59,982 bases of DNA from positions 1-59,982 of IMG/VR virus record IMGVR_UViG_3300048834_000230; one strand, written 5' to 3'. This document shows positions 1 to 59,982 of the stretch, piece after piece (within the stretch, counting starts at the first letter, position 1; each line of letters opens with the position of its first letter). Source of the DNA: a virus. Below the pieces are notes generated by a model. That model made no database searches, had not been told where the DNA came from, and worked only from the letters and a program-made list of their open reading frames with translations. The position numbers and the translations under genes were made by a program.

Positions 1-127
1 ATTCCCCTAAAGAATTCAGGGGATAGAAACCATCGGCTATGTTCCAGCCGATGAGAGGTTTATCACAGATAGTTTCACAGATAAGAGTGATTGTGTGAGG
101 CTGATCGTAGCTATTTAAGGCAATGAT
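1..127. repeat. Direct terminal repeat, left copy (circular overlap)
   Basis: The first 127 bases, beginning ATTCCCCTAAAG, are identical to the last 127 bases of the window. The AAA+ ATPase gene on the minus strand stays in frame when the copies are merged. The length and position are typical of an assembler overlap on a circular or circularly permuted molecule, so this is probably not a biological terminal repeat. Confidence 0.95.
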
Positions 128-178
128 AGGGGTCGATACGTTGAGCATCTTGACCAGTGATTTGATTGTATCTGACAT
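1..178 (-). CDS. Ycf46-like AAA+ ATPase, 5' part (gene spans the circular junction)
   Basis: The minus-strand reading frame from the ATG at 176-178 runs off base 1 and continues at 59855 into the ATPase at 58555-59855. The joined product is 492 aa. The first 60 residues include MSDTIKSLVKMLNVSTPII and then WNIADGFYPL. This resembles the start of Ycf46-type ATPases, where a domain with a degenerate nucleotide site precedes the AAA core. The start is supported by the leader TAGCACAAGGA at 186-196, which also precedes three other leftward genes. The TTG at 59850 that an ORF caller would use is internal. The gene is downstream of 239-460 in the same leftward unit. Confidence 0.85.
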   Translation of the reverse strand, partial: MSDTIKSLVKMLNVSTPIIALNSYDQPHTITLICETICDKPLIGWNIADGFYPLNSLGE

Positions 179-185
179 AGTAAAT

Positions 186-196
186 TCCTTGTGCTA
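186..196 (-). promoter_or_regulatory. Conserved leader/RBS TAGCACAAGGA
   Basis: On the minus strand this reads TAGCACAAGGA, eight bases before the ATPase ATG at 178. The same element occurs before the genes starting at 460, 57465 and 58500. The AAGGA core is a Shine-Dalgarno sequence. The conserved 5' TAGCAC extension suggests an additional shared signal. Confidence 0.6.
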
Positions 197-238
197 GGTG
201 ATATCTGAATTGCTAGAGGTTTCGATTGTGTGAGAGGA

Positions 239-460
239 TTAGCGGTAATTCTCATTGATCCAAATTGCACCAATTGAATTAGTTTGACCAGCTAAAGAGT
301 TATTCACCAATTGCTGGTTCTCATCTATTGAGTAGAGGTAAACAGAGGCATTAGTTGTGAACCGTTCAAGCAATTGCTTAATAGTCGTATCGTCAGCTAG
401 GCAATCACACAATCTAGCCCCGCTGATTCTATCTTCAACAAAATATCTGGTTTCTAACAT
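239..460 (-). CDS. Hypothetical protein, 73 aa, early arm
   Basis: I do not recognise this family. The product (MLETRYFVEDRISGARLCDC...) has a short beta/alpha composition, two close cysteines (CDC) and no membrane segment. It starts seven bases after the shared leader TAGCACAAGGA-like element at 468-477 (here CAGCACAAGGA). It lies between the 534-737 gene and the AAA+ ATPase start at 178, all leftward, with a 60-base spacer containing GCTAGAGGTT, a sequence seen again near 57168. Confidence 0.7.
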   Translation of the reverse strand: MLETRYFVEDRISGARLCDCLADDTTIKQLLERFTTNASVYLYSIDENQQLVNNSLAGQTNSIGAIWINENYR

Positions 461-467
461 GGTTTAT

Positions 468-477
468 TCCTTGTGCT
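468..477 (-). promoter_or_regulatory. Conserved leader/RBS AGCACAAGGA
   Basis: The minus-strand sequence AGCACAAGGA lies seven bases before the ATG at 460. It is one of four near-identical copies in the leftward early arm. Confidence 0.55.
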
Positions 478-533
478 GATGAGACAGATTATTTTCTTAA
501 ATGGTGAATCCTCGAAATCTAATCCGCCGCATT

Positions 534-737
534 TCAGCCATCCTTTCTAGTGAGGCTGTCGCCGCGGCGGCAACTAGCTGGGCTTTCGGTGTAACGATCC
601 GCGAACTCTGCTTCGGTGAAAGCATCGGCGGTCCCACCAAAACCAGCCATGGCCTCTTCGATGCAGGTGGCATCGTCCACCACACCACGGAATTCATTGC
701 CAGCCACTTCGTCGATCTGTATCATGTAGTACTTCAT
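534..737 (-). CDS. Hypothetical acidic protein, 67 aa, in a GC-rich patch
   Basis: This is unrecognised. I chose the ATG at 735-737 (MKYYMIQIDEVAGNEFRG) because GAGGG lies eight bases upstream. Upstream ATGs give unconvincing extensions. The N-terminal half looks like a small folded domain, and the C-terminal end (SCRRGDSLTRKDG) is basic. The segment around 550-680 is visibly richer in GC than its neighbours, and long open frames also exist on the other strand and in another minus frame. The strand choice therefore rests on the ribosome site and on the direction of the flanking genes. Confidence 0.5.
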   Translation of the reverse strand: MKYYMIQIDEVAGNEFRGVVDDATCIEEAMAGFGGTADAFTEAEFADRYTESPASCRRGDSLTRKDG

Positions 738-784
738 GTTTTTGACCCTCATTTTGCTGAATTGAATTGAGAACAGAACCTCTA

Positions 785-1084
785 TTAAACGTAGAACCGA
801 TTTGTGCAATCAGAGGTTTTAGTTGTAAATCCGATACCTGATAAGAACTTCACAGAATCACCTGATTTGGTTTCGATGAACGCTGGCAAACGCATACCAT
901 TAGGCTGTTCTGTTTTCCACCAATCAGAACTTCTCAATAGCTGACGATATCGGCGAATAGCATCCCTAGAACGTGAATAGACTCCGATTAGCTTCCCGTC
1001 AATCCATAAACAGAACTTGCTGGAGAATGAACGACACGGAACACCAATCAAACGAAAGCTATGATTACCGAATAGAACTGACAT
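785..1084 (-). CDS. Hypothetical basic protein, 99 aa, first gene of the leftward arm
   Basis: I do not recognise this family. The product is basic (GKLIGVYSRSRDAIRRYRQLL) and may bind nucleic acid, but no named domain is visible. It is the gene closest to the divergent control region, so it is probably the first gene transcribed in this part of the leftward unit. CACAAGGAG lies about ten bases before its ATG, a variant of the leader shared by other early genes. Confidence 0.7.
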   Translation of the reverse strand: MSVLFGNHSFRLIGVPCRSFSSKFCLWIDGKLIGVYSRSRDAIRRYRQLLRSSDWWKTEQPNGMRLPAFIETKSGDSVKFLSGIGFTTKTSDCTNRFYV

Positions 1085-1832
1085 GCTTAGGACTCCTTGT
1101 GACTGACTGAATAACTACCGAACCTACGGTTCAAGGTAATCAGATATAGACAGAATGTCTATACCATTATCGGATTAAACTGATATCTAGCTTGAAATTG
1201 TTCTGAAATAGCTGTTTTTTTTGCTGTTTTTTGCTGCTAGCGTTCTCGAAATTATTTGGGCAATTTCATTGTATTTGCAATAGGTTTGCATTTGCAATCT
1301 ACACAATATGGGGTAATAACATCAGAAGTAGTATGTAACCCCTAGTGAATCATCCGATATCTAGCTTATGATCATTTCACACTAACCCTTTTACACCAGT
1401 GTTTTCTAATCATTGTACAAATGTTCATTAGTAAGGAAGGTGTAGTATTTTCTACCTAGAGGGAATTACCTAGGGGGTTCTTACTGATTAGAACTATCTA
1501 GAGTATATACATTGATCAATACATACTAGATAGAATGCACTAGATTATTCACACTGATAGGTCTACCCTAGCGGAGAAGTTCTCGGGTCCCATAGTGGGT
1601 GTATATTCAAACTACGGGGGCATACCAGTGGTTTTAATTCAGTAGTGTAAACCAACCACCACTAATCAATATACACTACTAGGGTATAACATCTATAGTA
1701 ATTTATAATTAGGGTCCCATCTAAGTACCTTTAACCTTAAAGGGATTCATTGAGTGTAAAAATCCAGCAGATATAAATAGGTTCCATCTAGCGACATTTT
1801 CTAGTAAGCTAGATACAGAAAGGAACCTTACT
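1085..1832. promoter_or_regulatory. Divergent non-coding control region (promoters, possible origin)
   Basis: This 748-bp stretch has no convincing gene and separates the leftward and rightward transcription units. It is AT-rich and full of short repeats. There is a 9-bp inverted repeat AGTAGTGTA/TACACTACT (1641-1649, 1672-1680). The palindrome ATTGATCAAT (1511-1520) lies inside a larger imperfect dyad. GATATCTAGCTT occurs twice (about 1182 and 1358), and GGGTCCCAT occurs twice (about 1586 and 1710). A poly-T stretch lies near 1215. This fits bidirectional early promoters with operator sites and possibly a replication origin. The function is inferred from position. Confidence 0.55.
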
Positions 1833-2358
1833 ATGAAACTATTTCAATTCGATCTGAATGGCACTGTTCTTAATCTCAATGGAGTAAACCCTAAAGAGAT
1901 ACATGCCTATATCAAACTCATTTATCAAACTCATTAACCTAGAGAAGTGGTATCCTTGGGTATATCCTGATACCTGGGGTATGTTACCCGCTCATTTAGA
2001 TTCTAGAGGTGGTATCGAGAGACTACGCAAAAAGAATCTAGTTGTTACTTGTTCTAACAATCCCTTAGCTCTACAAGCTATGCAATGCCGGAGTAACAAG
2101 ATCGTCTTTGATGCTCTCATTCCCTTAGAATCAATCCAAGTCTATAAGCCTCATTCACCGGAAGCCTACATGCTTCCCTATACTATGATGGGATTATCCA
2201 AAGAAGATGTTATCCATGTTACCGCTAATAAAGAATTCGGTGATTTGGAAATGTGTCACAAGCTAGGTATCAAAACAGAATTCATAGATAGATTGAATCA
2301 CTACAAAGGAGTACATCCTAGAACACTAGTTGAACTTGCAGAAAAGTACGGATGCTAA
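1833..2358 (+). pseudogene. HAD-superfamily phosphatase, frameshifted by a 13-bp tandem duplication
   Basis: The frame opened by the ATG at 1833 (good RBS AAAGGAACC) encodes FQFDLNGTVL, a HAD motif I with a nucleophile Asp, but stops at 1935-1937. The rest of the HAD fold lies in another frame from about 1903. It holds VVTCSNN (motif II), VYKP (motif III Lys) and HVTANKEFGD (motif IV region). The break coincides with a perfect tandem duplication of TATCAAACTCATT (1910-1922 and 1923-1935). Deleting one copy gives one continuous 170-aa protein. HAD enzymes hydrolyse phosphoesters such as nucleotides or sugar phosphates in the cytoplasm. The substrate is unknown. It may be a decayed gene, a reversible switch or a mixed population. 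Confidence 0.8.
1910..1935. repeat. Perfect 13-bp tandem duplication TATCAAACTCATT x2
   Basis: There are two abutting identical 13-mers. Because 13 is not a multiple of three, the extra copy shifts the HAD reading frame. One copy restores an in-frame Y-I-K-L-I-N-L-E-K junction. Confidence 0.97.
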
Positions 2359-2844
2359 ATGAATCAAATCAATCTCACACTAGAATACCCCCCTTCTATC
2401 AATTGCTACTATCGAATGTGGAAAGGGAGATATCTACTCTCTGCCGAAGGTAGAGCCTATAAGGAGTATGTTCACAAAGTCCTACCCTCTTTTCTGGGAA
2501 AGAAATATGAACCACTAAAGGGGCGATTGAAAATCTACATAGGTCTATCGAGATACGACAAACGAGAGTATGACATTGATAACTTCGTCAAAGGCTTGCT
2601 AGATGCTCTCAAAGGTGAAGTATTTGTTGATGATCGCCAGATAGATAAGCTAATCACAGAGAGATTGCCGGTAACACCAGGGGGGTATGCGAATATCCTC
2701 ATCGAATACAGCCGTCCCTATAGAAAGAAAACAGTAAAAAGAAGAGTACCGAATCCTAAAAAGCAATCAGAGCATCAACAGTTCCTAGAGGCTATCAGCA
2801 GAAAGAAGCCTGTGAAGAAAGGTACAAAGAAAAGAAGAAGATGA
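2359..2844 (+). CDS. rusA: RusA-family Holliday junction resolvase
   Basis: RusA homodimers cut four-way DNA junctions during recombination and packaging. The 161-aa product has the family start (LEYPPSINCYYRMWKG, LLSAEGRAYKEYV). It also has the catalytic Asp cluster in REYDIDNFVKGLLDAL and VFVDDRQIDKL, in the usual order and spacing. A Lys/Arg-rich tail of about 40 residues (KKPVKKGTKKRRR) extends past the typical 120-140 aa domain and probably adds DNA affinity. It starts one base after the stop of the HAD gene and overlaps the next gene by four bases (ATGA), so it is in the same operon. Confidence 0.93.
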   Translation: MNQINLTLEYPPSINCYYRMWKGRYLLSAEGRAYKEYVHKVLPSFLGKKYEPLKGRLKIYIGLSRYDKREYDIDNFVKGLLDALKGEVFVDDRQIDKLITERLPVTPGGYANILIEYSRPYRKKTVKRRVPNPKKQSEHQQFLEAISRKKPVKKGTKKRRR

Positions 2845-3128
2845 AACCTATCATTAAAAAAACAATAGTGCGTATCGTAAAGAGTGGAACTTATCAGACT
2901 GTACAATACAACAGAGGTAAAATTACTAAGGGACCATTCCTAGATTACAAAGATGCTGTTAAGCAAGGTTATGCGATGACTCGCAAACAATCCCAAATAG
3001 TTATCGCGGAATTATGTAAGACGATAACAAAAGAGGGTATTACTGCTCTAGTTGTGTTCTTTGATGATCCACAAAAAGAAATCAGTAATACCCTCAAGAA
3101 GAAATCAGTTAAGAAGCGTAGGTGTTAG
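2841..3128 (+). CDS. Hypothetical basic protein, 95 aa
   Basis: This is unrecognised. It is Lys/Arg-rich throughout, ending KKKSVKKRRC, and has a short middle segment (YNRGKITKGPFLDYKDAVKQGY) resembling small nucleic-acid-binding folds. It is translationally coupled to rusA by an ATGA overlap and converges with the leftward gene at 3125, whose stop codon overlaps its own. Confidence 0.7.
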   Translation: MKPIIKKTIVRIVKSGTYQTVQYNRGKITKGPFLDYKDAVKQGYAMTRKQSQIVIAELCKTITKEGITALVVFFDDPQKEISNTLKKKSVKKRRC

Positions 3129-3385
3129 GATTCCCTTTGTGTAGCAGTACGGTTCCATCTACGATCTACTTGTAATCCAGGTGCCAGATATCCACCCAAA
3201 CCTGTAGAATTATAGCTTAATAGTCTATATGACATACCACCAGTAAATATAGGGTAAGCATCTACAAAGCAATCCTCACACCTAGACCCATAACAGGGAT
3301 GGGTAGGCTTACCACAACGGCATTTAGATACTCCCCCTTCAACTTGTGCTATTACTGCATCATGTTGTTCTTCAGTTAGTTTCAT
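3125..3385 (-). CDS. Small Cys-rich putative zinc-binding protein, 86 aa
   Basis: The cysteine pattern KCRCGKPTHPC...RCEDC at residues 22-41 suggests one treble-clef-like zinc site. No enzyme motif is visible. It starts four bases inside the preceding leftward gene (ATGA at 3382-3385) and is convergent with 2841-3128. It belongs to a three-gene leftward block (3125-4042) embedded in rightward genes. Family unknown. Confidence 0.65.
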   Translation of the reverse strand: MKLTEEQHDAVIAQVEGGVSKCRCGKPTHPCYGSRCEDCFVDAYPIFTGGMSYRLLSYNSTGLGGYLAPGLQVDRRWNRTATQRES

Positions 3386-3675
3386 GCAACTACCTCTGCA
3401 TTAGGTTCTGGTTGTATACCAACTAGGATAAATCTACCTACTTGAACAGCATTGAGAAATTCGACAAGGCTCATAGGAGCAGGATTTTCAAGAAGGTTAA
3501 AATATACTTTTTCAAATTTAACCATGTAGATTTCTAGCAAGTTTCGATCTTTAGCTAGAGTGTCATACCAGATTGTTCTTTCAGCCGGTCCATTTTGAGT
3601 ACAGAGAGTAGTACACACCGGAATGTAAGGATACTTCTTTAACTCTCTTGCTGACTTTGCACTAACAGTAATCAT
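3382..3675 (-). CDS. Hypothetical protein, 97 aa
   Basis: This is unrecognised. It has an alpha/beta composition without transmembrane segment or recognisable motif, starting MITVSAKSARELKKYPYIPV. It lies directly after the HTH gene at 3677 and overlaps the next gene by ATGA, so it is co-transcribed with both. It may be an accessory partner of the HTH protein. Confidence 0.65.
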   Translation of the reverse strand: MITVSAKSARELKKYPYIPVCTTLCTQNGPAERTIWYDTLAKDRNLLEIYMVKFEKVYFNLLENPAPMSLVEFLNAVQVGRFILVGIQPEPNAEVVA

Positions 3676-3676
3676 A

Positions 3677-4042
3677 CTATCCTCTTTGGTTAAGTTGACA
3701 ATCGTATTCCCAAATCCTTTTAACTAAGCGAACATCCATGATAAGTAAATCAGCTATTTCTTGTGCCGAGTAGTCCGCATACTTAGAAACAAAATAGATT
3801 TCTTCACGTAACTCATTGATGATCCGCGTTATTGTAGCTACAGAAATTTTCACCTTCTTTCTGATTTGAGTGTAGCTATCTCCTTCAGCTAAGAAATTAT
3901 GTATTTTCAGCAATTGAGAATCTGAAATCTTTCCTAGTTTATTGTACTCATCAGAAAGATTCTTACCGCAATCCTTGCAGACGAATCTACGGGAATTTCC
4001 CTTAAATCCGGCTTTAGTTAGCTGTTTATGCTCACAGTGCAT
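3677..4042 (-). CDS. Zinc-finger plus HTH DNA-binding protein, InsA-like architecture
   Basis: The N-terminus carries a zinc knuckle (MHCEHKQ...RRFVCKDCGK, residues 3-26) like the N-terminal part of IS1 InsA and related transposase-associated proteins. Two HTH-like segments follow: LAEGDSYTQIRKKVKISVATI (about 51-72) and YSAQEIADLLIMDVRLVKRI (about 92-111). There is no catalytic transposase domain, so a transcriptional regulator is more likely than a transposase. It is the first gene of the leftward block. Its RBS GGGAG sits inside a TTCTNCCCAGAAAA-type palindrome at 4042-4061. It may control the divergent promoter at 4062-4090. Confidence 0.6.
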   Translation of the reverse strand: MHCEHKQLTKAGFKGNSRRFVCKDCGKNLSDEYNKLGKISDSQLLKIHNFLAEGDSYTQIRKKVKISVATITRIINELREEIYFVSKYADYSAQEIADLLIMDVRLVKRIWEYDCQLNQRG

Positions 4043-4061
4043 TCTTTCTCCCAGAAAAGAA

Positions 4062-4090
4062 TTGACAACGTATTGCTAATAGTAGACAAT
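4062..4090 (+). promoter_or_regulatory. Candidate sigma70-like promoter
   Basis: A perfect TTGACA (4062-4067) is followed after 17 bases by GACAAT (4085-4090), a four-of-six match to TATAAT. It is preceded by a CCCAGAAAA palindrome and points at the rightward genes from 4140. The overlapping element TAATAGTAGACAA (4077-4089) recurs at 30338-30350 before another rightward unit. Confidence 0.45.
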
Positions 4091-4139
4091 TTATCTACTT
4101 TACTAGTGTATTGCAATACTTCTTTTTCTGGAGAAAGGA

Positions 4140-4226
4140 ATGGATAGTGCCGAAAAGAAAACTGTAGCTATCGGCGTATTGTTTGTAGTGGTTCTAGGAT
4201 TACTCAAGTATTGGTTAGGTCAATAA
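4140..4226 (+). CDS. Membrane microprotein, 28 aa
   Basis: The sequence starts MDSAEKKTVAIGVLFVVVLG and consists of a short charged head plus one transmembrane helix (residues 9-25). GAGAAAGGA lies directly before the ATG. It is too short to assign to a family. Similar single-helix phage peptides act as holin-like or host-modulating proteins, but nothing here specifies a role. Confidence 0.55.
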   Translation: MDSAEKKTVAIGVLFVVVLGLLKYWLGQ

Positions 4227-4247
4227 ACCTAACAGAAAGGTTTGAAC

Positions 4248-4769
4248 ATGTCATTTACTAAGAAGAAAGCACCAAAGAAAAGCACAGTAGCAGGTGAACG
4301 TGAGAAATTGGATTTAACTAAAGATTGGAAAACTGGATACGAGATTATTGAGACAGGGGACCCCACTAATCGAATTGATTGTGTTCTTGTAAAAGCTGAA
4401 GAAGGTAAACTTTATGTTTTTACAGAAGATGATATGTGTGCTGTAGATTCTGACTTAGACTCTCATCGTATTTACTATTTTGATGAATATGGTGATATGA
4501 ATGATGACTTTTCATTGAGAGTGAAAAAGCCTATCTCATATCGTCCATATATTTTTGAAGACTTTGAAGAAGACAAAAATCTTATCGGTAAAGTAGTAAC
4601 ACCGAAGGATGAATTTCAAGGTTACTATGTCATTACTTCAGCAGTAGTACCTGCTCAAGAATTACCTTTATCTATAGGTTTAGGTAATATTTATGTTAGT
4701 GCTGGTACATTACTATCAGAATACATTTTTACTAATGGTAAACCATGCGGAGTTATCGTTAATGAGTAA
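4248..4769 (+). CDS. Hypothetical acidic protein, 173 aa
   Basis: This is unrecognised. I prefer the ATG at 4248 over the TTG six bases upstream because AGAAAGG is optimally spaced from it. After a Lys-rich first 15 residues the protein is acidic and beta-rich (KLYVFTEDDMCAVDSDL). There is no membrane segment. It overlaps the next gene's start at 4762. It belongs to a cluster of five tightly packed unknown genes that precede the PEP-CTERM protein. Confidence 0.7.
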   Translation: MSFTKKKAPKKSTVAGEREKLDLTKDWKTGYEIIETGDPTNRIDCVLVKAEEGKLYVFTEDDMCAVDSDLDSHRIYYFDEYGDMNDDFSLRVKKPISYRPYIFEDFEEDKNLIGKVVTPKDEFQGYYVITSAVVPAQELPLSIGLGNIYVSAGTLLSEYIFTNGKPCGVIVNE

Positions 4770-5097
4770 AATTCTACTTGAACTTGAACAAGATGATCTG
4801 AAACAACTACAAGAAGGTAAATCAGTTGTTTCACCTGCTGAGGGTAGCACTCCTGAAATTGTTATTAAGATGAAAACAGAACGAGTACACAGTTTGCTTA
4901 TTACTCATCTAGCAACAGACCCAACTAAGAAGAGAGTTAGCTTAGAGGGTATTACAATTCGATCAGATATTGATGACTCGGCTGATCTAGAAGAACATCA
5001 AGAATCAGAAGTCTTTCTGACAGATAGCCAATTAAAGCGTATGTTGAGTGAATTGAATACCATTTTATTAGAAGGAGAAATCAATGCCGCAAGGTGA
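4762..5097 (+). CDS. Hypothetical protein, 111 aa
   Basis: The start MSKILLELEQDDLKQLQ at 4762 overlaps the end of the previous gene and removes an unlikely N-terminal extension from 4693. The product is acidic and mixed alpha/beta. No family is recognised. It overlaps the next gene by 14 bases. It ends in a leucine-rich helix (QLKRMLSELNTILLEGE). Confidence 0.7.
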   Translation: MSKILLELEQDDLKQLQEGKSVVSPAEGSTPEIVIKMKTERVHSLLITHLATDPTKKRVSLEGITIRSDIDDSADLEEHQESEVFLTDSQLKRMLSELNTILLEGEINAAR

Positions 5098-5326
5098 TGC
5101 CCATTTAATTGGATCAACATTTGATACGGAAACAAGTATCATTAGATATTGGACTCCGGGACAGCCATCATGTATGGTTCATATTAGTGATGTAAAACAA
5201 TTAAGAAAGATGTTGAAAAAAACATCTAAGCAGTTAAAACAAACTCTTAAAGAGAAAAAGAAGCAAGAAAAGATCGCTCAAAAACTAGCAAAAAAATTTA
5301 AGGAGAATAGTAATGCAAGTAACTAA
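5084..5326 (+). CDS. Small protein with Lys-rich coiled-coil tail, 80 aa
   Basis: The first 45 residues are a beta-like unit (SIIRYWTPGQPSCMVHISD). The rest is a long basic helix (KQLKQTLKEKKKQEKIAQKL) likely to form a coiled coil or bind nucleic acid. AGGAG lies before the ATG. It overlaps the 5313 gene by 14 bases. Family unknown. Confidence 0.65.
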   Translation: MPQGDAHLIGSTFDTETSIIRYWTPGQPSCMVHISDVKQLRKMLKKTSKQLKQTLKEKKKQEKIAQKLAKKFKENSNASN

Positions 5327-5645
5327 CATGGCTCACGGGTACAGCAAAATACTCGGTAATGATGGTACTTGGGTCCCAATGGTGAAAATAGCAGTTCAAA
5401 CTGAAGATGGAACTGTTAGCGAATTAGACTTTAGTAGAAATAATCTTAGTGAGTTCATTGGGAGTTTGGTTAAAGTTGAAAAAGAAATGAACCAGTTTAT
5501 GAAGCCAAAGGTGGATAAGTTGGTTAGTGCGATTCGATTAACATTAGCTTCTAGTGAATTCAGTGATGTAGAGCTAACACCTGCACAGTCTGATCGGTTA
5601 GCAGAAGTCTTGATTGAACGTGGTGTTATTTTTGAAGGAAAATAA
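5313..5645 (+). CDS. Hypothetical protein, 110 aa
   Basis: The start MQVTNMAHGYSKILGNDGTW has an AAGGAG eight bases upstream. The product looks like a small globular alpha/beta protein with no motif I can name. It is three bases upstream of the PEP-CTERM gene and probably co-translated with it. Confidence 0.7.
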   Translation: MQVTNMAHGYSKILGNDGTWVPMVKIAVQTEDGTVSELDFSRNNLSEFIGSLVKVEKEMNQFMKPKVDKLVSAIRLTLASSEFSDVELTPAQSDRLAEVLIERGVIFEGK

Positions 5646-5647
5646 TT

Positions 5648-6676
5648 ATGATAGAATTTGTTTTAGCCTGTATGATTAGTTCTTATCATATAGGTAATTC
5701 TCTTACTATGGATGGATTAGGTAATAATCCTACTAGTACGCTAGGAATTGAGCATATTGCCAATAAACATAACCAAGATTTAACGATTGGTTATCATGGG
5801 GATTCGTCACAATCACTTAATTCCATTTGGGATAACCCTAATGGGGTAGGTACAGATGGTATCAATTGGAAGCGTAGCCCTTATGATGACTATACGAATG
5901 CCCTAACAAATTACGCTTGGGATGTTGTTTTACTTCAACCATACCTAGGACAATTATCTACTTATGGTCAAGATAAGACGGCTATTGATAACTTCATTAA
6001 CTTGACCAATAATACTGATACAATAGTGTATATTTACCAAGTATGGCCGTGGCAATCTCAAGGGGAATATCGTGAATTTTGGAATAGTGAATCTGTCAAC
6101 AATGATCTAACTCCTACTCGTGCTAAAAGACAGTATTACACTAATCTTATGGAATATCTGCATGATACATATACACCAAATGGAATTGTAGTTAGACAAG
6201 TTCCTACTGGTGAAGTTTGGTATAAGATTGCAGAAGCTATCCATAATGGGGATATTACTGAAATATCTATGGTAAACATGTATGGAGACGATATTCATGC
6301 TTCTAGCAATATAGGTAGATATACAGCAGCAGCTACAGTTTATTCAACACTATTTAGAATACCTGTTACAGAACTACCGGAACTAGGATACTTCAATAAT
6401 ATGATTTCATTGAGTAGTCTTGTAGAAAAGATTAACAAGATTATTTGGGAAGTTGTATCTAATGATCGCTATTCAGGAGTAGGTGACTTTAACGATGATG
6501 GTTATGTAGATGCTGCTGATCTACTTGTATGGCAAGATACAGGAACATCTGGTAGAGATTTTTTACACTGGCAAAGAAATTTCCATCAAAATACCCCAAG
6601 TATCCTTGCAATTCCAGAACCTAGTACCCTATACTTAGTTAGTGTACTTTTACCCCTATTTATGAAAAGGAGCTAG
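5648..6676 (+). CDS. SGNH-hydrolase-like exoprotein with dockerin-like repeat and PEP-CTERM tail
   Basis: Residues 14-20 (HIGNSLT) match block I of SGNH/GDSL hydrolases, with Ser18 as putative nucleophile. GDDIHASS near residue 214 supplies a block V-like Asp-x-x-His pair. The family hydrolyses ester bonds in carbohydrates or lipids. Residues about 279-296 (GDFNDDGYVDAADLLVW) form one calcium-binding dockerin-like loop. IPEPST at about 321 begins a PEP-CTERM signal with a hydrophobic stretch and basic end (MKRS). This C-terminal layout is typical of Planctomycetota exported proteins. The N-terminus (MIEFVLACM) is short for a signal peptide. It could act on the host surface during entry or exit, or be an acquired host gene. 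Function not proven. Confidence 0.75.
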   Translation: MIEFVLACMISSYHIGNSLTMDGLGNNPTSTLGIEHIANKHNQDLTIGYHGDSSQSLNSIWDNPNGVGTDGINWKRSPYDDYTNALTNYAWDVVLLQPYLGQLSTYGQDKTAIDNFINLTNNTDTIVYIYQVWPWQSQGEYREFWNSESVNNDLTPTRAKRQYYTNLMEYLHDTYTPNGIVVRQVPTGEVWYKIAEAIHNGDITEISMVNMYGDDIHASSNIGRYTAAATVYSTLFRIPVTELPELGYFNNMISLSSLVEKINKIIWEVVSNDRYSGVGDFNDDGYVDAADLLVWQDTGTSGRDFLHWQRNFHQNTPSILAIPEPSTLYLVSVLLPLFMKRS

Positions 6677-6679
6677 ATA

Positions 6680-7153
6680 ATGACAACTGCTGTAGAAGTT
6701 GTACCTGCAAAAACAGCTACAAAACCCAAGACGAAGGCTAAGTCTAAGTCAAAAACTAAGAGTAAGGCAAAGCAACCAGCAAAGAAAACAGCTAAGAAGC
6801 CTCTTACTGAAAAGCAAAAGGCTAGTTTGAAGAAATTTAAGTCTGGTAGTGAGCATCACGCCTACAATCGTACAAAAGAATCTGGGGGCTTGTTGACAGA
6901 ACGCCAAACCCAAATTCTACGTTTAGTAGTTCTTGGGTGTTCCGTTCGTGAGATTGCTACACTAACAGAATTGGCAGTCTCAACTGTCGATAATCATAAA
7001 GCTGCTATGATGGGCATTTTGGAATGCCACAAGATTCAATTGCTTGTTCTTCGTGCTATCGAAATGAAGATCATCAAGCCAACTGATACCCTTACTCCTG
7101 CTGAAATGAAGAAGCTTGGGGGTGATTGGAAAGATGGTTGGAACCGTCGATAA
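6680..7153 (+). CDS. LuxR/GerE-type HTH regulator with basic N-terminus
   Basis: Residues 1-50 are an Ala/Lys-rich, intrinsically disordered DNA-binding-like segment. Residues about 74-130 form a LuxR C-terminal HTH (LLTERQTQILRLVVLGCSVREIA, then VSTVDNHKAAMMGIL), which binds DNA as a dimer. No receiver domain is present. The gene follows the PEP-CTERM gene by three bases and is closed by a terminator at 7174-7222. It is a candidate late-gene activator or a regulator of host genes. Confidence 0.82.
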   Translation: MTTAVEVVPAKTATKPKTKAKSKSKTKSKAKQPAKKTAKKPLTEKQKASLKKFKSGSEHHAYNRTKESGGLLTERQTQILRLVVLGCSVREIATLTELAVSTVDNHKAAMMGILECHKIQLLVLRAIEMKIIKPTDTLTPAEMKKLGGDWKDGWNRR

Positions 7154-7173
7154 GAATAGTTGATTCCTTCTAG

Positions 7174-7222
7174 GCAATCCAAGTAGTATACTGAAAGGTA
7201 TCTCTTGGATTGCTTATTTTTT
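7174..7222 (+). terminator. Rho-independent-like terminator
   Basis: Arms GCAATCCAAG (7174-7183) and CTTGGATTGC (7204-7213) are perfectly complementary with a 20-nt loop. TTATTTTTT follows. It separates the 4140-7153 unit from the terminase-region genes. Confidence 0.75.
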
Positions 7223-7234
7223 GGAGTTTAGGAA

Positions 7235-8173
7235 ATGGCGAAGAAGAAAGCCGTAAAAAAATCTGCTAAGCCTGTTAGACCAACAAAGAAAAAAGCACCT
7301 AAGAAGAAAGGGGTATTTAATACCTATGCTAAAGAGGCAAAGGCTAAACCCGTATCTATCAAGAAAGCTGCTAAAAAAATTACCGATCAAGGAGATAAAG
7401 ATTTAGTAGGAAATAATATCTTTACTCTACTGGATATACCTAATCGAAAGAAACTACCAGCTAAAGGTACAGAACTGTCTAAGATTTATAATGTCATTGA
7501 AAAACGTCCTGATGATTACAAATACTTCATTGCCCAAATCAAAGATGGTGTAAGTCTTAATGTTGCTTGTGCTGCTAGTGGTATTTGTTCCCCCCAAGAA
7601 CTAATGACATATCTCCGTAGAGGGGCACAAGATATTAACCGTTATGAAGATAGAGTAGAAGATACTTACTATGCTCGATTATTCAATGATGTTAATAGAA
7701 CAGCCGCAATTAGCATTGGTGAAGTAGAAACAAGTATCAAAGAAGATGATCCTAAGTTCTTCTTACGGAATAGCCCCTTAGCTCGATTGTTTGGGGATGC
7801 TTGGCGTGATGATCCTGCTACAACTAAGAGCATTCAACATACCCATACTGGTAATGTATCTCTTGAAAGTGTTTTAGGTAGCCCATCAGAAGTTAAACAG
7901 ATTGACTCTGATCCTGATACACTTGCTCTTACAGAAGAAGAAAAGCATAATTCTTTAGAAGAATTAGCTGCTGCTGGTCTAATTACTTTGAATGAGGATT
8001 ACTACATAGCTAAACGTATTCAAGCTGGTGAATTACTATCAGATGAAGAAATGGAAGCTATGGAAGATGAAGTTTCTGATGGTTGTGACGGTGTGTTACA
8101 ACTCAATAGTGAAGGTATGCCACTTAGGCTACCTAGCCCCGTTGAAATCGAAGGAGAAATTATAGATGGGTAA
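7235..8173 (+). CDS. Candidate small terminase subunit
   Basis: The N-terminal 50 residues are Lys/Ala-rich. A helical region then resembles the HTH and oligomerisation parts of TerS proteins: DGVSLNVACAASGICSPQELM at about 108-128, followed by a segment with DPKFFLRNSPLARLFGDAWRDD. The C-terminal 80 residues are acidic. Small terminases recognise phage DNA and load the large subunit. The position before the large terminase (9743) supports the call, but two leftward genes intervene and sequence similarity is only structural in kind. It overlaps the next gene by eight bases. Confidence 0.5.
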   Translation: MAKKKAVKKSAKPVRPTKKKAPKKKGVFNTYAKEAKAKPVSIKKAAKKITDQGDKDLVGNNIFTLLDIPNRKKLPAKGTELSKIYNVIEKRPDDYKYFIAQIKDGVSLNVACAASGICSPQELMTYLRRGAQDINRYEDRVEDTYYARLFNDVNRTAAISIGEVETSIKEDDPKFFLRNSPLARLFGDAWRDDPATTKSIQHTHTGNVSLESVLGSPSEVKQIDSDPDTLALTEEEKHNSLEELAAAGLITLNEDYYIAKRIQAGELLSDEEMEAMEDEVSDGCDGVLQLNSEGMPLRLPSPVEIEGEIIDG

Positions 8174-8612
8174 AAGTAATGCTGATCTTGAGAAAGAAGT
8201 ATCTAGTCTTTCTGCAAAGTTGAAAGAACTAGAAGGTAAGTATAATCAAGAAGCAGATAAAGCTATCAAGGCTGAAACGGCTCTCTCTGAATTGCAAGCA
8301 AAGCACAACGATCTTCTTAGTGACTCTAGTAAGTCTGAAGTTGATATTAAGACTTTGAACGATCAGATTCGTGTCTTGGAAGATAAGATTAGCCGTATGA
8401 AAGAGGCTGGTGCTATGAGCCAGCCGGTAAGCCCTGGTGAACTAGCCATGCTTACCATTATGATGCTTGGACATACTAAGAACAGCTTGGGCATCTATAC
8501 AGGAAATGAGGCTGAATTTAACCTTCAGACTGTTAAGGCTATTCCTATGGCGGCTAGAGGGGTCCATGAACTCCTAAAAGTTCTTCAAGAAGGTGTTGAC
8601 TCCCAAGTATAG
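8166..8612 (+). CDS. Coiled-coil protein, 148 aa
   Basis: Residues 2-85 are a continuous heptad-like coiled coil (LEKEVSSLSAKLKELEGKYN). A helical C-terminal domain follows (PGELAMLTIMMLGHTKN). No family is recognised. Its position next to the TerS candidate and in front of a strong terminator suggests a packaging or scaffold accessory role, but this is only context. Confidence 0.65.
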   Translation: MGKSNADLEKEVSSLSAKLKELEGKYNQEADKAIKAETALSELQAKHNDLLSDSSKSEVDIKTLNDQIRVLEDKISRMKEAGAMSQPVSPGELAMLTIMMLGHTKNSLGIYTGNEAEFNLQTVKAIPMAARGVHELLKVLQEGVDSQV

Positions 8613-8670
8613 ATAATCTATTCTTGGAATTGATTTGGCAGTACGGCAAGAATTGGGCTGGTTTTGCAAA

Positions 8671-8709
8671 CCCCCTAGGAACTTAATTGATCCTAGGGGG
8701 TGTTTTTTT
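8671..8709. terminator. Strong intrinsic terminator
   Basis: Perfect 10-bp arms CCCCCTAGGA (8671-8680) and TCCTAGGGGG (8691-8700) are followed by TGTTTTTTT on the plus strand. It ends the 7235-8612 unit and lies at the tail of the leftward gene 8708-9031. On the minus strand only a TTTG follows, so it acts mainly rightward. Confidence 0.9.
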
Positions 8710-9031
8710 AGGTAGACCCAATGAAATAAACTGTTCTTGCAGCAGCTTCAGATGATCCAGAAACGATTCTTAGATTACAACAAGGGAAACACTCATCTGG
8801 AATCCGAGTAGCCTTACCATCGACTACAGGGATGGTGATAGTGTCTCCTGCATCGTCGTAAACATCTGCCCAATCTGCATTAGGATGAGCCTTAATCTGT
8901 GGTGTTACTACAGTTCCAGTAAATGCCGCTGGAAATTGTAGCATTCCAAAAACACTATCAGTAATTTCTAATCCATTACTGGTAGTTGTATCAATTGCAA
9001 TAGTCAATGTCTCTCTTCGGATAGCTCTCAT
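8708..9031 (-). CDS. Putative virion-associated beta protein, 107 aa
   Basis: The product is beta-rich (TLTIAIDTTTSNGLEITDSVFG) and resembles small phage decoration or head-fibre proteins in composition. No domain can be named. The RBS AGGAG lies in the end of the LamG gene upstream, three bases separate the genes, and both run against the surrounding late genes. Confidence 0.55.
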   Translation of the reverse strand: MRAIRRETLTIAIDTTTSNGLEITDSVFGMLQFPAAFTGTVVTPQIKAHPNADWADVYDDAGDTITIPVVDGKATRIPDECFPCCNLRIVSGSSEAAARTVYFIGST

Positions 9032-9034
9032 TTG

Positions 9035-9697
9035 TTATCTCCTAGGAATGTTGAGTTGCTGAAAAGCAAATCTCTTTGTAGGTACAAAATTCATTTCATT
9101 AGCTAGTGTTAAAGCATTATCTGATTCATCAGAATCAAAAACTTTAATACCACAAATACTACCGGGTAGGTAATTTGTATTACGTCTTCCAAATACAGTA
9201 AGAGCAAATGTTCCTGGTAATGATTGACCCCCTTCAGAGGATTCTACTCCATTTATAAAAACTCTACAGATATTACCGGCTGTTCTGGTTACAAGGATAT
9301 GATACCACGTATCTACAAGAAGAGTGTCAACTAAATCCCATCCCAAAGTTGTTGTACTTGTTGATGTTACACTAATAACGGTTATACCATTAACAAAAAT
9401 TCGTGAATTAGCTGTAGATGTTGTACCAGCTAATCCTGTATTAGCAATTACACTTGTTTTGAAAAACATACCTATAGAAAAAGCATTACCCGATGAAAAG
9501 CTAATTGATGCTAATGCTGCATCAAGAAATTGACTTGTACCATTTAGTAAGAAAGCATAAGGGTATAACCCCCCTGGCCCTGTAGTACGCAAACTAGAAG
9601 TATTAGTACCCCCTGTAACTATATTTGTACCAACAGTAGCTAATATGCTAGTATTAGCAGCATTGTCATCGCATTTCCAATGGTGTAATAATCCCAT
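9035..9697 (-). CDS. LamG/concanavalin-A-like lectin-fold protein
   Basis: The 220-aa product has the hallmarks of a LamG jelly-roll: LLHHWKCDDNAANTS at the start, then FLLNGTSQFLDA, FSIGMFFKT, WYHILVTRTAGNICRVFINGV and the closing GSICGIKVFDSD strand. Such domains bind glycans and occur on phage tails and capsids. It has no signal peptide, so surface display on the virion is likely. With 8708-9031 it forms a leftward pair inserted between the TerS candidate and TerL. Confidence 0.75.
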   Translation of the reverse strand: MGLLHHWKCDDNAANTSILATVGTNIVTGGTNTSSLRTTGPGGLYPYAFLLNGTSQFLDAALASISFSSGNAFSIGMFFKTSVIANTGLAGTTSTANSRIFVNGITVISVTSTSTTTLGWDLVDTLLVDTWYHILVTRTAGNICRVFINGVESSEGGQSLPGTFALTVFGRRNTNYLPGSICGIKVFDSDESDNALTLANEMNFVPTKRFAFQQLNIPRR

Positions 9698-9742
9698 AAC
9701 CTAACCCCAACATGTTTTTTTCTGGGAAGAGAGATACTGATA

Positions 9743-12190
9743 ATGAACACAAATTTCCTTCAATGGTCAAGATATATTCCTAAATTGACCGTAGATGGTA
9801 AGCCATATAGGCCCCATCCCAAGCAAAGAGCCTTTCTAATGATACCCCATAGAGAGGCTTTAATGTGTGGTGGTGCTGGTTCTGGGAAATCGGATGCTAT
9901 TCTAATGGCAGCTTGTCAGTATCTCCATAAACCTAATTATAATGCCCTAATTTTGAGAAGGGCTATCTCTGAATCTAAGCTTTCTAGTGCTATTTATGAT
10001 CGTGCTCAACAATGGTTTTGGCCTTTCATCCAAACAGGTGAAGTAAAATGGAATAAAGGAGAGCATAGCTTTCAATTCCCATCAGGAGCTAGATTAACCA
10101 TTTCATTTTTGAGAACCGAACTCGATCATATGCGGTATCAGTGTTTTCATCCTAATACAGAATTACTAACAATATCAGGCTGGAAGAATATCAAAGATAT
10201 TGTATTAGGAGAACTAGTAGCTTCTATGAATCCTGAAACACGGGTTATGGAGTATAAACCTGTAACCAAATTACATAAATACCACTATCAAGGGGATATG
10301 TACAGTAAAGATTCAAGAGAAGTAGGTTTTTGTGTGACTCCTAACCATGAGGTTTGGTTTAGTACACAACGTAGTAATAAGCTGAAAAAATCTCGGATTG
10401 ATGCTTTACCGGCTGTTGCAAAATTACCGCAAGTTTGTCTATGGACTGGTGTTGATCCTGTAGGAAAGGTATTTACTTCAGATGGTAATAATGGCAAGTC
10501 TATTGAATTTAATCCTAAAGTTTGGGCTGAATTTTTAGGCTGGTGGATTGCTGAAGGTAATTGTGATTTAGATAAATGGGCGGTAGTTGTAACCCAAGTA
10601 AAGAAAAGTGGTAGAAAAGAACTAAAGAAACTTTATGCCAAGATAAATACTAATAAGTACATTGATGCTAAACGATTCATATTCAACAATAAAAGTCTTG
10701 TACTGTGGTTACATGAGAATTGTGGTAAAGGAGCTAAAAATAAACATTTACCTCAAGAAGTGAAACAATGGTCTAGTGCTTATTTGGAAATTTTATTGAA
10801 AGCATTAGTAAAAGGGGATGGTACTTGGAAATCTTCTACTAATGGTGTTTTTGTAACTAGTTCAAAACAATTAGCTGAAGATGTTTCTGAAATAGCTGTT
10901 AAATGCGGTTATAGACCAACAACAAAACCCTACACCATGATTGGTTTTGGTAAAGAAACTCCTGGTTGGCGAGTGTCTTTAACGAAATTAGATCGTGATA
11001 CTCTGATTAAAAACTCTACAGTTAAGGAAACAAAGTCACAAACTCTACAGCAAATTCCTTATTCTGGTGATGTTCATTGTGTGACTGTACCCCCTCATCA
11101 TACAGTTCTAACTCGATATAACGGTAAAGTCGTATGGATGGGGCAGTCAACAGAATTTGACTTTATCGGCCTAGAAGAATTGACCACTTTTGAAGATTTC
11201 CAGTACACGTTTATGTTCCGGTCACTACGACAAGTAACTGGATCAGATATTCCCTTGCGTATGCGTTCTAGCACGAATCCGATTGGTCCTGGTGTTGATT
11301 GGGTTAGACGTAGATTTCGTATTACTTGGGATGATGAATTAGGAACTTGGGTAGGGAAGCATCCGTATCGTAAAATTCTACAGGCATTTTACAAAGATAA
11401 TCCCTCACTTGATCCTAGTTATATCTATTCTTTGAATGAAATGGACCCTGTTACACGTACTCAAATGCGTGATGGTGATTGGTCTACAAATCAATACAGC
11501 CGATTCAAACCTGAAAACTTTGATGATCGTTATGAAACTAGGGGACAGTATTTCAGTGCATTGAAATCAAGAAAAACTTGGCACAAAGATACAGTTGAGA
11601 TTTTCTTTACGGTTGATCCTGCTGGTACACAACGAAGTCTCCCTGGTGGTTTAAGCCTACATAAGAACAAAGGGCCAGCTTGGTCTGTGGTCTGTATCTG
11701 GGCTAAAACGTCAGATAATTACTTGCTGCTTTTGGACATGATTCGCAAACAATGCGAAATTCCAGAACTTTTGCAACGGCTGGTTTATGCTAGTCAAGTC
11801 TACAAACCCCTCAAAATTATCGCAGAAAGAAACGGTTTGGGACTTGGGGTAACTCAAGTCGGTGCGTCTTTAGGACTCCCTATTGACGAAATCTATACTT
11901 CTGTGGATAAAGTTAAGAACGCAACTAATGCTTTGTTCCGTGCATCCAAGGGTATGATACTCTTACCCGATGATGCTCCTTGGTTAGATGACTTTGAAAA
12001 TGAAGTCTTAACTTGGATGGGTGCCCCCAACGAAACAGATGACATTGTTGATAATGTTTCCAATGCTGCAAACTATGTCCAACAGTGTGTTGGTGGTGAC
12101 GAGAGACAATACTACGAAGATGTATATGACTCACCACTTGCAAGAGGGCATTGGAACAACGGACTTGCTCTACCAAATTACGAATACTAG
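9743..12190 (+). CDS. terL: Large terminase (TerL), interrupted by an intein
   Basis: TerL pumps DNA into the prohead and cuts it. Walker A is GGAGSGKS (residues 43-50). After intein removal, YQ joins STEFDFIGLEEL, the Walker B region, with Glu-Glu where Asp-Glu is usual. The nuclease part has FFTVDPAG, IIAERNG and DDIVDNV acidic clusters. The exteins total 480 aa, the normal TerL length. The intein occupies residues 134-468. The gene starts after the leftward lectin pair, with a purine-rich RBS overlapping a TTTCTGGGAAGA element. Confidence 0.95.
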   Translation: MNTNFLQWSRYIPKLTVDGKPYRPHPKQRAFLMIPHREALMCGGAGSGKSDAILMAACQYLHKPNYNALILRRAISESKLSSAIYDRAQQWFWPFIQTGEVKWNKGEHSFQFPSGARLTISFLRTELDHMRYQCFHPNTELLTISGWKNIKDIVLGELVASMNPETRVMEYKPVTKLHKYHYQGDMYSKDSREVGFCVTPNHEVWFSTQRSNKLKKSRIDALPAVAKLPQVCLWTGVDPVGKVFTSDGNNGKSIEFNPKVWAEFLGWWIAEGNCDLDKWAVVVTQVKKSGRKELKKLYAKINTNKYIDAKRFIFNNKSLVLWLHENCGKGAKNKHLPQEVKQWSSAYLEILLKALVKGDGTWKSSTNGVFVTSSKQLAEDVSEIAVKCGYRPTTKPYTMIGFGKETPGWRVSLTKLDRDTLIKNSTVKETKSQTLQQIPYSGDVHCVTVPPHHTVLTRYNGKVVWMGQSTEFDFIGLEELTTFEDFQYTFMFRSLRQVTGSDIPLRMRSSTNPIGPGVDWVRRRFRITWDDELGTWVGKHPYRKILQAFYKDNPSLDPSYIYSLNEMDPVTRTQMRDGDWSTNQYSRFKPENFDDRYETRGQYFSALKSRKTWHKDTVEIFFTVDPAGTQRSLPGGLSLHKNKGPAWSVVCIWAKTSDNYLLLLDMIRKQCEIPELLQRLVYASQVYKPLKIIAERNGLGLGVTQVGASLGLPIDEIYTSVDKVKNATNALFRASKGMILLPDDAPWLDDFENEVLTWMGAPNETDDIVDNVSNAANYVQQCVGGDERQYYEDVYDSPLARGHWNNGLALPNYEY
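10142..11146 (+). other. Intein with LAGLIDADG endonuclease inside TerL
   Basis: The intein starts at Cys134 (CFHPNTELLTISGW, block A). Block B-like CVTPNHEVWF comes next. The LAGLIDADG motifs follow in FLGWWIAEGNC and LLKALVKGDGTW. The C-terminal blocks are VHCVTVPPHHTVLTRYNGK (block F) and VVWMGQ followed by Ser (+1). The last intein residue is Gln and the penultimate is Gly, rather than the usual His-Asn, so the C-terminal cleavage chemistry is atypical. It sits right before Walker B, a conserved site that homing elements favour. Confidence 0.93.
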
Positions 12191-12309
12191 GAGACTCAAC
12201 ATAGCAAACAGAATTTAACTCGTTCTTTCTCAGCCTACAGTTGGTAACAACCATTTCTAAAACCCTGAAGTATTATAAATACTTAAATAGGTATAGGCAG
12301 AGTATTATT

Positions 12310-12329
12310 TATATATATATATATATATA
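12310..12329. repeat. (TA)10 microsatellite
   Basis: Twenty bases of alternating TA lie in the 239-bp gap after terL, which also holds an AAGTAT/ATACTT dyad. No gene is visible in this gap. It may be a promoter or DNA-unwinding stretch, or simply a mutable spacer. Confidence 0.9.
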
Positions 12330-12382
12330 GTAGATTCACCCTAATATATTTACCCTAATAGGGAATCTATGTTTTGGAAGTA

Positions 12383-12415
12383 TTTGTTATAACCCCGCCA
12401 ATCGTGAAATTATCT
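12383..12415. repeat. Imperfect direct repeat, left copy flanking the DUF6527-like gene
   Basis: TTTGTTATAACCCCG is followed by a variable 3-4 bases and then TCGTGAAATTATCT (12402-12415). The same arrangement recurs at 12703-12735 on the other side of the 12430-12714 gene. Confidence 0.85.
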
Positions 12416-12429
12416 CAAAGAGACTTTTT

Positions 12430-12714
12430 ATGAACATTCGAGCTAAAAGAGTGACTAATGAAGATTACCTAATAGACCCTGGTAACTTCGCAATTCGTTT
12501 TTTAGATGATGAACCACAAGGTATGATTTACGTTTGCCCCTGTGGTTGTAAGCGGCAAGGATACTTACCTTTTAAAAACGCCCAATACACTACAGAGAAT
12601 GGCCCTAGTTGGGAATTTGATGGAAACCTGGACTTTCCTACACTTCAGCCATCTATTTTAGATAAAGCCTGTAAATGGCACGGATGGCTTAGAAATGGCC
12701 TTTTTGTTACATAA
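12430..12714 (+). CDS. DUF6527-like small metal-binding protein
   Basis: The pattern CPCGCKRQGYLPF followed by WEFDGNLDFPTLQPSIL and CKWHGWLRNGLF matches the phage branch of the DUF6527 family as I remember it. The Cys and His residues probably bind a metal. Bacterial relatives occur in ubiquitin-like conjugation operons, but the phage role is unknown. The gene sits between TerL and the head genes and is framed by 33-bp imperfect direct repeats, the right one covering its stop codon. That is consistent with a mobile or duplicated cassette. Confidence 0.7.
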   Translation: MNIRAKRVTNEDYLIDPGNFAIRFLDDEPQGMIYVCPCGCKRQGYLPFKNAQYTTENGPSWEFDGNLDFPTLQPSILDKACKWHGWLRNGLFVT

Positions 12715-12735
12715 CCCCCGTTCGTGAAATTATCT
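12703..12735. repeat. Imperfect direct repeat, right copy flanking the DUF6527-like gene
   Basis: TTTGTTACATAACCCCCG is followed by TTCGTGAAATTATCT. The shared 14-mer TCGTGAAATTATCT is at 12722-12735. The copy includes the last codons and stop of the enclosed gene. Confidence 0.85.
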
Positions 12736-12816
12736 ATTTCCGGCTTCTCTTGTCTTTCTCCCAGAAAAAATCTAAATTACCAAGGAACTTAATTTCTCAT
12801 ATATGAGGGTAGTAAT

Positions 12817-14166
12817 ATGGCACTAGACCATGATGGACTGTTCAAAGTAATTGGTAAGTACGTCAAAGCTATTAACATTTGGATGACTTATGTAACTGCT
12901 TTGAATACGTCAAAGGGAGAAATCTTTACAGTCTTAGAAGAAGAAAACTTAGAAGATTACTACAAATCGGTGCCGGATCAATTTGCAGGCTTTCAATCTA
13001 CTATTACGAACTGGATTAGTTCTGTAATTTTGAACACAAGGGATATCCTGTTAGATCGTGATTACGTGATTGATGAGTTATCCATCTATAACTTTCAAGT
13101 TACAGATGTTCTCAATGGTCTATATGACTACATGATAGATAATGCTGAAACAATCAAATCATCTGTTGTAACCCTCGATACAAATGATGTTGATAAAGCA
13201 GCTAGTGAGAGTCTTATATCTATTAATGATGATCCTCAATATCCTATTCTGTTTTGTTCACGTACTTTGGATGGGGTAAATTCACCGGGTAACAATGTTG
13301 CTGCTCATTTACGGTATGACGGCATTGAATCTCAATTAGCTCGATCATGTAAAGTTACTGCTGAATTAATTGATAATTCAGTTGTTGGTTCTGAAATAGC
13401 TCAACTTTATACAGGTGTTACTGCTGTTGAGCCTTATCAACTTCAATCTGAAACACCTGGAAATGGTCCTGCTATTACTTGTGTAGAAGGAACTAATAAC
13501 TTAGTAGCTAATCACTACAACTTTAATTCTTGGTCTGGTGACTCTCCTGATGGCTGGTCTGTATCTGGTACAATCACTACTGATTATGTAGATGGTTCTG
13601 CTGGTAATGGTACAGGACCTTTAAGAATTAAAACCCAAGGTGTTTATGCACTTCAAAAAATAAGTAATTTAGAGCATCACAAGCTTTATTATTTAGGATT
13701 GTTTGCATCTATTAATAGTTCTCCTGGTGGTGGCAACAATGTTATTGGTATTAAGCTACGAACTAATGCCGATGCTACTATTGTTTCACAAACAACCGTT
13801 ACTTTAGATACTGCTTCAACAGAAGATGGAGTTGCATATACATTTTTCAGATTGCCAGCTACGGTAGATTTGAATGATGTTTATGTAGAAGTTGAATATG
13901 TAACAGAAGCATCTAGTGCGGATATCATTGACATAAACAAAGTAGTGCTTACTCCTGCTGTTTATTGGAATGGTTTAGGCTGGGCATATTGGGTGCTGAA
14001 TCACACTAGTTCAATTAAGACTTATGCAGCATTAGGACATAAGACTGATATTGTGATAGCGAACAATGATGCTGGTCTTTTCCAAACCTTCTTTAGAAAA
14101 GCATACGCTATTCAGTTACCATCAGCCGATTCACCTTCAATTGATGACACTCTTGCTAGTGCATAA
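12817..14166 (+). CDS. Virion structural protein with carbohydrate-binding-like jelly-roll
   Basis: Residues 1-110 are helical (FKVIGKYVKAINIWMTYVTA). Residues about 225-390 resemble a CBM4/9- or discoidin-type beta sandwich (NLVANHYNFNSWSGDSPDGW, then LYYLGLFASINS and VYVEVEYVTEAS). The order of a helical attachment domain followed by a glycan-binding sandwich suits a head- or neck-associated adhesin. The position between terL and the capsid genes supports a virion role. The precise function is not identified. Confidence 0.55.
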   Translation: MALDHDGLFKVIGKYVKAINIWMTYVTALNTSKGEIFTVLEEENLEDYYKSVPDQFAGFQSTITNWISSVILNTRDILLDRDYVIDELSIYNFQVTDVLNGLYDYMIDNAETIKSSVVTLDTNDVDKAASESLISINDDPQYPILFCSRTLDGVNSPGNNVAAHLRYDGIESQLARSCKVTAELIDNSVVGSEIAQLYTGVTAVEPYQLQSETPGNGPAITCVEGTNNLVANHYNFNSWSGDSPDGWSVSGTITTDYVDGSAGNGTGPLRIKTQGVYALQKISNLEHHKLYYLGLFASINSSPGGGNNVIGIKLRTNADATIVSQTTVTLDTASTEDGVAYTFFRLPATVDLNDVYVEVEYVTEASSADIIDINKVVLTPAVYWNGLGWAYWVLNHTSSIKTYAALGHKTDIVIANNDAGLFQTFFRKAYAIQLPSADSPSIDDTLASA

Positions 14167-14176
14167 GGAATAAACA

Positions 14177-15484
14177 ATGCCAGCTACAATGCAGCGTATT
14201 CGTAAGAAGATTCTCACTCCTGGTCGCCATAATGCTGTGAAGAATGGTTCGTCAAGGGAACTTGATGACATTCCTTTGGAGCGTATGAAACATTGGGTGG
14301 ATAGTTTTAATCAAATGAAAACTGAATTAGGATATAAACTTCCTAATCCATCGGTTCATTATGATAAGAAGGGTATTCCACCTAGGCCAGTTATTGAGAC
14401 TGAATCCGGTGAACTTATTGATCCCCGTACAGGTAAGCCTACTCCTTGGGACTCTAATCTCAATCTAGGGTTTTGGGATAAGCTTTATATTGAAGATGGT
14501 GCCTTGTGGGGTGAAGTTGAAGCTCCTGGTTCACTTGATGATCCTAATACACCAGCAGGTAAGTTAGGCACTACCATTAAGGAAACATCTATCGGTGCTG
14601 CTAAGACTTATACCGATGGAACGGGTAAGGAATGGAAGGATGTTTTGGTACATGTCGCCTCTTGCGTTCATGCGGTAGAGCCAAATCAGGAAAATTTTAT
14701 CCCTATGACAGAGGGAGAATTTTCGCTTATGTCCATGTCATCTTTAATTCCTGATAATGGGACAAATAACGGGAATTTCAGCCAAAAAAGCACTGGTGAA
14801 GAGTCATCAGTGACAATTAACCCTACTGATCCGAAAGAGGCTATTCAGCTTTTACGAAAAATTCCTATTGACCTTCCCGACGATACCTCTCAAGATAATT
14901 TCATAGAACGGCTAGTAATAGCCTTGAAGCAATGGGATGCGGACCAAAAAAATCAAGAAGAACAATTGGCCCCAAAGAATCCCAAACCTGCTAATCCGAA
15001 CAAACAACCCAAAGAAACCACTGAAAAAACAGGTGTTGTTACTATGAGTACCCAAACCGAAACAAAAAATGACGATCTGGTTTTGGAAATGACCATGAGC
15101 AGTATTCAGAAGGAGACTCGCAAAACTTTGCGTTCTCGTTTGGATGCCATCGTTAAAGCCGGTGCTTTGAAGAAAGAACAAGCTGAAGCACTCTTCCCGA
15201 ACTTGGATATGCTTACCATGTCGGTTGATGATTTCAATCGTGAAACTAAGGAATGGAAGAAGCCATCTTATGAAATTGCCTTAGATGCAATTGAGGCTGT
15301 TCTTACCAATGTTTCTATTGCAAAAGAGGGTATGACTACTCTTTCTCAAGAACTAACCCAAGGCTATCAGCCTGATGGGGCTGCTGTACATACCTTGGAT
15401 GATCTTGTACCCAAGAGTGAAGAGGGTGAAGTTCAAGCTGCTGAATCTGCATTTATGAAGGGTATGAAATCAGTTAGTGCTTAA
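14177..15484 (+). CDS. Putative prohead protease-scaffold protein
   Basis: Residues 1-185 contain a beta-rich part with GFWDKLYIEDGALWGEVEAP and VASCVHAVEPNQENFIPM, resembling Mu I-type prohead proteases. The C-terminal 230 residues are charged, Gln-rich and helical (PKNPKPANPNKQPKETTEKT, then LDAIVKAGALKKEQAEALF), typical of a scaffolding domain. Such fusion proteins drive head assembly and self-digest. The catalytic residues cannot be assigned with confidence. The position directly before the decoration and major capsid genes fits. Confidence 0.6.
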   Translation: MPATMQRIRKKILTPGRHNAVKNGSSRELDDIPLERMKHWVDSFNQMKTELGYKLPNPSVHYDKKGIPPRPVIETESGELIDPRTGKPTPWDSNLNLGFWDKLYIEDGALWGEVEAPGSLDDPNTPAGKLGTTIKETSIGAAKTYTDGTGKEWKDVLVHVASCVHAVEPNQENFIPMTEGEFSLMSMSSLIPDNGTNNGNFSQKSTGEESSVTINPTDPKEAIQLLRKIPIDLPDDTSQDNFIERLVIALKQWDADQKNQEEQLAPKNPKPANPNKQPKETTEKTGVVTMSTQTETKNDDLVLEMTMSSIQKETRKTLRSRLDAIVKAGALKKEQAEALFPNLDMLTMSVDDFNRETKEWKKPSYEIALDAIEAVLTNVSIAKEGMTTLSQELTQGYQPDGAAVHTLDDLVPKSEEGEVQAAESAFMKGMKSVSA

Positions 15485-15525
15485 TCCCTAATACAATTTA
15501 GGGTACTCATACAAGGAGTTTTACG

Positions 15526-16305
15526 ATGAGTCAATATCAAGGTGGTTTTGAGACAATTCCGGGTGTATCAGCAGTCATTGAAACTGCTGAAATTGATTTG
15601 ACATGGTTTAATACCACTCAACACAATCGTTTTGATGGTGGTAAGGTTCTTGCTGCATCTGTTGATGCCGGTAATACCCCAACTACTCAATTACGTGCTG
15701 GTTTGTTGCTTGGATTTATTGCCAGTAGCAATAGCTATACTCAATGGACCCCTGGTGCCAGCAATGGTGCTGAAAAGATTGCTGGGGTTTTAGCACGTAC
15801 AAAGAGTACGCTTGAATCTGGTGTTGCTGCTGACCATTTTGTAGGTAGCATCATCACAGACGGTTATCTCAAAAATGATAATCTTCTGATTCCTGGTGAA
15901 TCTACTTATGGTCTATCCGGTAAGGATTTAGAATTTGTTGTTCGGGACCAACTTGCTGAACGATTCCTACTAGATGATATTCGTAATCCTCTTATTCCTC
16001 GTAATGCAACACTTATTGCAGATAAGACGATTGACGGTACATGGCATGGGGCAACAATCAATAATATCGGTGCTACTGGTACTGTTGTTGTTACTTTACC
16101 AGCCCCAAAGCAAGGTTTCCGTTTGCGTTTGCGTCAGTTTAGTAATCAGATTCTTCAAGTTGCTACACCTAGTGCTGGCCAACTTAAGTTGTCTGATGGT
16201 ACAACTGCCCAAACATTGAATCTTGCTGCTGCTACAAACAAGGTTATGGATATTTACGGCATTGGCTCAACCTATCATGCTGTTATCTATGGTGCAACTT
16301 CTTAA
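15526..16305 (+). CDS. Head decoration protein-like (lambda gpD/HDPD type)
   Basis: The segment LRAGLLLGFIASSNSYTQW, followed by GAEKIAGVLARTKSTLESGV, has the signature of phage head decoration proteins placed just before a major capsid protein. These proteins bind the outer capsid and stabilise it after expansion. The C-terminal 100 residues form an additional beta domain (GTVVVTLPAPKQGFRLRLRQ) common in phage surface proteins. RBS AAGGAG is eight bases from the ATG. Confidence 0.7.
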   Translation: MSQYQGGFETIPGVSAVIETAEIDLTWFNTTQHNRFDGGKVLAASVDAGNTPTTQLRAGLLLGFIASSNSYTQWTPGASNGAEKIAGVLARTKSTLESGVAADHFVGSIITDGYLKNDNLLIPGESTYGLSGKDLEFVVRDQLAERFLLDDIRNPLIPRNATLIADKTIDGTWHGATINNIGATGTVVVTLPAPKQGFRLRLRQFSNQILQVATPSAGQLKLSDGTTAQTLNLAAATNKVMDIYGIGSTYHAVIYGATS

Positions 16306-16359
16306 TAACTTAGGATTAAATACCTAATTAAAGTTACTGCTTCGTAAAGGGATTTCAAT

Positions 16360-17502
16360 ATGGCTAATATCACAGTAGAAGATTTGTTTCGCCATAGAAA
16401 TGTTATGGGGGTGCGAAGTCAGTACAAAGCACCAGCAACCCCTATGAGTAATTTCTATGGGATTGGTCCTGGTTCTGTTCGTGAACGTAGTGAAGTTCGT
16501 GAATTCTCTCGTGACATTTACAACAACACTCGTTTGCTTGCTAATGTTCGACCACCTAAAACCGGTCCTGCAAAAGTTCGTCGCCATCCGGTAGGAAAGT
16601 TCGATGTGCATGTCATTCGCTTGCACGAAGAACTTGATATCTTTGACGAAGACATTATGAAGTATCGTCCGATTGGTGGTAAGATCGGCGATCTTGATGA
16701 GTCTGGTCAAGCATGGGTAGGCCGGGAAATGGGTCGCCTCATGCAGCGTTTCGGTAACACCAATGAGTTCATGGTAACTCGGATGTTCCGTAACGGTTTT
16801 GGTGTCAAGAAGGATGATGATAACTATTCACTAGTTGAAAAATCGGCTTCCGGTTACACCTTCAATGTTGATTATCAAATCCCATCTACCAATGTTGGTA
16901 ACTGTGATTCGATCTTCAGTGATCTTTGGTCAAGTTCCTCAACAAACATTCCTGCCCAAATCTTGGCATTGAATGCTGCTGCGGAACGTGTTAGTGGTCA
17001 TCCGATCAGCGTTTGCTGGATCAACAGTACCGTTCTCACCTACCTGTATAACAATACGATCATTCGTAACATTTCAGGTACTTGGGTACGTATCTTTGAT
17101 TCGCAAACTGGTCAAGAAGTTTCGACCATTGGTGGTCCGAATCGTTCTAGCGGTTACGTTGTAACATTCACGGCTATTCCAAACGTCGTGTTCCATGTTA
17201 CTGATGTTGTCCAGAACGTGGATCAGAAGGTGGATAGCCAAACTGCTGCTAACTCCAGCAAGGTTATGCCTGATGCTCGTGCCTTGTTCACTCCTGCCCC
17301 TGGTGGTGATTGGTACAGCATTGTGGAAAGTGGTGAACCGATTCGTGAACTACCGAATCGTCCTGAATCCCAAATGCGGTATGGCTTCTACTCGTGGCAA
17401 TGCCCATTTGAGAAACCACCTGGACGTACCTTGACGGCAGTAGATAACTACTTGCCTGTGCTTGATATTCCTGCTGCGGTATTCTATGCGACTATCGCTT
17501 AG
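16360..17502 (+). CDS. Major capsid protein, lambda gpE-like
   Basis: The 380-aa product has gpE-family features: early residues binding around RLLANVRPPKTGPAKVRR, the HVIRLHEELDIFDEDI segment, and QAWVGREMGRLMQRFGNTNE, where gpE proteins have a conserved long helix. It forms the icosahedral head. It follows the decoration protein and is followed by a strong terminator, as expected for the most highly expressed gene. Its codons look more GC-rich than those of its neighbours (GGTCGCCTC, CGTAACGGT), consistent with high expression. Confidence 0.85.
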   Translation: MANITVEDLFRHRNVMGVRSQYKAPATPMSNFYGIGPGSVRERSEVREFSRDIYNNTRLLANVRPPKTGPAKVRRHPVGKFDVHVIRLHEELDIFDEDIMKYRPIGGKIGDLDESGQAWVGREMGRLMQRFGNTNEFMVTRMFRNGFGVKKDDDNYSLVEKSASGYTFNVDYQIPSTNVGNCDSIFSDLWSSSSTNIPAQILALNAAAERVSGHPISVCWINSTVLTYLYNNTIIRNISGTWVRIFDSQTGQEVSTIGGPNRSSGYVVTFTAIPNVVFHVTDVVQNVDQKVDSQTAANSSKVMPDARALFTPAPGGDWYSIVESGEPIRELPNRPESQMRYGFYSWQCPFEKPPGRTLTAVDNYLPVLDIPAAVFYATIA

Positions 17503-17536
17503 TTGATACACACTGTTGGACGTAGTTTCGCTACGG

Positions 17537-17571
17537 AACCCCACTCCATACCTAATGGGGTGGGGTTTTTT
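17537..17571 (+). terminator. Intrinsic terminator after the major capsid gene
   Basis: Arms AACCCCACTCCAT (17537-17549) and ATGGGGTGGGGTT (17555-17567) pair with one mismatch. A T-run follows (GGGGTTTTTTATT). It likely tapers expression between capsid and connector genes. Confidence 0.88.
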
Positions 17572-17587
17572 ATTAGGAGTAAATAAT

Positions 17588-18067
17588 ATGGCTACTTTCA
17601 CCAGTACAGCAGAGATTATCCGTTTAATAGGTAAAGACGCCTATGAAGATTTGATGGAAGGTTTACTAACTTCCCAACGTACTACTTTTATGGAAGAAGT
17701 AGTTGCTTATGCAACTGGTGTAATTACTTCATACACACAAGAGTATTATCTTGATGACTCAATTGCTAATGTTCCTGAAATCAGAATGCGGGCTAGGGTT
17801 ATTGCTGCTAATTTTCTCTCCCAGAGAAGAGGCAATGCCCCTTTGTATGAAACTGAATTAGAGCGTATTTACGAATACCTCAATGATATTAAAGACTATC
17901 GCCGACATATTTCAGGACAAGCTGTAATCGAACCGGATATTCCAGCAGTAAGAAATCATGTTGTTAATCAGAATACTAGGGATAGAATGCAATTGGATGA
18001 ACGTAGCTCAACTGGCTCTTACCCTGGACAAGTAACAGCACCTACCGATAGTCAGTGGTTGTTATGA
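17588..18067 (+). CDS. Head-tail connector (DUF1320/gp36-like)
   Basis: The sequence FTSTAEIIRLIGKDAYEDLM at the start, a long helix with EIRMRARVIAANFLSQRRGN, and a C-terminal disordered region match head completion/adaptor proteins that attach beneath the portal. I use the ATG at 17588 (RBS TAGGAG) and not the 17516 ATG, which lies within the terminator. It ends ATGA-coupled to the next gene. Confidence 0.65.
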   Translation: MATFTSTAEIIRLIGKDAYEDLMEGLLTSQRTTFMEEVVAYATGVITSYTQEYYLDDSIANVPEIRMRARVIAANFLSQRRGNAPLYETELERIYEYLNDIKDYRRHISGQAVIEPDIPAVRNHVVNQNTRDRMQLDERSSTGSYPGQVTAPTDSQWLL

Positions 18068-18810
18068 GTAAAAATAATTTCAAGGTTACTACCCGTAAGG
18101 GTAAAGAAACAGTTAGGAGAATGATAAGAGATTTGCCCCGGATGCTTTCTGGTAAGAAAAATGATATCTATGGAGTTCGTGAAGCATTTTGGGGCGGATT
18201 TGCTTATAGTCTTTATAACTCGATCTTCAAAGCTTACATTTGGAAATCAACATTAGCTAAAGATGATCTTGGAAATAGCTGGCCCGATTTATCACCTAGA
18301 ACAAAAGCCTACCGCAGAGCAAAGAAAACTACCCGTACTCCACTTGGTTTACTAACCCCAACAGAGAGAAAACGCTGGTGGTCGATTTACAAACAATTCA
18401 AAGCTTTCTTTATCCAAAAGAGAAAATTTCCCGTAAAGAAAGCCAAAGCCTTTGCAGCAAGAAAAGCTTGGAGTGTACTAAAAGCAGAAGGGGCCAAAAC
18501 AAAGTTACAAGTCTATGGCAAAGAAAAATTTCCAGTGCTTATTCATAAGGGGAGACTTGTAGCTAGTTTAACTCCTGGTGCTTTTAATGGAACACAATAT
18601 AGAGCAAGAAATAGAAACCAGATATTTACTGTAGACCGATCTGGTTTAACTATGGGTACTAGAGTTAAATACGCAATTGAGCATCACGACCCAAAAAAAT
18701 CATACATACCTAGACGAAGACTTTGGCCCGATAACATGTCACCTTGGATTCGCTTAGCGATGACAGCAGGTACAGCCGCAGCAGTCCGCAAACTCACAGC
18801 AAAACTATGA
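18064..18810 (+). CDS. Neck/tail morphogenesis protein, gp10-like
   Basis: The product is very basic, with motifs AYRRAKKTTRTPLGLLTPTE and GTRVKYAIEHHDPKKSYIPR. The latter resembles the 'YA..hq.G' and 'iP.R' ends of HK97 gp10/virion morphogenesis proteins. It is coupled to genes on both sides by ATGA overlaps (18064, 18807). It probably joins the connector to the tail. Confidence 0.6.
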   Translation: MSKNNFKVTTRKGKETVRRMIRDLPRMLSGKKNDIYGVREAFWGGFAYSLYNSIFKAYIWKSTLAKDDLGNSWPDLSPRTKAYRRAKKTTRTPLGLLTPTERKRWWSIYKQFKAFFIQKRKFPVKKAKAFAARKAWSVLKAEGAKTKLQVYGKEKFPVLIHKGRLVASLTPGAFNGTQYRARNRNQIFTVDRSGLTMGTRVKYAIEHHDPKKSYIPRRRLWPDNMSPWIRLAMTAGTAAAVRKLTAKL

Positions 18811-19409
18811 GTATAACAATCACCAAAGCTAAGACGGCATTACTTCAAGGAGTTGTAGAATCTCTACAAGAATCCATAGGAGATAGTTCGGAATTACGTT
18901 ATCTCCAATCTCGTTCAATTCAAATCACAGTAGATGAAAGAGCATCGCCATCTACAGCACGTACATTCATTGGGGTTTATTTATCAAATGTAGGTAGAGA
19001 GACTTTAGGTCCCACTAGAAAAGAGATTTATCAAATCATTGTGGCTTTAACCATGCGTAAGGTAGGTATTCCTGCTGATATGCGTGGTGTTGATCTTTAT
19101 ACTGATACTTACCAAAATAGAGCAATATCCATGACCGAAATCATGGAAGCAATCATTGAAACAATTGATGGTAAGTACGATGTAATCGAAAAGATCAACA
19201 GCTACATAAAGACTGATGGAGAATTTGCTGGGCAACCAATGTTTCTTCAACCTAATGCTGATCTTACCCCCAGAGAAGTAGGCCCTGAACACTTTAGGAT
19301 TCAACCTTCTGAAAAGGGTGTAAAACGATCAGTAGAAACATTTGAAGCCTATTTAATTCAAATTCCATTTAGTAATGCTGTACGATTCGTGAATACTTTA
19401 CCAAGTTGA
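18807..19409 (+). CDS. Putative tail completion/terminator protein
   Basis: I start at the ATG at 18807, overlapping the upstream stop. The 200-aa product has an alpha/beta composition with EIYQIIVALTMRKVGIPADM and long acidic helices. Position between the neck protein and the tail tube protein is where tail terminators lie. There is no diagnostic motif. Confidence 0.5.
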   Translation: MSITITKAKTALLQGVVESLQESIGDSSELRYLQSRSIQITVDERASPSTARTFIGVYLSNVGRETLGPTRKEIYQIIVALTMRKVGIPADMRGVDLYTDTYQNRAISMTEIMEAIIETIDGKYDVIEKINSYIKTDGEFAGQPMFLQPNADLTPREVGPEHFRIQPSEKGVKRSVETFEAYLIQIPFSNAVRFVNTLPS

Positions 19410-19419
19410 GGAAAATCAA

Positions 19420-20010
19420 ATGCCTATTATCCAACCTGTAATGGGTCCTTACCAAGCATGGTATGCCCCTTATGCTAGTGAGTATTCTGGTACTTTTGCA
19501 TCATTAGGTGCATTAGATAATACCGGTATCAAACAACGTGAACCTATTGGTGGACATGAATTAACTACTGGTCTGTATGGTGAGACTGTAGTTGATGGTG
19601 TAACTGCTGGTAGTCAAGGAATGTTCCTAGACTTTGTTCTGCAAGAAGTAGACAAAGTAATTATCCGTAAGATGCTCAAGCCTAATTACCTTGATACTTT
19701 AGCTGTTACTGCTGGTGATGGTACTTATGCTGTTGAAGGTGCCATTCAACCATCTGGTGTATTATGGTCCCAACAAGCTGGTATGCTGAAGTTGAAACCA
19801 TTAGCAGGTACTTATGCCGCTACCATGAATAGTGGTACGAACAATGTTCGTTGGTATAAATCTGTATTCCTGAATAATGGAAACCAAATCGAAGAAGCTT
19901 TGAACTGGCGAGAAAAGTTCATTCAAATTCAATTGAGAGTATTACCCTATACTGATTCTGGCGGAGTTATGCGGTTCTGGGAATACACTTCATCTACCGG
20001 ATTGTCTTAA
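19420..20010 (+). CDS. Putative major tail tube protein
   Basis: The 196-aa beta-rich protein (GGHELTTGLYGETVVDG, FLDFVLQEVDKVIIRKML, IQIQLRVLPYTDSGGVM) has the length and strand pattern of siphovirus/myovirus tail tube proteins. It lies between the tail terminator candidate and the tape-measure-like protein. No contractile sheath gene is evident next to it, suggesting a long non-contractile tail. Confidence 0.6.
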   Translation: MPIIQPVMGPYQAWYAPYASEYSGTFASLGALDNTGIKQREPIGGHELTTGLYGETVVDGVTAGSQGMFLDFVLQEVDKVIIRKMLKPNYLDTLAVTAGDGTYAVEGAIQPSGVLWSQQAGMLKLKPLAGTYAATMNSGTNNVRWYKSVFLNNGNQIEEALNWREKFIQIQLRVLPYTDSGGVMRFWEYTSSTGLS

Positions 20011-20030
20011 TTCTTAGAAAGTAGCTTCTG

Positions 20031-21440
20031 ATGGACAAAGTTACTTTAGAGATAAATTTCTCTGATGATGGTGGGGATAGTAACGACGTATCTAAACTAA
20101 AAGATGATGCGTCGTTACAAAATCCCTTTGAAGATTTTGACGCATTAAGTAAGAAAGATTTACTTGATGTATTTTCATCATCAGCTTTCAAAGATTTATT
20201 CTCTAATGAAGATAATTTTGATAAGTTCATAGATGCCCTTAGACCCATAATCAGTCTAATGGGTACTTCTACGGATGTACCTACAACTCAAACATTAACC
20301 AATCCTCTTGAGGGTATTACCCCAGTAGGAAAAGGAGAGATTCTTAAATATATCTTTCCAGAAACCTTTACAGATTTTTGGAAAAATATACCTGAAGCAG
20401 ATGCCCTAGATAATTTTGCTATTGGTATTGAGCGGTCACTAAAATCTGTTTGGGCTAATATAGATACCCTATCAAAAGCAACAGAATTTGATACTTCTTT
20501 TGTGGGGGGTTTTGAACAGAAATTAAAAGATATAGCAGAAATATCTTTTGATAGTTCTTATGTTGGTGGTTTTGAACCAAAACTAAAGGATATGGAAGAA
20601 GTATCTTTTGATAGTTCTTACATACCATTTTTACCAGATGACTTTGAAGAACAACTAGAAGCATTCTTCAAAGCAATAGATGATGCTAATGATCGTTATG
20701 TAGAAGATAAATCCATGTTTGCTTCAATCATGGATAATGTCACTGGTGCTGTAACTGGTGTTACTGATGCTATAGGGGGATGGGTCGATTGGTTAGGAAA
20801 AGGTGTTGCGGCTATTTCTGGTATCATTGTTTCTATGTTTCTTTGGGATGCTGTTATCAAAGAAGCCTTAAATAGCTTAGGACAGTTTTCAGGGGGTTTA
20901 AGGCGTGCCCAAGCGGAAACTGATCGTAACTTAATGTTACAATCCTTGACTAATAGTAATCGATTAGATGAACAACTTGCTATCAATGAGGCTAGTCGTG
21001 GTGAGCTAACAATGGCTCTATCCCAATTCAAAGTAGAAATGTTTGATCTACTTAGCCCTGTTATTCGTTTTATAACAGGGACAGGAATGGCAATTATGAA
21101 CATTTTGAATTCAGGATTAAGAATTCTCAATGTTATTAAAGATTTATTAGAATTACCTTTTGATTTGCTAGGTAAGATAATTTCTTTGTTAGACCCTGTA
21201 GCACGTAATGCTCGTGATGATCTACGAACAAAAACAAAGAACGATGCAAATAATCTAGCTCCTGGTTTGGGTGATCTAAATGATTTATTTGATCTAGGCG
21301 GAATGAATATCAAACCTTCAGATTTACCCCCTGGATTACGCGAAGATGTAACTAAGCATCCTTTTGATTTTTCTGGTGCTGAAGATGCTTATGATGGTTA
21401 TGATCCAAATGATCCCTTCAGTGATCTTACAATCATTTAA
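20031..21440 (+). CDS. Short tape-measure-like protein
   Basis: The 469-aa protein is helical. It has two near-identical 20-residue repeats (FDTSFVGGFEQKLKDIAEIS and a variant, DNA 20487-20606), a hydrophobic helical centre (KGVAAISGIIVSMFLW; IRFITGTGMAIMNILNSGL) and a disordered end. Tape measures set tail length and may pass DNA through the membrane. At about 0.15 nm per residue the tail would be near 70 nm. The assignment rests on position and helical character. Confidence 0.5.
   Translation: MDKVTLEINFSDDGGDSNDVSKLKDDASLQNPFEDFDALSKKDLLDVFSSSAFKDLFSNEDNFDKFIDALRPIISLMGTSTDVPTTQTLTNPLEGITPVGKGEILKYIFPETFTDFWKNIPEADALDNFAIGIERSLKSVWANIDTLSKATEFDTSFVGGFEQKLKDIAEISFDSSYVGGFEPKLKDMEEVSFDSSYIPFLPDDFEEQLEAFFKAIDDANDRYVEDKSMFASIMDNVTGAVTGVTDAIGGWVDWLGKGVAAISGIIVSMFLWDAVIKEALNSLGQFSGGLRRAQAETDRNLMLQSLTNSNRLDEQLAINEASRGELTMALSQFKVEMFDLLSPVIRFITGTGMAIMNILNSGLRILNVIKDLLELPFDLLGKIISLLDPVARNARDDLRTKTKNDANNLAPGLGDLNDLFDLGGMNIKPSDLPPGLREDVTKHPFDFSGAEDAYDGYDPNDPFSDLTII
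20487..20606 (+). repeat. Two 60-bp in-frame repeats in the tape-measure-like gene
   Basis: Unit 1 is 20487-20546 and unit 2 is 20547-20606, with a partial third unit (FDSSYI) after it. Each encodes about FDSSYVGGFEPKLKDMEEVS. Confidence 0.9.
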
Positions 21441-21454
21441 TTGTAATAGTTACT

Positions 21455-23305
21455 ATGGCAACAATAGCTAGTCAACTTGGCACTATCTCTGATAATGTAG
21501 AGCTAACCTACAATGGGTATTCTATACCACCCTATGGGCTGAAAGTCCGTACCAGTGAAATCCCTGTTTATGATTCTGCTGGTAAGACAATCAAATATAC
21601 TAGAATCATTCTTACGGCTGATTTTGTAACAACGATTGAAGAAACAGTATCAGGGTATCAAAGCACAGATAATACTGTTGATACCATTCGTAGGAGATTA
21701 CATAACCCCTGTAAAAGACTAACAATTAAAGGCTTAGGCTTAGGGGAAATGGATATAAGACAGACAACTACCCAATTTAATAATGGCCCTAAAACTGTTG
21801 GGTTTGAATATGAACAGTTACAGAGTAATCGTATTGCTCATATTATTTGGACAGTAGAATTTAATGTTGCTAACTGTACTAGTGCATCTCCCCTAAATGG
21901 GTTAATAGTATCATACAACTACTCTCTTAGTTGGGATTGGGATGATCTATCAGGGGGTGTTCGTACTAGAGTAGCAACAGGTGTGGTAGAAACAAACCCA
22001 TTTACCTCAATAGATGGGCAGAGATACAGTAGTTATATTGAAAGGGCTAAAGAACTAATCAAGGCTCAATTTCCTCGTATCAATGGTTATGATCGTAAAC
22101 ATAGTTTTCAATTATCAGAAGATCGTAAAGAATTATCTTTTACTATTACTGATACTGAAAAAATGACAGATCAACCATTACCAGAGCCAATGTGTGATCT
22201 AGTAATGCGGCAAAGCCTTAGTGGTTCTCGCAACAAAGCTAATTTCAATGAATGGCAGTTTGGACTTACTGCTAGTGTATTAGTATTTAAGCCCCGTAAT
22301 GGATTGAGCCTTAGTCATAACAAAACCCTAGCATGGATTGCTCTCGGTCGTATTATCATTGATCGTTTAATTCGATTCAAAACTGTGAGCTACAGTAACC
22401 CTGCTACTGGTGAGCCAACAAGAGCAAGGTTATTTGTTGATGACATTCAGATTGATGATGAAGTAACTGGTAACTCATTTGATTTTTCAGTACGAGGTAC
22501 AATATGGGTAACTACTGAAAAACTATTTGAAGCTACAGGTATGTTCAAAGGTATTACTGGTGTCTCTAACAATTGGGGAGCTAGAGATAATTTCATCATT
22601 GGACAAGGTATAGATGATTTGAATTCTTCTGAGGTTCCTGTATTTATTGGTGGAAGTTTAACTACAGGAACAGGTGAACAAATCATCAATCCTTGTAACC
22701 AAATTATTGAACAAAATAACCCTAGTATCAAATTCATCCCATCATCACAAAATGCCTACATGGCTGAAAGTGAACGACCAGAACCAGATGAAGCATGGAG
22801 ATACTACTATAACCATGTTGAATTAGTTGATGTAAATGAATCAACTGTTAATGTTCCTCTTTCTGAGAACCCTCCTAGAGAAGAAAGCATCCGTGGTAAT
22901 CCAGAGTCCCCTAAAGAAGTCAGTCCTGTGGCTGATCCTGTGGCTGAAACATCCCCTGAAATAGCTGAAGCTTTCCCAACTGTTCATAATCCAACAGGCA
23001 AGCTATTTGTAGTTGTTATGAAGGGAATGGCTGAACGGGATGGATATAGAATCAATGCCCCCAATTTGATAAGCTATGGGGGTATGAAAGCCGTTAAGTA
23101 CGGGCGAGATAAAGTCGCCTCTCTTAATTCTATCCCCAGAAAAGATAGAAATGGTAGAACCATTACAGTGTATAGATTAGTATGGACAAAAACCTATATT
23201 CTTGTTCCTATGGAAAAAGGTAATGGATTTGGTCCTACTCAACCTGAAAACGACAAGTATGTTACTGACGTTCCAAAAATGTTTAGGAAAGAGGAAAACC
23301 AATGA
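21455..23305 (+). CDS. Tail/baseplate structural protein, 616 aa
   Basis: This is a large beta-rich protein with many Tyr/Thr strands (IIWTVEFNVANCTSASPLNG, YNYSLSWDWDDLSGGV) and a C-terminal small domain (RTITVYRLVWTKTYILVPM). It follows the tape-measure candidate. Distal tail or baseplate is the natural place. No family is recognised. It overlaps the frameshift gene by four bases. Confidence 0.55.
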   Translation: MATIASQLGTISDNVELTYNGYSIPPYGLKVRTSEIPVYDSAGKTIKYTRIILTADFVTTIEETVSGYQSTDNTVDTIRRRLHNPCKRLTIKGLGLGEMDIRQTTTQFNNGPKTVGFEYEQLQSNRIAHIIWTVEFNVANCTSASPLNGLIVSYNYSLSWDWDDLSGGVRTRVATGVVETNPFTSIDGQRYSSYIERAKELIKAQFPRINGYDRKHSFQLSEDRKELSFTITDTEKMTDQPLPEPMCDLVMRQSLSGSRNKANFNEWQFGLTASVLVFKPRNGLSLSHNKTLAWIALGRIIIDRLIRFKTVSYSNPATGEPTRARLFVDDIQIDDEVTGNSFDFSVRGTIWVTTEKLFEATGMFKGITGVSNNWGARDNFIIGQGIDDLNSSEVPVFIGGSLTTGTGEQIINPCNQIIEQNNPSIKFIPSSQNAYMAESERPEPDEAWRYYYNHVELVDVNESTVNVPLSENPPREESIRGNPESPKEVSPVADPVAETSPEIAEAFPTVHNPTGKLFVVVMKGMAERDGYRINAPNLISYGGMKAVKYGRDKVASLNSIPRKDRNGRTITVYRLVWTKTYILVPMEKGNGFGPTQPENDKYVTDVPKMFRKEENQ

Positions 23306-23607
23306 GTAGTGTAAATGAATTAGTAGTACCTAGTTACAAAACTAAGATTGTACTACAGTCCATAAATGTTGAATTAGAAGATGATGCGATGGATTTGGGT
23401 TTAGGTTTAGCCCAATTGAAAGAATCTTTCCCTGAAGGTATTACGACAACCGATAGAGCTATAGCTTTTGCAGAGTTTTTTAATAAACGATGGGAAGTAG
23501 CTTTGAATGGTAATATATTATCCCCAGGTAATGCACTTGCTATTTTGAATCCACTTTCAAAGCAGATGCTTGAGATAAAAAAAAACTTAGAAGATACGTC
23601 GAAGTAA
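23302..23607 (+). CDS. Putative tail assembly chaperone, short form (gpG-like)
   Basis: The 101-aa zero-frame product is helical and acidic (DLGLGLAQLKESFPEGIT). It ends shortly after the slippery run at 23577-23586. In many tailed phages this position holds the short tail-assembly chaperone, made in excess of a frameshifted longer form. Confidence 0.6.
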   Translation: MSSVNELVVPSYKTKIVLQSINVELEDDAMDLGLGLAQLKESFPEGITTTDRAIAFAEFFNKRWEVALNGNILSPGNALAILNPLSKQMLEIKKNLEDTSK

Positions 23608-23861
23608 CTTATCAGTACAAGATAAATGCTTTTACATTAGATGAGAATCAAGTAAAAATTCTTCATTACTTTATTCCCTCTATGATTGCACAAGATGAAC
23701 TGTCACAAAGACGTACACAAGCTGAATTAACAGAGCGTAGGTTCCACGATCTAGTATGGCTAGCGACAGATGACAAAGAGAAAGCTGAAAGGGCTGCGGC
23801 ATGGCTATCACTAGAACAGAGTTATCAAAAGACTACACACCAGAGTACGAAGTCCCGTTAG
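23302..23861 (+). CDS. Putative tail assembly chaperone, -1 frameshift long form (gpGT-like)
   Basis: The zero frame reads ATA AAA AAA AAC at 23575-23586, containing the classical slippery heptamer A AAA AAC (23580-23586). A -1 shift continues as LRRYVEVTYQYKINAFTL and runs open for 91 codons to the TAG at 23859-23861, giving a 186-aa fusion. The extension has no good independent start (only an internal ATG at 23682 without a clear RBS), so frameshifting is the simplest way to express it. Its end overlaps the portal start at 23801. Such proteins coat the tape measure during tail assembly. Position after, not before, the tape-measure candidate is atypical. Confidence 0.72.
23580..23586 (+). 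promoter_or_regulatory. -1 ribosomal frameshift slippery site A AAA AAC
   Basis: It lies within a run of nine A residues followed by C. The codon phase is exactly X XXY YYZ. About 25 bases downstream the zero-frame stop TAA occurs. No strong downstream pseudoknot is obvious. Confidence 0.75.
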
Positions 23862-25051
23862 CCTACGGGTCTAGTCCTTATGGTAACTATCATATCAATC
23901 CTAATAGACCACGTTTCTACAACTGGTATATCCCGTTGATGATGCGTGATCCTAGATTGAAATTTGGTATCGAAATTTTGAAAGGTCCTATCCTTCAGAA
24001 TGTTGATTTCCAATTAGATTGTTATGATTCTGAAGCAGGTGACTTAGTTTATAAAACCCTACAAAGGTTTATGAATAAAGCTGCTGGTGCTGCTTTAACA
24101 ACTATGCTTGTATTTGGTTTCACTGGTCAAGAAATCATGTACTATCAGGATGAAGATTCAGGAGAATATGAATTTGATTATCTCAAGTTCCTATCACCTT
24201 ATGATGTACGTCCTGTATCCAAAGAAGGTCACTTGACCGGTATGAATGTTTATCGAACCAAGTATGCTACACAAGGTCCGCAGTATGTCCCCATTCCAAA
24301 ATGTTATTGGGCAGTCCATGAGCCTGAAGTAAATCATTGGTTCGGTCGTACTCGTTTGTTTGGTGCATTTGAGCCTTGGTGGGAGAAATGGGGTTATAGA
24401 GGTTTTCGTGATCTTAGAGCCAATTGGTTCTATCGTAATTCCTTTAATGGTCCCATCATTAAGTATCCTAGTGGTTCTACACCTGTTGCCTACGATCAAG
24501 AAGGGAATGTTACTAGGAGAACTCCCAATCGCCATATAGCTATGGAAATGATTGATAAGTACCAAGCTGGTAGTGGTGCTGCTATTCCATCATTTTCTGA
24601 AAATTCTGGACAAGTTTGGGATTTGATACCATCGGATGCTAGACCAGTTCCTGAAGGGCTAGCTGTCTATGGTAGAAACCTAGACGATGAAGAATGGGAA
24701 GGATTAGGCATTCCCCCTGAAGTAGTTGTTTCGGATGGTACAGGGGCCTATGCGGGTCGTGTAGTGCCACAACAGGCTTTCTATTCTACCTTAGAAGAAC
24801 CTGCTAACTGGATAATTCAACCAGCTTGCAAATATATCTGCGATCCTCTATTATTTCTTAGGTATGGTAAGAAAGTACGTTACGACGTAAAAATCACAGG
24901 ACTGGTAGAAGCATTACCTACAGCATCAGATGGTATGTATCCATCAGATGTAGAGGCTCATAGTCAAGCTGTTATGGATGGTACTGCGGGCCAAAATCAA
25001 TTACCTAACCCTGGTCAAAAACAACTACCAAACTACAGTCAACAACAATAG
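23801..25051 (+). CDS. Portal protein, DUF935/Mu gp29-like
   Basis: The 416-aa product has portal hallmarks: MMRDPRLKFGIEILKGPIL, TTMLVFGFTGQEIMYYQDED and WFGRTRLFGAFEPWWEKWGY. These match the DUF935 family, which forms the dodecameric DNA channel of the head. The C-terminus is a Gln/Pro/Asn-rich disordered tail. It overlaps the frameshifted chaperone by 61 bases. Portal genes normally sit next to terminase. Here it is about 11.6 kb downstream, behind tail genes. Confidence 0.8.
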   Translation: MAITRTELSKDYTPEYEVPLAYGSSPYGNYHINPNRPRFYNWYIPLMMRDPRLKFGIEILKGPILQNVDFQLDCYDSEAGDLVYKTLQRFMNKAAGAALTTMLVFGFTGQEIMYYQDEDSGEYEFDYLKFLSPYDVRPVSKEGHLTGMNVYRTKYATQGPQYVPIPKCYWAVHEPEVNHWFGRTRLFGAFEPWWEKWGYRGFRDLRANWFYRNSFNGPIIKYPSGSTPVAYDQEGNVTRRTPNRHIAMEMIDKYQAGSGAAIPSFSENSGQVWDLIPSDARPVPEGLAVYGRNLDDEEWEGLGIPPEVVVSDGTGAYAGRVVPQQAFYSTLEEPANWIIQPACKYICDPLLFLRYGKKVRYDVKITGLVEALPTASDGMYPSDVEAHSQAVMDGTAGQNQLPNPGQKQLPNYSQQQ

Positions 25052-25067
25052 AAAGGTGGTAAACAAA

Positions 25068-25274
25068 ATGGCACTACCTAATTTTGGTGGGGCGGGAGTT
25101 AGAAAGCGAATTCGCAAGCCTGCTACTAAAGCACGTTTCCGAGTCAAGAATCGTAAACCTGGAATGAAATCAGCAGCATCAACTACATCGTCTTCTAGTG
25201 GTGCTTCTATTAAAAGTTCAGTTCGTAAAACAACCCGCAATGCAATTATCATTGCTACAACCCGTCCTAGTTAA
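25068..25274 (+). CDS. Small very basic protein, 68 aa
   Basis: The start MALPNFGGAGVRKRIRKP follows GAAAGGTGG. The product is rich in Arg, Lys, Ser and Thr and without hydrophobic core, so it is probably disordered and DNA- or membrane-interacting. It lies directly after the portal. Family unknown. Confidence 0.6.
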   Translation: MALPNFGGAGVRKRIRKPATKARFRVKNRKPGMKSAASTTSSSSGASIKSSVRKTTRNAIIIATTRPS

Positions 25275-25294
25275 TTTCACAAAGGAGTACCCTA

Positions 25295-25558
25295 ATGGGA
25301 AGCCGGAAGATTCTATTAATCATTGTCTGTTTGATTTTCATGCTATCTGCTGTAGGAGCAGAAGCAGGGTTATTTTTTCGACAAGGTAGGGGTTTTTTCC
25401 CTAATGCCCGTGGTGTAGCTGGTCGTGTTGGTGATCGTCAATCTCGTAGAGTCAATCGACGTTCCACAAGACAAGCTTATCGTGGTTACGGTTACAATTA
25501 CAACTATCGTTGCATTAATTGCAACAAAACGAAAGCAACAGCTATTCCTGTTAGTTAG
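25295..25558 (+). CDS. Small secreted basic protein with signal peptide
   Basis: Residues 1-24 are a clear signal peptide (MGSRKILLIIVCLIFMLSAV, then GAEA). The mature part is Arg/Tyr-rich (GRGFFPNARGVAGR; YRGYGYNYNYRC) with a terminal CINC pair. RBS AAAGGAG. Similar small Gly/Arg exported proteins occur in Planctomycetota. It is the first gene of the membrane/lysis-like cassette. It could be a periplasmic or wall-binding factor. Confidence 0.6.
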   Translation: MGSRKILLIIVCLIFMLSAVGAEAGLFFRQGRGFFPNARGVAGRVGDRQSRRVNRRSTRQAYRGYGYNYNYRCINCNKTKATAIPVS

Positions 25559-25620
25559 TGTGAGTACACTACGATTCAGGGATGATTCGTATTGAAGCCA
25601 AAGAGGGAAAGGATTTGGAT

Positions 25621-25953
25621 ATGAAGTCTGAAGGAATCGACCCTCTTTGGCTTCTCGTTATACTTGGACCTATCGGTTCAATTGCTGGTGTTGCCGCATT
25701 ATTAAGAAGTCAGTCTAAATTAGATCGCAGAGCATTCTTTGCTGCCCTTCTAAACAGTGGTTTATTAGCAGTAGTTGTTGCTTGTGGCCTATTTCATTAT
25801 TATGGAACACAAGTAGTATGGTTAGTTATTAGTGTCTCTATCTTATCTGGTTTAGGTGGTATTGCCCTACTAGACTTTATATTAGCTTTAGCAAGATCGG
25901 TTCTAACAGCATGGGCAGGGAGATATAAAGATGATTCCCAAGATAAAGATTGA
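25621..25953 (+). CDS. Holin-like membrane protein (LydA-type topology)
   Basis: I use the ATG at 25621 (RBS AAAGGA). Three hydrophobic segments follow: WLLVILGPIGSIAGVAALL, then AALLNSGLLAVVVACGLFHY, then VVWLVISVSILSGLGGIALL. A charged tail ends the protein. This is the length and topology of LydA/class I holins, which open the inner membrane at lysis. It overlaps the PAS protein gene by 23 bases. Confidence 0.65.
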   Translation: MKSEGIDPLWLLVILGPIGSIAGVAALLRSQSKLDRRAFFAALLNSGLLAVVVACGLFHYYGTQVVWLVISVSILSGLGGIALLDFILALARSVLTAWAGRYKDDSQDKD

Positions 25954-26452
25954 AGCCCCTTGGTATTACCATACTTTTATTGCCCTAGTCTTGTCGATTA
26001 TGCTTGGGGTTATTTTAACACAAGCTTTAGCCCAAAGAGCTAATGAGATTGCTCGTAATAGAGACTATGTAGAAAGAACAGAACGAGAAAAGGTTCTCTT
26101 GCTAGAAGCTATTACCGATGTTGATTCGCCGCAACTAATCACTGATGAAAATTTTTATTCTATTTGGTCTAATGCCAAGTTTCGATCTTTACTAGGTAAG
26201 AAAAAATCTGAATTAGTAGGCACAAGTCTAATTGATATTTTACCTAAAGAAGTATCAGACCAACTAACTAAAATAGTTAAGACTTACAAATTCAAAGGGA
26301 GTAACCCAAGTATTTCAGTAGAAGGTTACATACAACGTGATGATGTAATAACACCAGTATTGATTACATTTATCTCTGTTGAGAAATCTTGGACTCCCCA
26401 AAATGATGGTTATTTTATTTTTACGATCTTACATGAGAAAACAGAGAGTTAA
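25931..26452 (+). CDS. Membrane-anchored PAS-domain protein
   Basis: A transmembrane helix at residues about 11-32 (YYHTFIALVLSIMLGVILTQ) is followed by a short linker helix. A PAS fold at about 55-170 follows (DENFYSIWSNAKFRSLLGKK, LVGTSLIDILPKEVSDQL, then a strand end YFIFTILHEK). No kinase, cyclase or DNA-binding domain follows. PAS domains sense ligands, redox or light and mediate dimerisation. Overlapping with the holin gene suggests it senses envelope state and affects lysis timing, but that is inference. Confidence 0.75.
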   Translation: MIPKIKIEAPWYYHTFIALVLSIMLGVILTQALAQRANEIARNRDYVERTEREKVLLLEAITDVDSPQLITDENFYSIWSNAKFRSLLGKKKSELVGTSLIDILPKEVSDQLTKIVKTYKFKGSNPSISVEGYIQRDDVITPVLITFISVEKSWTPQNDGYFIFTILHEKTES

Positions 26453-26455
26453 GCC

Positions 26456-29062
26456 ATGTTCTCAATAGGTGGGCAACCGGCAATCAATTCAGCACCCATC
26501 CTAAAGAGTCTTCGCAAAAGTCAAAGACGTACAGCATGGTGGCACTACAAAGTCAATTCATTTAAGCATGTTCGTGGTGCTTATCCTTCTATTGGTTATA
26601 TTCTATTAACCAAAGCTTCACTAGATCAAATAAACATCTATGAGCCTAATACTCTAAATGTAACTTCTGAAATTGCCATCCCTAATGTTATCATTGATAG
26701 CCTTGTAGCAGTTAATCCTGGTCGTGCTGTTACACCTGAAACAGTTTTTGTAGCTACATTAAAAGATAATCGCCATCACTTTGAGACTAGCTATCTCACT
26801 GAAGATTTCAATATAGTAGAAAAGCACGATAGACAATCTCTATCGTATCTCAAAGCTACTACTAATGGTGGTACGCCTTATACATGGCAATCACTGATTG
26901 ATTACCTATGGTCTATTCCTTTTGCTGCCATTGGTGGTCTAGTCCAAGACACAACTCTCTATCCTACTTCAAAGCCTTGTAACTATTTCTGCCGGGGTAG
27001 GTCTGTAGCTGATGTACTTCATTCTGTCTTAACTGATCTAGGATTAACTCTCTACCTGGATACTGATGGTTCTTATCATATCCGGGGGTTAGATACCAGT
27101 GCTATCACGTATGAAGATGCTTTCCAAGAAATGAAGCTTCAGAATATAATCAGAGAAGTACGACATTTAGATACTAACTTTTCTGAGATTCCTGGTAGAT
27201 TGGCTTTCTGTTTTCCCTCCAGAAAATATCTATCTGACAACGATCATCAATCTTTTGATAGTCGATTTCTAAAAGAGCCATACTATCAACAAGATAAAAC
27301 CACAAGTTCACCTTATTACTATGCAACATTAGATAATAATTTAACACTACCTGTTTATTGTAATCCTGTTGCTTTCTATAGCCCCCAAGGTGGTTCTGAT
27401 CCTGTTAATAAATCAGAAATTGATTCGTACATAGATAAGGTACAAGACAGATACCTACGGAAGATGGCTTCCAATTTTGGACCTGTTCATACTGTAGCTG
27501 GTCTAGTACCGATGTATCCTGGTCGTAGCTTAGCTGCTGTAACATGGTTCATTAACGCTACTGAATCTGGTCAAACAGGTATCCCCCAAACGATCTTAGA
27601 AGTTCCCGAATCAGCAGCTTATAACCATCGCGGCCCCATTTTTTCTTCCAGAGAAGGATACCCAAATTACCCTAGAAATGCTTTTAGTAATTATCCACAA
27701 CATAAATCTCTTGTGGTTAAACCTACTAGTTCAATTGAGAAAGAAAAATCTGGTACTGCAACCATTATCAATTATCAATTGAATTCGGATGGTACACCAA
27801 AAGAAGTAACATCTAGTGATATTGAGATACTTAATCTCACGAATACCACCCTTAAATCAACTGAAAAATATACGGCTGATTTCCAATGGGAAACCCAAAA
27901 GTGGGCAGTTTGGCCCGGAGCTAGTACCAATACAGATAATGGTGGTAATCCTACAACTAATACAGAAGCAGATACACCTGTTGTTAGATTTAGACTGTTA
28001 GAAGATTTGTCTTTAGGTGATGGCTATGCTGATGCACAACTTATCAATATCAATGGGGATGCTATTGATTTTGAAGGTAATGTACTAGGTAATCCTCCAC
28101 CAGTTCTCCCCTGGTTTCCTAATACTCCTTACGATGTTGGTGATAGATGTATTTCACCTACAGATGTTTTTGATACATTACCACCTTTTACGGATAAACT
28201 ATGGTCACAAGGAGATACCATACGATGTAAAGAGTTTCATGTTTCATCAAATATATTTGATTTATTTAGCGGTGAAACTCTTCTTTGGGAAAAAGCACCT
28301 AGCATGGGTACTGGTAAAATTGTAGTTGTTGACCCTTCAGAACAAGGTAGGTTTTATGGTTATGGTCCATACAATGTTCCTATTACTGGTGTTGAAGGTG
28401 GTCAAAATGTAAAAGGCTTTACTGGTGAGTGTTGTCATTTAGGTGATCCTCATGGTACTGATTATGCAGGTACAGGTTTACCTGGATACTTGATTATCAA
28501 CATGGAAGGACCAGCTAGGACTGTTGAAGGTGTAGTTTTAGCTGGTGGGGGTGGGGGCCAATTCTATGCACGCATAACCGGTTGGTATGGTGCTGCTCCA
28601 AATAATAGACCACCCAAGCTAACAACAGGGGGCGGTTCTGAAACTAATGAAAACTTACTAATCAATTGTAGATTAGATGAAGACATACCAAAAGCTGATA
28701 CAAAAATTCGTGCTGATTTTGATGAACAAACAGGAGATTGGGTACTCACTGATTACATTGTTCAACAGGAAGATGGTGGGGGTGATCCTGGTACCCCTGG
28801 TCAAATTATACTAGGTAAGCTAAAAACTGATTTAACTCGTTTAATGGGGTCAGTAGTAGTTGTTGTATTATCCTTTACAGGTGATAATCCTGGTACTGAA
28901 ATTACAGCCTATAATCCTGAAGATTTACTTGATCCTACAAATGGGTTTCAAGGAATTTTCCTAGGTAATAAAGATGGCCGGTGTACAGTGCTTTCTACTA
29001 GTACTGGTTATCACCTGATTGAAGTTCAAACCCCTAGAACAATACCATCATCTATTGTGTAA
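26456..29062 (+). CDS. Tail tip/hub protein, 868 aa
   Basis: The N-terminal 250 residues include RSVADVLHSVLTDLGLTLYL and TDGSYHIRGLDTS, typical of hub domains of distal tail proteins where a short helix and a beta hairpin recur. The middle is beta-rich. A Gly-rich strand (VVLAGGGGGQFYARITGWYG) lies near residue 700. It starts three bases after the PAS gene. It is likely the receptor-facing tail tip. No named family. Confidence 0.6.
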   Translation: MFSIGGQPAINSAPILKSLRKSQRRTAWWHYKVNSFKHVRGAYPSIGYILLTKASLDQINIYEPNTLNVTSEIAIPNVIIDSLVAVNPGRAVTPETVFVATLKDNRHHFETSYLTEDFNIVEKHDRQSLSYLKATTNGGTPYTWQSLIDYLWSIPFAAIGGLVQDTTLYPTSKPCNYFCRGRSVADVLHSVLTDLGLTLYLDTDGSYHIRGLDTSAITYEDAFQEMKLQNIIREVRHLDTNFSEIPGRLAFCFPSRKYLSDNDHQSFDSRFLKEPYYQQDKTTSSPYYYATLDNNLTLPVYCNPVAFYSPQGGSDPVNKSEIDSYIDKVQDRYLRKMASNFGPVHTVAGLVPMYPGRSLAAVTWFINATESGQTGIPQTILEVPESAAYNHRGPIFSSREGYPNYPRNAFSNYPQHKSLVVKPTSSIEKEKSGTATIINYQLNSDGTPKEVTSSDIEILNLTNTTLKSTEKYTADFQWETQKWAVWPGASTNTDNGGNPTTNTEADTPVVRFRLLEDLSLGDGYADAQLININGDAIDFEGNVLGNPPPVLPWFPNTPYDVGDRCISPTDVFDTLPPFTDKLWSQGDTIRCKEFHVSSNIFDLFSGETLLWEKAPSMGTGKIVVVDPSEQGRFYGYGPYNVPITGVEGGQNVKGFTGECCHLGDPHGTDYAGTGLPGYLIINMEGPARTVEGVVLAGGGGGQFYARITGWYGAAPNNRPPKLTTGGGSETNENLLINCRLDEDIPKADTKIRADFDEQTGDWVLTDYIVQQEDGGGDPGTPGQIILGKLKTDLTRLMGSVVVVVLSFTGDNPGTEITAYNPEDLLDPTNGFQGIFLGNKDGRCTVLSTSTGYHLIEVQTPRTIPSSIV

Positions 29063-29067
29063 ATAAC

Positions 29068-30321
29068 ATGGATTTAATCAATCAACTAGGTAATACTGAT
29101 ATGATGCTTATGGCATCCTATCCAAATTTCTTACCTGTATTCACTTCAATAGAGATTGTTAGAGCGGGTTCAGAGTCATCCCCTTTAAGATATGTTGATA
29201 TTAACCAAAGGTTACTAGAAACATTAGCTGCCCCTGGTGCTGTAGTTTGGAATCCTTCAACTAGAGAAGTATGGTTAGCTGGTGCTGATACAAAACAGAT
29301 TAGAAAATATGATGAATGGCTTACAAATATAGATGATCCAAATACATTAGTTACCATTCTTGAATCAGGTAATAATACAATCTATGGTGGTTGCCATTTA
29401 GGTGCTACTGGTGTAGGTCTTTTCAGGGATGTTATTCTAAATACTTTTCTAGTAATTGCTGGTGGTACAAAAATTTTTGCCATTGATATGCAATCTGGTT
29501 TTGTATCCAAGTGGTTTGATACTGCTACGCAAAACACAGAAATAGGAATTTCAAGGATTGTAGATATTTGTCAATTAAGTGCTACGACCCAACGGGGTCC
29601 TGGTGCCGCCATCATAGGTACTTTAGAAAATGGTAGATACTTCATAGGGGAAATCTATGGAGTAAATGCTATTAAAATTTGGAATACTCTTGATGCAGAT
29701 GTTACTACAGATATTCCTGGGGGTACTCGTACTACTAAACAAGTTTATGTTGGTTTAGGTCCATCTGGTGCTGCTAGTGTTTATGTCTGTCAAGAGAATT
29801 GGCAAGATGATGTATTCTTTGAAGAACTTGATAATCCTTTTGGTGGTACTCAACATTTTGAATCTACGGGAAGATGTATTGTTCGTAGATTTAGCAGAGG
29901 TGTTTTCGATGGGGACCCGATTCAAGGGGCTAATGTACTCTTTAGTTATGATATACCTATCCGAGTAAGTACCATTATACAAAATAATGGTTTTGATCCC
30001 CCATTTACAAGTGATATTAACATTGATCGTGAAGGTGGCGGTATAAAAACATGGGCTATTGATTCTCAATCCAATAGTGGAACACAACCTAGAGTTTTAC
30101 ATTACCGTGGTCGTTGTGGATTATTTTATTTCACACCTGTTGATAATGAGATTCCTTTTGCTGCTGTACCCTTTCTTAATCTAACATCAGCAGCAGGTTA
30201 TCGTTATTCAAAATGGTGGAGTACAGGAATAATCGAAAACCAAACTGCTCAACTTTCTGGGGGTGGTTATACGAACCTTCTTATAAACGGTTTAGGTACT
30301 GCCCCCCGCTATCTTATGTAA
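29068..30321 (+). CDS. Tail-associated beta-propeller-like protein, 417 aa
   Basis: Repeated strand-turn segments (VVWNPSTREVWLAGADTKQI, then FLVIAGGTKIFAIDMQSGFV, then VYVGLGPSGAASVYVCQENW) resemble blades of a beta-propeller. No enzyme motif is visible. It begins five bases after the tail-tip gene and ends the structural unit just before the palindrome at 30320-30338. It is likely a tail-fibre or adhesin component. Confidence 0.55.
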   Translation: MDLINQLGNTDMMLMASYPNFLPVFTSIEIVRAGSESSPLRYVDINQRLLETLAAPGAVVWNPSTREVWLAGADTKQIRKYDEWLTNIDDPNTLVTILESGNNTIYGGCHLGATGVGLFRDVILNTFLVIAGGTKIFAIDMQSGFVSKWFDTATQNTEIGISRIVDICQLSATTQRGPGAAIIGTLENGRYFIGEIYGVNAIKIWNTLDADVTTDIPGGTRTTKQVYVGLGPSGAASVYVCQENWQDDVFFEELDNPFGGTQHFESTGRCIVRRFSRGVFDGDPIQGANVLFSYDIPIRVSTIIQNNGFDPPFTSDINIDREGGGIKTWAIDSQSNSGTQPRVLHYRGRCGLFYFTPVDNEIPFAAVPFLNLTSAAGYRYSKWWSTGIIENQTAQLSGGGYTNLLINGLGTAPRYLM

Positions 30322-30357
30322 TTTTCTCCAGAAAAATTAATAGTAGACAAACTATCT
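30320..30357 (+). promoter_or_regulatory. Palindrome plus TAATAGTAGACAA element before the replication module
   Basis: AATTTTCT-CC-AGAAAAATT (30320-30338) is a near-perfect dyad. It is followed by TTAATAGTAGACAA and TATCT. The same pair, dyad then TAATAGTAGACAA then TATCT, is found at 4042-4096. It is the likely promoter/operator of the rightward replication genes starting at 30379. Confidence 0.5.
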
Positions 30358-30378
30358 TTAATAGGTTACACTTGAACT

Positions 30379-30711
30379 ATGTTCAATATTGTTCATAAAC
30401 CCATCCATGAAGAACGTGTACGATTAGGCGTACCCGATGCAGCCAAAAAACTAGGGGTAGATCGCAGCTATGCCTACAAGCTTGTCAAAGAAGGTAGAAT
30501 TCCTTCACACAAATACTTAGGTAAGACTTGCGTATTTCTTGAAGATTGTATAATCCCACCTACCAAACGAGAAGGTTCCGTTGGTAGACCTATTGGTGCA
30601 AAAGACAAGAAAAAACGTAAAGTACCTAAGAGAAAGAAGAAAGTAGGCCGAAAGAAAAAACGGAAAACTACTTCAAAGAAAACTTCTAAGAAAAAATCAT
30701 CTGTAGCATGA
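30379..30711 (+). CDS. Small HTH DNA-binding protein with basic tail
   Basis: Residues about 13-45 (DAAKKLGVDRSYAYKLVKEG, then PSHKYLGKTCVFLEDC) form a MerR/excisionase-type winged helix. The C-terminal half is Lys/Arg-rich (KKKRKVPKRKKKVGRKKKRK). It is the first gene of the replication module and may regulate it or assist DNA binding. No integrase is present, so a classical Xis role is unlikely. It overlaps the next gene by ATGA. Confidence 0.7.
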   Translation: MFNIVHKPIHEERVRLGVPDAAKKLGVDRSYAYKLVKEGRIPSHKYLGKTCVFLEDCIIPPTKREGSVGRPIGAKDKKKRKVPKRKKKVGRKKKRKTTSKKTSKKKSSVA

Positions 30712-31073
30712 AAGCCTATTATGGTCGTATAACAGGTATGACTCTAACTCAATACTGTGCATTCCTCTTTGCACGTAATGAGAATAGGACTACCAAACTA
30801 TTAGATGAATCTCTACTAATAAAAGTCAAAGATGAGTTTAGGCACTATCCTGAACTTAATATCACTCTTGATCGTTTACGTGATATTCGGCATAAGTATA
30901 ATGCTGGTGATGTTACAAAAGTATTTCCTTCAACACCATCATTCCGCTACTCTAAATCAGGTGAAATTCTTAATAGGTGGAATAAACCTATATCACAAAA
31001 GAGTATTAGACTCTACCTAGAAAAATTTCATCAAAGACGAAAGCGTAAATCAAAACATGCTAAAGAGAGATAG
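30708..31073 (+). CDS. Hypothetical basic protein, 121 aa
   Basis: This is unrecognised. It is helical and basic (MKAYYGRITGMTLTQYCAFL; YLEKFHQRRKRKSKHAKER), compatible with nucleic-acid binding. It is coupled to the HTH gene by ATGA and overlaps the uracil-DNA glycosylase gene by 17 bases, so it is part of the replication operon. Confidence 0.7.
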   Translation: MKAYYGRITGMTLTQYCAFLFARNENRTTKLLDESLLIKVKDEFRHYPELNITLDRLRDIRHKYNAGDVTKVFPSTPSFRYSKSGEILNRWNKPISQKSIRLYLEKFHQRRKRKSKHAKER

Positions 31074-31650
31074 TTCCAAGATCAATCCCATTAAAGCCTA
31101 TAAACAGAAATGGTCTAAATGCCAGCTTTGCCCACTAGGAGCAAAAGCTACTAACCATGTTTTATATGGTGGAACAATACCAGCTAGTATCCTCTTTGTC
31201 GGTGAAGCCCCTGGATATACGGAAGATATGGTAGGAGAACCATTCATTGACAAAGCTGGCAAAATCTTTGATCTACTTGTTAGTGAATCAGGGTTATCTG
31301 ATTCAGATTATTGTGTTACTAACATTTTGGCTTGTTTTCCAGCCAAACCAGACGACCCTACCAACTTTCGTATTCCTTCCAAAGAAGAAGCCAAAGCTTG
31401 TCATCCTCGACTGTTAGAACTTATTGAACTAGTCAAGCCCAAACTTTACGTGGCTTTAGGTGATGTTGCAAAAAGGTATGGACTACAGGACTCTACTGAT
31501 ATTAAAATCGTTCACTTGCGGCATCCCTCTTTTATTCTTCGTAATGGTGGTTATGGTTCCGTTGAATACAAAAGGAACTTGTATAAATTGAAGGAATCAA
31601 TCAATGGCATCACGAAGAAGTCACGGCTCAAGAAAACCATTCAAAGGTAG
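31057..31650 (+). CDS. Uracil-DNA glycosylase, family 4-like (Fe-S)
   Basis: This enzyme removes uracil from DNA. Motif 1 GEAPGYTEDMVGEPFIDKAG (residues about 49-68) and the late motif HLRHPSF are visible. The cluster cysteines are CQLC near the N-terminus and the pair CFPAKPDD...AKACHP, as in family 4 enzymes with a 4Fe-4S cluster. The length (197 aa) is typical. In a phage it protects genome quality or processes modified DNA next to the polymerase. It overlaps the nuclease gene by 47 bases. Confidence 0.9.
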   Translation: MLKRDSSKINPIKAYKQKWSKCQLCPLGAKATNHVLYGGTIPASILFVGEAPGYTEDMVGEPFIDKAGKIFDLLVSESGLSDSDYCVTNILACFPAKPDDPTNFRIPSKEEAKACHPRLLELIELVKPKLYVALGDVAKRYGLQDSTDIKIVHLRHPSFILRNGGYGSVEYKRNLYKLKESINGITKKSRLKKTIQR

Positions 31651-32701
31651 TAAAGGGAGAAAGCATAAAATGCTGCGGACTCGTGTAACCAAATCTAAAT
31701 CCCAACGAATCAGGGATAAAAAAACCAAAGAACGCCTTTGGCAACTTGAATCAGGTATTACCTATTCAGGACTCTCTTCATGGCTTGATAATCCAGAAGC
31801 TTTTTATCTTAATTACTGTGAGGGTTTAACCCCCAAGAGATTCCGCAAGCCTATTGAATTTGGAAACATCATCCATTTCATGCTTGAACATCAATTTACT
31901 GGTAGAAAGAAATCACCAGTAAAAGTAGCTAATGAAATAGCTACAGGTTATGAGAACGTCCGATCAAAAACTACTCTTTCAACTGATCGTGAACAACTGC
32001 ATCTACTTTGCCAAGTCGCAAAGATGCTCTTTCCTATCTACTGTGATTATTGGAAAGAAGAAGATGCTGGTATTGAATGGCTTGCTCGTGAACAATCCTT
32101 CAAAACTCCTTATGAGTTTATCGACCTAGAAGGTAAGAAGCGTACCATTCTTCTACGTGGTATGCGTGATGGCCTATTCCGTAATGATTATGGTACAGGT
32201 GTCTTTGAAACCAAAACTAAAGAGAACATTGATACGGCTGGTGTAGCTGCCCAGCTAAAAGCCGACATGCAAACTTTGTTCTATCTTTTTACCTCCAGAA
32301 TAGACCTAAAAAAACAACCTAATCAAATTCTCTATAACATCATTCGTCGCCCTGGACAGCGTAACAAGAATGAAACTGTTGACCAGTTTGTTAAGCGAAT
32401 ACAACAGGATGTACTAAAACGAGAGAAACACTACTTTATGCGGTGGGAAGTTGACGTAGAGACTAAAGACTACGATAAATTTGAACAACAAACACTTCTT
32501 CCGATTCTAAGATTGTTTGTTCGTTGGGCTGATAGCTTAAAAAAAAACAGATGGGACTCACCATATCACTTAACGAACTTAAACGCTTTAATAGGAAAGT
32601 TCGGTCCAAGCGAATATTGGGACCTAATAATCAATGGAAGACAGTCGATGTACTACCGCCGATCTTCGACGTTTCCAGAATTAGAAGAATCTATCCTGTA
32701 A
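31604..32701 (+). CDS. PD-(D/E)XK (Cas4/RecB-like) nuclease
   Basis: SGLSSWLDNPEAFYLNYCEG and IEFGNIIHFMLEH match the N-terminal part of RecB/Cas4-like PD-(D/E)XK proteins. VFETKTKENIDT supplies the E-x-K active-site element, and LRGMRDGLF supplies the preceding Asp strand. There is no helicase domain and no visible C-terminal cysteine triplet. Phage proteins of this type, placed next to a Sak4 ATPase, act as recombination exonucleases. The N-terminal 40 residues are basic. Confidence 0.82.
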   Translation: MASRRSHGSRKPFKGSKGRKHKMLRTRVTKSKSQRIRDKKTKERLWQLESGITYSGLSSWLDNPEAFYLNYCEGLTPKRFRKPIEFGNIIHFMLEHQFTGRKKSPVKVANEIATGYENVRSKTTLSTDREQLHLLCQVAKMLFPIYCDYWKEEDAGIEWLAREQSFKTPYEFIDLEGKKRTILLRGMRDGLFRNDYGTGVFETKTKENIDTAGVAAQLKADMQTLFYLFTSRIDLKKQPNQILYNIIRRPGQRNKNETVDQFVKRIQQDVLKREKHYFMRWEVDVETKDYDKFEQQTLLPILRLFVRWADSLKKNRWDSPYHLTNLNALIGKFGPSEYWDLIINGRQSMYYRRSSTFPELEESIL

Positions 32702-32738
32702 ACGAAACTTTTGATAACCCTTGGAAAGATTTAATATA

Positions 32739-33683
32739 ATGGCAACTGTTCGTAAAGTACGTGGTTCTATTGCTAGAAAAAAAACATCAGCTAAATCTAG
32801 CTCTAAGGATATGCTTCCTACAGAACTCAATGAACCACCTGAAGAACTCCTAGATTATGTTATTATGATCTACGGAAGAAAGAGTATTGGTAAGACTACT
32901 CTTGCTAGTATGCTGGCTAAAAACAAGGATAAGAAAGTTCTTGTTATCATGCTAGAAAAATCTCGGCGTAATCTTCGCATATACCAAAAGCCTGATTACA
33001 GCAAAGGTGACAAGTATCCTACATGGACTACACTTATCAAATGGATGGACCAGTTTATCGAATCCAAAGAATTTGATGTTGTTGTCTTCGATACACTTGA
33101 TAAACTTTATGATCTTTGTTACGCTCATATCTGCAAACTCAATGGGGTTAAAAGCCCTAATGGTGCTGGTCGTAACTCAAGTGGTGTATGGAAAGAGATT
33201 GATTCAGAATTCAATGCTTTCCTTCAAGCCTTGTCTGAATCCGGTAAGGGTATCATTTATCTATCGCATGAAAAGGTTCGTGAATTAGAAGCTAAGAAAA
33301 TTCGTGAACTCAAGAAAGAAGCGAACAATGATAATGACTCTGAAGAAATCAAAATCGAAAGAGTGGAACCTTCAGCATCACCCGCTGCTTGTCGTTCTGC
33401 TGAAGAGATGTGCGATGTTATTATGTATTATGGTTATGAAAACCGTAAACGTACCCTTACTGTGCGTGATTCAGGAGACTATTTTTGGGTCGGATGCAAT
33501 CTTCCTGATGCTTTCCTTGACCCTGATGGTGAACCAATCAATCAATTTTATGTAGGAGAATCACCTGCTGAAGCAAAGAAAAATCTTCTAGCTGCATACA
33601 ACAATGAACTAAGGGATATTAACTATACTCCCCCAAAACGTAGCAAACCTGTTAAAAAACGTCCAACACGTAGAAGAACTTAG
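32739..33683 (+). CDS. Sak4-like RecA-fold ATPase (single-strand annealing)
   Basis: I start at the ATG at 32739, since the upstream frame opens only with TTG. Walker A is GRKSIGKTT (about residues 46-54) and Walker B is DVVVFDTLDKL. The fold is a minimal RecA core with a basic C-terminal tail (KRSKPVKKRPTRRR). Sak4 proteins, placed between a PD-(D/E)XK nuclease and an SSB-like protein as here, promote annealing and recombination of phage DNA. Confidence 0.85.
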   Translation: MATVRKVRGSIARKKTSAKSSSKDMLPTELNEPPEELLDYVIMIYGRKSIGKTTLASMLAKNKDKKVLVIMLEKSRRNLRIYQKPDYSKGDKYPTWTTLIKWMDQFIESKEFDVVVFDTLDKLYDLCYAHICKLNGVKSPNGAGRNSSGVWKEIDSEFNAFLQALSESGKGIIYLSHEKVRELEAKKIRELKKEANNDNDSEEIKIERVEPSASPAACRSAEEMCDVIMYYGYENRKRTLTVRDSGDYFWVGCNLPDAFLDPDGEPINQFYVGESPAEAKKNLLAAYNNELRDINYTPPKRSKPVKKRPTRRRT

Positions 33684-33716
33684 TAACTTAATTTCATTTG
33701 AAAGGATGGTATTGTA

Positions 33717-34751
33717 ATGGCAAAGTCAGCCAGTGGTGCCCGCAGACGTAATGCTGTAGGTGCTAAGAAACCAACTAAGAAAGCCCCTGCAAAGTCTTCA
33801 ACAAAGTCTGATGCTAGCAGCCCTTTTATGAAGGCAATTGCTAAGAAGAAAGGTGCATTCAAGAAGTTCAAGACAGCACCAAAGGGGGCTGGTGGTTTTA
33901 CTAAGACCAATATCAAAGATGGTACTTACAAAACCCGTTGGTCTGCTAAGTCTGGAATTAGCAAAGATAATAAACCTTATGTAATGCTTAATTGGGTAGT
34001 AGTATCCGGTAAAGCAAAAGGTGAGAAAGATGGTCGTTACTTTGACCTAGACAATGACGATCATTGGGGCTGGCTCTCCGGTATGCTACAACAACTTCTT
34101 GATGAAGACTTTGCAGATTTGGATGACAACCCGGAAGAACTCAAGGAACTGTTAGATCGTGTCAACGATGAACGTCCTTGTACCACAACTGCTATTAAGC
34201 GTAACGATCAAGGATATATCAACGCTTACATTCAGGAGTTAGTTGATGAGGATGACGATGATGAGTCTGATGAAGAAGAGGATGAGTCCGATGAAGGTGA
34301 CGAAGAGGATGCGGAAGACTCTGAAGAAGACGAAGACGAATCTGATGAAGATGACGATTCAGAAGCAGATGAAGATGAGACAGACTATGCCTCATTAGGT
34401 GAAGCTGCTGATGAAGGTGACAAGTCCGCAATCAAGGAGTTGAAAGCTGCTGCTAAAGAAGCAGAGCTAGACCCCAACGATTACGAAACTTGGGCTGATC
34501 TTGCTGAAGCCCTAGGTGAGCCTGAAGAGGATGATGACTCTGATGAAGAATCCGATGAGGATGAAGAAGAAGAGTTAGAACCTCTTGTTAAGGGTGATCC
34601 TTGCTTCTACAAGCCCAAAGGCAAGCGTAAGCCTATTGAGTGCGAAGTTGCCTCTGTCAACAAATCCAAAGAAACCTACAAGATCAACGAAGTTGATGGT
34701 GATGGTTCTTGGACTGTTTTATGGGATGATGAGGCTCTTTCGGTCGAATAG
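33717..34751 (+). CDS. SSB-like protein (DUF669-type) with long acidic linker
   Basis: Residues 1-60 are basic. Residues about 60-165 resemble the OB-fold of phage single-strand-binding proteins (IKDGTYKTRWSAKSG; YVMLNWVVVSGKAKG). Residues about 175-300 are an extremely Asp/Glu-rich linker. The last 60 residues form a second small beta domain (DPCFYKPKGKRKPIECEVAS). The position after Sak4 supports an SSB role. The acidic part would recruit partners or compete for DNA, as acidic SSB tails do. Confidence 0.72.
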   Translation: MAKSASGARRRNAVGAKKPTKKAPAKSSTKSDASSPFMKAIAKKKGAFKKFKTAPKGAGGFTKTNIKDGTYKTRWSAKSGISKDNKPYVMLNWVVVSGKAKGEKDGRYFDLDNDDHWGWLSGMLQQLLDEDFADLDDNPEELKELLDRVNDERPCTTTAIKRNDQGYINAYIQELVDEDDDDESDEEEDESDEGDEEDAEDSEEDEDESDEDDDSEADEDETDYASLGEAADEGDKSAIKELKAAAKEAELDPNDYETWADLAEALGEPEEDDDSDEESDEDEEEELEPLVKGDPCFYKPKGKRKPIECEVASVNKSKETYKINEVDGDGSWTVLWDDEALSVE

Positions 34752-34771
34752 TCATTTCTAATTACACTAGC

Positions 34772-34829
34772 AAGAGTAGTCCTACTACGACAGATCATTT
34801 AAGGATGTAGGACTACTCTTTGCTATTTT
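34772..34829 (+). terminator. Terminator-like hairpin after the SSB-like gene
   Basis: Arms AAGAGTAGTCCTAC (34772-34785) and GTAGGACTACTCTT (34807-34820) are perfect 14-bp complements with a 21-nt loop. The T-run is weak (TGCTATTTTC). It may act as partial terminator or RNA-processing site. Confidence 0.65.
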
Positions 34830-34842
34830 CTAGGGAAAGAAA

Positions 34843-35280
34843 ATGAAGATTGGGTTTACCGGAACACAAGAAGGTATGACAAAATCTCAACGTCAACGTA
34901 TGGTAAGGTTTTTAGAATTAACCCTAATAGATCATACTATAGAGTTTGGATTGCATGGTGACTGTGAAGGTGCTGATTTTCAATTCGATAGAGACTGTTT
35001 TCGCCAATCAATCCCGGTTACTGTTTACCCCCCAGAAAATCCAAACAAACGTGCTTTCTGTGAAAATTATCATAGTATAAAAGAACCAAAACCTTATCTG
35101 GATAGAAACCATGATATTGTTAATGATTCTAATATTATGATTGCATGTCCAAAAGAATTTGATGAGCAATTACGCTCCGGTACATGGGCCACTATTAGAT
35201 ACGCCAGAAAACAAAACAAACCACTGATTATATTTTATCCAGATGGTTCTGTATCAAAGGAAAATTGGAATGAAATTTGA
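34843..35280 (+). CDS. SLOG-family Rossmann-fold nucleotide-binding protein
   Basis: Residues 1-18 (MKIGFTGTQEGMTKSQRQ), LHGDCEGADFQFDRDC and the final RSGTWATIRYARKQNKPLII have the glycine-rich SLOG/DprA-like pattern. The family binds nucleotides or modified nucleotide-sugars. Phage members are common and undefined. The gene overlaps the next by 11 bases. Its place between SSB and polymerase suggests nucleotide sensing or metabolism. Confidence 0.72.
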   Translation: MKIGFTGTQEGMTKSQRQRMVRFLELTLIDHTIEFGLHGDCEGADFQFDRDCFRQSIPVTVYPPENPNKRAFCENYHSIKEPKPYLDRNHDIVNDSNIMIACPKEFDEQLRSGTWATIRYARKQNKPLIIFYPDGSVSKENWNEI

Positions 35281-35893
35281 AATCTTTGATGAGCATGTAA
35301 ATGCCCTATTTGATAAATGCAGAGCCATACTAAAAGGTAAAGGAATTGACTACAATGCAGGTACAGATAGATTCCACGGATTCAAAGACAGAGCATTCAA
35401 AGCAGGTATAACTAAATACCAAGGATGGTACATATTATTCAGTAAGGGTTTAGGTGCCATAGAACGATATGTTCTAAAAGGTGCAACTGAATCAGAAAAT
35501 ATTCATGTCCGTATTCAAGACGCTATCAATTATCTCATACTTCTTGATGCAATGATTACTGAAGATGAACAATCTTCAGATACAGAATCAGCTTTTCTTA
35601 AACAAGCTGAACTTCTTAATAAGGCTGGTTCTTCTGCCCCAGTTACATTACCATTAACTCCTGAAGCATTAGAACTGCTTAAAAATTATGTTCCACCTAA
35701 GCATTTCACTCCTTTTCTATTTGAAGTAGATACACTAGTTACAAAACATGGCATTGAATGCAAGGTAACATCACGTAGGAGAACGGAAGCCGGAAATGTC
35801 TACAACCTTGAAGCTACGGAAACAGGTTCGATCTTCCAAGGTATCCCGGAATCCGAAATCAAACCTAGAGGAATCGTCCCTAGTAAGCCTTGA
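35270..35893 (+). CDS. Nucleotide modification associated domain 1 (DUF1599)-like protein
   Basis: The start MKFEIFDEHVNALFDKCRAI is preceded by AAGGAAA. The core reads GKGIDYNAGTDRFHGF, then KGLGAIERYV, then ATESENIHVRIQDAINYLIL. It matches the alpha-helical, MazG-like Nmad1/DUF1599 pattern with acidic metal ligands (E and D in ESEN...QDAIN). The last 100 residues form a second domain. The family is linked to phages with altered nucleotides. It overlaps the polymerase gene by 98 bases. Confidence 0.65.
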   Translation: MKFEIFDEHVNALFDKCRAILKGKGIDYNAGTDRFHGFKDRAFKAGITKYQGWYILFSKGLGAIERYVLKGATESENIHVRIQDAINYLILLDAMITEDEQSSDTESAFLKQAELLNKAGSSAPVTLPLTPEALELLKNYVPPKHFTPFLFEVDTLVTKHGIECKVTSRRRTEAGNVYNLEATETGSIFQGIPESEIKPRGIVPSKP

Positions 35894-37901
35894 CTGTGAA
35901 ACAACTGGTCTAGCTCTCAAGAATGGTTGTAAACCTTTTCTAGTATCTATTACCTATCCTGATGGTACTAGCTATGCTTGGGAATGGTCCGTTAATTCCC
36001 GCACTAGAAAAGTTAATGTCAAACATGATGATTTAATCGACATAGCAAAACATGTTAGAGACAAAACCGTAGTCTTTCATCATGCTAAGTACGACGTTGA
36101 AGCGATGGCATCTATTGGTTTCTTCTTTCTTTTCCCAGAAGAAAGTTGGCCCCAAGCTTGTTCACCTTTAACACTTAATACCAGAATCTTTCCCTATAGT
36201 CCTATCAGAGTACGCTGTAAAGGATGGGAAGATACTCTACCTGCTAGCCATATAGATTCATCTAAGGGAACTCACAAACTCAAAGAATTAGGTCTACTCC
36301 ATTTAGACTATCCTGAAACAGATGAAGAGAAACTACTAACAGCAGTTAAGAAAGCTGTTGATGGTATTGCCAAGAAAAAGAAATTCAATCTCTCTCGGAA
36401 ATATGCCGGTAAGAATGAAGATGGCTCTGACAAAACTGATCCTGAATACGAAGCTGATTATTGGGTACTCAAGGCTCTTGATCGTAAGAACACTCTATGC
36501 CGTCAATATGCCAATGGAGATACAGAACGTACTCTACTCTTATGGATGCTTCGCTATAACAAACTCTTTGAACAAGATGTTAATGCTCGCTTATGCTATG
36601 AGAGAGAGAAGAAAGTCATTCCTGTAGTTTATGCTATTGAGAATCACGGCATCACTATCAGTAAGCATCGTTTGGAATACTACCTAACTAAACTCAAGAA
36701 TGAATCCGAACCTAATCGTGAACATGCTGCTAAGATTGCCTGTAAGACTCTTAAAGTAAAATCATTCAATACAAATTCTTACCCCCAACTAAGGGAGATA
36801 CTTTACTCTAAGAAAGGATTTAACTTTCCAGTCCTAGAGTACACTGATAAAGAAAACCCATCGACAAGTATTGGTAGTGATGAAGTCCCTGGACCCCTCA
36901 TCAAACTACGCAATGACTATTGTGATAATAAACCAACAGCAAAGAAATTCTTACAACATCTCATCATTAGTAAGAAGTATGCAACAGGTGTAAACTACTT
37001 ATCTAATTACAAAAGAGCTATTCAACAACATTGGGATAATGCTAGATGGGTACTCTACCCTACTCTTAATCCCAATGGAACTGACACAACTCGATTTAGT
37101 AGTTTTAACCCAAATGCACAAAATATCTCCAAAAGGGCTGAAACTCCCTTGCGTAATATATTCTGCCCCCCTAAAGGTAGAATCTGGTTTGCTATTGATT
37201 ACCAACAGTTACAACTACGAATCTTTGCATTTGTCACTCAAGCACAAGTCTTGATTGATGCGTTTCGTGCTGGACATGATTTTCATGCCACTGTAGCTAC
37301 TGGTATCTTCAAGAAAGCTTTGAAGGAAATCACAAAGCTAGAAAGACGTATCGCTAAGAATACAAACTTTGCATTGATCTTTGGTGCAACTAAAAAGAAG
37401 GTCAACAAAACAGCCGGTATAGATAATGCGTATGAACGCTTTGAAAAACAATTCCCAATGGTGACAGCATTTCTCAACAAAGCTATCAGACAAGTACGAT
37501 CTACTGGCGGAATTGTTACACCTTTCGGTTATCCATTAGAAGTGGATCATAACAAACCATACGCTGGTGCTAACTACATAATCCAAGGATGCGAAGGGGA
37601 TATCGTCAAGAATGCTATGATTTTGCTTGTCCATACTGGACTAATTGATTTCAAAGATTATAGTCTTATTCTTCAAGTTCACGATGAACTATTGATTGAA
37701 GCCCCTGAAAAGTACAGCAGAACCCGTATTCGTAAGATTATGGGAATCATGGAATTCTGTGGAACTTTACTTGATATGGAAACACCAGTAGAAGCAGAAA
37801 TCATTACTACTCATTGGGGTAAAGGTAGTAAGATTAAACTCAAACCCATACGTCCCAACCTTAAACAGTGTAAAAAAATAATCTACGGTCTAGCAGTATA
37901 A
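35796..37901 (+). CDS. Family A DNA polymerase with 3'-5' exonuclease
   Basis: This is the replicative polymerase. Exo motifs are SLDCETTGLAL (Exo I, about residue 30) and VVFHHAKYDVEAM (Exo II). Polymerase motif A is FAIDYQQLQLRIFAF, motif B is RRIAKNTNFALIFGATKK and motif C is QVHDELLIEAP. The residue equivalent to E. coli Phe762 is Phe, and the usual Tyr766 is Phe. No 5'-nuclease domain is present. The start is the only ATG before Exo I and lies within the preceding gene. Confidence 0.94.
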   Translation: MSTTLKLRKQVRSSKVSRNPKSNLEESSLVSLDCETTGLALKNGCKPFLVSITYPDGTSYAWEWSVNSRTRKVNVKHDDLIDIAKHVRDKTVVFHHAKYDVEAMASIGFFFLFPEESWPQACSPLTLNTRIFPYSPIRVRCKGWEDTLPASHIDSSKGTHKLKELGLLHLDYPETDEEKLLTAVKKAVDGIAKKKKFNLSRKYAGKNEDGSDKTDPEYEADYWVLKALDRKNTLCRQYANGDTERTLLLWMLRYNKLFEQDVNARLCYEREKKVIPVVYAIENHGITISKHRLEYYLTKLKNESEPNREHAAKIACKTLKVKSFNTNSYPQLREILYSKKGFNFPVLEYTDKENPSTSIGSDEVPGPLIKLRNDYCDNKPTAKKFLQHLIISKKYATGVNYLSNYKRAIQQHWDNARWVLYPTLNPNGTDTTRFSSFNPNAQNISKRAETPLRNIFCPPKGRIWFAIDYQQLQLRIFAFVTQAQVLIDAFRAGHDFHATVATGIFKKALKEITKLERRIAKNTNFALIFGATKKKVNKTAGIDNAYERFEKQFPMVTAFLNKAIRQVRSTGGIVTPFGYPLEVDHNKPYAGANYIIQGCEGDIVKNAMILLVHTGLIDFKDYSLILQVHDELLIEAPEKYSRTRIRKIMGIMEFCGTLLDMETPVEAEIITTHWGKGSKIKLKPIRPNLKQCKKIIYGLAV

Positions 37902-37944
37902 ATACAATTCGCAATATACTTGGCTAATCCAGAAGGAGTTAAAC

Positions 37945-38496
37945 GTGACTATATTATTGGAGTTATCACCAGAGCATATCAAAGCTGAACTAGATTACCG
38001 AATTAAATCATTACCAGTACAAATTGACCAAGATGATCCTAATGGTGGTGTATTGCGGCCTTGGGTTCGTGCATTACCACTACGTCTACAAGGTGTGGTT
38101 ATCACAGCTATTCGTGGCTGTGATGGTGCCCCGAAAGAAGATAGCTCCAAAGCATTAAGTCGTATGATTCGTCGTGTAATTCTCAATCCAGCCGATCCTC
38201 GTGAGTCACTTAGTAAAGGTGGATTTTTTGGATTCGACCCCGTGCAATTACCTTACAAATTGAGTGATATGTTTCATTCACTTGATCAATACCCATTGCA
38301 TTATGTAATGCACCTTTGCCACTGTTGTCAAGTGATAGGCTATCGACATCCAGACAAGAATATCGCCGAGTTTTTTGAATTAACGTACCTGCTTTTTTGT
38401 CATACATTCCATTTGTCGCCAGAGAGTGAAGCCGACATGGAACGACGATTAACGGAAGATCGAATCAAAAAGGGAACAACTGAACGCAACTTTTGA
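37945..38496 (+). CDS. Conserved phage replication-region protein, 183 aa
   Basis: The start is GTG at 37945, with GAAGGAGTT seven bases upstream. It carries WVRALPLRLQGVVITAIRGC, then CDGAPKEDSSKALSRMIRRV. A His/Cys-rich region YPLHYVMHLCHCCQVIGYRH comes next. The last is rich in potential metal ligands. I recall similar proteins beside phage polymerase/helicase genes but know no function for them. Confidence 0.7.
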   Translation: MTILLELSPEHIKAELDYRIKSLPVQIDQDDPNGGVLRPWVRALPLRLQGVVITAIRGCDGAPKEDSSKALSRMIRRVILNPADPRESLSKGGFFGFDPVQLPYKLSDMFHSLDQYPLHYVMHLCHCCQVIGYRHPDKNIAEFFELTYLLFCHTFHLSPESEADMERRLTEDRIKKGTTERNF

Positions 38497-38527
38497 TAAT
38501 TCATGTTATACCGAAGGAGTATAGGAC

Positions 38528-40624
38528 ATGCCCCTTGTTATGAAGACGAAAAAAAAGGCAACCAAGAAAGTTGCTACCCAAGAAGAACCAATTGACCATA
38601 TCAAACTCTTTGAATTTCATGGTGTAGTTTTTCGGGAAGAAGAAGCACAACAGAAGATCGGTCGTTGCCCCTTTTGTAATAAGCCTCTCAAGTTCCATGT
38701 CGCTACCAAAACTGGTCAATTCGATTGTAAGTCTTGTGGTGTATCCGGTAACAAATACACCTTCTTACAAAAAATCTACGATCATTGGCACAGAAAAACC
38801 ACTAAAGCAAACCGGCTAAAGCTAGGTCGTGTTCGTGGTTTACCTTCTGCTGCTTTCATGCACGTAGCCTATCGTAAAACCGATGGGACCTATCTTCTTC
38901 CCTCCAGAAATGAAAATAAGTCTATGGTAAACATAGGTACTTATTCTGGAAAGAAAGGAGATAGAATCTATCGTACTCCTGGTTGTAAACTACACCTAGG
39001 CGGAATAGATCAACTCAAAGAGCAAGGACCCATTTACCTAGTTGAAGGTGATTGGGATGGTGATGCTCTACGTTACCTACTCAAGAAAGTTGTACCGAAG
39101 AAAGAAGCATGGTCTGTCTTAGATAGCTCGGCTAATGTCTTCAAAGAAGAATGGTATAAATTCTTTAAGAATCGTGATGTAGTTCTTATTGGTGATAATG
39201 ATACCCCTGGTGAAAATGGTGTTAAATCTAAGATTGAACATCTACACAAAGCAGGAGCAAGAATTATTAAACGTCTTCATTGGCCGGAATCCTTTGAAGA
39301 TGGTTATGATCTAAATGATTTCATTGCTGATAACAATGATGACTATGAAGAATGTTGGACTAATCTTCAGTCAATGATTAAGTCTGTCTCTAAGTCTTCA
39401 CTATCATCGTCGCCAGCTAACAATCTCAACATCACTAAATTCTCTCAAGTAGTAACAGAATTCAAAAAGCATATTCATCTATCTTCAGGTATGGAAGATG
39501 CTTTAGCTGTTTGCTATGCCGTTATCTTTTCAGCTAGAGAAGAAGGGGACCCTCTTTGGTGTTTCCTAGTAGCTCCCCCTGGTGGTGGTAAAACATTACT
39601 ACTACAAAACATGGCTGGAAATGAATGGACTCACTTTGAATCTTCTCTAGGTCCTAAAACCCTAGTATCTGGTTGGAAAGATTCTGCCGGTGAAGATCAA
39701 TCCCTATTACCTGATATCATAGGTAAAACTTTGATTGTTAAAGATTGGACTGAAATTATGTCCAAACCTACTAGCGATCAAGAAGAAATCTATGGTGTCT
39801 TTCGTGGTGCTTACGATGGCCGAGTAGAACGCTCCTTTGGTAATGGATTAGCACGTAGAGTCTACCCTGATCCTGATTCTGGATTCAAGACTTGCCATTT
39901 CTCTCTACTAGCTGGTGTTACTCACAAAATCTTTGGTGATAACCGTGCTAGTATGGGTGAACGCTTTATTAAATTCCGGCTTGATTCAGGTGATAACTCC
40001 GATCAAGTTCGTAGAGCTATCAGCAATGCTCTTAAAAGCAAAATGGCCGAATACTCTCTACGTGATGTTTCTGCTTCATTTCTCCAAAAAGAAATTACTG
40101 TTGAAAAACTTCCAACTCTACCTAAGTTTATGGAAAACCGAATCGTCTATCTAGCAGAGATTGCTTCAGCTATTCGGGTACAAGTAGAACGTAGACAGGG
40201 GCAAATGCTCTATCGTCCTGAAGCCGAAGTAGCAACCCGCCTAGCAAAACAGTTAGTACGCCTCTCACGTTTCCTAGCTGTAGTCTTTGGTGAATCTGTT
40301 GTTTCTAACAAAAGCTATCGTCTAGTCCAAAAGGTAGCTCTTGATACTTGCTACTCTTGGCATCAAGACGTATTCCTACAAGTCTCTAAACACAAATATG
40401 GTGCTACCAGACTTGATATTGCTCATAAAGCAAAGATGGCCCCTTCTACAACAGATAGGTGTCTCTTTGATCTATTAGAAATCGGTGCTGTCATAAGAGA
40501 AAAGGAGTTAGTTAATGGTAAAAAACTAGATAAGACAATGGGTGCTGAAGCTTACAAATGGAAACTTTCTCCACCAATGAGGAAAGCCTATACTGAATCC
40601 CGTCTTTCACTACTTAAACTCTAG
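38528..40624 (+). CDS. Primase-helicase
   Basis: A zinc ribbon (CPFCNKPL...FDCKSCG, about residues 40-68) and a TOPRIM primase domain (YLVEGDWDGDAL and VVLIGDNDTPGENG) are followed by an ATPase domain with Walker A APPGGGKT (about residue 348) and a winged-helix-like end. It lays primers and unwinds DNA at the fork. It lies next to polymerase, as expected. The ATPase part resembles SF3/D5-like or DUF3987 phage helicases more than the DnaB fold. Confidence 0.88.
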   Translation: MPLVMKTKKKATKKVATQEEPIDHIKLFEFHGVVFREEEAQQKIGRCPFCNKPLKFHVATKTGQFDCKSCGVSGNKYTFLQKIYDHWHRKTTKANRLKLGRVRGLPSAAFMHVAYRKTDGTYLLPSRNENKSMVNIGTYSGKKGDRIYRTPGCKLHLGGIDQLKEQGPIYLVEGDWDGDALRYLLKKVVPKKEAWSVLDSSANVFKEEWYKFFKNRDVVLIGDNDTPGENGVKSKIEHLHKAGARIIKRLHWPESFEDGYDLNDFIADNNDDYEECWTNLQSMIKSVSKSSLSSSPANNLNITKFSQVVTEFKKHIHLSSGMEDALAVCYAVIFSAREEGDPLWCFLVAPPGGGKTLLLQNMAGNEWTHFESSLGPKTLVSGWKDSAGEDQSLLPDIIGKTLIVKDWTEIMSKPTSDQEEIYGVFRGAYDGRVERSFGNGLARRVYPDPDSGFKTCHFSLLAGVTHKIFGDNRASMGERFIKFRLDSGDNSDQVRRAISNALKSKMAEYSLRDVSASFLQKEITVEKLPTLPKFMENRIVYLAEIASAIRVQVERRQGQMLYRPEAEVATRLAKQLVRLSRFLAVVFGESVVSNKSYRLVQKVALDTCYSWHQDVFLQVSKHKYGATRLDIAHKAKMAPSTTDRCLFDLLEIGAVIREKELVNGKKLDKTMGAEAYKWKLSPPMRKAYTESRLSLLKL

Positions 40625-40640
40625 GGTTTTAGGTATCTAT

Positions 40641-40656
40641 TTTCTTCTCCCAGAAA
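40641..40656. promoter_or_regulatory. TTCTCCCAGAAAA palindrome
   Basis: TTCT-CCC-AGAA lies in the gap between the primase-helicase and 40710, where a new rightward unit begins. It is one of the recurrent dyads also found at 4042, 12755, 30320 and 55379. Confidence 0.5.
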
Positions 40657-40709
40657 AAATGATATGTTGTTAGGTGTTATTTAATTTCTCTTTACAAGGA
40701 GTATGTAGC

Positions 40710-41147
40710 ATGTCAGCTTACGAAACCCAAATGGCGGGTATTTCTAAATCAATCAGCTATCTTGTTACAGCAGTCCGTGCTGGTACGATGATTTCTGATG
40801 CAAAGAATACTGCTTATCATGGATGGAATGTCCAAGGGTATTTGCAATGTATTTCTCTCGGAAGTCCTGTTGAAGTTCTAGCTAATGATTCTCCTGAAGA
40901 ACAAAAAGCTAAGTTACAACTTCAAGACTTGGCTATCTTAGGTGACTTCTGTGAATCACAAGAGTCTCTTGCTTATTCCGCTTCTGCTACTGCTGAAGCT
41001 AAGTTGAATGTTGTGCAAATCCTTACGATTGCACAAACGATTTTCTCAATTTTGAAGCAACTCGGCATCATCAAGAAACCACCTGTTAATCAGAATGGTC
41101 CTGTTGCCACTTCTATCACTGAAGCTGAAGAAGACCCACTAGGCTAA
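40710..41147 (+). CDS. Hypothetical helical protein, 145 aa
   Basis: I use the ATG at 40710, with AAGGAG about ten bases upstream. An ATG 36 bases earlier is less well placed. It is mostly alpha-helical, with a hydrophobic segment VVQILTIAQTIFSILKQLGI (about residues 101-120) that may be membrane-associated. It is followed by a strong terminator, suggesting high expression. Family unknown. Confidence 0.65.
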   Translation: MSAYETQMAGISKSISYLVTAVRAGTMISDAKNTAYHGWNVQGYLQCISLGSPVEVLANDSPEEQKAKLQLQDLAILGDFCESQESLAYSASATAEAKLNVVQILTIAQTIFSILKQLGIIKKPPVNQNGPVATSITEAEEDPLG

Positions 41148-41154
41148 TCCTAAT

Positions 41155-41192
41155 AACTCTAGGTAGTTGAAATATACTACCTAGAGTTTTTT
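41155..41192 (+). terminator. Intrinsic terminator
   Basis: AACTCTAGGTAGT (41155-41167) and ACTACCTAGAGTT (41176-41188) are perfect arms with an 8-nt loop, followed by TTTTTT. Confidence 0.92.
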
Positions 41193-41207
41193 ACAGGGAA
41201 GTATTAA

Positions 41208-41339
41208 ATGGAGAAACCTGAATGCTGCGAACAGTGTGGTAGATTAGTAAAAGAACATGACATACGTTTTTGTTCAAAGTGTGGTGCCTTAGTGCATATA
41301 CATTGTACTTGTGACTGTGAAAAGGAATCTGAAAAATGA
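41208..41339 (+). CDS. Zinc-ribbon microprotein, 43 aa
   Basis: CCEQCGRL...RFCSKCGAL forms a four-cysteine zinc ribbon and CTCDC adds a second cluster near the end. It ends in an ATGA overlap with the next gene. Too short for a family call. Possible binding partner of RNA polymerase or ribosome, without direct evidence. Confidence 0.6.
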   Translation: MEKPECCEQCGRLVKEHDIRFCSKCGALVHIHCTCDCEKESEK

Positions 41340-41584
41340 ACCTCACTCCTGAAACTCTAGCTCCCTTAGCTGTAGGTCTAGGTTCGGTAGTAGCTTACTT
41401 CTATCCACAAATCAAATCCTGGTATGTCGATAGAAAGACTGTTCCTACCCAACCCCCAATCAATGAGATAAATACTGTGATTCAGTATTTCATGGCTAAA
41501 GGGTATGCCCCTGGTATTGATGCGTCTGTAACAACTGCCAAGTTGCTCTACGATGCTATACCCCTTCCAACAAAGAACGCTTAA
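41336..41584 (+). CDS. Small membrane-anchored protein, 82 aa
   Basis: The N-terminal segment LAPLAVGLGSVVAYFYPQI is a likely transmembrane helix, followed by a charged linker and a soluble helix (IQYFMAKGYAPGIDASVTTA). With the proline-linker membrane protein at 41602 it could form an envelope-spanning lysis pair, but no spanin signature is visible. Confidence 0.6.
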   Translation: MNLTPETLAPLAVGLGSVVAYFYPQIKSWYVDRKTVPTQPPINEINTVIQYFMAKGYAPGIDASVTTAKLLYDAIPLPTKNA

Positions 41585-41601
41585 TTAAGGAATTCTTAAT
41601 C

Positions 41602-42231
41602 ATGGAAAAAAACAAAGTCATTGGTATAGGTGGTTTTCTCCTAGCCTTGATTATGATTCTCCAAAATCTAGGTATTGTTGTTATCAACCCTGATAACCCT
41701 GATACTCCAGTTACACCTAGTAACCCTGATATCGTTGTCCCTGATGAACCTAAACCGGATGACCCTACTCCGGTAATACCTGATAACCCAAATCCACCAA
41801 TTGATCCTAACAAGGATATTCTACTTACTATCGAAGCAGAAAATTTCCCTGTTGTACCCCCTAGCTATGAAGCTATCTCTAAACCTGTTTATGATGTTCT
41901 TGTAGCTTGTGAAAATGCCCCTGGTTCATTGATCCTTGCTCGTAGTCATGCCCAATGGTCTAGGTTATTTCTTCTTCCAGAAGCAAGCATGATGAGAACT
42001 ACTGGTTCTTATAGAGAACAGCGTATTAAAAGCCTGCAAGCTATGCTTAGTATTCACAATATGGATTCGATCTGTCCTGGTCTAAGCATAGCTGTTGATG
42101 GTGTTATCAATCAGGCTCTAGGCGGAAAGCAAGATAGAGCATTAACATCAGATGATTTTTTGGCTCTATCTAAGGCTCACGATGCTATTGCTGGTCGTGC
42201 CTTTGAAGCTTTCCAAAGGATTGTTCAATGA
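41602..42231 (+). CDS. Membrane protein with Pro/Asp-rich stalk, 209 aa
   Basis: The sequence starts with one transmembrane helix (IGIGGFLLALIMILQNLGIV). Then comes a stalk of about 45 residues with repeated P-D/N-x-P units (NPDNPDTPVTPSNPD). A helical globular domain of 120 residues follows. The stalk suggests the domain is held away from the inner membrane through the cell wall, as in some spanin-like or tail-receptor proteins. It overlaps the next gene by ATGA. Confidence 0.65.
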   Translation: MEKNKVIGIGGFLLALIMILQNLGIVVINPDNPDTPVTPSNPDIVVPDEPKPDDPTPVIPDNPNPPIDPNKDILLTIEAENFPVVPPSYEAISKPVYDVLVACENAPGSLILARSHAQWSRLFLLPEASMMRTTGSYREQRIKSLQAMLSIHNMDSICPGLSIAVDGVINQALGGKQDRALTSDDFLALSKAHDAIAGRAFEAFQRIVQ

Positions 42232-42455
42232 CTGCTTCTAATCCTAATTCAGAACCAAAGCAAACCTTAGCCTGTGATTTATGGGTACAAACTGTATTAG
42301 GTGAAATCACCTTATGTTTTAACATTGATGACCAACAAGTAGACGTAAATCTTTCATTAGCTAATACAAAAAAACTAATAGAGAATTTACAGTTAGCCCT
42401 GTTTGAGACTGAAGAATTTTTATCACGCACTACTGTCAAAGGAGTAAAAGAATAA
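42228..42455 (+). CDS. Hypothetical protein, 75 aa
   Basis: A short alpha/beta protein (KQTLACDLWVQTVLGEITLC, then NLSLANTKKLIENLQLALFE). No family is recognised. It is ATGA-coupled to the membrane protein upstream and its stop overlaps the next ATG (TAATG). Confidence 0.6.
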   Translation: MTASNPNSEPKQTLACDLWVQTVLGEITLCFNIDDQQVDVNLSLANTKKLIENLQLALFETEEFLSRTTVKGVKE

Positions 42456-42622
42456 TGTCTACTACACTAGAAGCTACTAATGAAACAATTGAAATGACAA
42501 CCACTTGTGATGCTTGTGGTAAAACTGGTCCTATCAATTCAACGAACTTTGATCCGATTAGAGAAATGATTGTTTGTCCTTCTTGCGATCAAATCCTAGG
42601 TGATAAGGACATACAGGTTTAA
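42455..42622 (+). CDS. Zinc-ribbon microprotein, 55 aa
   Basis: CDACGKTG and VCPSCDQ supply a four-cysteine ribbon across residues 18-45. The start overlaps the previous stop (TAATG at 42453-42457). It precedes the GroES-like gene by two bases. No catalytic motif. Confidence 0.6.
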   Translation: MSTTLEATNETIEMTTTCDACGKTGPINSTNFDPIREMIVCPSCDQILGDKDIQV

Positions 42623-42624
42623 TC

Positions 42625-42897
42625 ATGCCTACTTTCAATCTACGCTCAACTACAGCAGTAGTCATCAAAGCATACGAATATAATGGTGCGGATAGTCCAA
42701 AACCATTACTTAAAGATTACCAGTATGCTGCTGGTCTAACTACTTATGGAGAAGTCACACAAGTAGGTTCATCTGTAACTGACTATTCAGCCGGTGATAT
42801 TGTTGTTTACCCCAGTGGTATAGGAACTCCAACAATGATGAACGGTATCGAAGTCAGAATTATGGATGAAACTAGTATTCTCTACCATATTTCTTAA
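42625..42897 (+). CDS. GroES-like co-chaperonin candidate
   Basis: Residues 38-90 (TYGEVTQVGSSVTDYSAGDI, then VVYPSGIGTPTMMNGIEV, RIMDETSILYHIS) align in layout with the C-terminal half of GroES: GxVxxVG, GDxVxxxxxxG, then a final D-E-x-x-I-L strand. Phage GroES-like proteins help GroEL fold capsid or other bulky proteins. The N-terminal mobile loop is not evident. Position just before the intein-containing peptidase is notable. Confidence 0.5.
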   Translation: MPTFNLRSTTAVVIKAYEYNGADSPKPLLKDYQYAAGLTTYGEVTQVGSSVTDYSAGDIVVYPSGIGTPTMMNGIEVRIMDETSILYHIS

Positions 42898-42909
42898 AGG
42901 ATTAGTTGC

Positions 42910-45033
42910 ATGTCATGGAGAGCAAAGAAACTACACCTACTCAAAGGTGCTAGATTATTTCCGACTGATGCGGTTAATCTTAAACCTGATAAGATTGTCC
43001 AAATGTATAAGGACAGTTTTACAGGAGTACGGATTGATCCTGAAGCAAAAGAAGAACTCATGTCGCTACAGGCTGTGCCTGATGGTGATATGGTAGCTAT
43101 GTCTACAGGGATGGCAGATACAGGTAAGGGTAAATTATCCATACCTTTTATCTATGCTCATCAAGCTTATCCTAAACTCTGGCCTAGTCTCCCTCAAGAA
43201 ACTGGAAATTGTTTTATTGCCGGTACAATGGTACTTGCAGATAACATTAAACCTATTGAACAAATAGAATTAGGCGATAAGGTTTGGACAGGAGAAGGTA
43301 AACTTACCGAAGTTATTAGTAAGAGAAAAATTCTTACTCATAAACCTTTAATTAAAATTTGTCCTGTAGGTAGCCTGCCAATTATATGTACTGACGATCA
43401 TAAAATACTTGTTTATAGACTTGGAATGATAGGCAAAAAGCGTATCAGCAAATCTATGTATAACAGGGTATTAAACGGTACATACAAAGAAAAATCCCCA
43501 ACAACTGTAGTAGAACAGTTTGAAAGCCGGAAGCCTATATGGATTAAAGCTAAAGACTTAAAAGAAGGTGATTGTCTCTTAACACCTATTAAATTTAAGA
43601 ATATGAAAGTACCAAAGGATTGCCCTGGTAATCTCTCTCAATCAGAAGAAGGGTTATTCTTATTAGGATGCTTTTCAGGTAATGGTTATGCTGGTGGTTC
43701 TACAATGGAGATAGTTAGTCCTAATGATGGACTAATCCAAAAATTAGTAGAAATTCTTCAGTTACATGGATTTAATCCAAAACTATGCCCATCTAAGGGA
43801 TGTACCAAAATAAGAGTACATTCTGTTGACCTTGTAACGTGGCTTAGAAAGCATTTTTATAATAAGGATAAAAACAAAGCATATCCCGGCTGGTTAATTG
43901 GTAGCAAAGCTTACTTGCATGGTTTATTTGAAACTGATGGACATTACTCCGAAAAAAGAAAAACCAATACTATAGATTCTACCTCACTAGCTTTGATATA
44001 CGGTACTTATGCTACTTTAGTTAGCCTAGGTTATACACCTTGTATCAATATGGTAAGTAGAAGTAAAGGAACTTACGCTAATGCAAAACCGTTATACAGG
44101 TTAATATGGATAGAAGACAAAAAAAATAATCAAGTATGGATGGATAATAAATTTGTCTGTAGACCTATTCGTAAATTTGAATTAGTAGAAGGACCTAATG
44201 AAGTTTATGACATTGGTGTAAAAGATGAACACCATTCATTTATTGCTAATGGTCATGCTGTTTCAAACTGCGTAGGTAAAGCTGGTAAGAATAGTGGTAT
44301 CTTACTACTAGGTGTAGAAGCTGCCCTAGCTCAACCTGATGAAGAAACAGGTATCACAGAAGGTTTCCCTGAAGTCCCCTTAGAACTACAACCGCATGGT
44401 ATCCTAGCTTGGGAACATCTATACGGTGAACGTGGTCATAGGGGTCAAGGTGCTAACTGTTCTAAGCTTATCTTAGTATCATCCAAATCTAGTGGTATGA
44501 TCCTAAGAAAGAACTACCCTGAAGCTGGTATTGATTTTACAAAAGAAAATACCCGCCTCTCTGTCAATTGGGGTGCTAGAGGTACACCTGATAAGATTCT
44601 TGCCCTAGGCAAATCAAATCCTATCAGGAATGCGGTAGACGTACCTAATCACGAAGTAGCTAGAGACTTCATCAACAACGGATACCCTATTTGGGTGTGT
44701 AGTTCTCTAGGCTTTTCTGAAATCTGTGATGCTAATGGATATTCAGAACGTCAAGGTGGTTGGGGTCACTCTTGGATAGTTGCCGGTTTTGATGATCGCC
44801 CTGAAACAGTTAAAGCCTATGGTTTCCCATTGTTCCTATTCATCCATGATTGGGGTTTGTGGAATAAAAATACCAAGGGTATTACTATTAAGGGTACAAA
44901 CATCAAGATACCCCCTGGTTCTTTCTGGGCAGATGCTCGTTTACTCGATCAGTGCGATATGACAGCACTATCAGGTTTAACTGGTTGGATGCGTAAAGAA
45001 CTTCCCGATTTCAGTGGTGGTCTACTAGGATAA
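42910..45033 (+). CDS. C1-like cysteine peptidase, interrupted by an intein at the catalytic Cys
   Basis: Residues 1-100 plus 454-707 make a 354-aa peptidase after splicing. The joined active-site segment reads QETGN-CVGKAGKNSG, the oxyanion Gln and nucleophile Cys of the papain fold as found in the phage 'QEIGDCVS'-type family. The later GGWGHSWIVAGFDD gives the catalytic His, and FLFIHDWGLWN stands where NSWG usually lies. GYPIWVCSSLGFS is another conserved segment. It has no signal peptide. It is a likely lysis or virion-processing protease. Before splicing the nucleophile is the first residue after the intein, so the precursor should be inactive. Confidence 0.85.
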   Translation: MSWRAKKLHLLKGARLFPTDAVNLKPDKIVQMYKDSFTGVRIDPEAKEELMSLQAVPDGDMVAMSTGMADTGKGKLSIPFIYAHQAYPKLWPSLPQETGNCFIAGTMVLADNIKPIEQIELGDKVWTGEGKLTEVISKRKILTHKPLIKICPVGSLPIICTDDHKILVYRLGMIGKKRISKSMYNRVLNGTYKEKSPTTVVEQFESRKPIWIKAKDLKEGDCLLTPIKFKNMKVPKDCPGNLSQSEEGLFLLGCFSGNGYAGGSTMEIVSPNDGLIQKLVEILQLHGFNPKLCPSKGCTKIRVHSVDLVTWLRKHFYNKDKNKAYPGWLIGSKAYLHGLFETDGHYSEKRKTNTIDSTSLALIYGTYATLVSLGYTPCINMVSRSKGTYANAKPLYRLIWIEDKKNNQVWMDNKFVCRPIRKFELVEGPNEVYDIGVKDEHHSFIANGHAVSNCVGKAGKNSGILLLGVEAALAQPDEETGITEGFPEVPLELQPHGILAWEHLYGERGHRGQGANCSKLILVSSKSSGMILRKNYPEAGIDFTKENTRLSVNWGARGTPDKILALGKSNPIRNAVDVPNHEVARDFINNGYPIWVCSSLGFSEICDANGYSERQGGWGHSWIVAGFDDRPETVKAYGFPLFLFIHDWGLWNKNTKGITIKGTNIKIPPGSFWADARLLDQCDMTALSGLTGWMRKELPDFSGGLLG
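43210..44268 (+). other. Intein with LAGLIDADG endonuclease inside the peptidase
   Basis: Block A is CFIAGTMVLADNIKPIEQIE with Cys101 of the precursor as residue 1. Block B-like PIICTDDHKILVY follows. The endonuclease motifs are LFLLGCFSGNGYAGG and YLHGLFETDGHYSE. Block F is VYDIGVKDEHHSFIANGHA and the end is VSN-C. Asn is the last residue, Ser (not His) is penultimate, and the +1 residue is the catalytic Cys of the host peptidase. Length 353 aa. Confidence 0.93.
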
Positions 45034-45037
45034 AATA

Positions 45038-45358
45038 ATGCCCAAGAAAGTATGTATATTCGTAACTGGTGCTATTAATTCAGGTAAGACTACTTGGATT
45101 AATGACTCTGGTTTGGACAATCTCTGTAACCGTACCTATGCTGGTATTACTTTTGCTTGTCAAGAATTCTTTAACAAAGCAAAAGCAATTAGAGATACTT
45201 CAGATTACATTGCGGCCTATGAAATCCAATGTAATGAAGATGCTATCCGCAAAGCCTCTAGTGTACGTCGAGACTTAGAAGAAGAAGGATGGTTGATTCT
45301 TACTAAACATATTGTAAATCAAGATCAGCAAGAAACTCTATCGGAGCTAATCGCATGA
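45038..45358 (+). CDS. Small P-loop NTPase/kinase-like protein, 106 aa
   Basis: Residues 6-18 (CIFVTGAINSGKT) form a Walker A loop, followed by TWIND, and a late strand GWLILTKHIV. It is much shorter than typical nucleoside kinases (over 160 aa), so it may be a minimal or truncated kinase. No frameshift remnant is obvious. It starts four bases after the peptidase stop and overlaps the next gene by ATGA. Confidence 0.6.
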   Translation: MPKKVCIFVTGAINSGKTTWINDSGLDNLCNRTYAGITFACQEFFNKAKAIRDTSDYIAAYEIQCNEDAIRKASSVRRDLEEEGWLILTKHIVNQDQQETLSELIA

Positions 45359-46590
45359 AGCCTTTAACAATACTTCTATTATTTCTTACCCTGGGAAACT
45401 TTTCTCTGGGAAAAGAAATGCCCCTGCCTGCCCCTACAGATTATACCCCAATTATTACATGGTATGCTGCCCTGTATTCAATCAAAAATGAACCTACACC
45501 TGCCCCATCGAATGATGAAATCAAAGTCGGTGATAAGTGTATTCATTGTAAGGGAACAGGTACGCTTACCTTAGATGGGGGTAATCGAAATGCCCCTTGC
45601 CATCATTGTAAAGCTGATGGTGTAGCCAATGAGGGTGATCCTATCATCACAGGGAACTACACTCAAGAACCTGAAGTTCCACAAGCTGTCCCCTTTATTG
45701 AAAAGCCTTTAGTTCCACCTGTTGTTTTCCCTCCAGAAAAACCTGTATTAGATTTACCTGATCGTGTTTGGTGTTTCATCTATCAGGGGTCTACTTACTA
45801 CTATGATCCTGAAACAGATATCTTTGTCAGTAAGCAAGGAAAGAAATTCAAGATAGATATTCCACAAACAGAATGGATGAAAGAAGGTTTTGTAAAAATC
45901 TGTACTCACGATGCTACTGGTAGGCAGATTAAATGCGAACCATGTAAACTCTTTCAAGTCGATATCAATGCTGACTTAATTCCAAAATCAAAACCTATAA
46001 CAAGGCTCAATACTCATACCAATTCGGAAGTCCAAACAGCCGATCAGTATGCTACTCCCCAAGCCTCTATTGATCGAATGTTGTCTGTACTTAATCCACA
46101 ACCGCATGAAACATTCCTAGATGTAGGTAGCGGTGATGGTCGTGCTGTCATTACTGCTGCAAAGAACTATGGATGCTATGCAATTGGAATTGAAATTGAT
46201 CCTGATAGAATTCAATTAGCTTACGCTAATGCTGAAGAAGCTGGTGTTGCTAATCAAGTTGAATTTATTCAAGGTGATTTCAAACAGATAGAATGGCCCC
46301 AAGCCGACGTTGGCTTTGTCTATCTCTTCCCAGAAGACTTGTACGATATCCGTAATCGTCTTCTAGGTTTAGATCGGTTTGCCTCTTACGTGCATCAAGT
46401 TCCAAATCTACCAATGTACTCCAAAGACAATGGTGACTTTTACCTATGGGATTACAATGATGTTTTTACTGTTTGGAATGGTCGAACCTATCAAGGTCCC
46501 CCTTGTAGTAAACCCGGATGTACGATGTGTAATTCTATTCGTGCCTCAATAGCTGAACAAAAATCCCATCACTTAGGAGTATTGCCATGA
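45355..46590 (+). CDS. Exported protein with DnaJ-like zinc motif and SAM methyltransferase domain
   Basis: Residues 1-19 form a signal peptide (MKPLTILLLFLTLGNFSLG). Residues about 61-88 hold CIHCKGTGTL and CHHCKADG, like one half of a DnaJ CxxCxGxG zinc module. A proline-rich linker follows. Residues about 225-390 form a class I methyltransferase with FLDVGSGDGRAVI (motif I), GIEIDPDRIQLA (acidic motif II) and QGDFKQIEW. The C-terminal CSKPGCTMC adds cysteines. SAM is cytoplasmic, so a secreted methyltransferase is unusual. The signal may be a membrane anchor. Target unknown. Confidence 0.75.
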   Translation: MKPLTILLLFLTLGNFSLGKEMPLPAPTDYTPIITWYAALYSIKNEPTPAPSNDEIKVGDKCIHCKGTGTLTLDGGNRNAPCHHCKADGVANEGDPIITGNYTQEPEVPQAVPFIEKPLVPPVVFPPEKPVLDLPDRVWCFIYQGSTYYYDPETDIFVSKQGKKFKIDIPQTEWMKEGFVKICTHDATGRQIKCEPCKLFQVDINADLIPKSKPITRLNTHTNSEVQTADQYATPQASIDRMLSVLNPQPHETFLDVGSGDGRAVITAAKNYGCYAIGIEIDPDRIQLAYANAEEAGVANQVEFIQGDFKQIEWPQADVGFVYLFPEDLYDIRNRLLGLDRFASYVHQVPNLPMYSKDNGDFYLWDYNDVFTVWNGRTYQGPPCSKPGCTMCNSIRASIAEQKSHHLGVLP

Positions 46591-46673
46591 CATGGTTTCC
46601 ATTCCTACTAACCTGTGCTGTCTATCTTGTTTCTCTTATCCTTTGGATACTCATTAAGAAAAACATTATCTAG
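46587..46673 (+). CDS. Membrane microprotein, 28 aa
   Basis: The sequence MTWFPFLLTCAVYLVSLILW plus WILIKKNII is essentially one transmembrane helix with a basic end. It starts in the ATGA overlap with the methyltransferase stop. The function is unknown. Holin-like or membrane-anchor role possible. Confidence 0.5.
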   Translation: MTWFPFLLTCAVYLVSLILWILIKKNII

Positions 46674-46681
46674 GGTGTATC

Positions 46682-47329
46682 ATGGATGTTAAAAAGTTCT
46701 TTGAGGATTGTGCTACTTTATCTGAAACCTATAGCCTAGCTCCTATGAGTGCTGGCTTTATTTATGATTGCATTAAAGAAGATAAAACCTACAGTGCGGT
46801 AGGTCATTACAGGGATAATAATACCCAAGATGAATTACTAGCCTTTGTCTTAATGGAACTCTATCGTTCTCGCAAAGGTCAAAAGGTAGCCCCCACACCT
46901 GCTTACATTCCAGCTAAGAGAGCTTACGATTTTTGTGTTAATGTAGATGATTGGGTAAGAAACCCTATTCTATCTGATGAAGAACTAGTTGGTTTATTTG
47001 CTCGTAGTATCTTCCAATACACTCTTAATGTCATTTCCGATCTACAAGATGGAACTCTAGTTATTCCTGAACCTACTAGACTCTGGTATCCAAGCAAGAA
47101 AACCCCTTTACCATCTGATATAGACTTCATCCCTAGATGGCGGATATCATGTAATGCGGAAGACTACGATCTACTACATGCCCTATCTAAGAATCCTGGT
47201 CTACAAATCAAGAAGACTACTCAACGCCAACGAACAATGCTGATTCAGGGTCATGCAATCAGGGATTCGCTAGAACAACAATACAAGGATTATATTGATG
47301 GCAAAAACATATACGACATATCTAGGTAA
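46682..47329 (+). CDS. Hypothetical protein, 215 aa
   Basis: This is unrecognised. A helical N-terminal half (FFEDCATLSETYSLAPMSAG; KRAYDFCVNVDDWVRNPILS) is followed by a Pro/Trp-containing part (EPTRLWYPSKKTPLPSDIDF). It overlaps the tail-spike gene by 32 bases and is probably a spike accessory or assembly protein, judged only by position. Confidence 0.6.
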   Translation: MDVKKFFEDCATLSETYSLAPMSAGFIYDCIKEDKTYSAVGHYRDNNTQDELLAFVLMELYRSRKGQKVAPTPAYIPAKRAYDFCVNVDDWVRNPILSDEELVGLFARSIFQYTLNVISDLQDGTLVIPEPTRLWYPSKKTPLPSDIDFIPRWRISCNAEDYDLLHALSKNPGLQIKKTTQRQRTMLIQGHAIRDSLEQQYKDYIDGKNIYDISR

Positions 47330-48815
47330 TGACTATGCCCTAGACTTGGCTTATGCCCGTAGAGAAAGTGAAATCATTTCATTTGTTCTTTATACTAATT
47401 CATCCAAAACAACAGTTTATGATTTAACTGGTGCTGAAGTCCGGGCAGAAGTTCGGGTAGAAGATGGTAGCGACATTCTTCTTGATCTTAGTCCAGCTAT
47501 TTCCTCTCCAGAAACAAATGGGATAATTACAATATCTCCATATATTTCTTCTGATATCGAAGCACAAACTGCGAAGTATGATATTCTTTTGACTCTTCCA
47601 TCAGGAGAACAAATCTATATTGTTCGTGGTAACTTCCGCATTGATCCATCTATTACTGATGATAGTGGTGTTGATCCTACTCCTGTTCCAACAGGTGCTA
47701 ATCTTCAAGACTTAATCACTTCAGCCTACACTAGAGGCATTGCAAAACTACCTTTCGGTCAAACTAATATCACCGATACGGTTGTCACACTTAACGAAGC
47801 TGGTTTAGTGATTGAAGGACATGGTTCATTATGGGATTTTAACCCTAATCTCAATGGTTCTCATTCTAAAATCATGTGGGCTACAAATAACACAACTAAG
47901 CCTATGATTGATTGCCGTGGTATTCATCAATACTGGCGTAATTTTTCTCTCTGTGGTGATAATAGAAACTTACAGTATGGGGGTAAACCTACTGCTGGTA
48001 TTTTAGTATCAGATGATGCTGGTCTAGGTCCTGGTAAACATACCTTTGATAAGTTCACTATCGAAAGGTGTGTTGCTGGTATTCAAGCAGCAGAACTCAC
48101 TACAGATTCCAACTGTGATGTTAGCTCTGTACTTAATGGAAACTGGCGTCACTGTCAGAAAGCATTTTATTCTAAAGGAACACAAGTCTTAGATTGGTCT
48201 TTCTATAAGGGTCAATTCTCTAACCCTGATGAATCTGCTGGTAAGGCGGCAGTCTTTCACTATGAAGGTGGTGGTAGTCTTACTAGTACAGCCTTTGCTG
48301 TTGTCTCTACCACCCCTGTAGACGTACTACGCTTATCACAAATTCATACTGGTGGAAAAATTGGACATAATGCCAGTAGTTTTCTTATTAGCAGTCTTAA
48401 AGTAGATACCCTATCAGCAGGAACTACACTTATTAATGTCGATCAAACATCAGCAGAGTGTAATTTCATGCCTGCTACTGTTGCTTTTAATGATTGCAAA
48501 ATCTCTGGTGTTAGTGATTCTTATGCTGCTGAATCAGAATCAATGGCTATTCTTGGTGGCGGTATCCGAGTCCATTTTTACCGTACTCGTTTTGCTATAG
48601 ATATTACTGAATCTGTTATCTGGCATACATCGAATTCTGACATAGATGGTACTGAAATATGGTTTGTCAACTGTAAACTCTATGGTGTTGAAAACCCATT
48701 AGATATACTTAATATCACAAATTCAGACGGTCCCATCTTTCTACATGTAGTTGGCTGTACAAATAGCTCTAGCTACATTCCTGATTATCACGGTGTTATT
48801 GAAGGAGCTATCTAA
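47298..48815 (+). CDS. Right-handed beta-helix tail spike
   Basis: I start at 47298 (MAKTYTT; an upstream ATG three bases earlier is equivalent). Residues 1-120 form a small beta domain for attachment, like BppU-type N-termini (YDLTGAEVRAEVRVEDGSDI). From about residue 150 short strands repeat with Asn/Gly turns (VVTLNEAGLVIEGHGSLW; YWRNFSLCGDNRNLQYGG), the layout of pectate-lyase-like beta helices. Such spikes bind or cleave surface polysaccharide. No catalytic triad can be assigned by eye. Confidence 0.75.
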   Translation: MAKTYTTYLGNDYALDLAYARRESEIISFVLYTNSSKTTVYDLTGAEVRAEVRVEDGSDILLDLSPAISSPETNGIITISPYISSDIEAQTAKYDILLTLPSGEQIYIVRGNFRIDPSITDDSGVDPTPVPTGANLQDLITSAYTRGIAKLPFGQTNITDTVVTLNEAGLVIEGHGSLWDFNPNLNGSHSKIMWATNNTTKPMIDCRGIHQYWRNFSLCGDNRNLQYGGKPTAGILVSDDAGLGPGKHTFDKFTIERCVAGIQAAELTTDSNCDVSSVLNGNWRHCQKAFYSKGTQVLDWSFYKGQFSNPDESAGKAAVFHYEGGGSLTSTAFAVVSTTPVDVLRLSQIHTGGKIGHNASSFLISSLKVDTLSAGTTLINVDQTSAECNFMPATVAFNDCKISGVSDSYAAESESMAILGGGIRVHFYRTRFAIDITESVIWHTSNSDIDGTEIWFVNCKLYGVENPLDILNITNSDGPIFLHVVGCTNSSSYIPDYHGVIEGAI

Positions 48816-49414
48816 TGTTTCGTACCCTTGCCCCTGCAAACAATGGTTCAATTGTTACTTACAATCAAGAAGAAGTCCTAGTTGTTGCCTCTAGTGCAAC
48901 TGCCCTAACATGGCTTTTACCTGCCGTCTCTGGTTTACTCACTGGTACAACCATTCATGTCACTAACACACTTGCTGGTACAATTACTGTCAAGGACCCT
49001 ACTAATACAACCACCCTAGGTACAGTAGTTGCTGGTTCCCTAGGTACTTTCAAACTAGCTGGTAATGCCACCTGGATAAATGCTCGTAGTGATCTAGCAG
49101 CAGAATTTGCAACTGTTACCCAATCTACATCAATTTCAACTGGTGTTACAATCAATTCTACATCAGGTGCAATTACACCACAATCATCAACTATTGCCCC
49201 TGGTGAGTCTGTTGCCTTTATTGTCACTAACAATAAAGCAATTAGTAATTACAATGTTCTAATCAATCTTGCAAATTATACTGGTACAGGTAGCCCTGTC
49301 TTGACTGCTACCCGCCTAACTAGTGGTAGTTTTGTCATTTTAATTCAGAACATACACCCTACTCTTGACGTAGAAATAGATGACACTACATCTATTCGAT
49401 TCCGCATTGTCTAA
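48815..49414 (+). CDS. Tail-spike accessory/receptor-binding beta protein, 199 aa
   Basis: Residues 1-90 resemble a phage surface beta motif with GSIVTYNQEEVLVVASSATA and TTIHVTNTLAGTITVKDPTN, similar to the C-terminal domain of the decoration protein at 15526. Residues 90-199 form a second beta sandwich. The start overlaps the spike stop by one base, so both are co-translated and probably co-assembled. Confidence 0.6.
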   Translation: MFRTLAPANNGSIVTYNQEEVLVVASSATALTWLLPAVSGLLTGTTIHVTNTLAGTITVKDPTNTTTLGTVVAGSLGTFKLAGNATWINARSDLAAEFATVTQSTSISTGVTINSTSGAITPQSSTIAPGESVAFIVTNNKAISNYNVLINLANYTGTGSPVLTATRLTSGSFVILIQNIHPTLDVEIDDTTSIRFRIV

Positions 49415-49442
49415 TCCAAATCCAATTTAGTGAGATTTTACT

Positions 49443-49679
49443 ATGGCAAGACAATATAAAAATAAAGGTGGTAACTCCAGCGTTCGATCTACTCAAGCTA
49501 GCCAAGATAAAATCAAAGTGAAATTTTCAGATAATTCCACTTATGTTTATTCTAAAGAATCGGCTGGTACACGTAGAGTCAACACTATGAAGAAACTAGC
49601 TGAAGAAGGTCAAGGATTGAATTCATATATCAATCGTCGTGCCTATGAACTCTACGAATCCAAAGATCGCCCTGAATGA
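49443..49679 (+). CDS. KTSC-like small domain protein, 78 aa
   Basis: IKVKFSDNSTYVYSKESAGT and KKLAEEGQGLNSYINRRAYE match the pattern of the short KTSC domain (beta hairpin with Y-x-Y-S-x-x-S-x-G, then a helix and a GLN-x-Y-I end). The domain's function is unknown and may be RNA-linked. It is the last rightward gene before the bidirectional terminator. Confidence 0.65.
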   Translation: MARQYKNKGGNSSVRSTQASQDKIKVKFSDNSTYVYSKESAGTRRVNTMKKLAEEGQGLNSYINRRAYELYESKDRPE

Positions 49680-49689
49680 CTCACTCCCT

Positions 49690-49740
49690 GGGCAGGGTAC
49701 TTCTCTCCCCCTGATATCTCAAAGTACCCTGCCCCTCTTT
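49690..49740. terminator. Bidirectional terminator between convergent arms
   Basis: GGGCAGGGTACTT (49690-49702) pairs with AAGTACCCTGCCC (49722-49734), with a 19-nt loop and CTCTTT on the plus side. It divides rightward late genes from the leftward early arm. Confidence 0.85.
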
Positions 49741-50422
49741 ATGAGGGCAAGTCATCAACATTGATAACTCTTGCTGCTGGCTTAGATACTGTTGGTACTT
49801 CTGGCATACCCTTCCTAGGCTTTACCTCTAGTTTCACTTTTGCTGGTCCATCATACATATCAGCTAACTCTTGCAAACTTAGTTTGATATCAGCTGTTAT
49901 TGTTGGGTACATAACATCTCCTACTGTAGGTAATTTTGGAATCAAAGGTCTTCTAATTACAAACATCTTATCATAGGGTAAATCACCTGCAAAACTAGAT
50001 ATGTTCATAATACCCTCATGGACCCATAAATAATACTCTTCACTCTCTGTATTAGTGTAGGCAACAATACGTTCTAATCTGTAACTTTCTATTTGAAAGT
50101 AATCCCTCTTATATGGTTTCTTACCATATGGCAAACTATAGTCTGTTACTGATCTAGCCCTATCTACCCTTAATACTTTTTTCTCCCAAATCATAGCATC
50201 AACAACTATCTCTTCCCCACTTCGACTACCCCCAAACAGAATAGTTTTGTATGCTGTCTTCGCTCGTTTTACATACGGACAAATCTCTACATAGTATTCA
50301 TCCCCGATCATACGTGCATCTGCAAGCTGATCCTGATAATCCCTAACATCCATACCACAAAGCCTACAGGTACGATCTAAACGAAACTTATGCCCATGAG
50401 TTGCCATGTTACTCCCGCTCAT
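49739..50422 (-). CDS. Hypothetical partner of the HerA-like ATPase, 227 aa
   Basis: The N-terminus has HKFRLDRTCRLCGMDVRDYQ and CPYVKRAKTAYKT, a short zinc-type Cys set. The middle is beta-rich (YFQIESYRLERIVAYTNTES) and the C-terminal 60 residues are extended and basic. It is translationally coupled to the ATPase (ATGA at 50419-50422), so the two products probably act together. It does not show the acidic motifs of NurA nucleases, the usual HerA partner. Confidence 0.65.
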   Translation of the reverse strand: MSGSNMATHGHKFRLDRTCRLCGMDVRDYQDQLADARMIGDEYYVEICPYVKRAKTAYKTILFGGSRSGEEIVVDAMIWEKKVLRVDRARSVTDYSLPYGKKPYKRDYFQIESYRLERIVAYTNTESEEYYLWVHEGIMNISSFAGDLPYDKMFVIRRPLIPKLPTVGDVMYPTITADIKLSLQELADMYDGPAKVKLEVKPRKGMPEVPTVSKPAARVINVDDLPS

Positions 50423-51885
50423 GCTACTACTCCCTTAACTACCTGTGCCATGTCAACCAACTGCCACTTCAAGTTATCAACCATTCTCTGTTGAACTAGT
50501 TCATTCTTATTAGGACAGAAATGGTGCCTTGGATACCACTCATCAAATACGCTTGCATGTTCCTCTACTCCCAAACTAAAAGCTAATTCCGTTAAACGGT
50601 TATCAAGTCTACGCCACCCTGTTACCCGCTGAATCTCTTTCTGATCCATAGGCCCCTTTAAGTAGCACAATGTTTGCCTACTCTTGAACCTTATAGTTTC
50701 TTCCCCAGAAAAAGTATCGGAATACAAGAATTCTCTTTTCTTCAAAGTAGAGATAATTTCACGATCTGCTAGGTTAATAGCCTGTGAAACTTTCTTTCTA
50801 TCTAAATCAGTTTTGAGTAGCCCTGTGATCCATGTTCCTACATTGCTCAATGCCTTGTAGTCGATATCACCTGGATTCTGCGTACTCAAGACAATGCCGA
50901 GTCCAAACGCTCTAGCCTGTTTGATAAGCGTAAGTAGCAATTGCTTTGTCACTGGATTACTGATTGCCGGTATCAATCCTTGGCATTCATCAATGTAAAG
51001 CAATGCTTTCAATTCGTGGCTAGCTGGTTGTGTCTTAACCCAAGTTAGAATCTTACTGAAGAGAATCCCTAGAAAGAACTGTTGTTCCTCTGGTAATAGC
51101 TGTACTGTGTTGAGAATTGAACAGCAGGGAACTCCCCCACCATTCCGAAACAACTTACCTACATCTAGCGTAGGTTTAGATTGCCACTTCTTGAATGCAA
51201 AACTATTGCTCAATGTTTCCAATCTCTTCTGTAGTAGTTTCGTATCATGCTTGTATAGGTCATCACCTACTTCCAAGTAGCTACTGATAAGTTCCGGGGT
51301 AGCTGACTTATTACCTTCCCAACATGCCCAAATTGCCCGTTCTAACAAAACCTTATGGTCCCCTGTAGGCCCTGATTTTAGCCCTAGAATCGACAGCAAG
51401 GAACTCGCCAAAGCGGAAGCCTCATTTAGTCTCTCTAGCCCTGAATTGGGCAGGTTTTCCCCACCAAACAAGCCGAGAACCATACCCGTATCCCCTACCC
51501 CTGGAGTGTAGAGCCTGATATCGGTAGTCCCTAGAATCCTCTCCCCCAAATGATGGGGCAATCCCCATTCCCTGTGACAGTCTTTAGTTGCCTGTGCTAG
51601 AGCCTCATGGATAGCGGGAATATCCATAGCATTAGACCCATCAAACGCTTTGAATTCCTCACTACCAAACTCTGTAGGCATATAGAGTAAATTACCTATA
51701 TCACCTTTAGGGTCGATAGCGATAATAGGTATTCCATTGAGTAGACAAGACTCTAAGATAGAAATACCTAACCCTGTCTTACCGCTCCCGGTACTCCCTA
51801 CAATCACACAATGCCTAGTCAAGTTATCTAGTGCAAAATTAGGATTGCCTTGTTCACCCTTACCAATGTAAGCATGTCTTGTCAT
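50419..51885 (-). CDS. HerA/DUF853-like DNA-translocase-type ATPase
   Basis: Walker A is VGSTGSGKTG (about residues 29-38), then GIPIIAIDPKGDIGNLL. Walker B is ALLYIDECQGLIP, followed by KQARAFGLGIVLSTQNPGDI and GTWITGLLKTDLDRKKV. This is the conserved core of the bacterial HerA-like DUF853/'ATP-binding protein' family. It lacks an N-terminal HAS barrel and at 488 aa is shorter than usual bacterial members. HerA/FtsK-type ATPases form hexamers that move DNA. Its role in a phage that already has TerL is unknown. Neighbours are coupled on both sides by ATGA overlaps. Confidence 0.85.
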   Translation of the reverse strand: MTRHAYIGKGEQGNPNFALDNLTRHCVIVGSTGSGKTGLGISILESCLLNGIPIIAIDPKGDIGNLLYMPTEFGSEEFKAFDGSNAMDIPAIHEALAQATKDCHREWGLPHHLGERILGTTDIRLYTPGVGDTGMVLGLFGGENLPNSGLERLNEASALASSLLSILGLKSGPTGDHKVLLERAIWACWEGNKSATPELISSYLEVGDDLYKHDTKLLQKRLETLSNSFAFKKWQSKPTLDVGKLFRNGGGVPCCSILNTVQLLPEEQQFFLGILFSKILTWVKTQPASHELKALLYIDECQGLIPAISNPVTKQLLLTLIKQARAFGLGIVLSTQNPGDIDYKALSNVGTWITGLLKTDLDRKKVSQAINLADREIISTLKKREFLYSDTFSGEETIRFKSRQTLCYLKGPMDQKEIQRVTGWRRLDNRLTELAFSLGVEEHASVFDEWYPRHHFCPNKNELVQQRMVDNLKWQLVDMAQVVKGVVA

Positions 51886-52025
51886 TTCTTATTCTCCCAA
51901 ACTGTAGGTACTACCACAGTTAAAACTAGAACTTTAATAATTACATATTTGTCTGTTGGATTAACAATGTAGTCGGCAACTGTTATCCCCCATATCAATA
52001 GTAACCATAAAAATAATCTATTCAT
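51882..52025 (-). CDS. Membrane microprotein, 47 aa
   Basis: Two hydrophobic stretches, MNRLFLWLLLIWGITVADYI and VIIKVLVLTVVVPTV, are separated by a short polar turn. Stop and start codons overlap those of both neighbours (ATGA at 51882-51885 and 52022-52025). The precise overlaps argue it is a real gene. It may anchor the HerA-like ATPase at the membrane. Confidence 0.6.
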   Translation of the reverse strand: MNRLFLWLLLIWGITVADYIVNPTDKYVIIKVLVLTVVVPTVWENKK

Positions 52026-52438
52026 ATCCAAATCCCCACTTTGTTAAGTAGCTTGCGTACTAAGCTTTTCTGTTCTGGTTGTTTCTCTTCAATTTCATAT
52101 TCAAACACATTCTTATTCGGCAATGGTTCTGGTGAGTATCTACGAATAATCTCACTCATACGCTGATCTTCTTTCAATGGCTCTGGTACGTTCAATGCTG
52201 CCCAAGCTTCATCAGTCGTATCAATCTGAATATCATTAATCTGCTTTCTCTCTTCCCCCTTTAGTTCTCTCTGCTTCCGTTTCACCAAACTATACATAGC
52301 TACCTTGAAATTGTATCTATGATTGTCGGTAACATTCTTGTAGAGAATGTTATACATCAATGCCGCTCCCAAGATATCTTTATCTATCCCTGTGCATTGA
52401 CCTACCTGTTTAATAAACATCAGCTTATCTAAATCCAT
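52022..52438 (-). CDS. Hypothetical protein, 138 aa
   Basis: I start at the internal ATG (MDLDKLMFIKQVGQCTGIDK) since AGAGAGGA lies seven bases upstream. The 52456 ATG lies inside the previous gene without an RBS. It has a helical N-terminal domain and a charged C-terminal half (EEKQPEQKSLVRKLLNKVGI). Family unknown. Confidence 0.65.
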   Translation of the reverse strand: MDLDKLMFIKQVGQCTGIDKDILGAALMYNILYKNVTDNHRYNFKVAMYSLVKRKQRELKGEERKQINDIQIDTTDEAWAALNVPEPLKEDQRMSEIIRRYSPEPLPNKNVFEYEIEEKQPEQKSLVRKLLNKVGIWI

Positions 52439-52440
52439 TT

Positions 52441-52689
52441 TTATCCTCTCTTCCATTTTTCAGTATCATCATCATCATGACCGTTAATTCGTTCAAACAA
52501 ATTATGTAATGTCATCGCATGATGATTGTTTGCTTGAACTAACATATCAAGCTGTTGGCAATGATCGCCCGTATGGCTGATAACACTATTCAATTTGTTT
52601 TGCATCAAACAAACCATCACAGTTAATCCCATGATCGCCACTGACTGCCCTACCATCACAACTAACAGAACTGTTTCGACGGTACTCAT
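52441..52689 (-). CDS. Small membrane protein with coiled-coil tail, 82 aa
   Basis: The N-terminal transmembrane helix VETVLLVVMVGQSVAIMGLT and the following hydrophobic VMVCLM are succeeded by an amphipathic helix (KLNSVISHTGDHCQQLDMLV). It ends GHDDDDTEKWKRG. The overall layout resembles holin-antiholin or phage lysis-inhibitor proteins, but it is in the early arm. ATGA-coupled to the gene at 52686. Confidence 0.6.
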   Translation of the reverse strand: MSTVETVLLVVMVGQSVAIMGLTVMVCLMQNKLNSVISHTGDHCQQLDMLVQANNHHAMTLHNLFERINGHDDDDTEKWKRG

Positions 52690-52928
52690 ACTGATATCCT
52701 TTCCTTGAACTCGGCAATACTATCGGCCACACTTCTAAAACACTCTTCCAAGTTCTCTAGTGTTTCCTTATCTGTCATGTCTTGAACTGTTACCACCTTG
52801 ATCTGTAGAGTCACAGTCGGCGTCATACCAAGCCTGTACCGATAGGCCCCATCAATCTCAATTCCTTCCGCCTTGTTCTCTAGTTCTTCTTCCAGAAAAG
52901 AACACAAATCATTAATTGTTCCACTCAC
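52686..52928 (-). CDS. Hypothetical protein, 80 aa
   Basis: Short acidic alpha/beta protein (INDLCSFLEEELENKAEGIE; TVTLQIKVVTVQDMTDKETL). No named family. Overlaps both neighbours by four bases, so it is a true member of the leftward operon. Confidence 0.6.
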   Translation of the reverse strand: MSGTINDLCSFLEEELENKAEGIEIDGAYRYRLGMTPTVTLQIKVVTVQDMTDKETLENLEECFRSVADSIAEFKERISV

Positions 52929-53113
52929 TTTGTAACTCCTACTTGGTATGGGTATTTCACAGTATCACCTTCAGTTAAACGACACTTAATGTTTTCAAAT
53001 TTACCACACTCTGGACAAGTATGCTTTTCTGTAAATGGTTCTGCCCGATCTTCGTGTTCCCAAATTGCTTGGCATTTCTCACATTTATGATAGTGCGTTT
53101 TAACTTCTTTCAT
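52925..53113 (-). CDS. Zinc-ribbon protein, 62 aa
   Basis: HYHKCEKCQAIWEHEDRAEP and HTCPECGKFENIKC form a classical two-CxxC ribbon with flanking His. Such small ribbons in phage early regions often touch transcription or translation machinery. No direct evidence here. ATGA overlap with the next gene. Confidence 0.65.
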   Translation of the reverse strand: MKEVKTHYHKCEKCQAIWEHEDRAEPFTEKHTCPECGKFENIKCRLTEGDTVKYPYQVGVTK

Positions 53114-53121
53114 AACTCCCT

Positions 53122-53439
53122 CTAGTTATTTGTTCCTGTTTGTTTGGCTTGATTCTCTCGATACTCTTTCAAGCGAACTCGGCTATCCTCTTGCATATGG
53201 TTCATCAATGTTAGCAACATACTAGCTTGAACCAAAGCATCAATGATATTTCTCGGCTTTTTATTAGCAATAGAAACTCCTAATTCCTCAATTACATGCA
53301 TAGGTATTTTACTTAGAATTTCTTGTACTGCATTTTGTTGTCCTGCAATATCAGCATCCATACGTTCGATTAGCTGTTCTGGTGTAATCGCATCACCTGT
53401 TTCTGGATCAATAATCGGTTTTTCAAAATTAAATCGCAT
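53122..53439 (-). CDS. Hypothetical helical protein, 105 aa
   Basis: The sequence MRFNFEKPIIDPETGDAITP is followed by ELIERM-type helices and a Leu-rich stretch (NIIDALVQASMLLTLMNHMQ). It looks like a helical bundle that could oligomerise. No family recognised. Its ATG overlaps the preceding stop (TAATG at 53437-53441). Confidence 0.6.
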   Translation of the reverse strand: MRFNFEKPIIDPETGDAITPEQLIERMDADIAGQQNAVQEILSKIPMHVIEELGVSIANKKPRNIIDALVQASMLLTLMNHMQEDSRVRLKEYRENQAKQTGTNN

Positions 53440-53609
53440 TAGATAACCTTTCTATCTGCCATGATTCCGTATTTCCAACAATCCCACCAACACTCTACAT
53501 CTTCCCAATGTTTTGGTTCTAGTTTACTCCATTCACCGATACCATTGTCTCGGCAATACCTTATGAATTTAGGCCAACTAAATTCATGTTTTTCATTTTC
53601 ATCAGGCAT
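53439..53609 (-). CDS. Trp/His-rich small protein, 56 aa
   Basis: The sequence starts MPDENEKHEFSWPKFIRYCR and contains KHWEDVECWWDCWKYGI. The density of Trp, Cys and His is striking and suggests a small metal- or peptide-binding fold. RBS AAGGAG lies eight bases upstream, and stop overlaps the next start. Confidence 0.55.
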   Translation of the reverse strand: MPDENEKHEFSWPKFIRYCRDNGIGEWSKLEPKHWEDVECWWDCWKYGIMADRKVI

Positions 53610-53742
53610 TTTGTTTTCTCCTTGTTTTGATTTTCCTTGCCTTGTTTCTAAATAACTTCGCTGCTACATAGTCTCCTCTCTTGTCTGCCATTACTGCCAT
53701 AAACCTGTAATACCCTGCTGTCTTAGTATGTCCGTTCCACAC
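53602..53742 (-). CDS. Small basic protein with GTG start, 46 aa
   Basis: From the GTG at 53740-53742 (AGGAG eight bases upstream) the frame reads WNGHTKTAGYYRFMAVMADK and ends KARKIKTRRKQNA. An internal ATG would give a 31-aa version. It overlaps the next gene by eight bases. The assignment rests on RBS and operon continuity. Confidence 0.4.
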   Translation of the reverse strand: MWNGHTKTAGYYRFMAVMADKRGDYVAAKLFRNKARKIKTRRKQNA

Positions 53743-53763
53743 TGTTGAATCTCCTATTCTGAA

Positions 53764-53958
53764 TTAGTTTATATCACTCTTGATTCTTCTTATAATCTCC
53801 TGATTGATTGTTATCGAGACAGATAGATAAGTAATCAAACAAGTAGGACTCTTGCAATTAAACGCTGTTGGGGTATCTGCACTTGTATGATATAAAGTCA
53901 TCAACTCTAGCTCTAATAGGCTACCTAGTGTTTCTAATAACTTTCCTATCTGCTTCAT
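53764..53958 (-). CDS. Hypothetical protein, 64 aa
   Basis: The sequence has MKQIGKLLETLGSLLELELM and a middle with two Cys. It starts in an ATGA overlap with the 53955 gene, supporting translation. No motif. Confidence 0.5.
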   Translation of the reverse strand: MKQIGKLLETLGSLLELELMTLYHTSADTPTAFNCKSPTCLITYLSVSITINQEIIRRIKSDIN

Positions 53959-54053
53959 ATTGTCCGCAGTAATCCTTCTAGTGCTTTCTCACTTCTAGGT
54001 AGCTTGAAGTTATTCTTCACCTTATCTAACATTTCACGTAGTTCGCTATACAT
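53955..54053 (-). CDS. Helical microprotein, 32 aa
   Basis: The sequence starts MYSELREMLDKVKNNFKLPR, a short amphipathic charged helix. TAATG overlap at its start and ATGA at its end tie it to both neighbours. Unknown function. Confidence 0.45.
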   Translation of the reverse strand: MYSELREMLDKVKNNFKLPRSEKALEGLLRTI

Positions 54054-54277
54054 TATTTCTTGTCCTCATTACCTGGAATTGTGTTAAGTTTATTGTACTC
54101 TTCAATAAACAAATCAGCCGCATCATAGGCCCATTTTACTGTACGGGGTGTAACATCCAATTCAGCATCACTGACTGCATTTGATACCAATTGAATTGTA
54201 ATGAACTGGTGGCAAGTTAATCCTTGTGTAGTAAATGGACTAGAACAAGGAAAGGCTGGCATATGTCCTTTAATCAT
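54053..54277 (-). CDS. Conserved phage-type small protein, 74 aa
   Basis: GLTCHQFITIQLVSNAVSDA followed by WAYDAADLFIEEYNK resembles the common phage protein whose core reads G-M-T-L-R-D-Y-F-A-A...A-Y-x-x-A-D. Function is unknown even where common. Its stop overlaps the next start. Confidence 0.6.
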   Translation of the reverse strand: MIKGHMPAFPCSSPFTTQGLTCHQFITIQLVSNAVSDAELDVTPRTVKWAYDAADLFIEEYNKLNTIPGNEDKK

Positions 54278-54471
54278 TATTTCTTGTCCTTATTGATATA
54301 GGCATTAAGTCCCACAATAATCGGCTTCCCATTGTAACTAGCCGTAGTTGGTACATTTCCATTACTGGATGCAACTACGATAGTCTTGCCGCTCTTGCTA
54401 TCCCGCTCACTCATCGGAACACGAATAACCAATTCTTGATTCTTACCCTTACCTTCAACTGATACCAACAT
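54277..54471 (-). CDS. Hypothetical beta-rich protein, 64 aa
   Basis: The sequence begins MLVSVEGKGKNQELVIRVPM and continues with GKTIVVASSNGNVP. It looks like a small SH3-like or OB-like barrel. No family is recognised. One base overlaps the next gene. Confidence 0.6.
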   Translation of the reverse strand: MLVSVEGKGKNQELVIRVPMSERDSKSGKTIVVASSNGNVPTTASYNGKPIIVGLNAYINKDKK

Positions 54472-54521
54472 AATAAAATCTCCTGTTTGAAACTGTTAAA
54501 ACTACACTAGATAGAAACACT

Positions 54522-54671
54522 CTATCTTTTATACTCGATATGCTTGTTCATAAATTGTATTGCCTGGGCTAGTCTGATCGTAGATTGTATGGTTCTCTTC
54601 AATGCGATATATGTTAGCCAATTTGATACGCACAATCCAAGGATGCAAATGAACTGGGTATTATTAATCAT
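54522..54671 (-). CDS. Membrane microprotein, 49 aa
   Basis: FICILGLCVSNWLTYIAL forms a single transmembrane helix near the N-terminus, with a basic amphipathic tail (KRTIQSTIRLAQAIQFMNKH). GGGGAAC lies in front of the ATG. Too short for a family. Confidence 0.5.
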   Translation of the reverse strand: MINNTQFICILGLCVSNWLTYIALKRTIQSTIRLAQAIQFMNKHIEYKR

Positions 54672-54681
54672 TTTGTTCCCC

Positions 54682-54936
54682 TTAAAGCTTTGCCAAACAA
54701 TCAGAACAGATATCTAAATGGACGATAGCTCCTTTACTATCAATCCCATGCCCATCATAGATATCATCCCGCATTAAGCCCCCTGGATTGCCGCATAAAT
54801 CGCAATTGTAGCCAATGCTAGGTTCATTGGCTGGCTCACTCTGTTCTATCTCTAATCGAGTCATTCCATAGAGTGATTGACAGTCTTTGCAGCTAGAGAT
54901 AATCCCACAACTGATATGGTTATATTCGGTAGTCAT
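54682..54936 (-). CDS. Cys-rich zinc-binding protein, 84 aa
   Basis: CGIISSCKDCQSLYG and NCDLCGNPGG plus DICSDCLAKL place three CxxC-type pairs. It probably binds one or two zinc ions. A CCTTGTCTA leader related to the shared early RBS precedes it. Function unknown. Confidence 0.6.
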   Translation of the reverse strand: MTTEYNHISCGIISSCKDCQSLYGMTRLEIEQSEPANEPSIGYNCDLCGNPGGLMRDDIYDGHGIDSKGAIVHLDICSDCLAKL

Positions 54937-54977
54937 TGTCTGATTTTCCTTGTCTAAATTGTTTGCTTGTCTATTGG

Positions 54978-55088
54978 TTAAAATTCATCATGTAACCAAT
55001 CAACCATGATTGTAACGATACACCAAAACCCTATCAATACTATAACAAGCTTTTCTAGTGGTTTCATATTATCCCAATCTAGTTTCAT
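54978..55088 (-). CDS. Membrane microprotein, 36 aa
   Basis: The sequence MKLDWDNMKPLEKLVIVLIG runs into GFWCIVTIMVDWLHDEF. It holds one transmembrane helix with acidic end. It lies five bases after the previous gene. Confidence 0.5.
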   Translation of the reverse strand: MKLDWDNMKPLEKLVIVLIGFWCIVTIMVDWLHDEF

Positions 55089-55093
55089 TTTGT

Positions 55094-55372
55094 TTACACC
55101 TCTAAACCTTGCAGTACGATCAAAGCCGCATCAATAGGATTATCAGAAGGACCATGCGAAACTATCTTACCATCTATTCCATCTTGCTTCGCTTCACAAT
55201 ACCAATTACCTTCAACGTCCTTGCTATAGGTAAAATCACCCTTAGCTGATTTCCATATGATTGTTTCTAATTGACTCATTCTTGCATTAGCCTGCAATTG
55301 CAAGGTAATTGAATCAGCTATTGATTGCCGATATCTCTCAACTGTTTTAACCAGATTTTCAGTTAGTGGCAT
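55094..55372 (-). CDS. Hypothetical protein, 92 aa
   Basis: A helical N-terminal half (VERYRQSIADSITLQLQANA) and a beta hairpin with YSKDVEGNWYCEAKQDGIDG, a pattern seen in small phage proteins with a W-x-C-E strand. Its RBS GGGAG lies within a TTCTGGGAGAA-type dyad at 55379-55390. First gene of a local subcluster. Confidence 0.6.
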   Translation of the reverse strand: MPLTENLVKTVERYRQSIADSITLQLQANARMSQLETIIWKSAKGDFTYSKDVEGNWYCEAKQDGIDGKIVSHGPSDNPIDAALIVLQGLEV

Positions 55373-55449
55373 GGTTTATTCTCCCAGAAAAAAAATTGTC
55401 CTGATTGGTTATACCCATTCAATGCAAAGCGTACTCAAAATAGAACTAT

Positions 55450-56034
55450 CTAAACTAGTTTTCCCCATTTTGTGAATTCCATCATGCCATCTTTGGCATA
55501 CTCTGCAATTGTCTCTTCTGTAGTGATATCGTCATAATATGTCTCTAGCTTGCGATAGAATTCCTTGCATTTAGACAGTCGCCAAGCTTCGATTGTCTGC
55601 TGTAAGTTCTTAGCATATTCCCAGAATTGGGAAGAATAACTCTCATCATGGTATCCGCTAATTGATACCACAGAATTCACTGTCTTTTCGTGGCAATACA
55701 GAGAAGAAGTTCTATTAAAAATTATTTCAACAGAATTAGGGAATAGTGCGAACCAATTATCTCGATAATCACTAGGGATTGTCTTGATAAACTTTTCCAA
55801 GTTCTCTACTTGTCCCGTGAATGATAATCCATCCCCTTGTGACCAGAAGCCCGAATAACTTATTTGTGGATTATCTATGCCGCATTCCTCTAGGCATTCT
55901 TTAATTTCTTCCATAATTGGCGAATCCCAACCATATCCCCCTATAATTTCAACTAGCTTGTCTCGTGCCGTATCTTTAGCTTGTCCCTCTAGTTCGTGAT
56001 ACGCGTACACTGTGATTGTCTTTTGCTTTGGCAT
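55450..56034 (-). CDS. Conserved phage protein with SGFWSQGDGLSF motif, 194 aa
   Basis: The start (ITVYAYHELEGQAKDTARDK) and ISYSGFWSQGDGLSFTGQVE are a recognisable signature that I associate with uncharacterised phage and bacterial proteins. The C-terminal part is helical and acidic. There is no enzyme motif. It may be an antidefence or host-takeover protein by position only. Confidence 0.65.
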   Translation of the reverse strand: MPKQKTITVYAYHELEGQAKDTARDKLVEIIGGYGWDSPIMEEIKECLEECGIDNPQISYSGFWSQGDGLSFTGQVENLEKFIKTIPSDYRDNWFALFPNSVEIIFNRTSSLYCHEKTVNSVVSISGYHDESYSSQFWEYAKNLQQTIEAWRLSKCKEFYRKLETYYDDITTEETIAEYAKDGMMEFTKWGKLV

Positions 56035-56086
56035 GATATGTCCCTTTAATCTGAATTATGATTAGAATTAAACTAGATAGAAACTA

Positions 56087-56398
56087 TCAATCTAGTTCTA
56101 ACTTGTCCCAACAATTGTGTTTTGTGTCTTGTGACAGATAGGTGGTTTCCCCTCTCGTTGTGTCGATAATCGTATCAATCAGCATAACAGCTACTTTCCC
56201 CCCCTTTATGTCTCCAATTACTAAACTGCTATATGTCCATTTTAGTTGTCTCGCCAATAGTGCAATCGCTCTATAATGGATATAACTATCATCACTACCA
56301 TATGGAATTGTTACGCTTGCCCCCCTGCTCGCAGTAGCCTTGATTCTGCTAGGTGTCCTGTCGGTAGCTGGAATATATTTTGTCTGGATTGTTTGCAT
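56087..56398 (-). CDS. Hypothetical protein, 103 aa
   Basis: The sequence has TKYIPATDRTPSRIKATASR near the N-terminus, then YIHYRAIALLARQLKWTYSS. This pattern resembles a common phage protein with T-K-Y-x-x-x-T-x-x-x-G-x-R-I-x-A. Function is unknown. The gene stands alone with 50-bp spacers. Confidence 0.6.
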   Translation of the reverse strand: MQTIQTKYIPATDRTPSRIKATASRGASVTIPYGSDDSYIHYRAIALLARQLKWTYSSLVIGDIKGGKVAVMLIDTIIDTTRGETTYLSQDTKHNCWDKLELD

Positions 56399-56450
56399 AG
56401 TATTCCCTTATTAAAAACTGAATTAGATAAAATTGATTAAGCTTGTTTGC

Positions 56451-56804
56451 CTAGTCATTCCAACGTAATCCAATATGATAGAAAATGTTTTCACTGTCTG
56501 CTGCTACTTCCGTAAGCTTGACCAGTTTAGCATTCTCAAAATCAGGATACTTATTAAGAATGTCCCGTTCTAATGCTTCCCAATCAGTTCTGTATTCTGT
56601 TAGCTGACTAGCATTCTCTAAACAATCGTCTAATGCCTCTCTAGCGTCAGAACCTATTCCATAACAGCTATTTTGGTAAATTGTTCCACAATTGCCGAAT
56701 CCTTGAAAGTATTGACTATGTTCAACACCGATATCAACTAGTTCAAAATCGGTAATCTGATTTGTAAATTGTCCCTTGTCATTCCGCCGAATTTTAGCAG
56801 ACAT
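56451..56804 (-). CDS. Hypothetical protein, 117 aa
   Basis: The sequence has DIGVEHSQYFQGFGNCGTIY and CYGIGSDAREALDDCLENAS. It resembles small phage proteins with a G-x-G-x-(D)-x-x-E-A-L-x-D-A repeat. No enzyme motif can be assigned. Leftward, standalone. Confidence 0.6.
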   Translation of the reverse strand: MSAKIRRNDKGQFTNQITDFELVDIGVEHSQYFQGFGNCGTIYQNSCYGIGSDAREALDDCLENASQLTEYRTDWEALERDILNKYPDFENAKLVKLTEVAADSENIFYHIGLRWND

Positions 56805-56838
56805 AGCATATCCTCTATATTAAATTGATTGTTTGCCA

Positions 56839-57090
56839 CTAATTGTTCGCTGCTGCTGTTTCTCTAGTCCTGATATCGCGTTCTACGATAGCGATATCCG
56901 CTTTCAATAGCTGAAGAATCACACAAGCATTGATAAAATCAGAACAGGGGTTTTCTATTAGTGTAGCTTGAATGACTAGAGAACTTGCCATTAATTCTTC
57001 AGTATCCATATTCTTTATATGGTTTTGAACTTGTGATTCTGTTGCCTCTCGCAATTGCCGTAGCTGTTCTAGTCTCGTTTTTATCGACAT
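56839..57090 (-). CDS. Hypothetical helical protein, 83 aa
   Basis: An amphipathic helical protein (SIKTRLEQLRQLREATESQV; MDTEELMASSLVIQATLIEN). It may form a coiled coil. It follows the inverted repeat at 57133-57177. Confidence 0.6.
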   Translation of the reverse strand: MSIKTRLEQLRQLREATESQVQNHIKNMDTEELMASSLVIQATLIENPCSDFINACVILQLLKADIAIVERDIRTRETAAANN

Positions 57091-57132
57091 AGTATCACCT
57101 GATTTGGTTGATTGTGATTGATCGTATATTAA

Positions 57133-57177
57133 GAACCTCTAGCGATTATGACACAATCAGGGAACCGCTAGAGGTTC
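57133..57177. repeat. 12-bp perfect inverted repeat between early genes
   Basis: GAACCTCTAGCG (57133-57144) and CGCTAGAGGTTC (57166-57177) pair perfectly over a 21-nt loop with no T-run. It lies between 56839-57090 and 57193-57465. The arm GCTAGAGGTT recurs at 212-221. It could be an RNA-processing site, operator or attenuator. Confidence 0.7.
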
Positions 57178-57192
57178 GCACAAGGTAAAGGA

Positions 57193-57465
57193 TTACGGCT
57201 GGCGACCACCACAAATAGTGCAAATACCCCCAGCATAGGGACCAATTGAACAGACTCCTCTCTCCTGCAATTCAAGTTCTGCTTGAACTTCTTGAATCAT
57301 AGCTTCCAATTGTGCGGCAACAGTATTGAGCGTTTCCTGTTCTGTTGTTTGGTCGATACCAATAATGTATTGAGTATTAATCCCTATCTGATTCGCGTAG
57401 TCCAGTAAGTGAGTCACTGATTCTAGTGATTGTCCGAATTGCTGATTTTGCTTGAACGTGAACAT
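57193..57465 (-). CDS. Helical protein with C-terminal Cys motif, 90 aa
   Basis: A long helix (TLNTVAAQLEAMIQEVQAEL) is followed by CSIGPYAGGICTICGGRQP, a probable three- or four-cysteine metal knuckle. Starts after the TAGCACAAGGA leader. Function unknown. Confidence 0.65.
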   Translation of the reverse strand: MFTFKQNQQFGQSLESVTHLLDYANQIGINTQYIIGIDQTTEQETLNTVAAQLEAMIQEVQAELELQERGVCSIGPYAGGICTICGGRQP

Positions 57466-57472
57466 AGTATTT

Positions 57473-57483
57473 TCCTTGTGCTA
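57473..57483 (-). promoter_or_regulatory. Conserved leader/RBS TAGCACAAGGA
   Basis: An exact copy of the leader at 186-196, seven bases before the ATG at 57465. Upstream of it lies a small hairpin CTGGCATT/AATGCCAG (57509-57516, 57524-57531) in the intergenic spacer. Confidence 0.6.
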
Positions 57484-57549
57484 GAGGGGAGAGAATAAAT
57501 TCTACTGGCTGGCATTCCCTCACAATGCCAGCGTATAGAACCTAGTCGA

Positions 57550-58500
57550 TCAATCGTCCAGATTATCTAGGTCGATACTACGGAGAGGCGCGTCTATCAA
57601 TTGATTCTCTAATTGTTGCTTGATGCTAGAGAACTTTTCCCGCAAGTTCTGTTGCTTGAATGAATCACGTTTAATCGCTCCCATTGTCTGATTCCCTAGG
57701 GCTGATTCTGCTTGTGCAACTAGCTGATTCAATTCCTTGTCGCTAGTGATTCCCATTGTGCGGAAACGATTAAAGAACTCCCGCAAATTGTTTGCTGTTG
57801 CTTCCTTGAATACCTGTCTTTTCCCGTCTGTTGGAACAGTAAGAGAGTTTAAGAGACTATCGCAGAGATTAGCCAATTGCTCCTTAGCTTCAATTTCATA
57901 GTTAATCAAAGCATTCTCAAATTGCTTAGCAATCCTCTGCTGTTCTCTGCGATACGTAGCAGGAGCAAGTTTAAGAAGTTCTTCGCTTGGTTCAAAATTA
58001 TGTATCGACCAAGCAATAGAAACAGAACCCTTAAAGCTTTTCGGATAGTCCCTCTCATTAAACAATTGATCGCCAATATATCGGCGAGAACTATCCAAGA
58101 TAGCAGCGTAGTTATCGTCTGCTGCTGCTAGTGCGGTTTGTAGTTCTTTCTCCAGAAAATCGAATTGACGAACAAAGTTTTGTAGTTGGTCTTTTCTGAT
58201 TAGCCTGATACCCTTGCTATAAGCAATAGTCATATTTACCCAACATGAACGAGCATCATTCAAAATGGAATTGATTTGCTTAATGTTTCGCTGCGATGGA
58301 TCGAACAATCGTTTAGAGCTACTAATTGCGTGATGATCGGATGCAAAATGAGTAGCAATTTCATTTTTCTGATTGCCAGTCAGAACTTTTGTTTTGCCGA
58401 TAGCTTGTTTGCGTAGTTCAATTGCGATTACGCTTTCACGTAGTTCATTAGCAAAATCAATTCCGGTTGATACTTCATTGTTTAATGTAGCTGTAGTCAT
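57550..58500 (-). CDS. Coiled-coil partner of the AAA+ ATPase, 316 aa
   Basis: The protein is almost entirely helical (ELRESVIAIELRKQAIGKTK; FVRQFDFLEKELQTALAAAD; EIEAKEQLANLCDSLLNSL). The central part FKGSVSIAWSIHNFEPSEELL is the only non-helical block. It lies 54 bases downstream of the AAA+ gene with the same leader, which suggests a substrate adaptor or scaffold for that ATPase. I do not recognise its family with certainty (DUF3150-like in layout). Confidence 0.65.
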   Translation of the reverse strand: MTTATLNNEVSTGIDFANELRESVIAIELRKQAIGKTKVLTGNQKNEIATHFASDHHAISSSKRLFDPSQRNIKQINSILNDARSCWVNMTIAYSKGIRLIRKDQLQNFVRQFDFLEKELQTALAAADDNYAAILDSSRRYIGDQLFNERDYPKSFKGSVSIAWSIHNFEPSEELLKLAPATYRREQQRIAKQFENALINYEIEAKEQLANLCDSLLNSLTVPTDGKRQVFKEATANNLREFFNRFRTMGITSDKELNQLVAQAESALGNQTMGAIKRDSFKQQNLREKFSSIKQQLENQLIDAPLRSIDLDNLDD

Positions 58501-58509
58501 TGTTTGGTT

Positions 58510-58520
58510 TCCTTGTGCTA
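58510..58520 (-). promoter_or_regulatory. Conserved leader/RBS TAGCACAAGGA
   Basis: An exact copy of the shared leader, nine bases before the ATG at 58500. Confidence 0.6.
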
Positions 58521-58554
58521 GATTGTTTGAAGATAATTTCAGAGATTAGAGGGG

Positions 58555-59982
58555 TTATAGTGAATTGAAATTGATTGAACGACCATTGCTAGAATCGTCT
58601 TGTGATTCCTTGTATGGTCCCCCGTGATTAGCGTCCAAGTATCTGCCGAGTGCATCGGCTCTACTTTGGCGGATTGCATCAGGTGCAGATTTGCACAGAG
58701 GTACGTGATATCGGCTAGCTTCCGTGATTGTGCAATTCAATTCGTAGCTACGCTGAACTATGTCCCTGATATCAGCACCAGTTAGATTTTCAGCATCGTA
58801 TTGATCGTATTCCCGATTGAATTGCTTGCAGCAGATATCCCAAATCTGTTGACGGCCTGATTTGTTTGGTACGTCAAAATACCACGTTCCGGCTGAAAAT
58901 CTTCTCCGTAGTTCTGGTGGTAAACTAGCTATCTGATTCATTGAAGCTATAAAGAAAACCCTTTCACCACCAATAGCGTGAAGAACTTGCATAGCTTGCC
59001 TAATCTGCTTTTCAGACTCACCAACTAAGCTACCCTTGCATGCGTTCAAATCAAATCGGATAGCTTTTGCCCCGAAATGGTTTGCAGCAGCTTTAGCAAC
59101 TAAAGACTTACCACAACCAGAAACCCCGTAAGCTAATAACCCTGTCCACCTATTGTCTTCCATAGCTGTTAAGAGCGTTCCTAAAGCATCCCCAGACGTG
59201 CCACTAGATTCTGTTGAGACTCCAGCTAAAGCTTTTTCAATTTCTTCAATACGCACGACTACAGCGGGTTTACGGGGACCATTGAAATAGCGTTCAAGGT
59301 ATTCCCTAATTGCTTGCAAACCACCAATCGAGTCAAAATCCTCTGTTGAGGTTTCAACAGATAACCCCGGTGTGTCATTGATTTGCTTTCTAGCATTGTC
59401 TCGCAGGCGAACGATATCAATTCCCGATTTGGTAAGTGATTGTGCTGTTAGCTGTTCCGCACGAAAAGAACTTGAACCCCTCAACTCGATAGCAAATTGT
59501 TGGGATTCTGATTCAGTTAGTTCTTTTCCATACGTCGATTTGTATAATTCAGAAACCTTATTAGATAACTGCTGTTCTGTGGGCAGAGGTTCATCCACAA
59601 AACTAACTGACTGAAGTAAATCACCGGGAATAGCTGATTCCAGAACTAATCCTATCAAGCTACGCTTTGTAGCCTTAAATACTTCTCGTAAATTGAGAAC
59701 GCCCTGCATTGTTTTCGGATCATTCCAGAACCAGTGAAGATTGTGAACGATGAGAATTGCACCTGATTGAAATTTCTTGCATACCTCTAGAGCTACTGCT
59801 ATTCCATACTGCTTAACTGCTTTAATTTCAGCCGGATCAATGTTTTGCAATTGTGATTCCCCTAAAGAATTCAGGGGATAGAAACCATCGGCTATGTTCC
59901 AGCCGATGAGAGGTTTATCACAGATAGTTTCACAGATAAGAGTGATTGTGTGAGGCTGATCGTAGCTATTTAAGGCAATGAT
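58555..59982 (-). CDS. Ycf46-like AAA+ ATPase with permuted Walker order (3' part; 5' end crosses the junction)
   Basis: The N-terminal part has AILIVHNLHWFWNDPKTMQG, then TKRSLIGLVLES and VDEPLPTEQQL, the degenerate N-terminal domain of Ycf46-like ATPases. The AAA core follows in an unusual order. AVVVRIEEIEKALAGVST (Walker B) and SGDALGTLLTAMEDN come first, then LLAYGVSGCGKSLVAKAAAN (Walker A), LVGESEKQIRQAM, sensor-1 FFIASMNQIASLPPELRRRF, and the lid. In ordinary members Walker B follows Walker A. AAA+ proteins remodel protein complexes. The partner is probably the coiled-coil protein at 57550. The true ATG is at 178 across the join. Confidence 0.88.
   Translation of the reverse strand: MIALNSYDQPHTITLICETICDKPLIGWNIADGFYPLNSLGESQLQNIDPAEIKAVKQYGIAVALEVCKKFQSGAILIVHNLHWFWNDPKTMQGVLNLREVFKATKRSLIGLVLESAIPGDLLQSVSFVDEPLPTEQQLSNKVSELYKSTYGKELTESESQQFAIELRGSSSFRAEQLTAQSLTKSGIDIVRLRDNARKQINDTPGLSVETSTEDFDSIGGLQAIREYLERYFNGPRKPAVVVRIEEIEKALAGVSTESSGTSGDALGTLLTAMEDNRWTGLLAYGVSGCGKSLVAKAAANHFGAKAIRFDLNACKGSLVGESEKQIRQAMQVLHAIGGERVFFIASMNQIASLPPELRRRFSAGTWYFDVPNKSGRQQIWDICCKQFNREYDQYDAENLTGADIRDIVQRSYELNCTITEASRYHVPLCKSAPDAIRQSRADALGRYLDANHGGPYKESQDDSSNGRSINFNSL
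59856..59982. repeat. Direct terminal repeat, right copy (circular overlap)
   Basis: This is an exact copy of bases 1-127. After collapsing the two copies the genome is 59,855 bp. It contains two small hairpins, TCCCCT/AGGGGA and CATCGGCT/AGCCGATG, but both lie inside the coding sequence of the ATPase. Confidence 0.95.

Follow-up and report, generated by a model that had tools for sequence, protein, structure and literature searches.

Inteins before the catalytic cysteine position of a viral papain-like family, with one in a divergent homologue from an IMG/VR virus record

The window, the whole of a 59,982-base IMG/VR virus record, encodes a divergent papain-like homologue that is interrupted by a class 1 intein directly before C454, the residue in the column of the peptidase nucleophile (Table 1). 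A single Cys would thus act as the splicing nucleophile and afterwards as the nucleophile of the host enzyme. At least 16 distinct viral peptidase genes besides that of the window carry an intein before the same Cys. We consider selfish homing into a conserved site the probable explanation, with splicing as an obligatory maturation step and most likely no evolved control function.

Results

The window intein

A 707-aa reading frame yielding a 354-aa spliced product, reported in an earlier sequence-only reading, was reproduced exactly on recomputation; the intein accounts for 353 aa. The intein blocks described there are real. Pfam LAGLIDADG_3 (PF14528) matched residues 334-389 above the cut-off (8.9e-8) and Intein_splicing matched below it (1.6e-4), while tblastn against GenBank phages returned 14 records in which every match lay in the intein only (best 5e-21), most matches to phage inteins beginning at C101. 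In the intein alignment, C101 is the invariant intein position 1, and the block B His (intein H64) is likewise invariant; at the other end, N453 is followed by C454, with the terminal Asn and the Cys both kept. The best PDB folds for the predicted precursor model (pLDDT 79, pTM 0.64, active-site distances not being readable from it) were homing-endonuclease inteins (7qsu, E 1.4e-16), and the folds of I-DmoI and PI-SceI were matched as well.

The penultimate intein residue is Ser instead of His, and the first LAGLIDADG motif reads GNG instead of GDG, the second reading TDG. Judged from the sequence, the penultimate Ser and the changed motif may entail different splicing or lost homing. A penultimate His is usual but not defining: phage inteins with Gly, Lys or Ser at this position, and complete splicing of a natural phage intein with a penultimate Gly, are described in a phage intein survey (PMC5050341). 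The penultimate Ser was accordingly dropped as proof of slow splicing, the Gly intein showing the opposite.

Table 1. Features of the interrupted peptidase gene and its neighbours in the window
Feature	Position	Strand	Basis
Papain-like peptidase ORF with intein, 707 aa	42910..45033	+	ORF list, family HMM
N-extein, residues 1-100, last residues QETGN	42910..43209	+	family HMM
Gln96 codon, oxyanion-hole Gln column	43195-43197	+	family HMM
Class 1 intein, residues 101-453, CFIAGTMV...ANGHAVSN	43210..44268	+	Pfam, tblastn, alignment, fold match
LAGLIDADG homing endonuclease region, limits approximate	43645..44076	+	Pfam, alignment, fold match
C454 codon, splicing +1 residue and peptidase catalytic Cys column	44269..44271	+	HMM, alignment
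C-extein, residues 454-707	44269..45033	+	family HMM
His620 codon (GHSW), catalytic His column	44767..44769	+	HMM, alignment
His646 codon (HDWG), column of relatives' catalytic Asn (NSWG)	44845..44847	+	alignment
Downstream gene: hydrophobic N-terminus, Cys-rich CIHCKGTGTLTLDG motif, methyltransferase domain	45355..46590	+	
Upstream gene: membrane helix, Pro-rich linker, likely helical domain	41602..42231	+	no Pfam match

The host protein belongs to a viral papain-like family

No relative was returned by a tblastn search of GenBank phages with the extein, by comparison of the spliced protein with PHROGs, or by scans of IMG/VR and GTDB genomes with the whole or spliced protein (polymerase and primase scans likewise), and the spliced protein gave sub-threshold matches only in Pfam. 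Conserved stretches are too scarce in the peptidase family for alignment-based scans, and it was reached only via a hand-made degenerate DNA pattern for QxxGDCVxxGA. This pattern yielded 120 IMG/VR stretches, nearly all of them true uninterrupted members with a later NSWG. Across about 117 uninterrupted viral homologues, Q..GDC, H and NSWG are invariant, as are the Gln, Cys, His and Asn-Ser-Trp-Gly columns in alignments of 14 and 42 members. Against a family HMM built from 90 uninterrupted viral homologues, the spliced window protein scored 99.6 bits and the C-extein alone 90 bits, with C454 aligned to the invariant Cys of Q..GDCV and with Q96 and H620 also on invariant columns. Two uninterrupted members lie on Mucilaginibacter contigs (L258 and L259, about 8001-8880); L258 has glycosyltransferase-like genes among its neighbours and no clear prophage around it.

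Nearly all PDB matches of the family profile were C1 peptidases (cathepsins and plant papains), with the His and NSWG aligned, and Pfam Peptidase_C1 matched 9 of the 42 members. In the AlphaFold model of an uninterrupted homologue (L034; mean pLDDT 90.8), C70 begins a helix spanning residues 70-89, a long helix from the Cys as in papain, and the closest folds were xylellain (3ois, Z 22.5) and cathepsins, with numerous C1 zymogens matching at Z 17-20. On this model we assign the family a papain fold, and the window protein is joined to it by the HMM. Taken together, the HMM column, the invariant motifs and the papain fold assign the intein's +1 Cys to the nucleophile column of the peptidase. 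The sequence-only reading had put the intein exactly at the catalytic Cys of a C1-type peptidase and had named, as the result that would speak against this, an active-site Cys elsewhere in homologues; the nucleophile column coincides with C454, and the placement stands.

The motifs cited in that reading fared unevenly. H620 of GHSW lies on the His column and the Cys of QxxGNC on the Cys column, where relatives read Q..GDC. HDWG, in contrast, is a departure: every other row reaching this column has NSWG or NSW, and the window has His in place of the catalytic Asn. Since the catalytic Asn is lacking, we call the window protein a divergent papain-like homologue, on its sequence, and not a proven C1 peptidase. 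The Asn at position -1 (GN for GD) was considered as an adaptation to the intein and rejected, since other intein-bearing genes keep Asp.

Inteins recur at the same cysteine in at least two lineages

Interrupted members came from scans with patterns describing either junction, N-terminal or C-terminal. The set comprises L128, L129, L130, L139, L140 (= L142), L141, L144, L160, L171, L179, L180, L186, L221, L233, L240 and L257, among which L160 (50 bits) and L240 (35 bits, with Peptidase_C1 above the cut-off) are papain-like proteins at a greater distance. The scans themselves encode the junction, so these numbers show recurrence and not preference, and a share or significance of the site cannot be estimated from them; most family members have no intein, in a sample that is biased. 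Intein lengths run from 130 to about 401 aa, with both full-length and mini forms present, the endonuclease being absent from those of L129, L130, L140, L141, L144 and L179. L186 (1-2387) carries a second, unrelated intein right after NSWG (NSWG/C...N/SNW, slashes marking junctions), so that both catalytic motifs are interrupted within one gene.

Five changes of the intein label are needed on the extein tree, at least three of which are forced by well supported branches, and the interrupted L141 is sister to the uninterrupted L260. The intein tree separates type A (the window, L128, L139 and L144; 99/99) from type B. On the extein tree, by contrast, the window groups with L140 and L179, which both carry type B inteins, and L144 groups with L129, L130, L180 and L186. 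This conflict between the trees indicates at least two intein lineages at one site across differing exteins. In the pair L221/L233, intein dS is 0.08 against 0.82 for the flanking C-extein, the intein DNA is about 97% identical against about 83% for the adjoining extein, and identity over 75 bases drops from 0.99 to 0.83 at the splice junction; the dS gap and the identity step point to recent spread of the intein between genes that had already diverged. In L140 and L179, the mini-inteins share 69% identity against 41-50% for their exteins, with an omega of about 0.13 and a dS near saturation.

Gene neighbourhood and other features of the window

Genes downstream of the relatives' peptidases are often secreted and thioredoxin-like or Cys-rich, forming a cluster that covers 30 loci, including 8 intein-bearing ones, and Pfam confirmed thioredoxin downstream of L140, L144, L180 and L186. 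One relative (L096, 11605-13185, minus strand) is a natural fusion of a papain-like peptidase and a thioredoxin domain, and Tat-like signals open four intein-bearing relatives (L129, L130, L144 and L180). A CxxCxGxG..DG motif occurs downstream in 16 of 115 loci and upstream in none of 124; it is present in the downstream gene of the window, whose CIHCKGTGTLTLDG motif resembles that in genes downstream of related peptidases. The upstream gene resembles its counterparts in layout only. These neighbours and the fusion suggest that the peptidase is an envelope enzyme with a partner that keeps its Cys reduced; lysis would be one possible role. The putatively secreted product of the downstream gene combines a DnaJ-like Cys-rich motif and a methyltransferase domain in one protein.

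A second intein of the window (10142-11146, within the ORF 9743-12190) interrupts the terminase large subunit (RYQ/CFHPNTELL...VVWMGQ/STEFDFIG). It ends in Gln, not Asn, and is related to the second intein of L186 (100/100 in the intein tree). Elsewhere, a DUF4886 protein is encoded at 5648-6676; its dockerin-like stretch (DFNDDGYVDAADLLVW) and its PEP-CTERM-like end hint at a planctomycete or similar host. An ATPase gene with weak matches to large-terminase and FtsK-like PHROGs (50419-51885, minus strand) lies on the strand opposite to the replication genes.

Discussion

In class 1 splicing, the +1 Cys accepts the N-extein, followed by Asn cyclisation and an acyl shift. We propose that a mobile, LAGLIDADG-descended class 1 intein homed into the active-site codons Q..G[DN]C, the most conserved stretch of the peptidase. 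Before splicing, C454 would be joined to the intein, and in the branched intermediate it would be S-acylated; Gln96 of the oxyanion hole would lie 353 residues away from it. With C454 engaged and Gln96 at this distance, the unspliced precursor should be inactive, as judged from intein chemistry. We infer that the window protein splices, which would link QETGN to CVGKAG and form the active site. Conservation of the site and its Cys at +1 would explain the recurrence, and mini-inteins would persist since nothing short of exact deletion restores the enzyme, imprecise loss killing it.

Is the intein retained for regulation, with delayed or redox-dependent splicing keeping the protease inactive up to its folding, its export or late infection? 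The sequence-only reading had likewise suggested a built-in activation step or timer, for which we found no positive support. Insertion at the nucleophile would guarantee coupling if splicing were slow, and endonuclease-less mini-inteins are retained in several genes, which could mean a useful function; the low omega of one pair is expected, however, simply from the need for working splicing. Regulation by inteins has been proposed in the phage survey (PMC5050341). The Tat-like signals and the thioredoxin neighbours or fusion of some relatives would also fit such a role, but the window protein has no Tat-like signal motif, and thioredoxin genes stand beside uninterrupted peptidases as well, hence serve the peptidase rather than the intein; control of the intein by them was rejected for this reason. 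The inteins at this site moreover behave as homing elements, and many homologues lack one. We therefore regard a regulatory zymogen as quite unlikely. A more elaborate form, in which several intein lineages are retained as zymogen locks of an exported viral protease, and splicing together with its redox state frees the enzyme not earlier than its halves are folded and ahead of Tat-like export, with a partner thioredoxin keeping the new Cys reduced outside, appears improbable to us.

Decay of the host, with the intein as a passenger in an inactive peptidase homologue, would account for the His in the catalytic Asn column, the long tree branch (1.78), the changed first LAGLIDADG motif and the penultimate Ser. 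The 707-aa frame is nevertheless unbroken in either extein, the protein retains Gln, Cys and His together with every splicing nucleophile, and the third catalytic residue varies among papain-like enzymes (PMC10318531), which leaves this reading unlikely. Weak Pfam matches to PT-HINT and Hint_2 would fit a non-splicing, cleaving-only Hint domain of the bacterial intein-like or pretoxin type; the LAGLIDADG domain and the terminal Asn-Cys are present, however, and the joined exteins make up a single papain domain that matches uninterrupted relatives, so that this possibility is extremely improbable.

Selfish homing, by comparison, suffices as an explanation, since insertion into active centres is a known theme of phage inteins: a review (PMC7765530) and the phage survey (PMC5050341) describe inteins in active sites and beside invariant residues, with putative methyltransferases among the hosts. 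Coupling of splicing to activity requires no selection for control. The system bears on whether active-site inteins are purely selfish or whether some have been turned into switches, and its two or more lineages at one codon, together with full-length, mini and intein-free relatives, provide a natural comparison set. A viral papain-like family that is so far undescribed and has a thioredoxin partner emerges from the analysis as well.

Comparison with known systems

The viral family shares its fold and the Gln-Cys-His-Asn layout with peptidase family C1 (papain, cathepsins, xylellain 3ois), at an identity of about 12-20%, the window protein lacking the Asn. The spacing from Gln to Cys is one residue longer in papain than in the viral family. 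Among GenBank phages, the inteins closest to the window type comprise one in the DNA polymerase of Staphylococcus phage 6ec and five in C5-cytosine methyltransferases, each time before the catalytic Cys (P1 Dmt, Lana, EBPR siphovirus 2, Propionibacterium phage B22 and Mannheimia phage 587AP2). The methyltransferase inteins are the nearest relatives of the window type in these phages (26-28% identity) and join type A in the intein tree with moderate support (80/84). Their +1 Cys is the catalytic Cys of the PC motif IV, as in P1 Dmt (TP/C..N/CQAFS), but the host enzyme is unrelated and they end in VVHN, whereas the window intein ends in AVSN. These inteins are unmarked in the GenBank records examined (L123 1201-2223 from P1, OP279344.1, and L122, L124, L125 and L126), which are labelled only methylase, Dmt or hypothetical. 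Scanning also returned several inteins of ribonucleotide reductase, a different host enzyme, at NPC/VEI, where the +1 Cys lies within the NxCxE motif of the thiyl-radical Cys. In mycobacteriophage inteins, the penultimate His is often replaced, also by Ser, and homing endonucleases and transfer are described; no papain-like peptidase is among the host proteins named in the sections of that survey considered here (PMC5050341). In the literature searched, we found neither a papain-like protease as an intein host nor such recurrence. The principle of an intein in an active centre is thus already known, and what is new here is the papain-like protease as host and the recurrence of inteins at its Cys.
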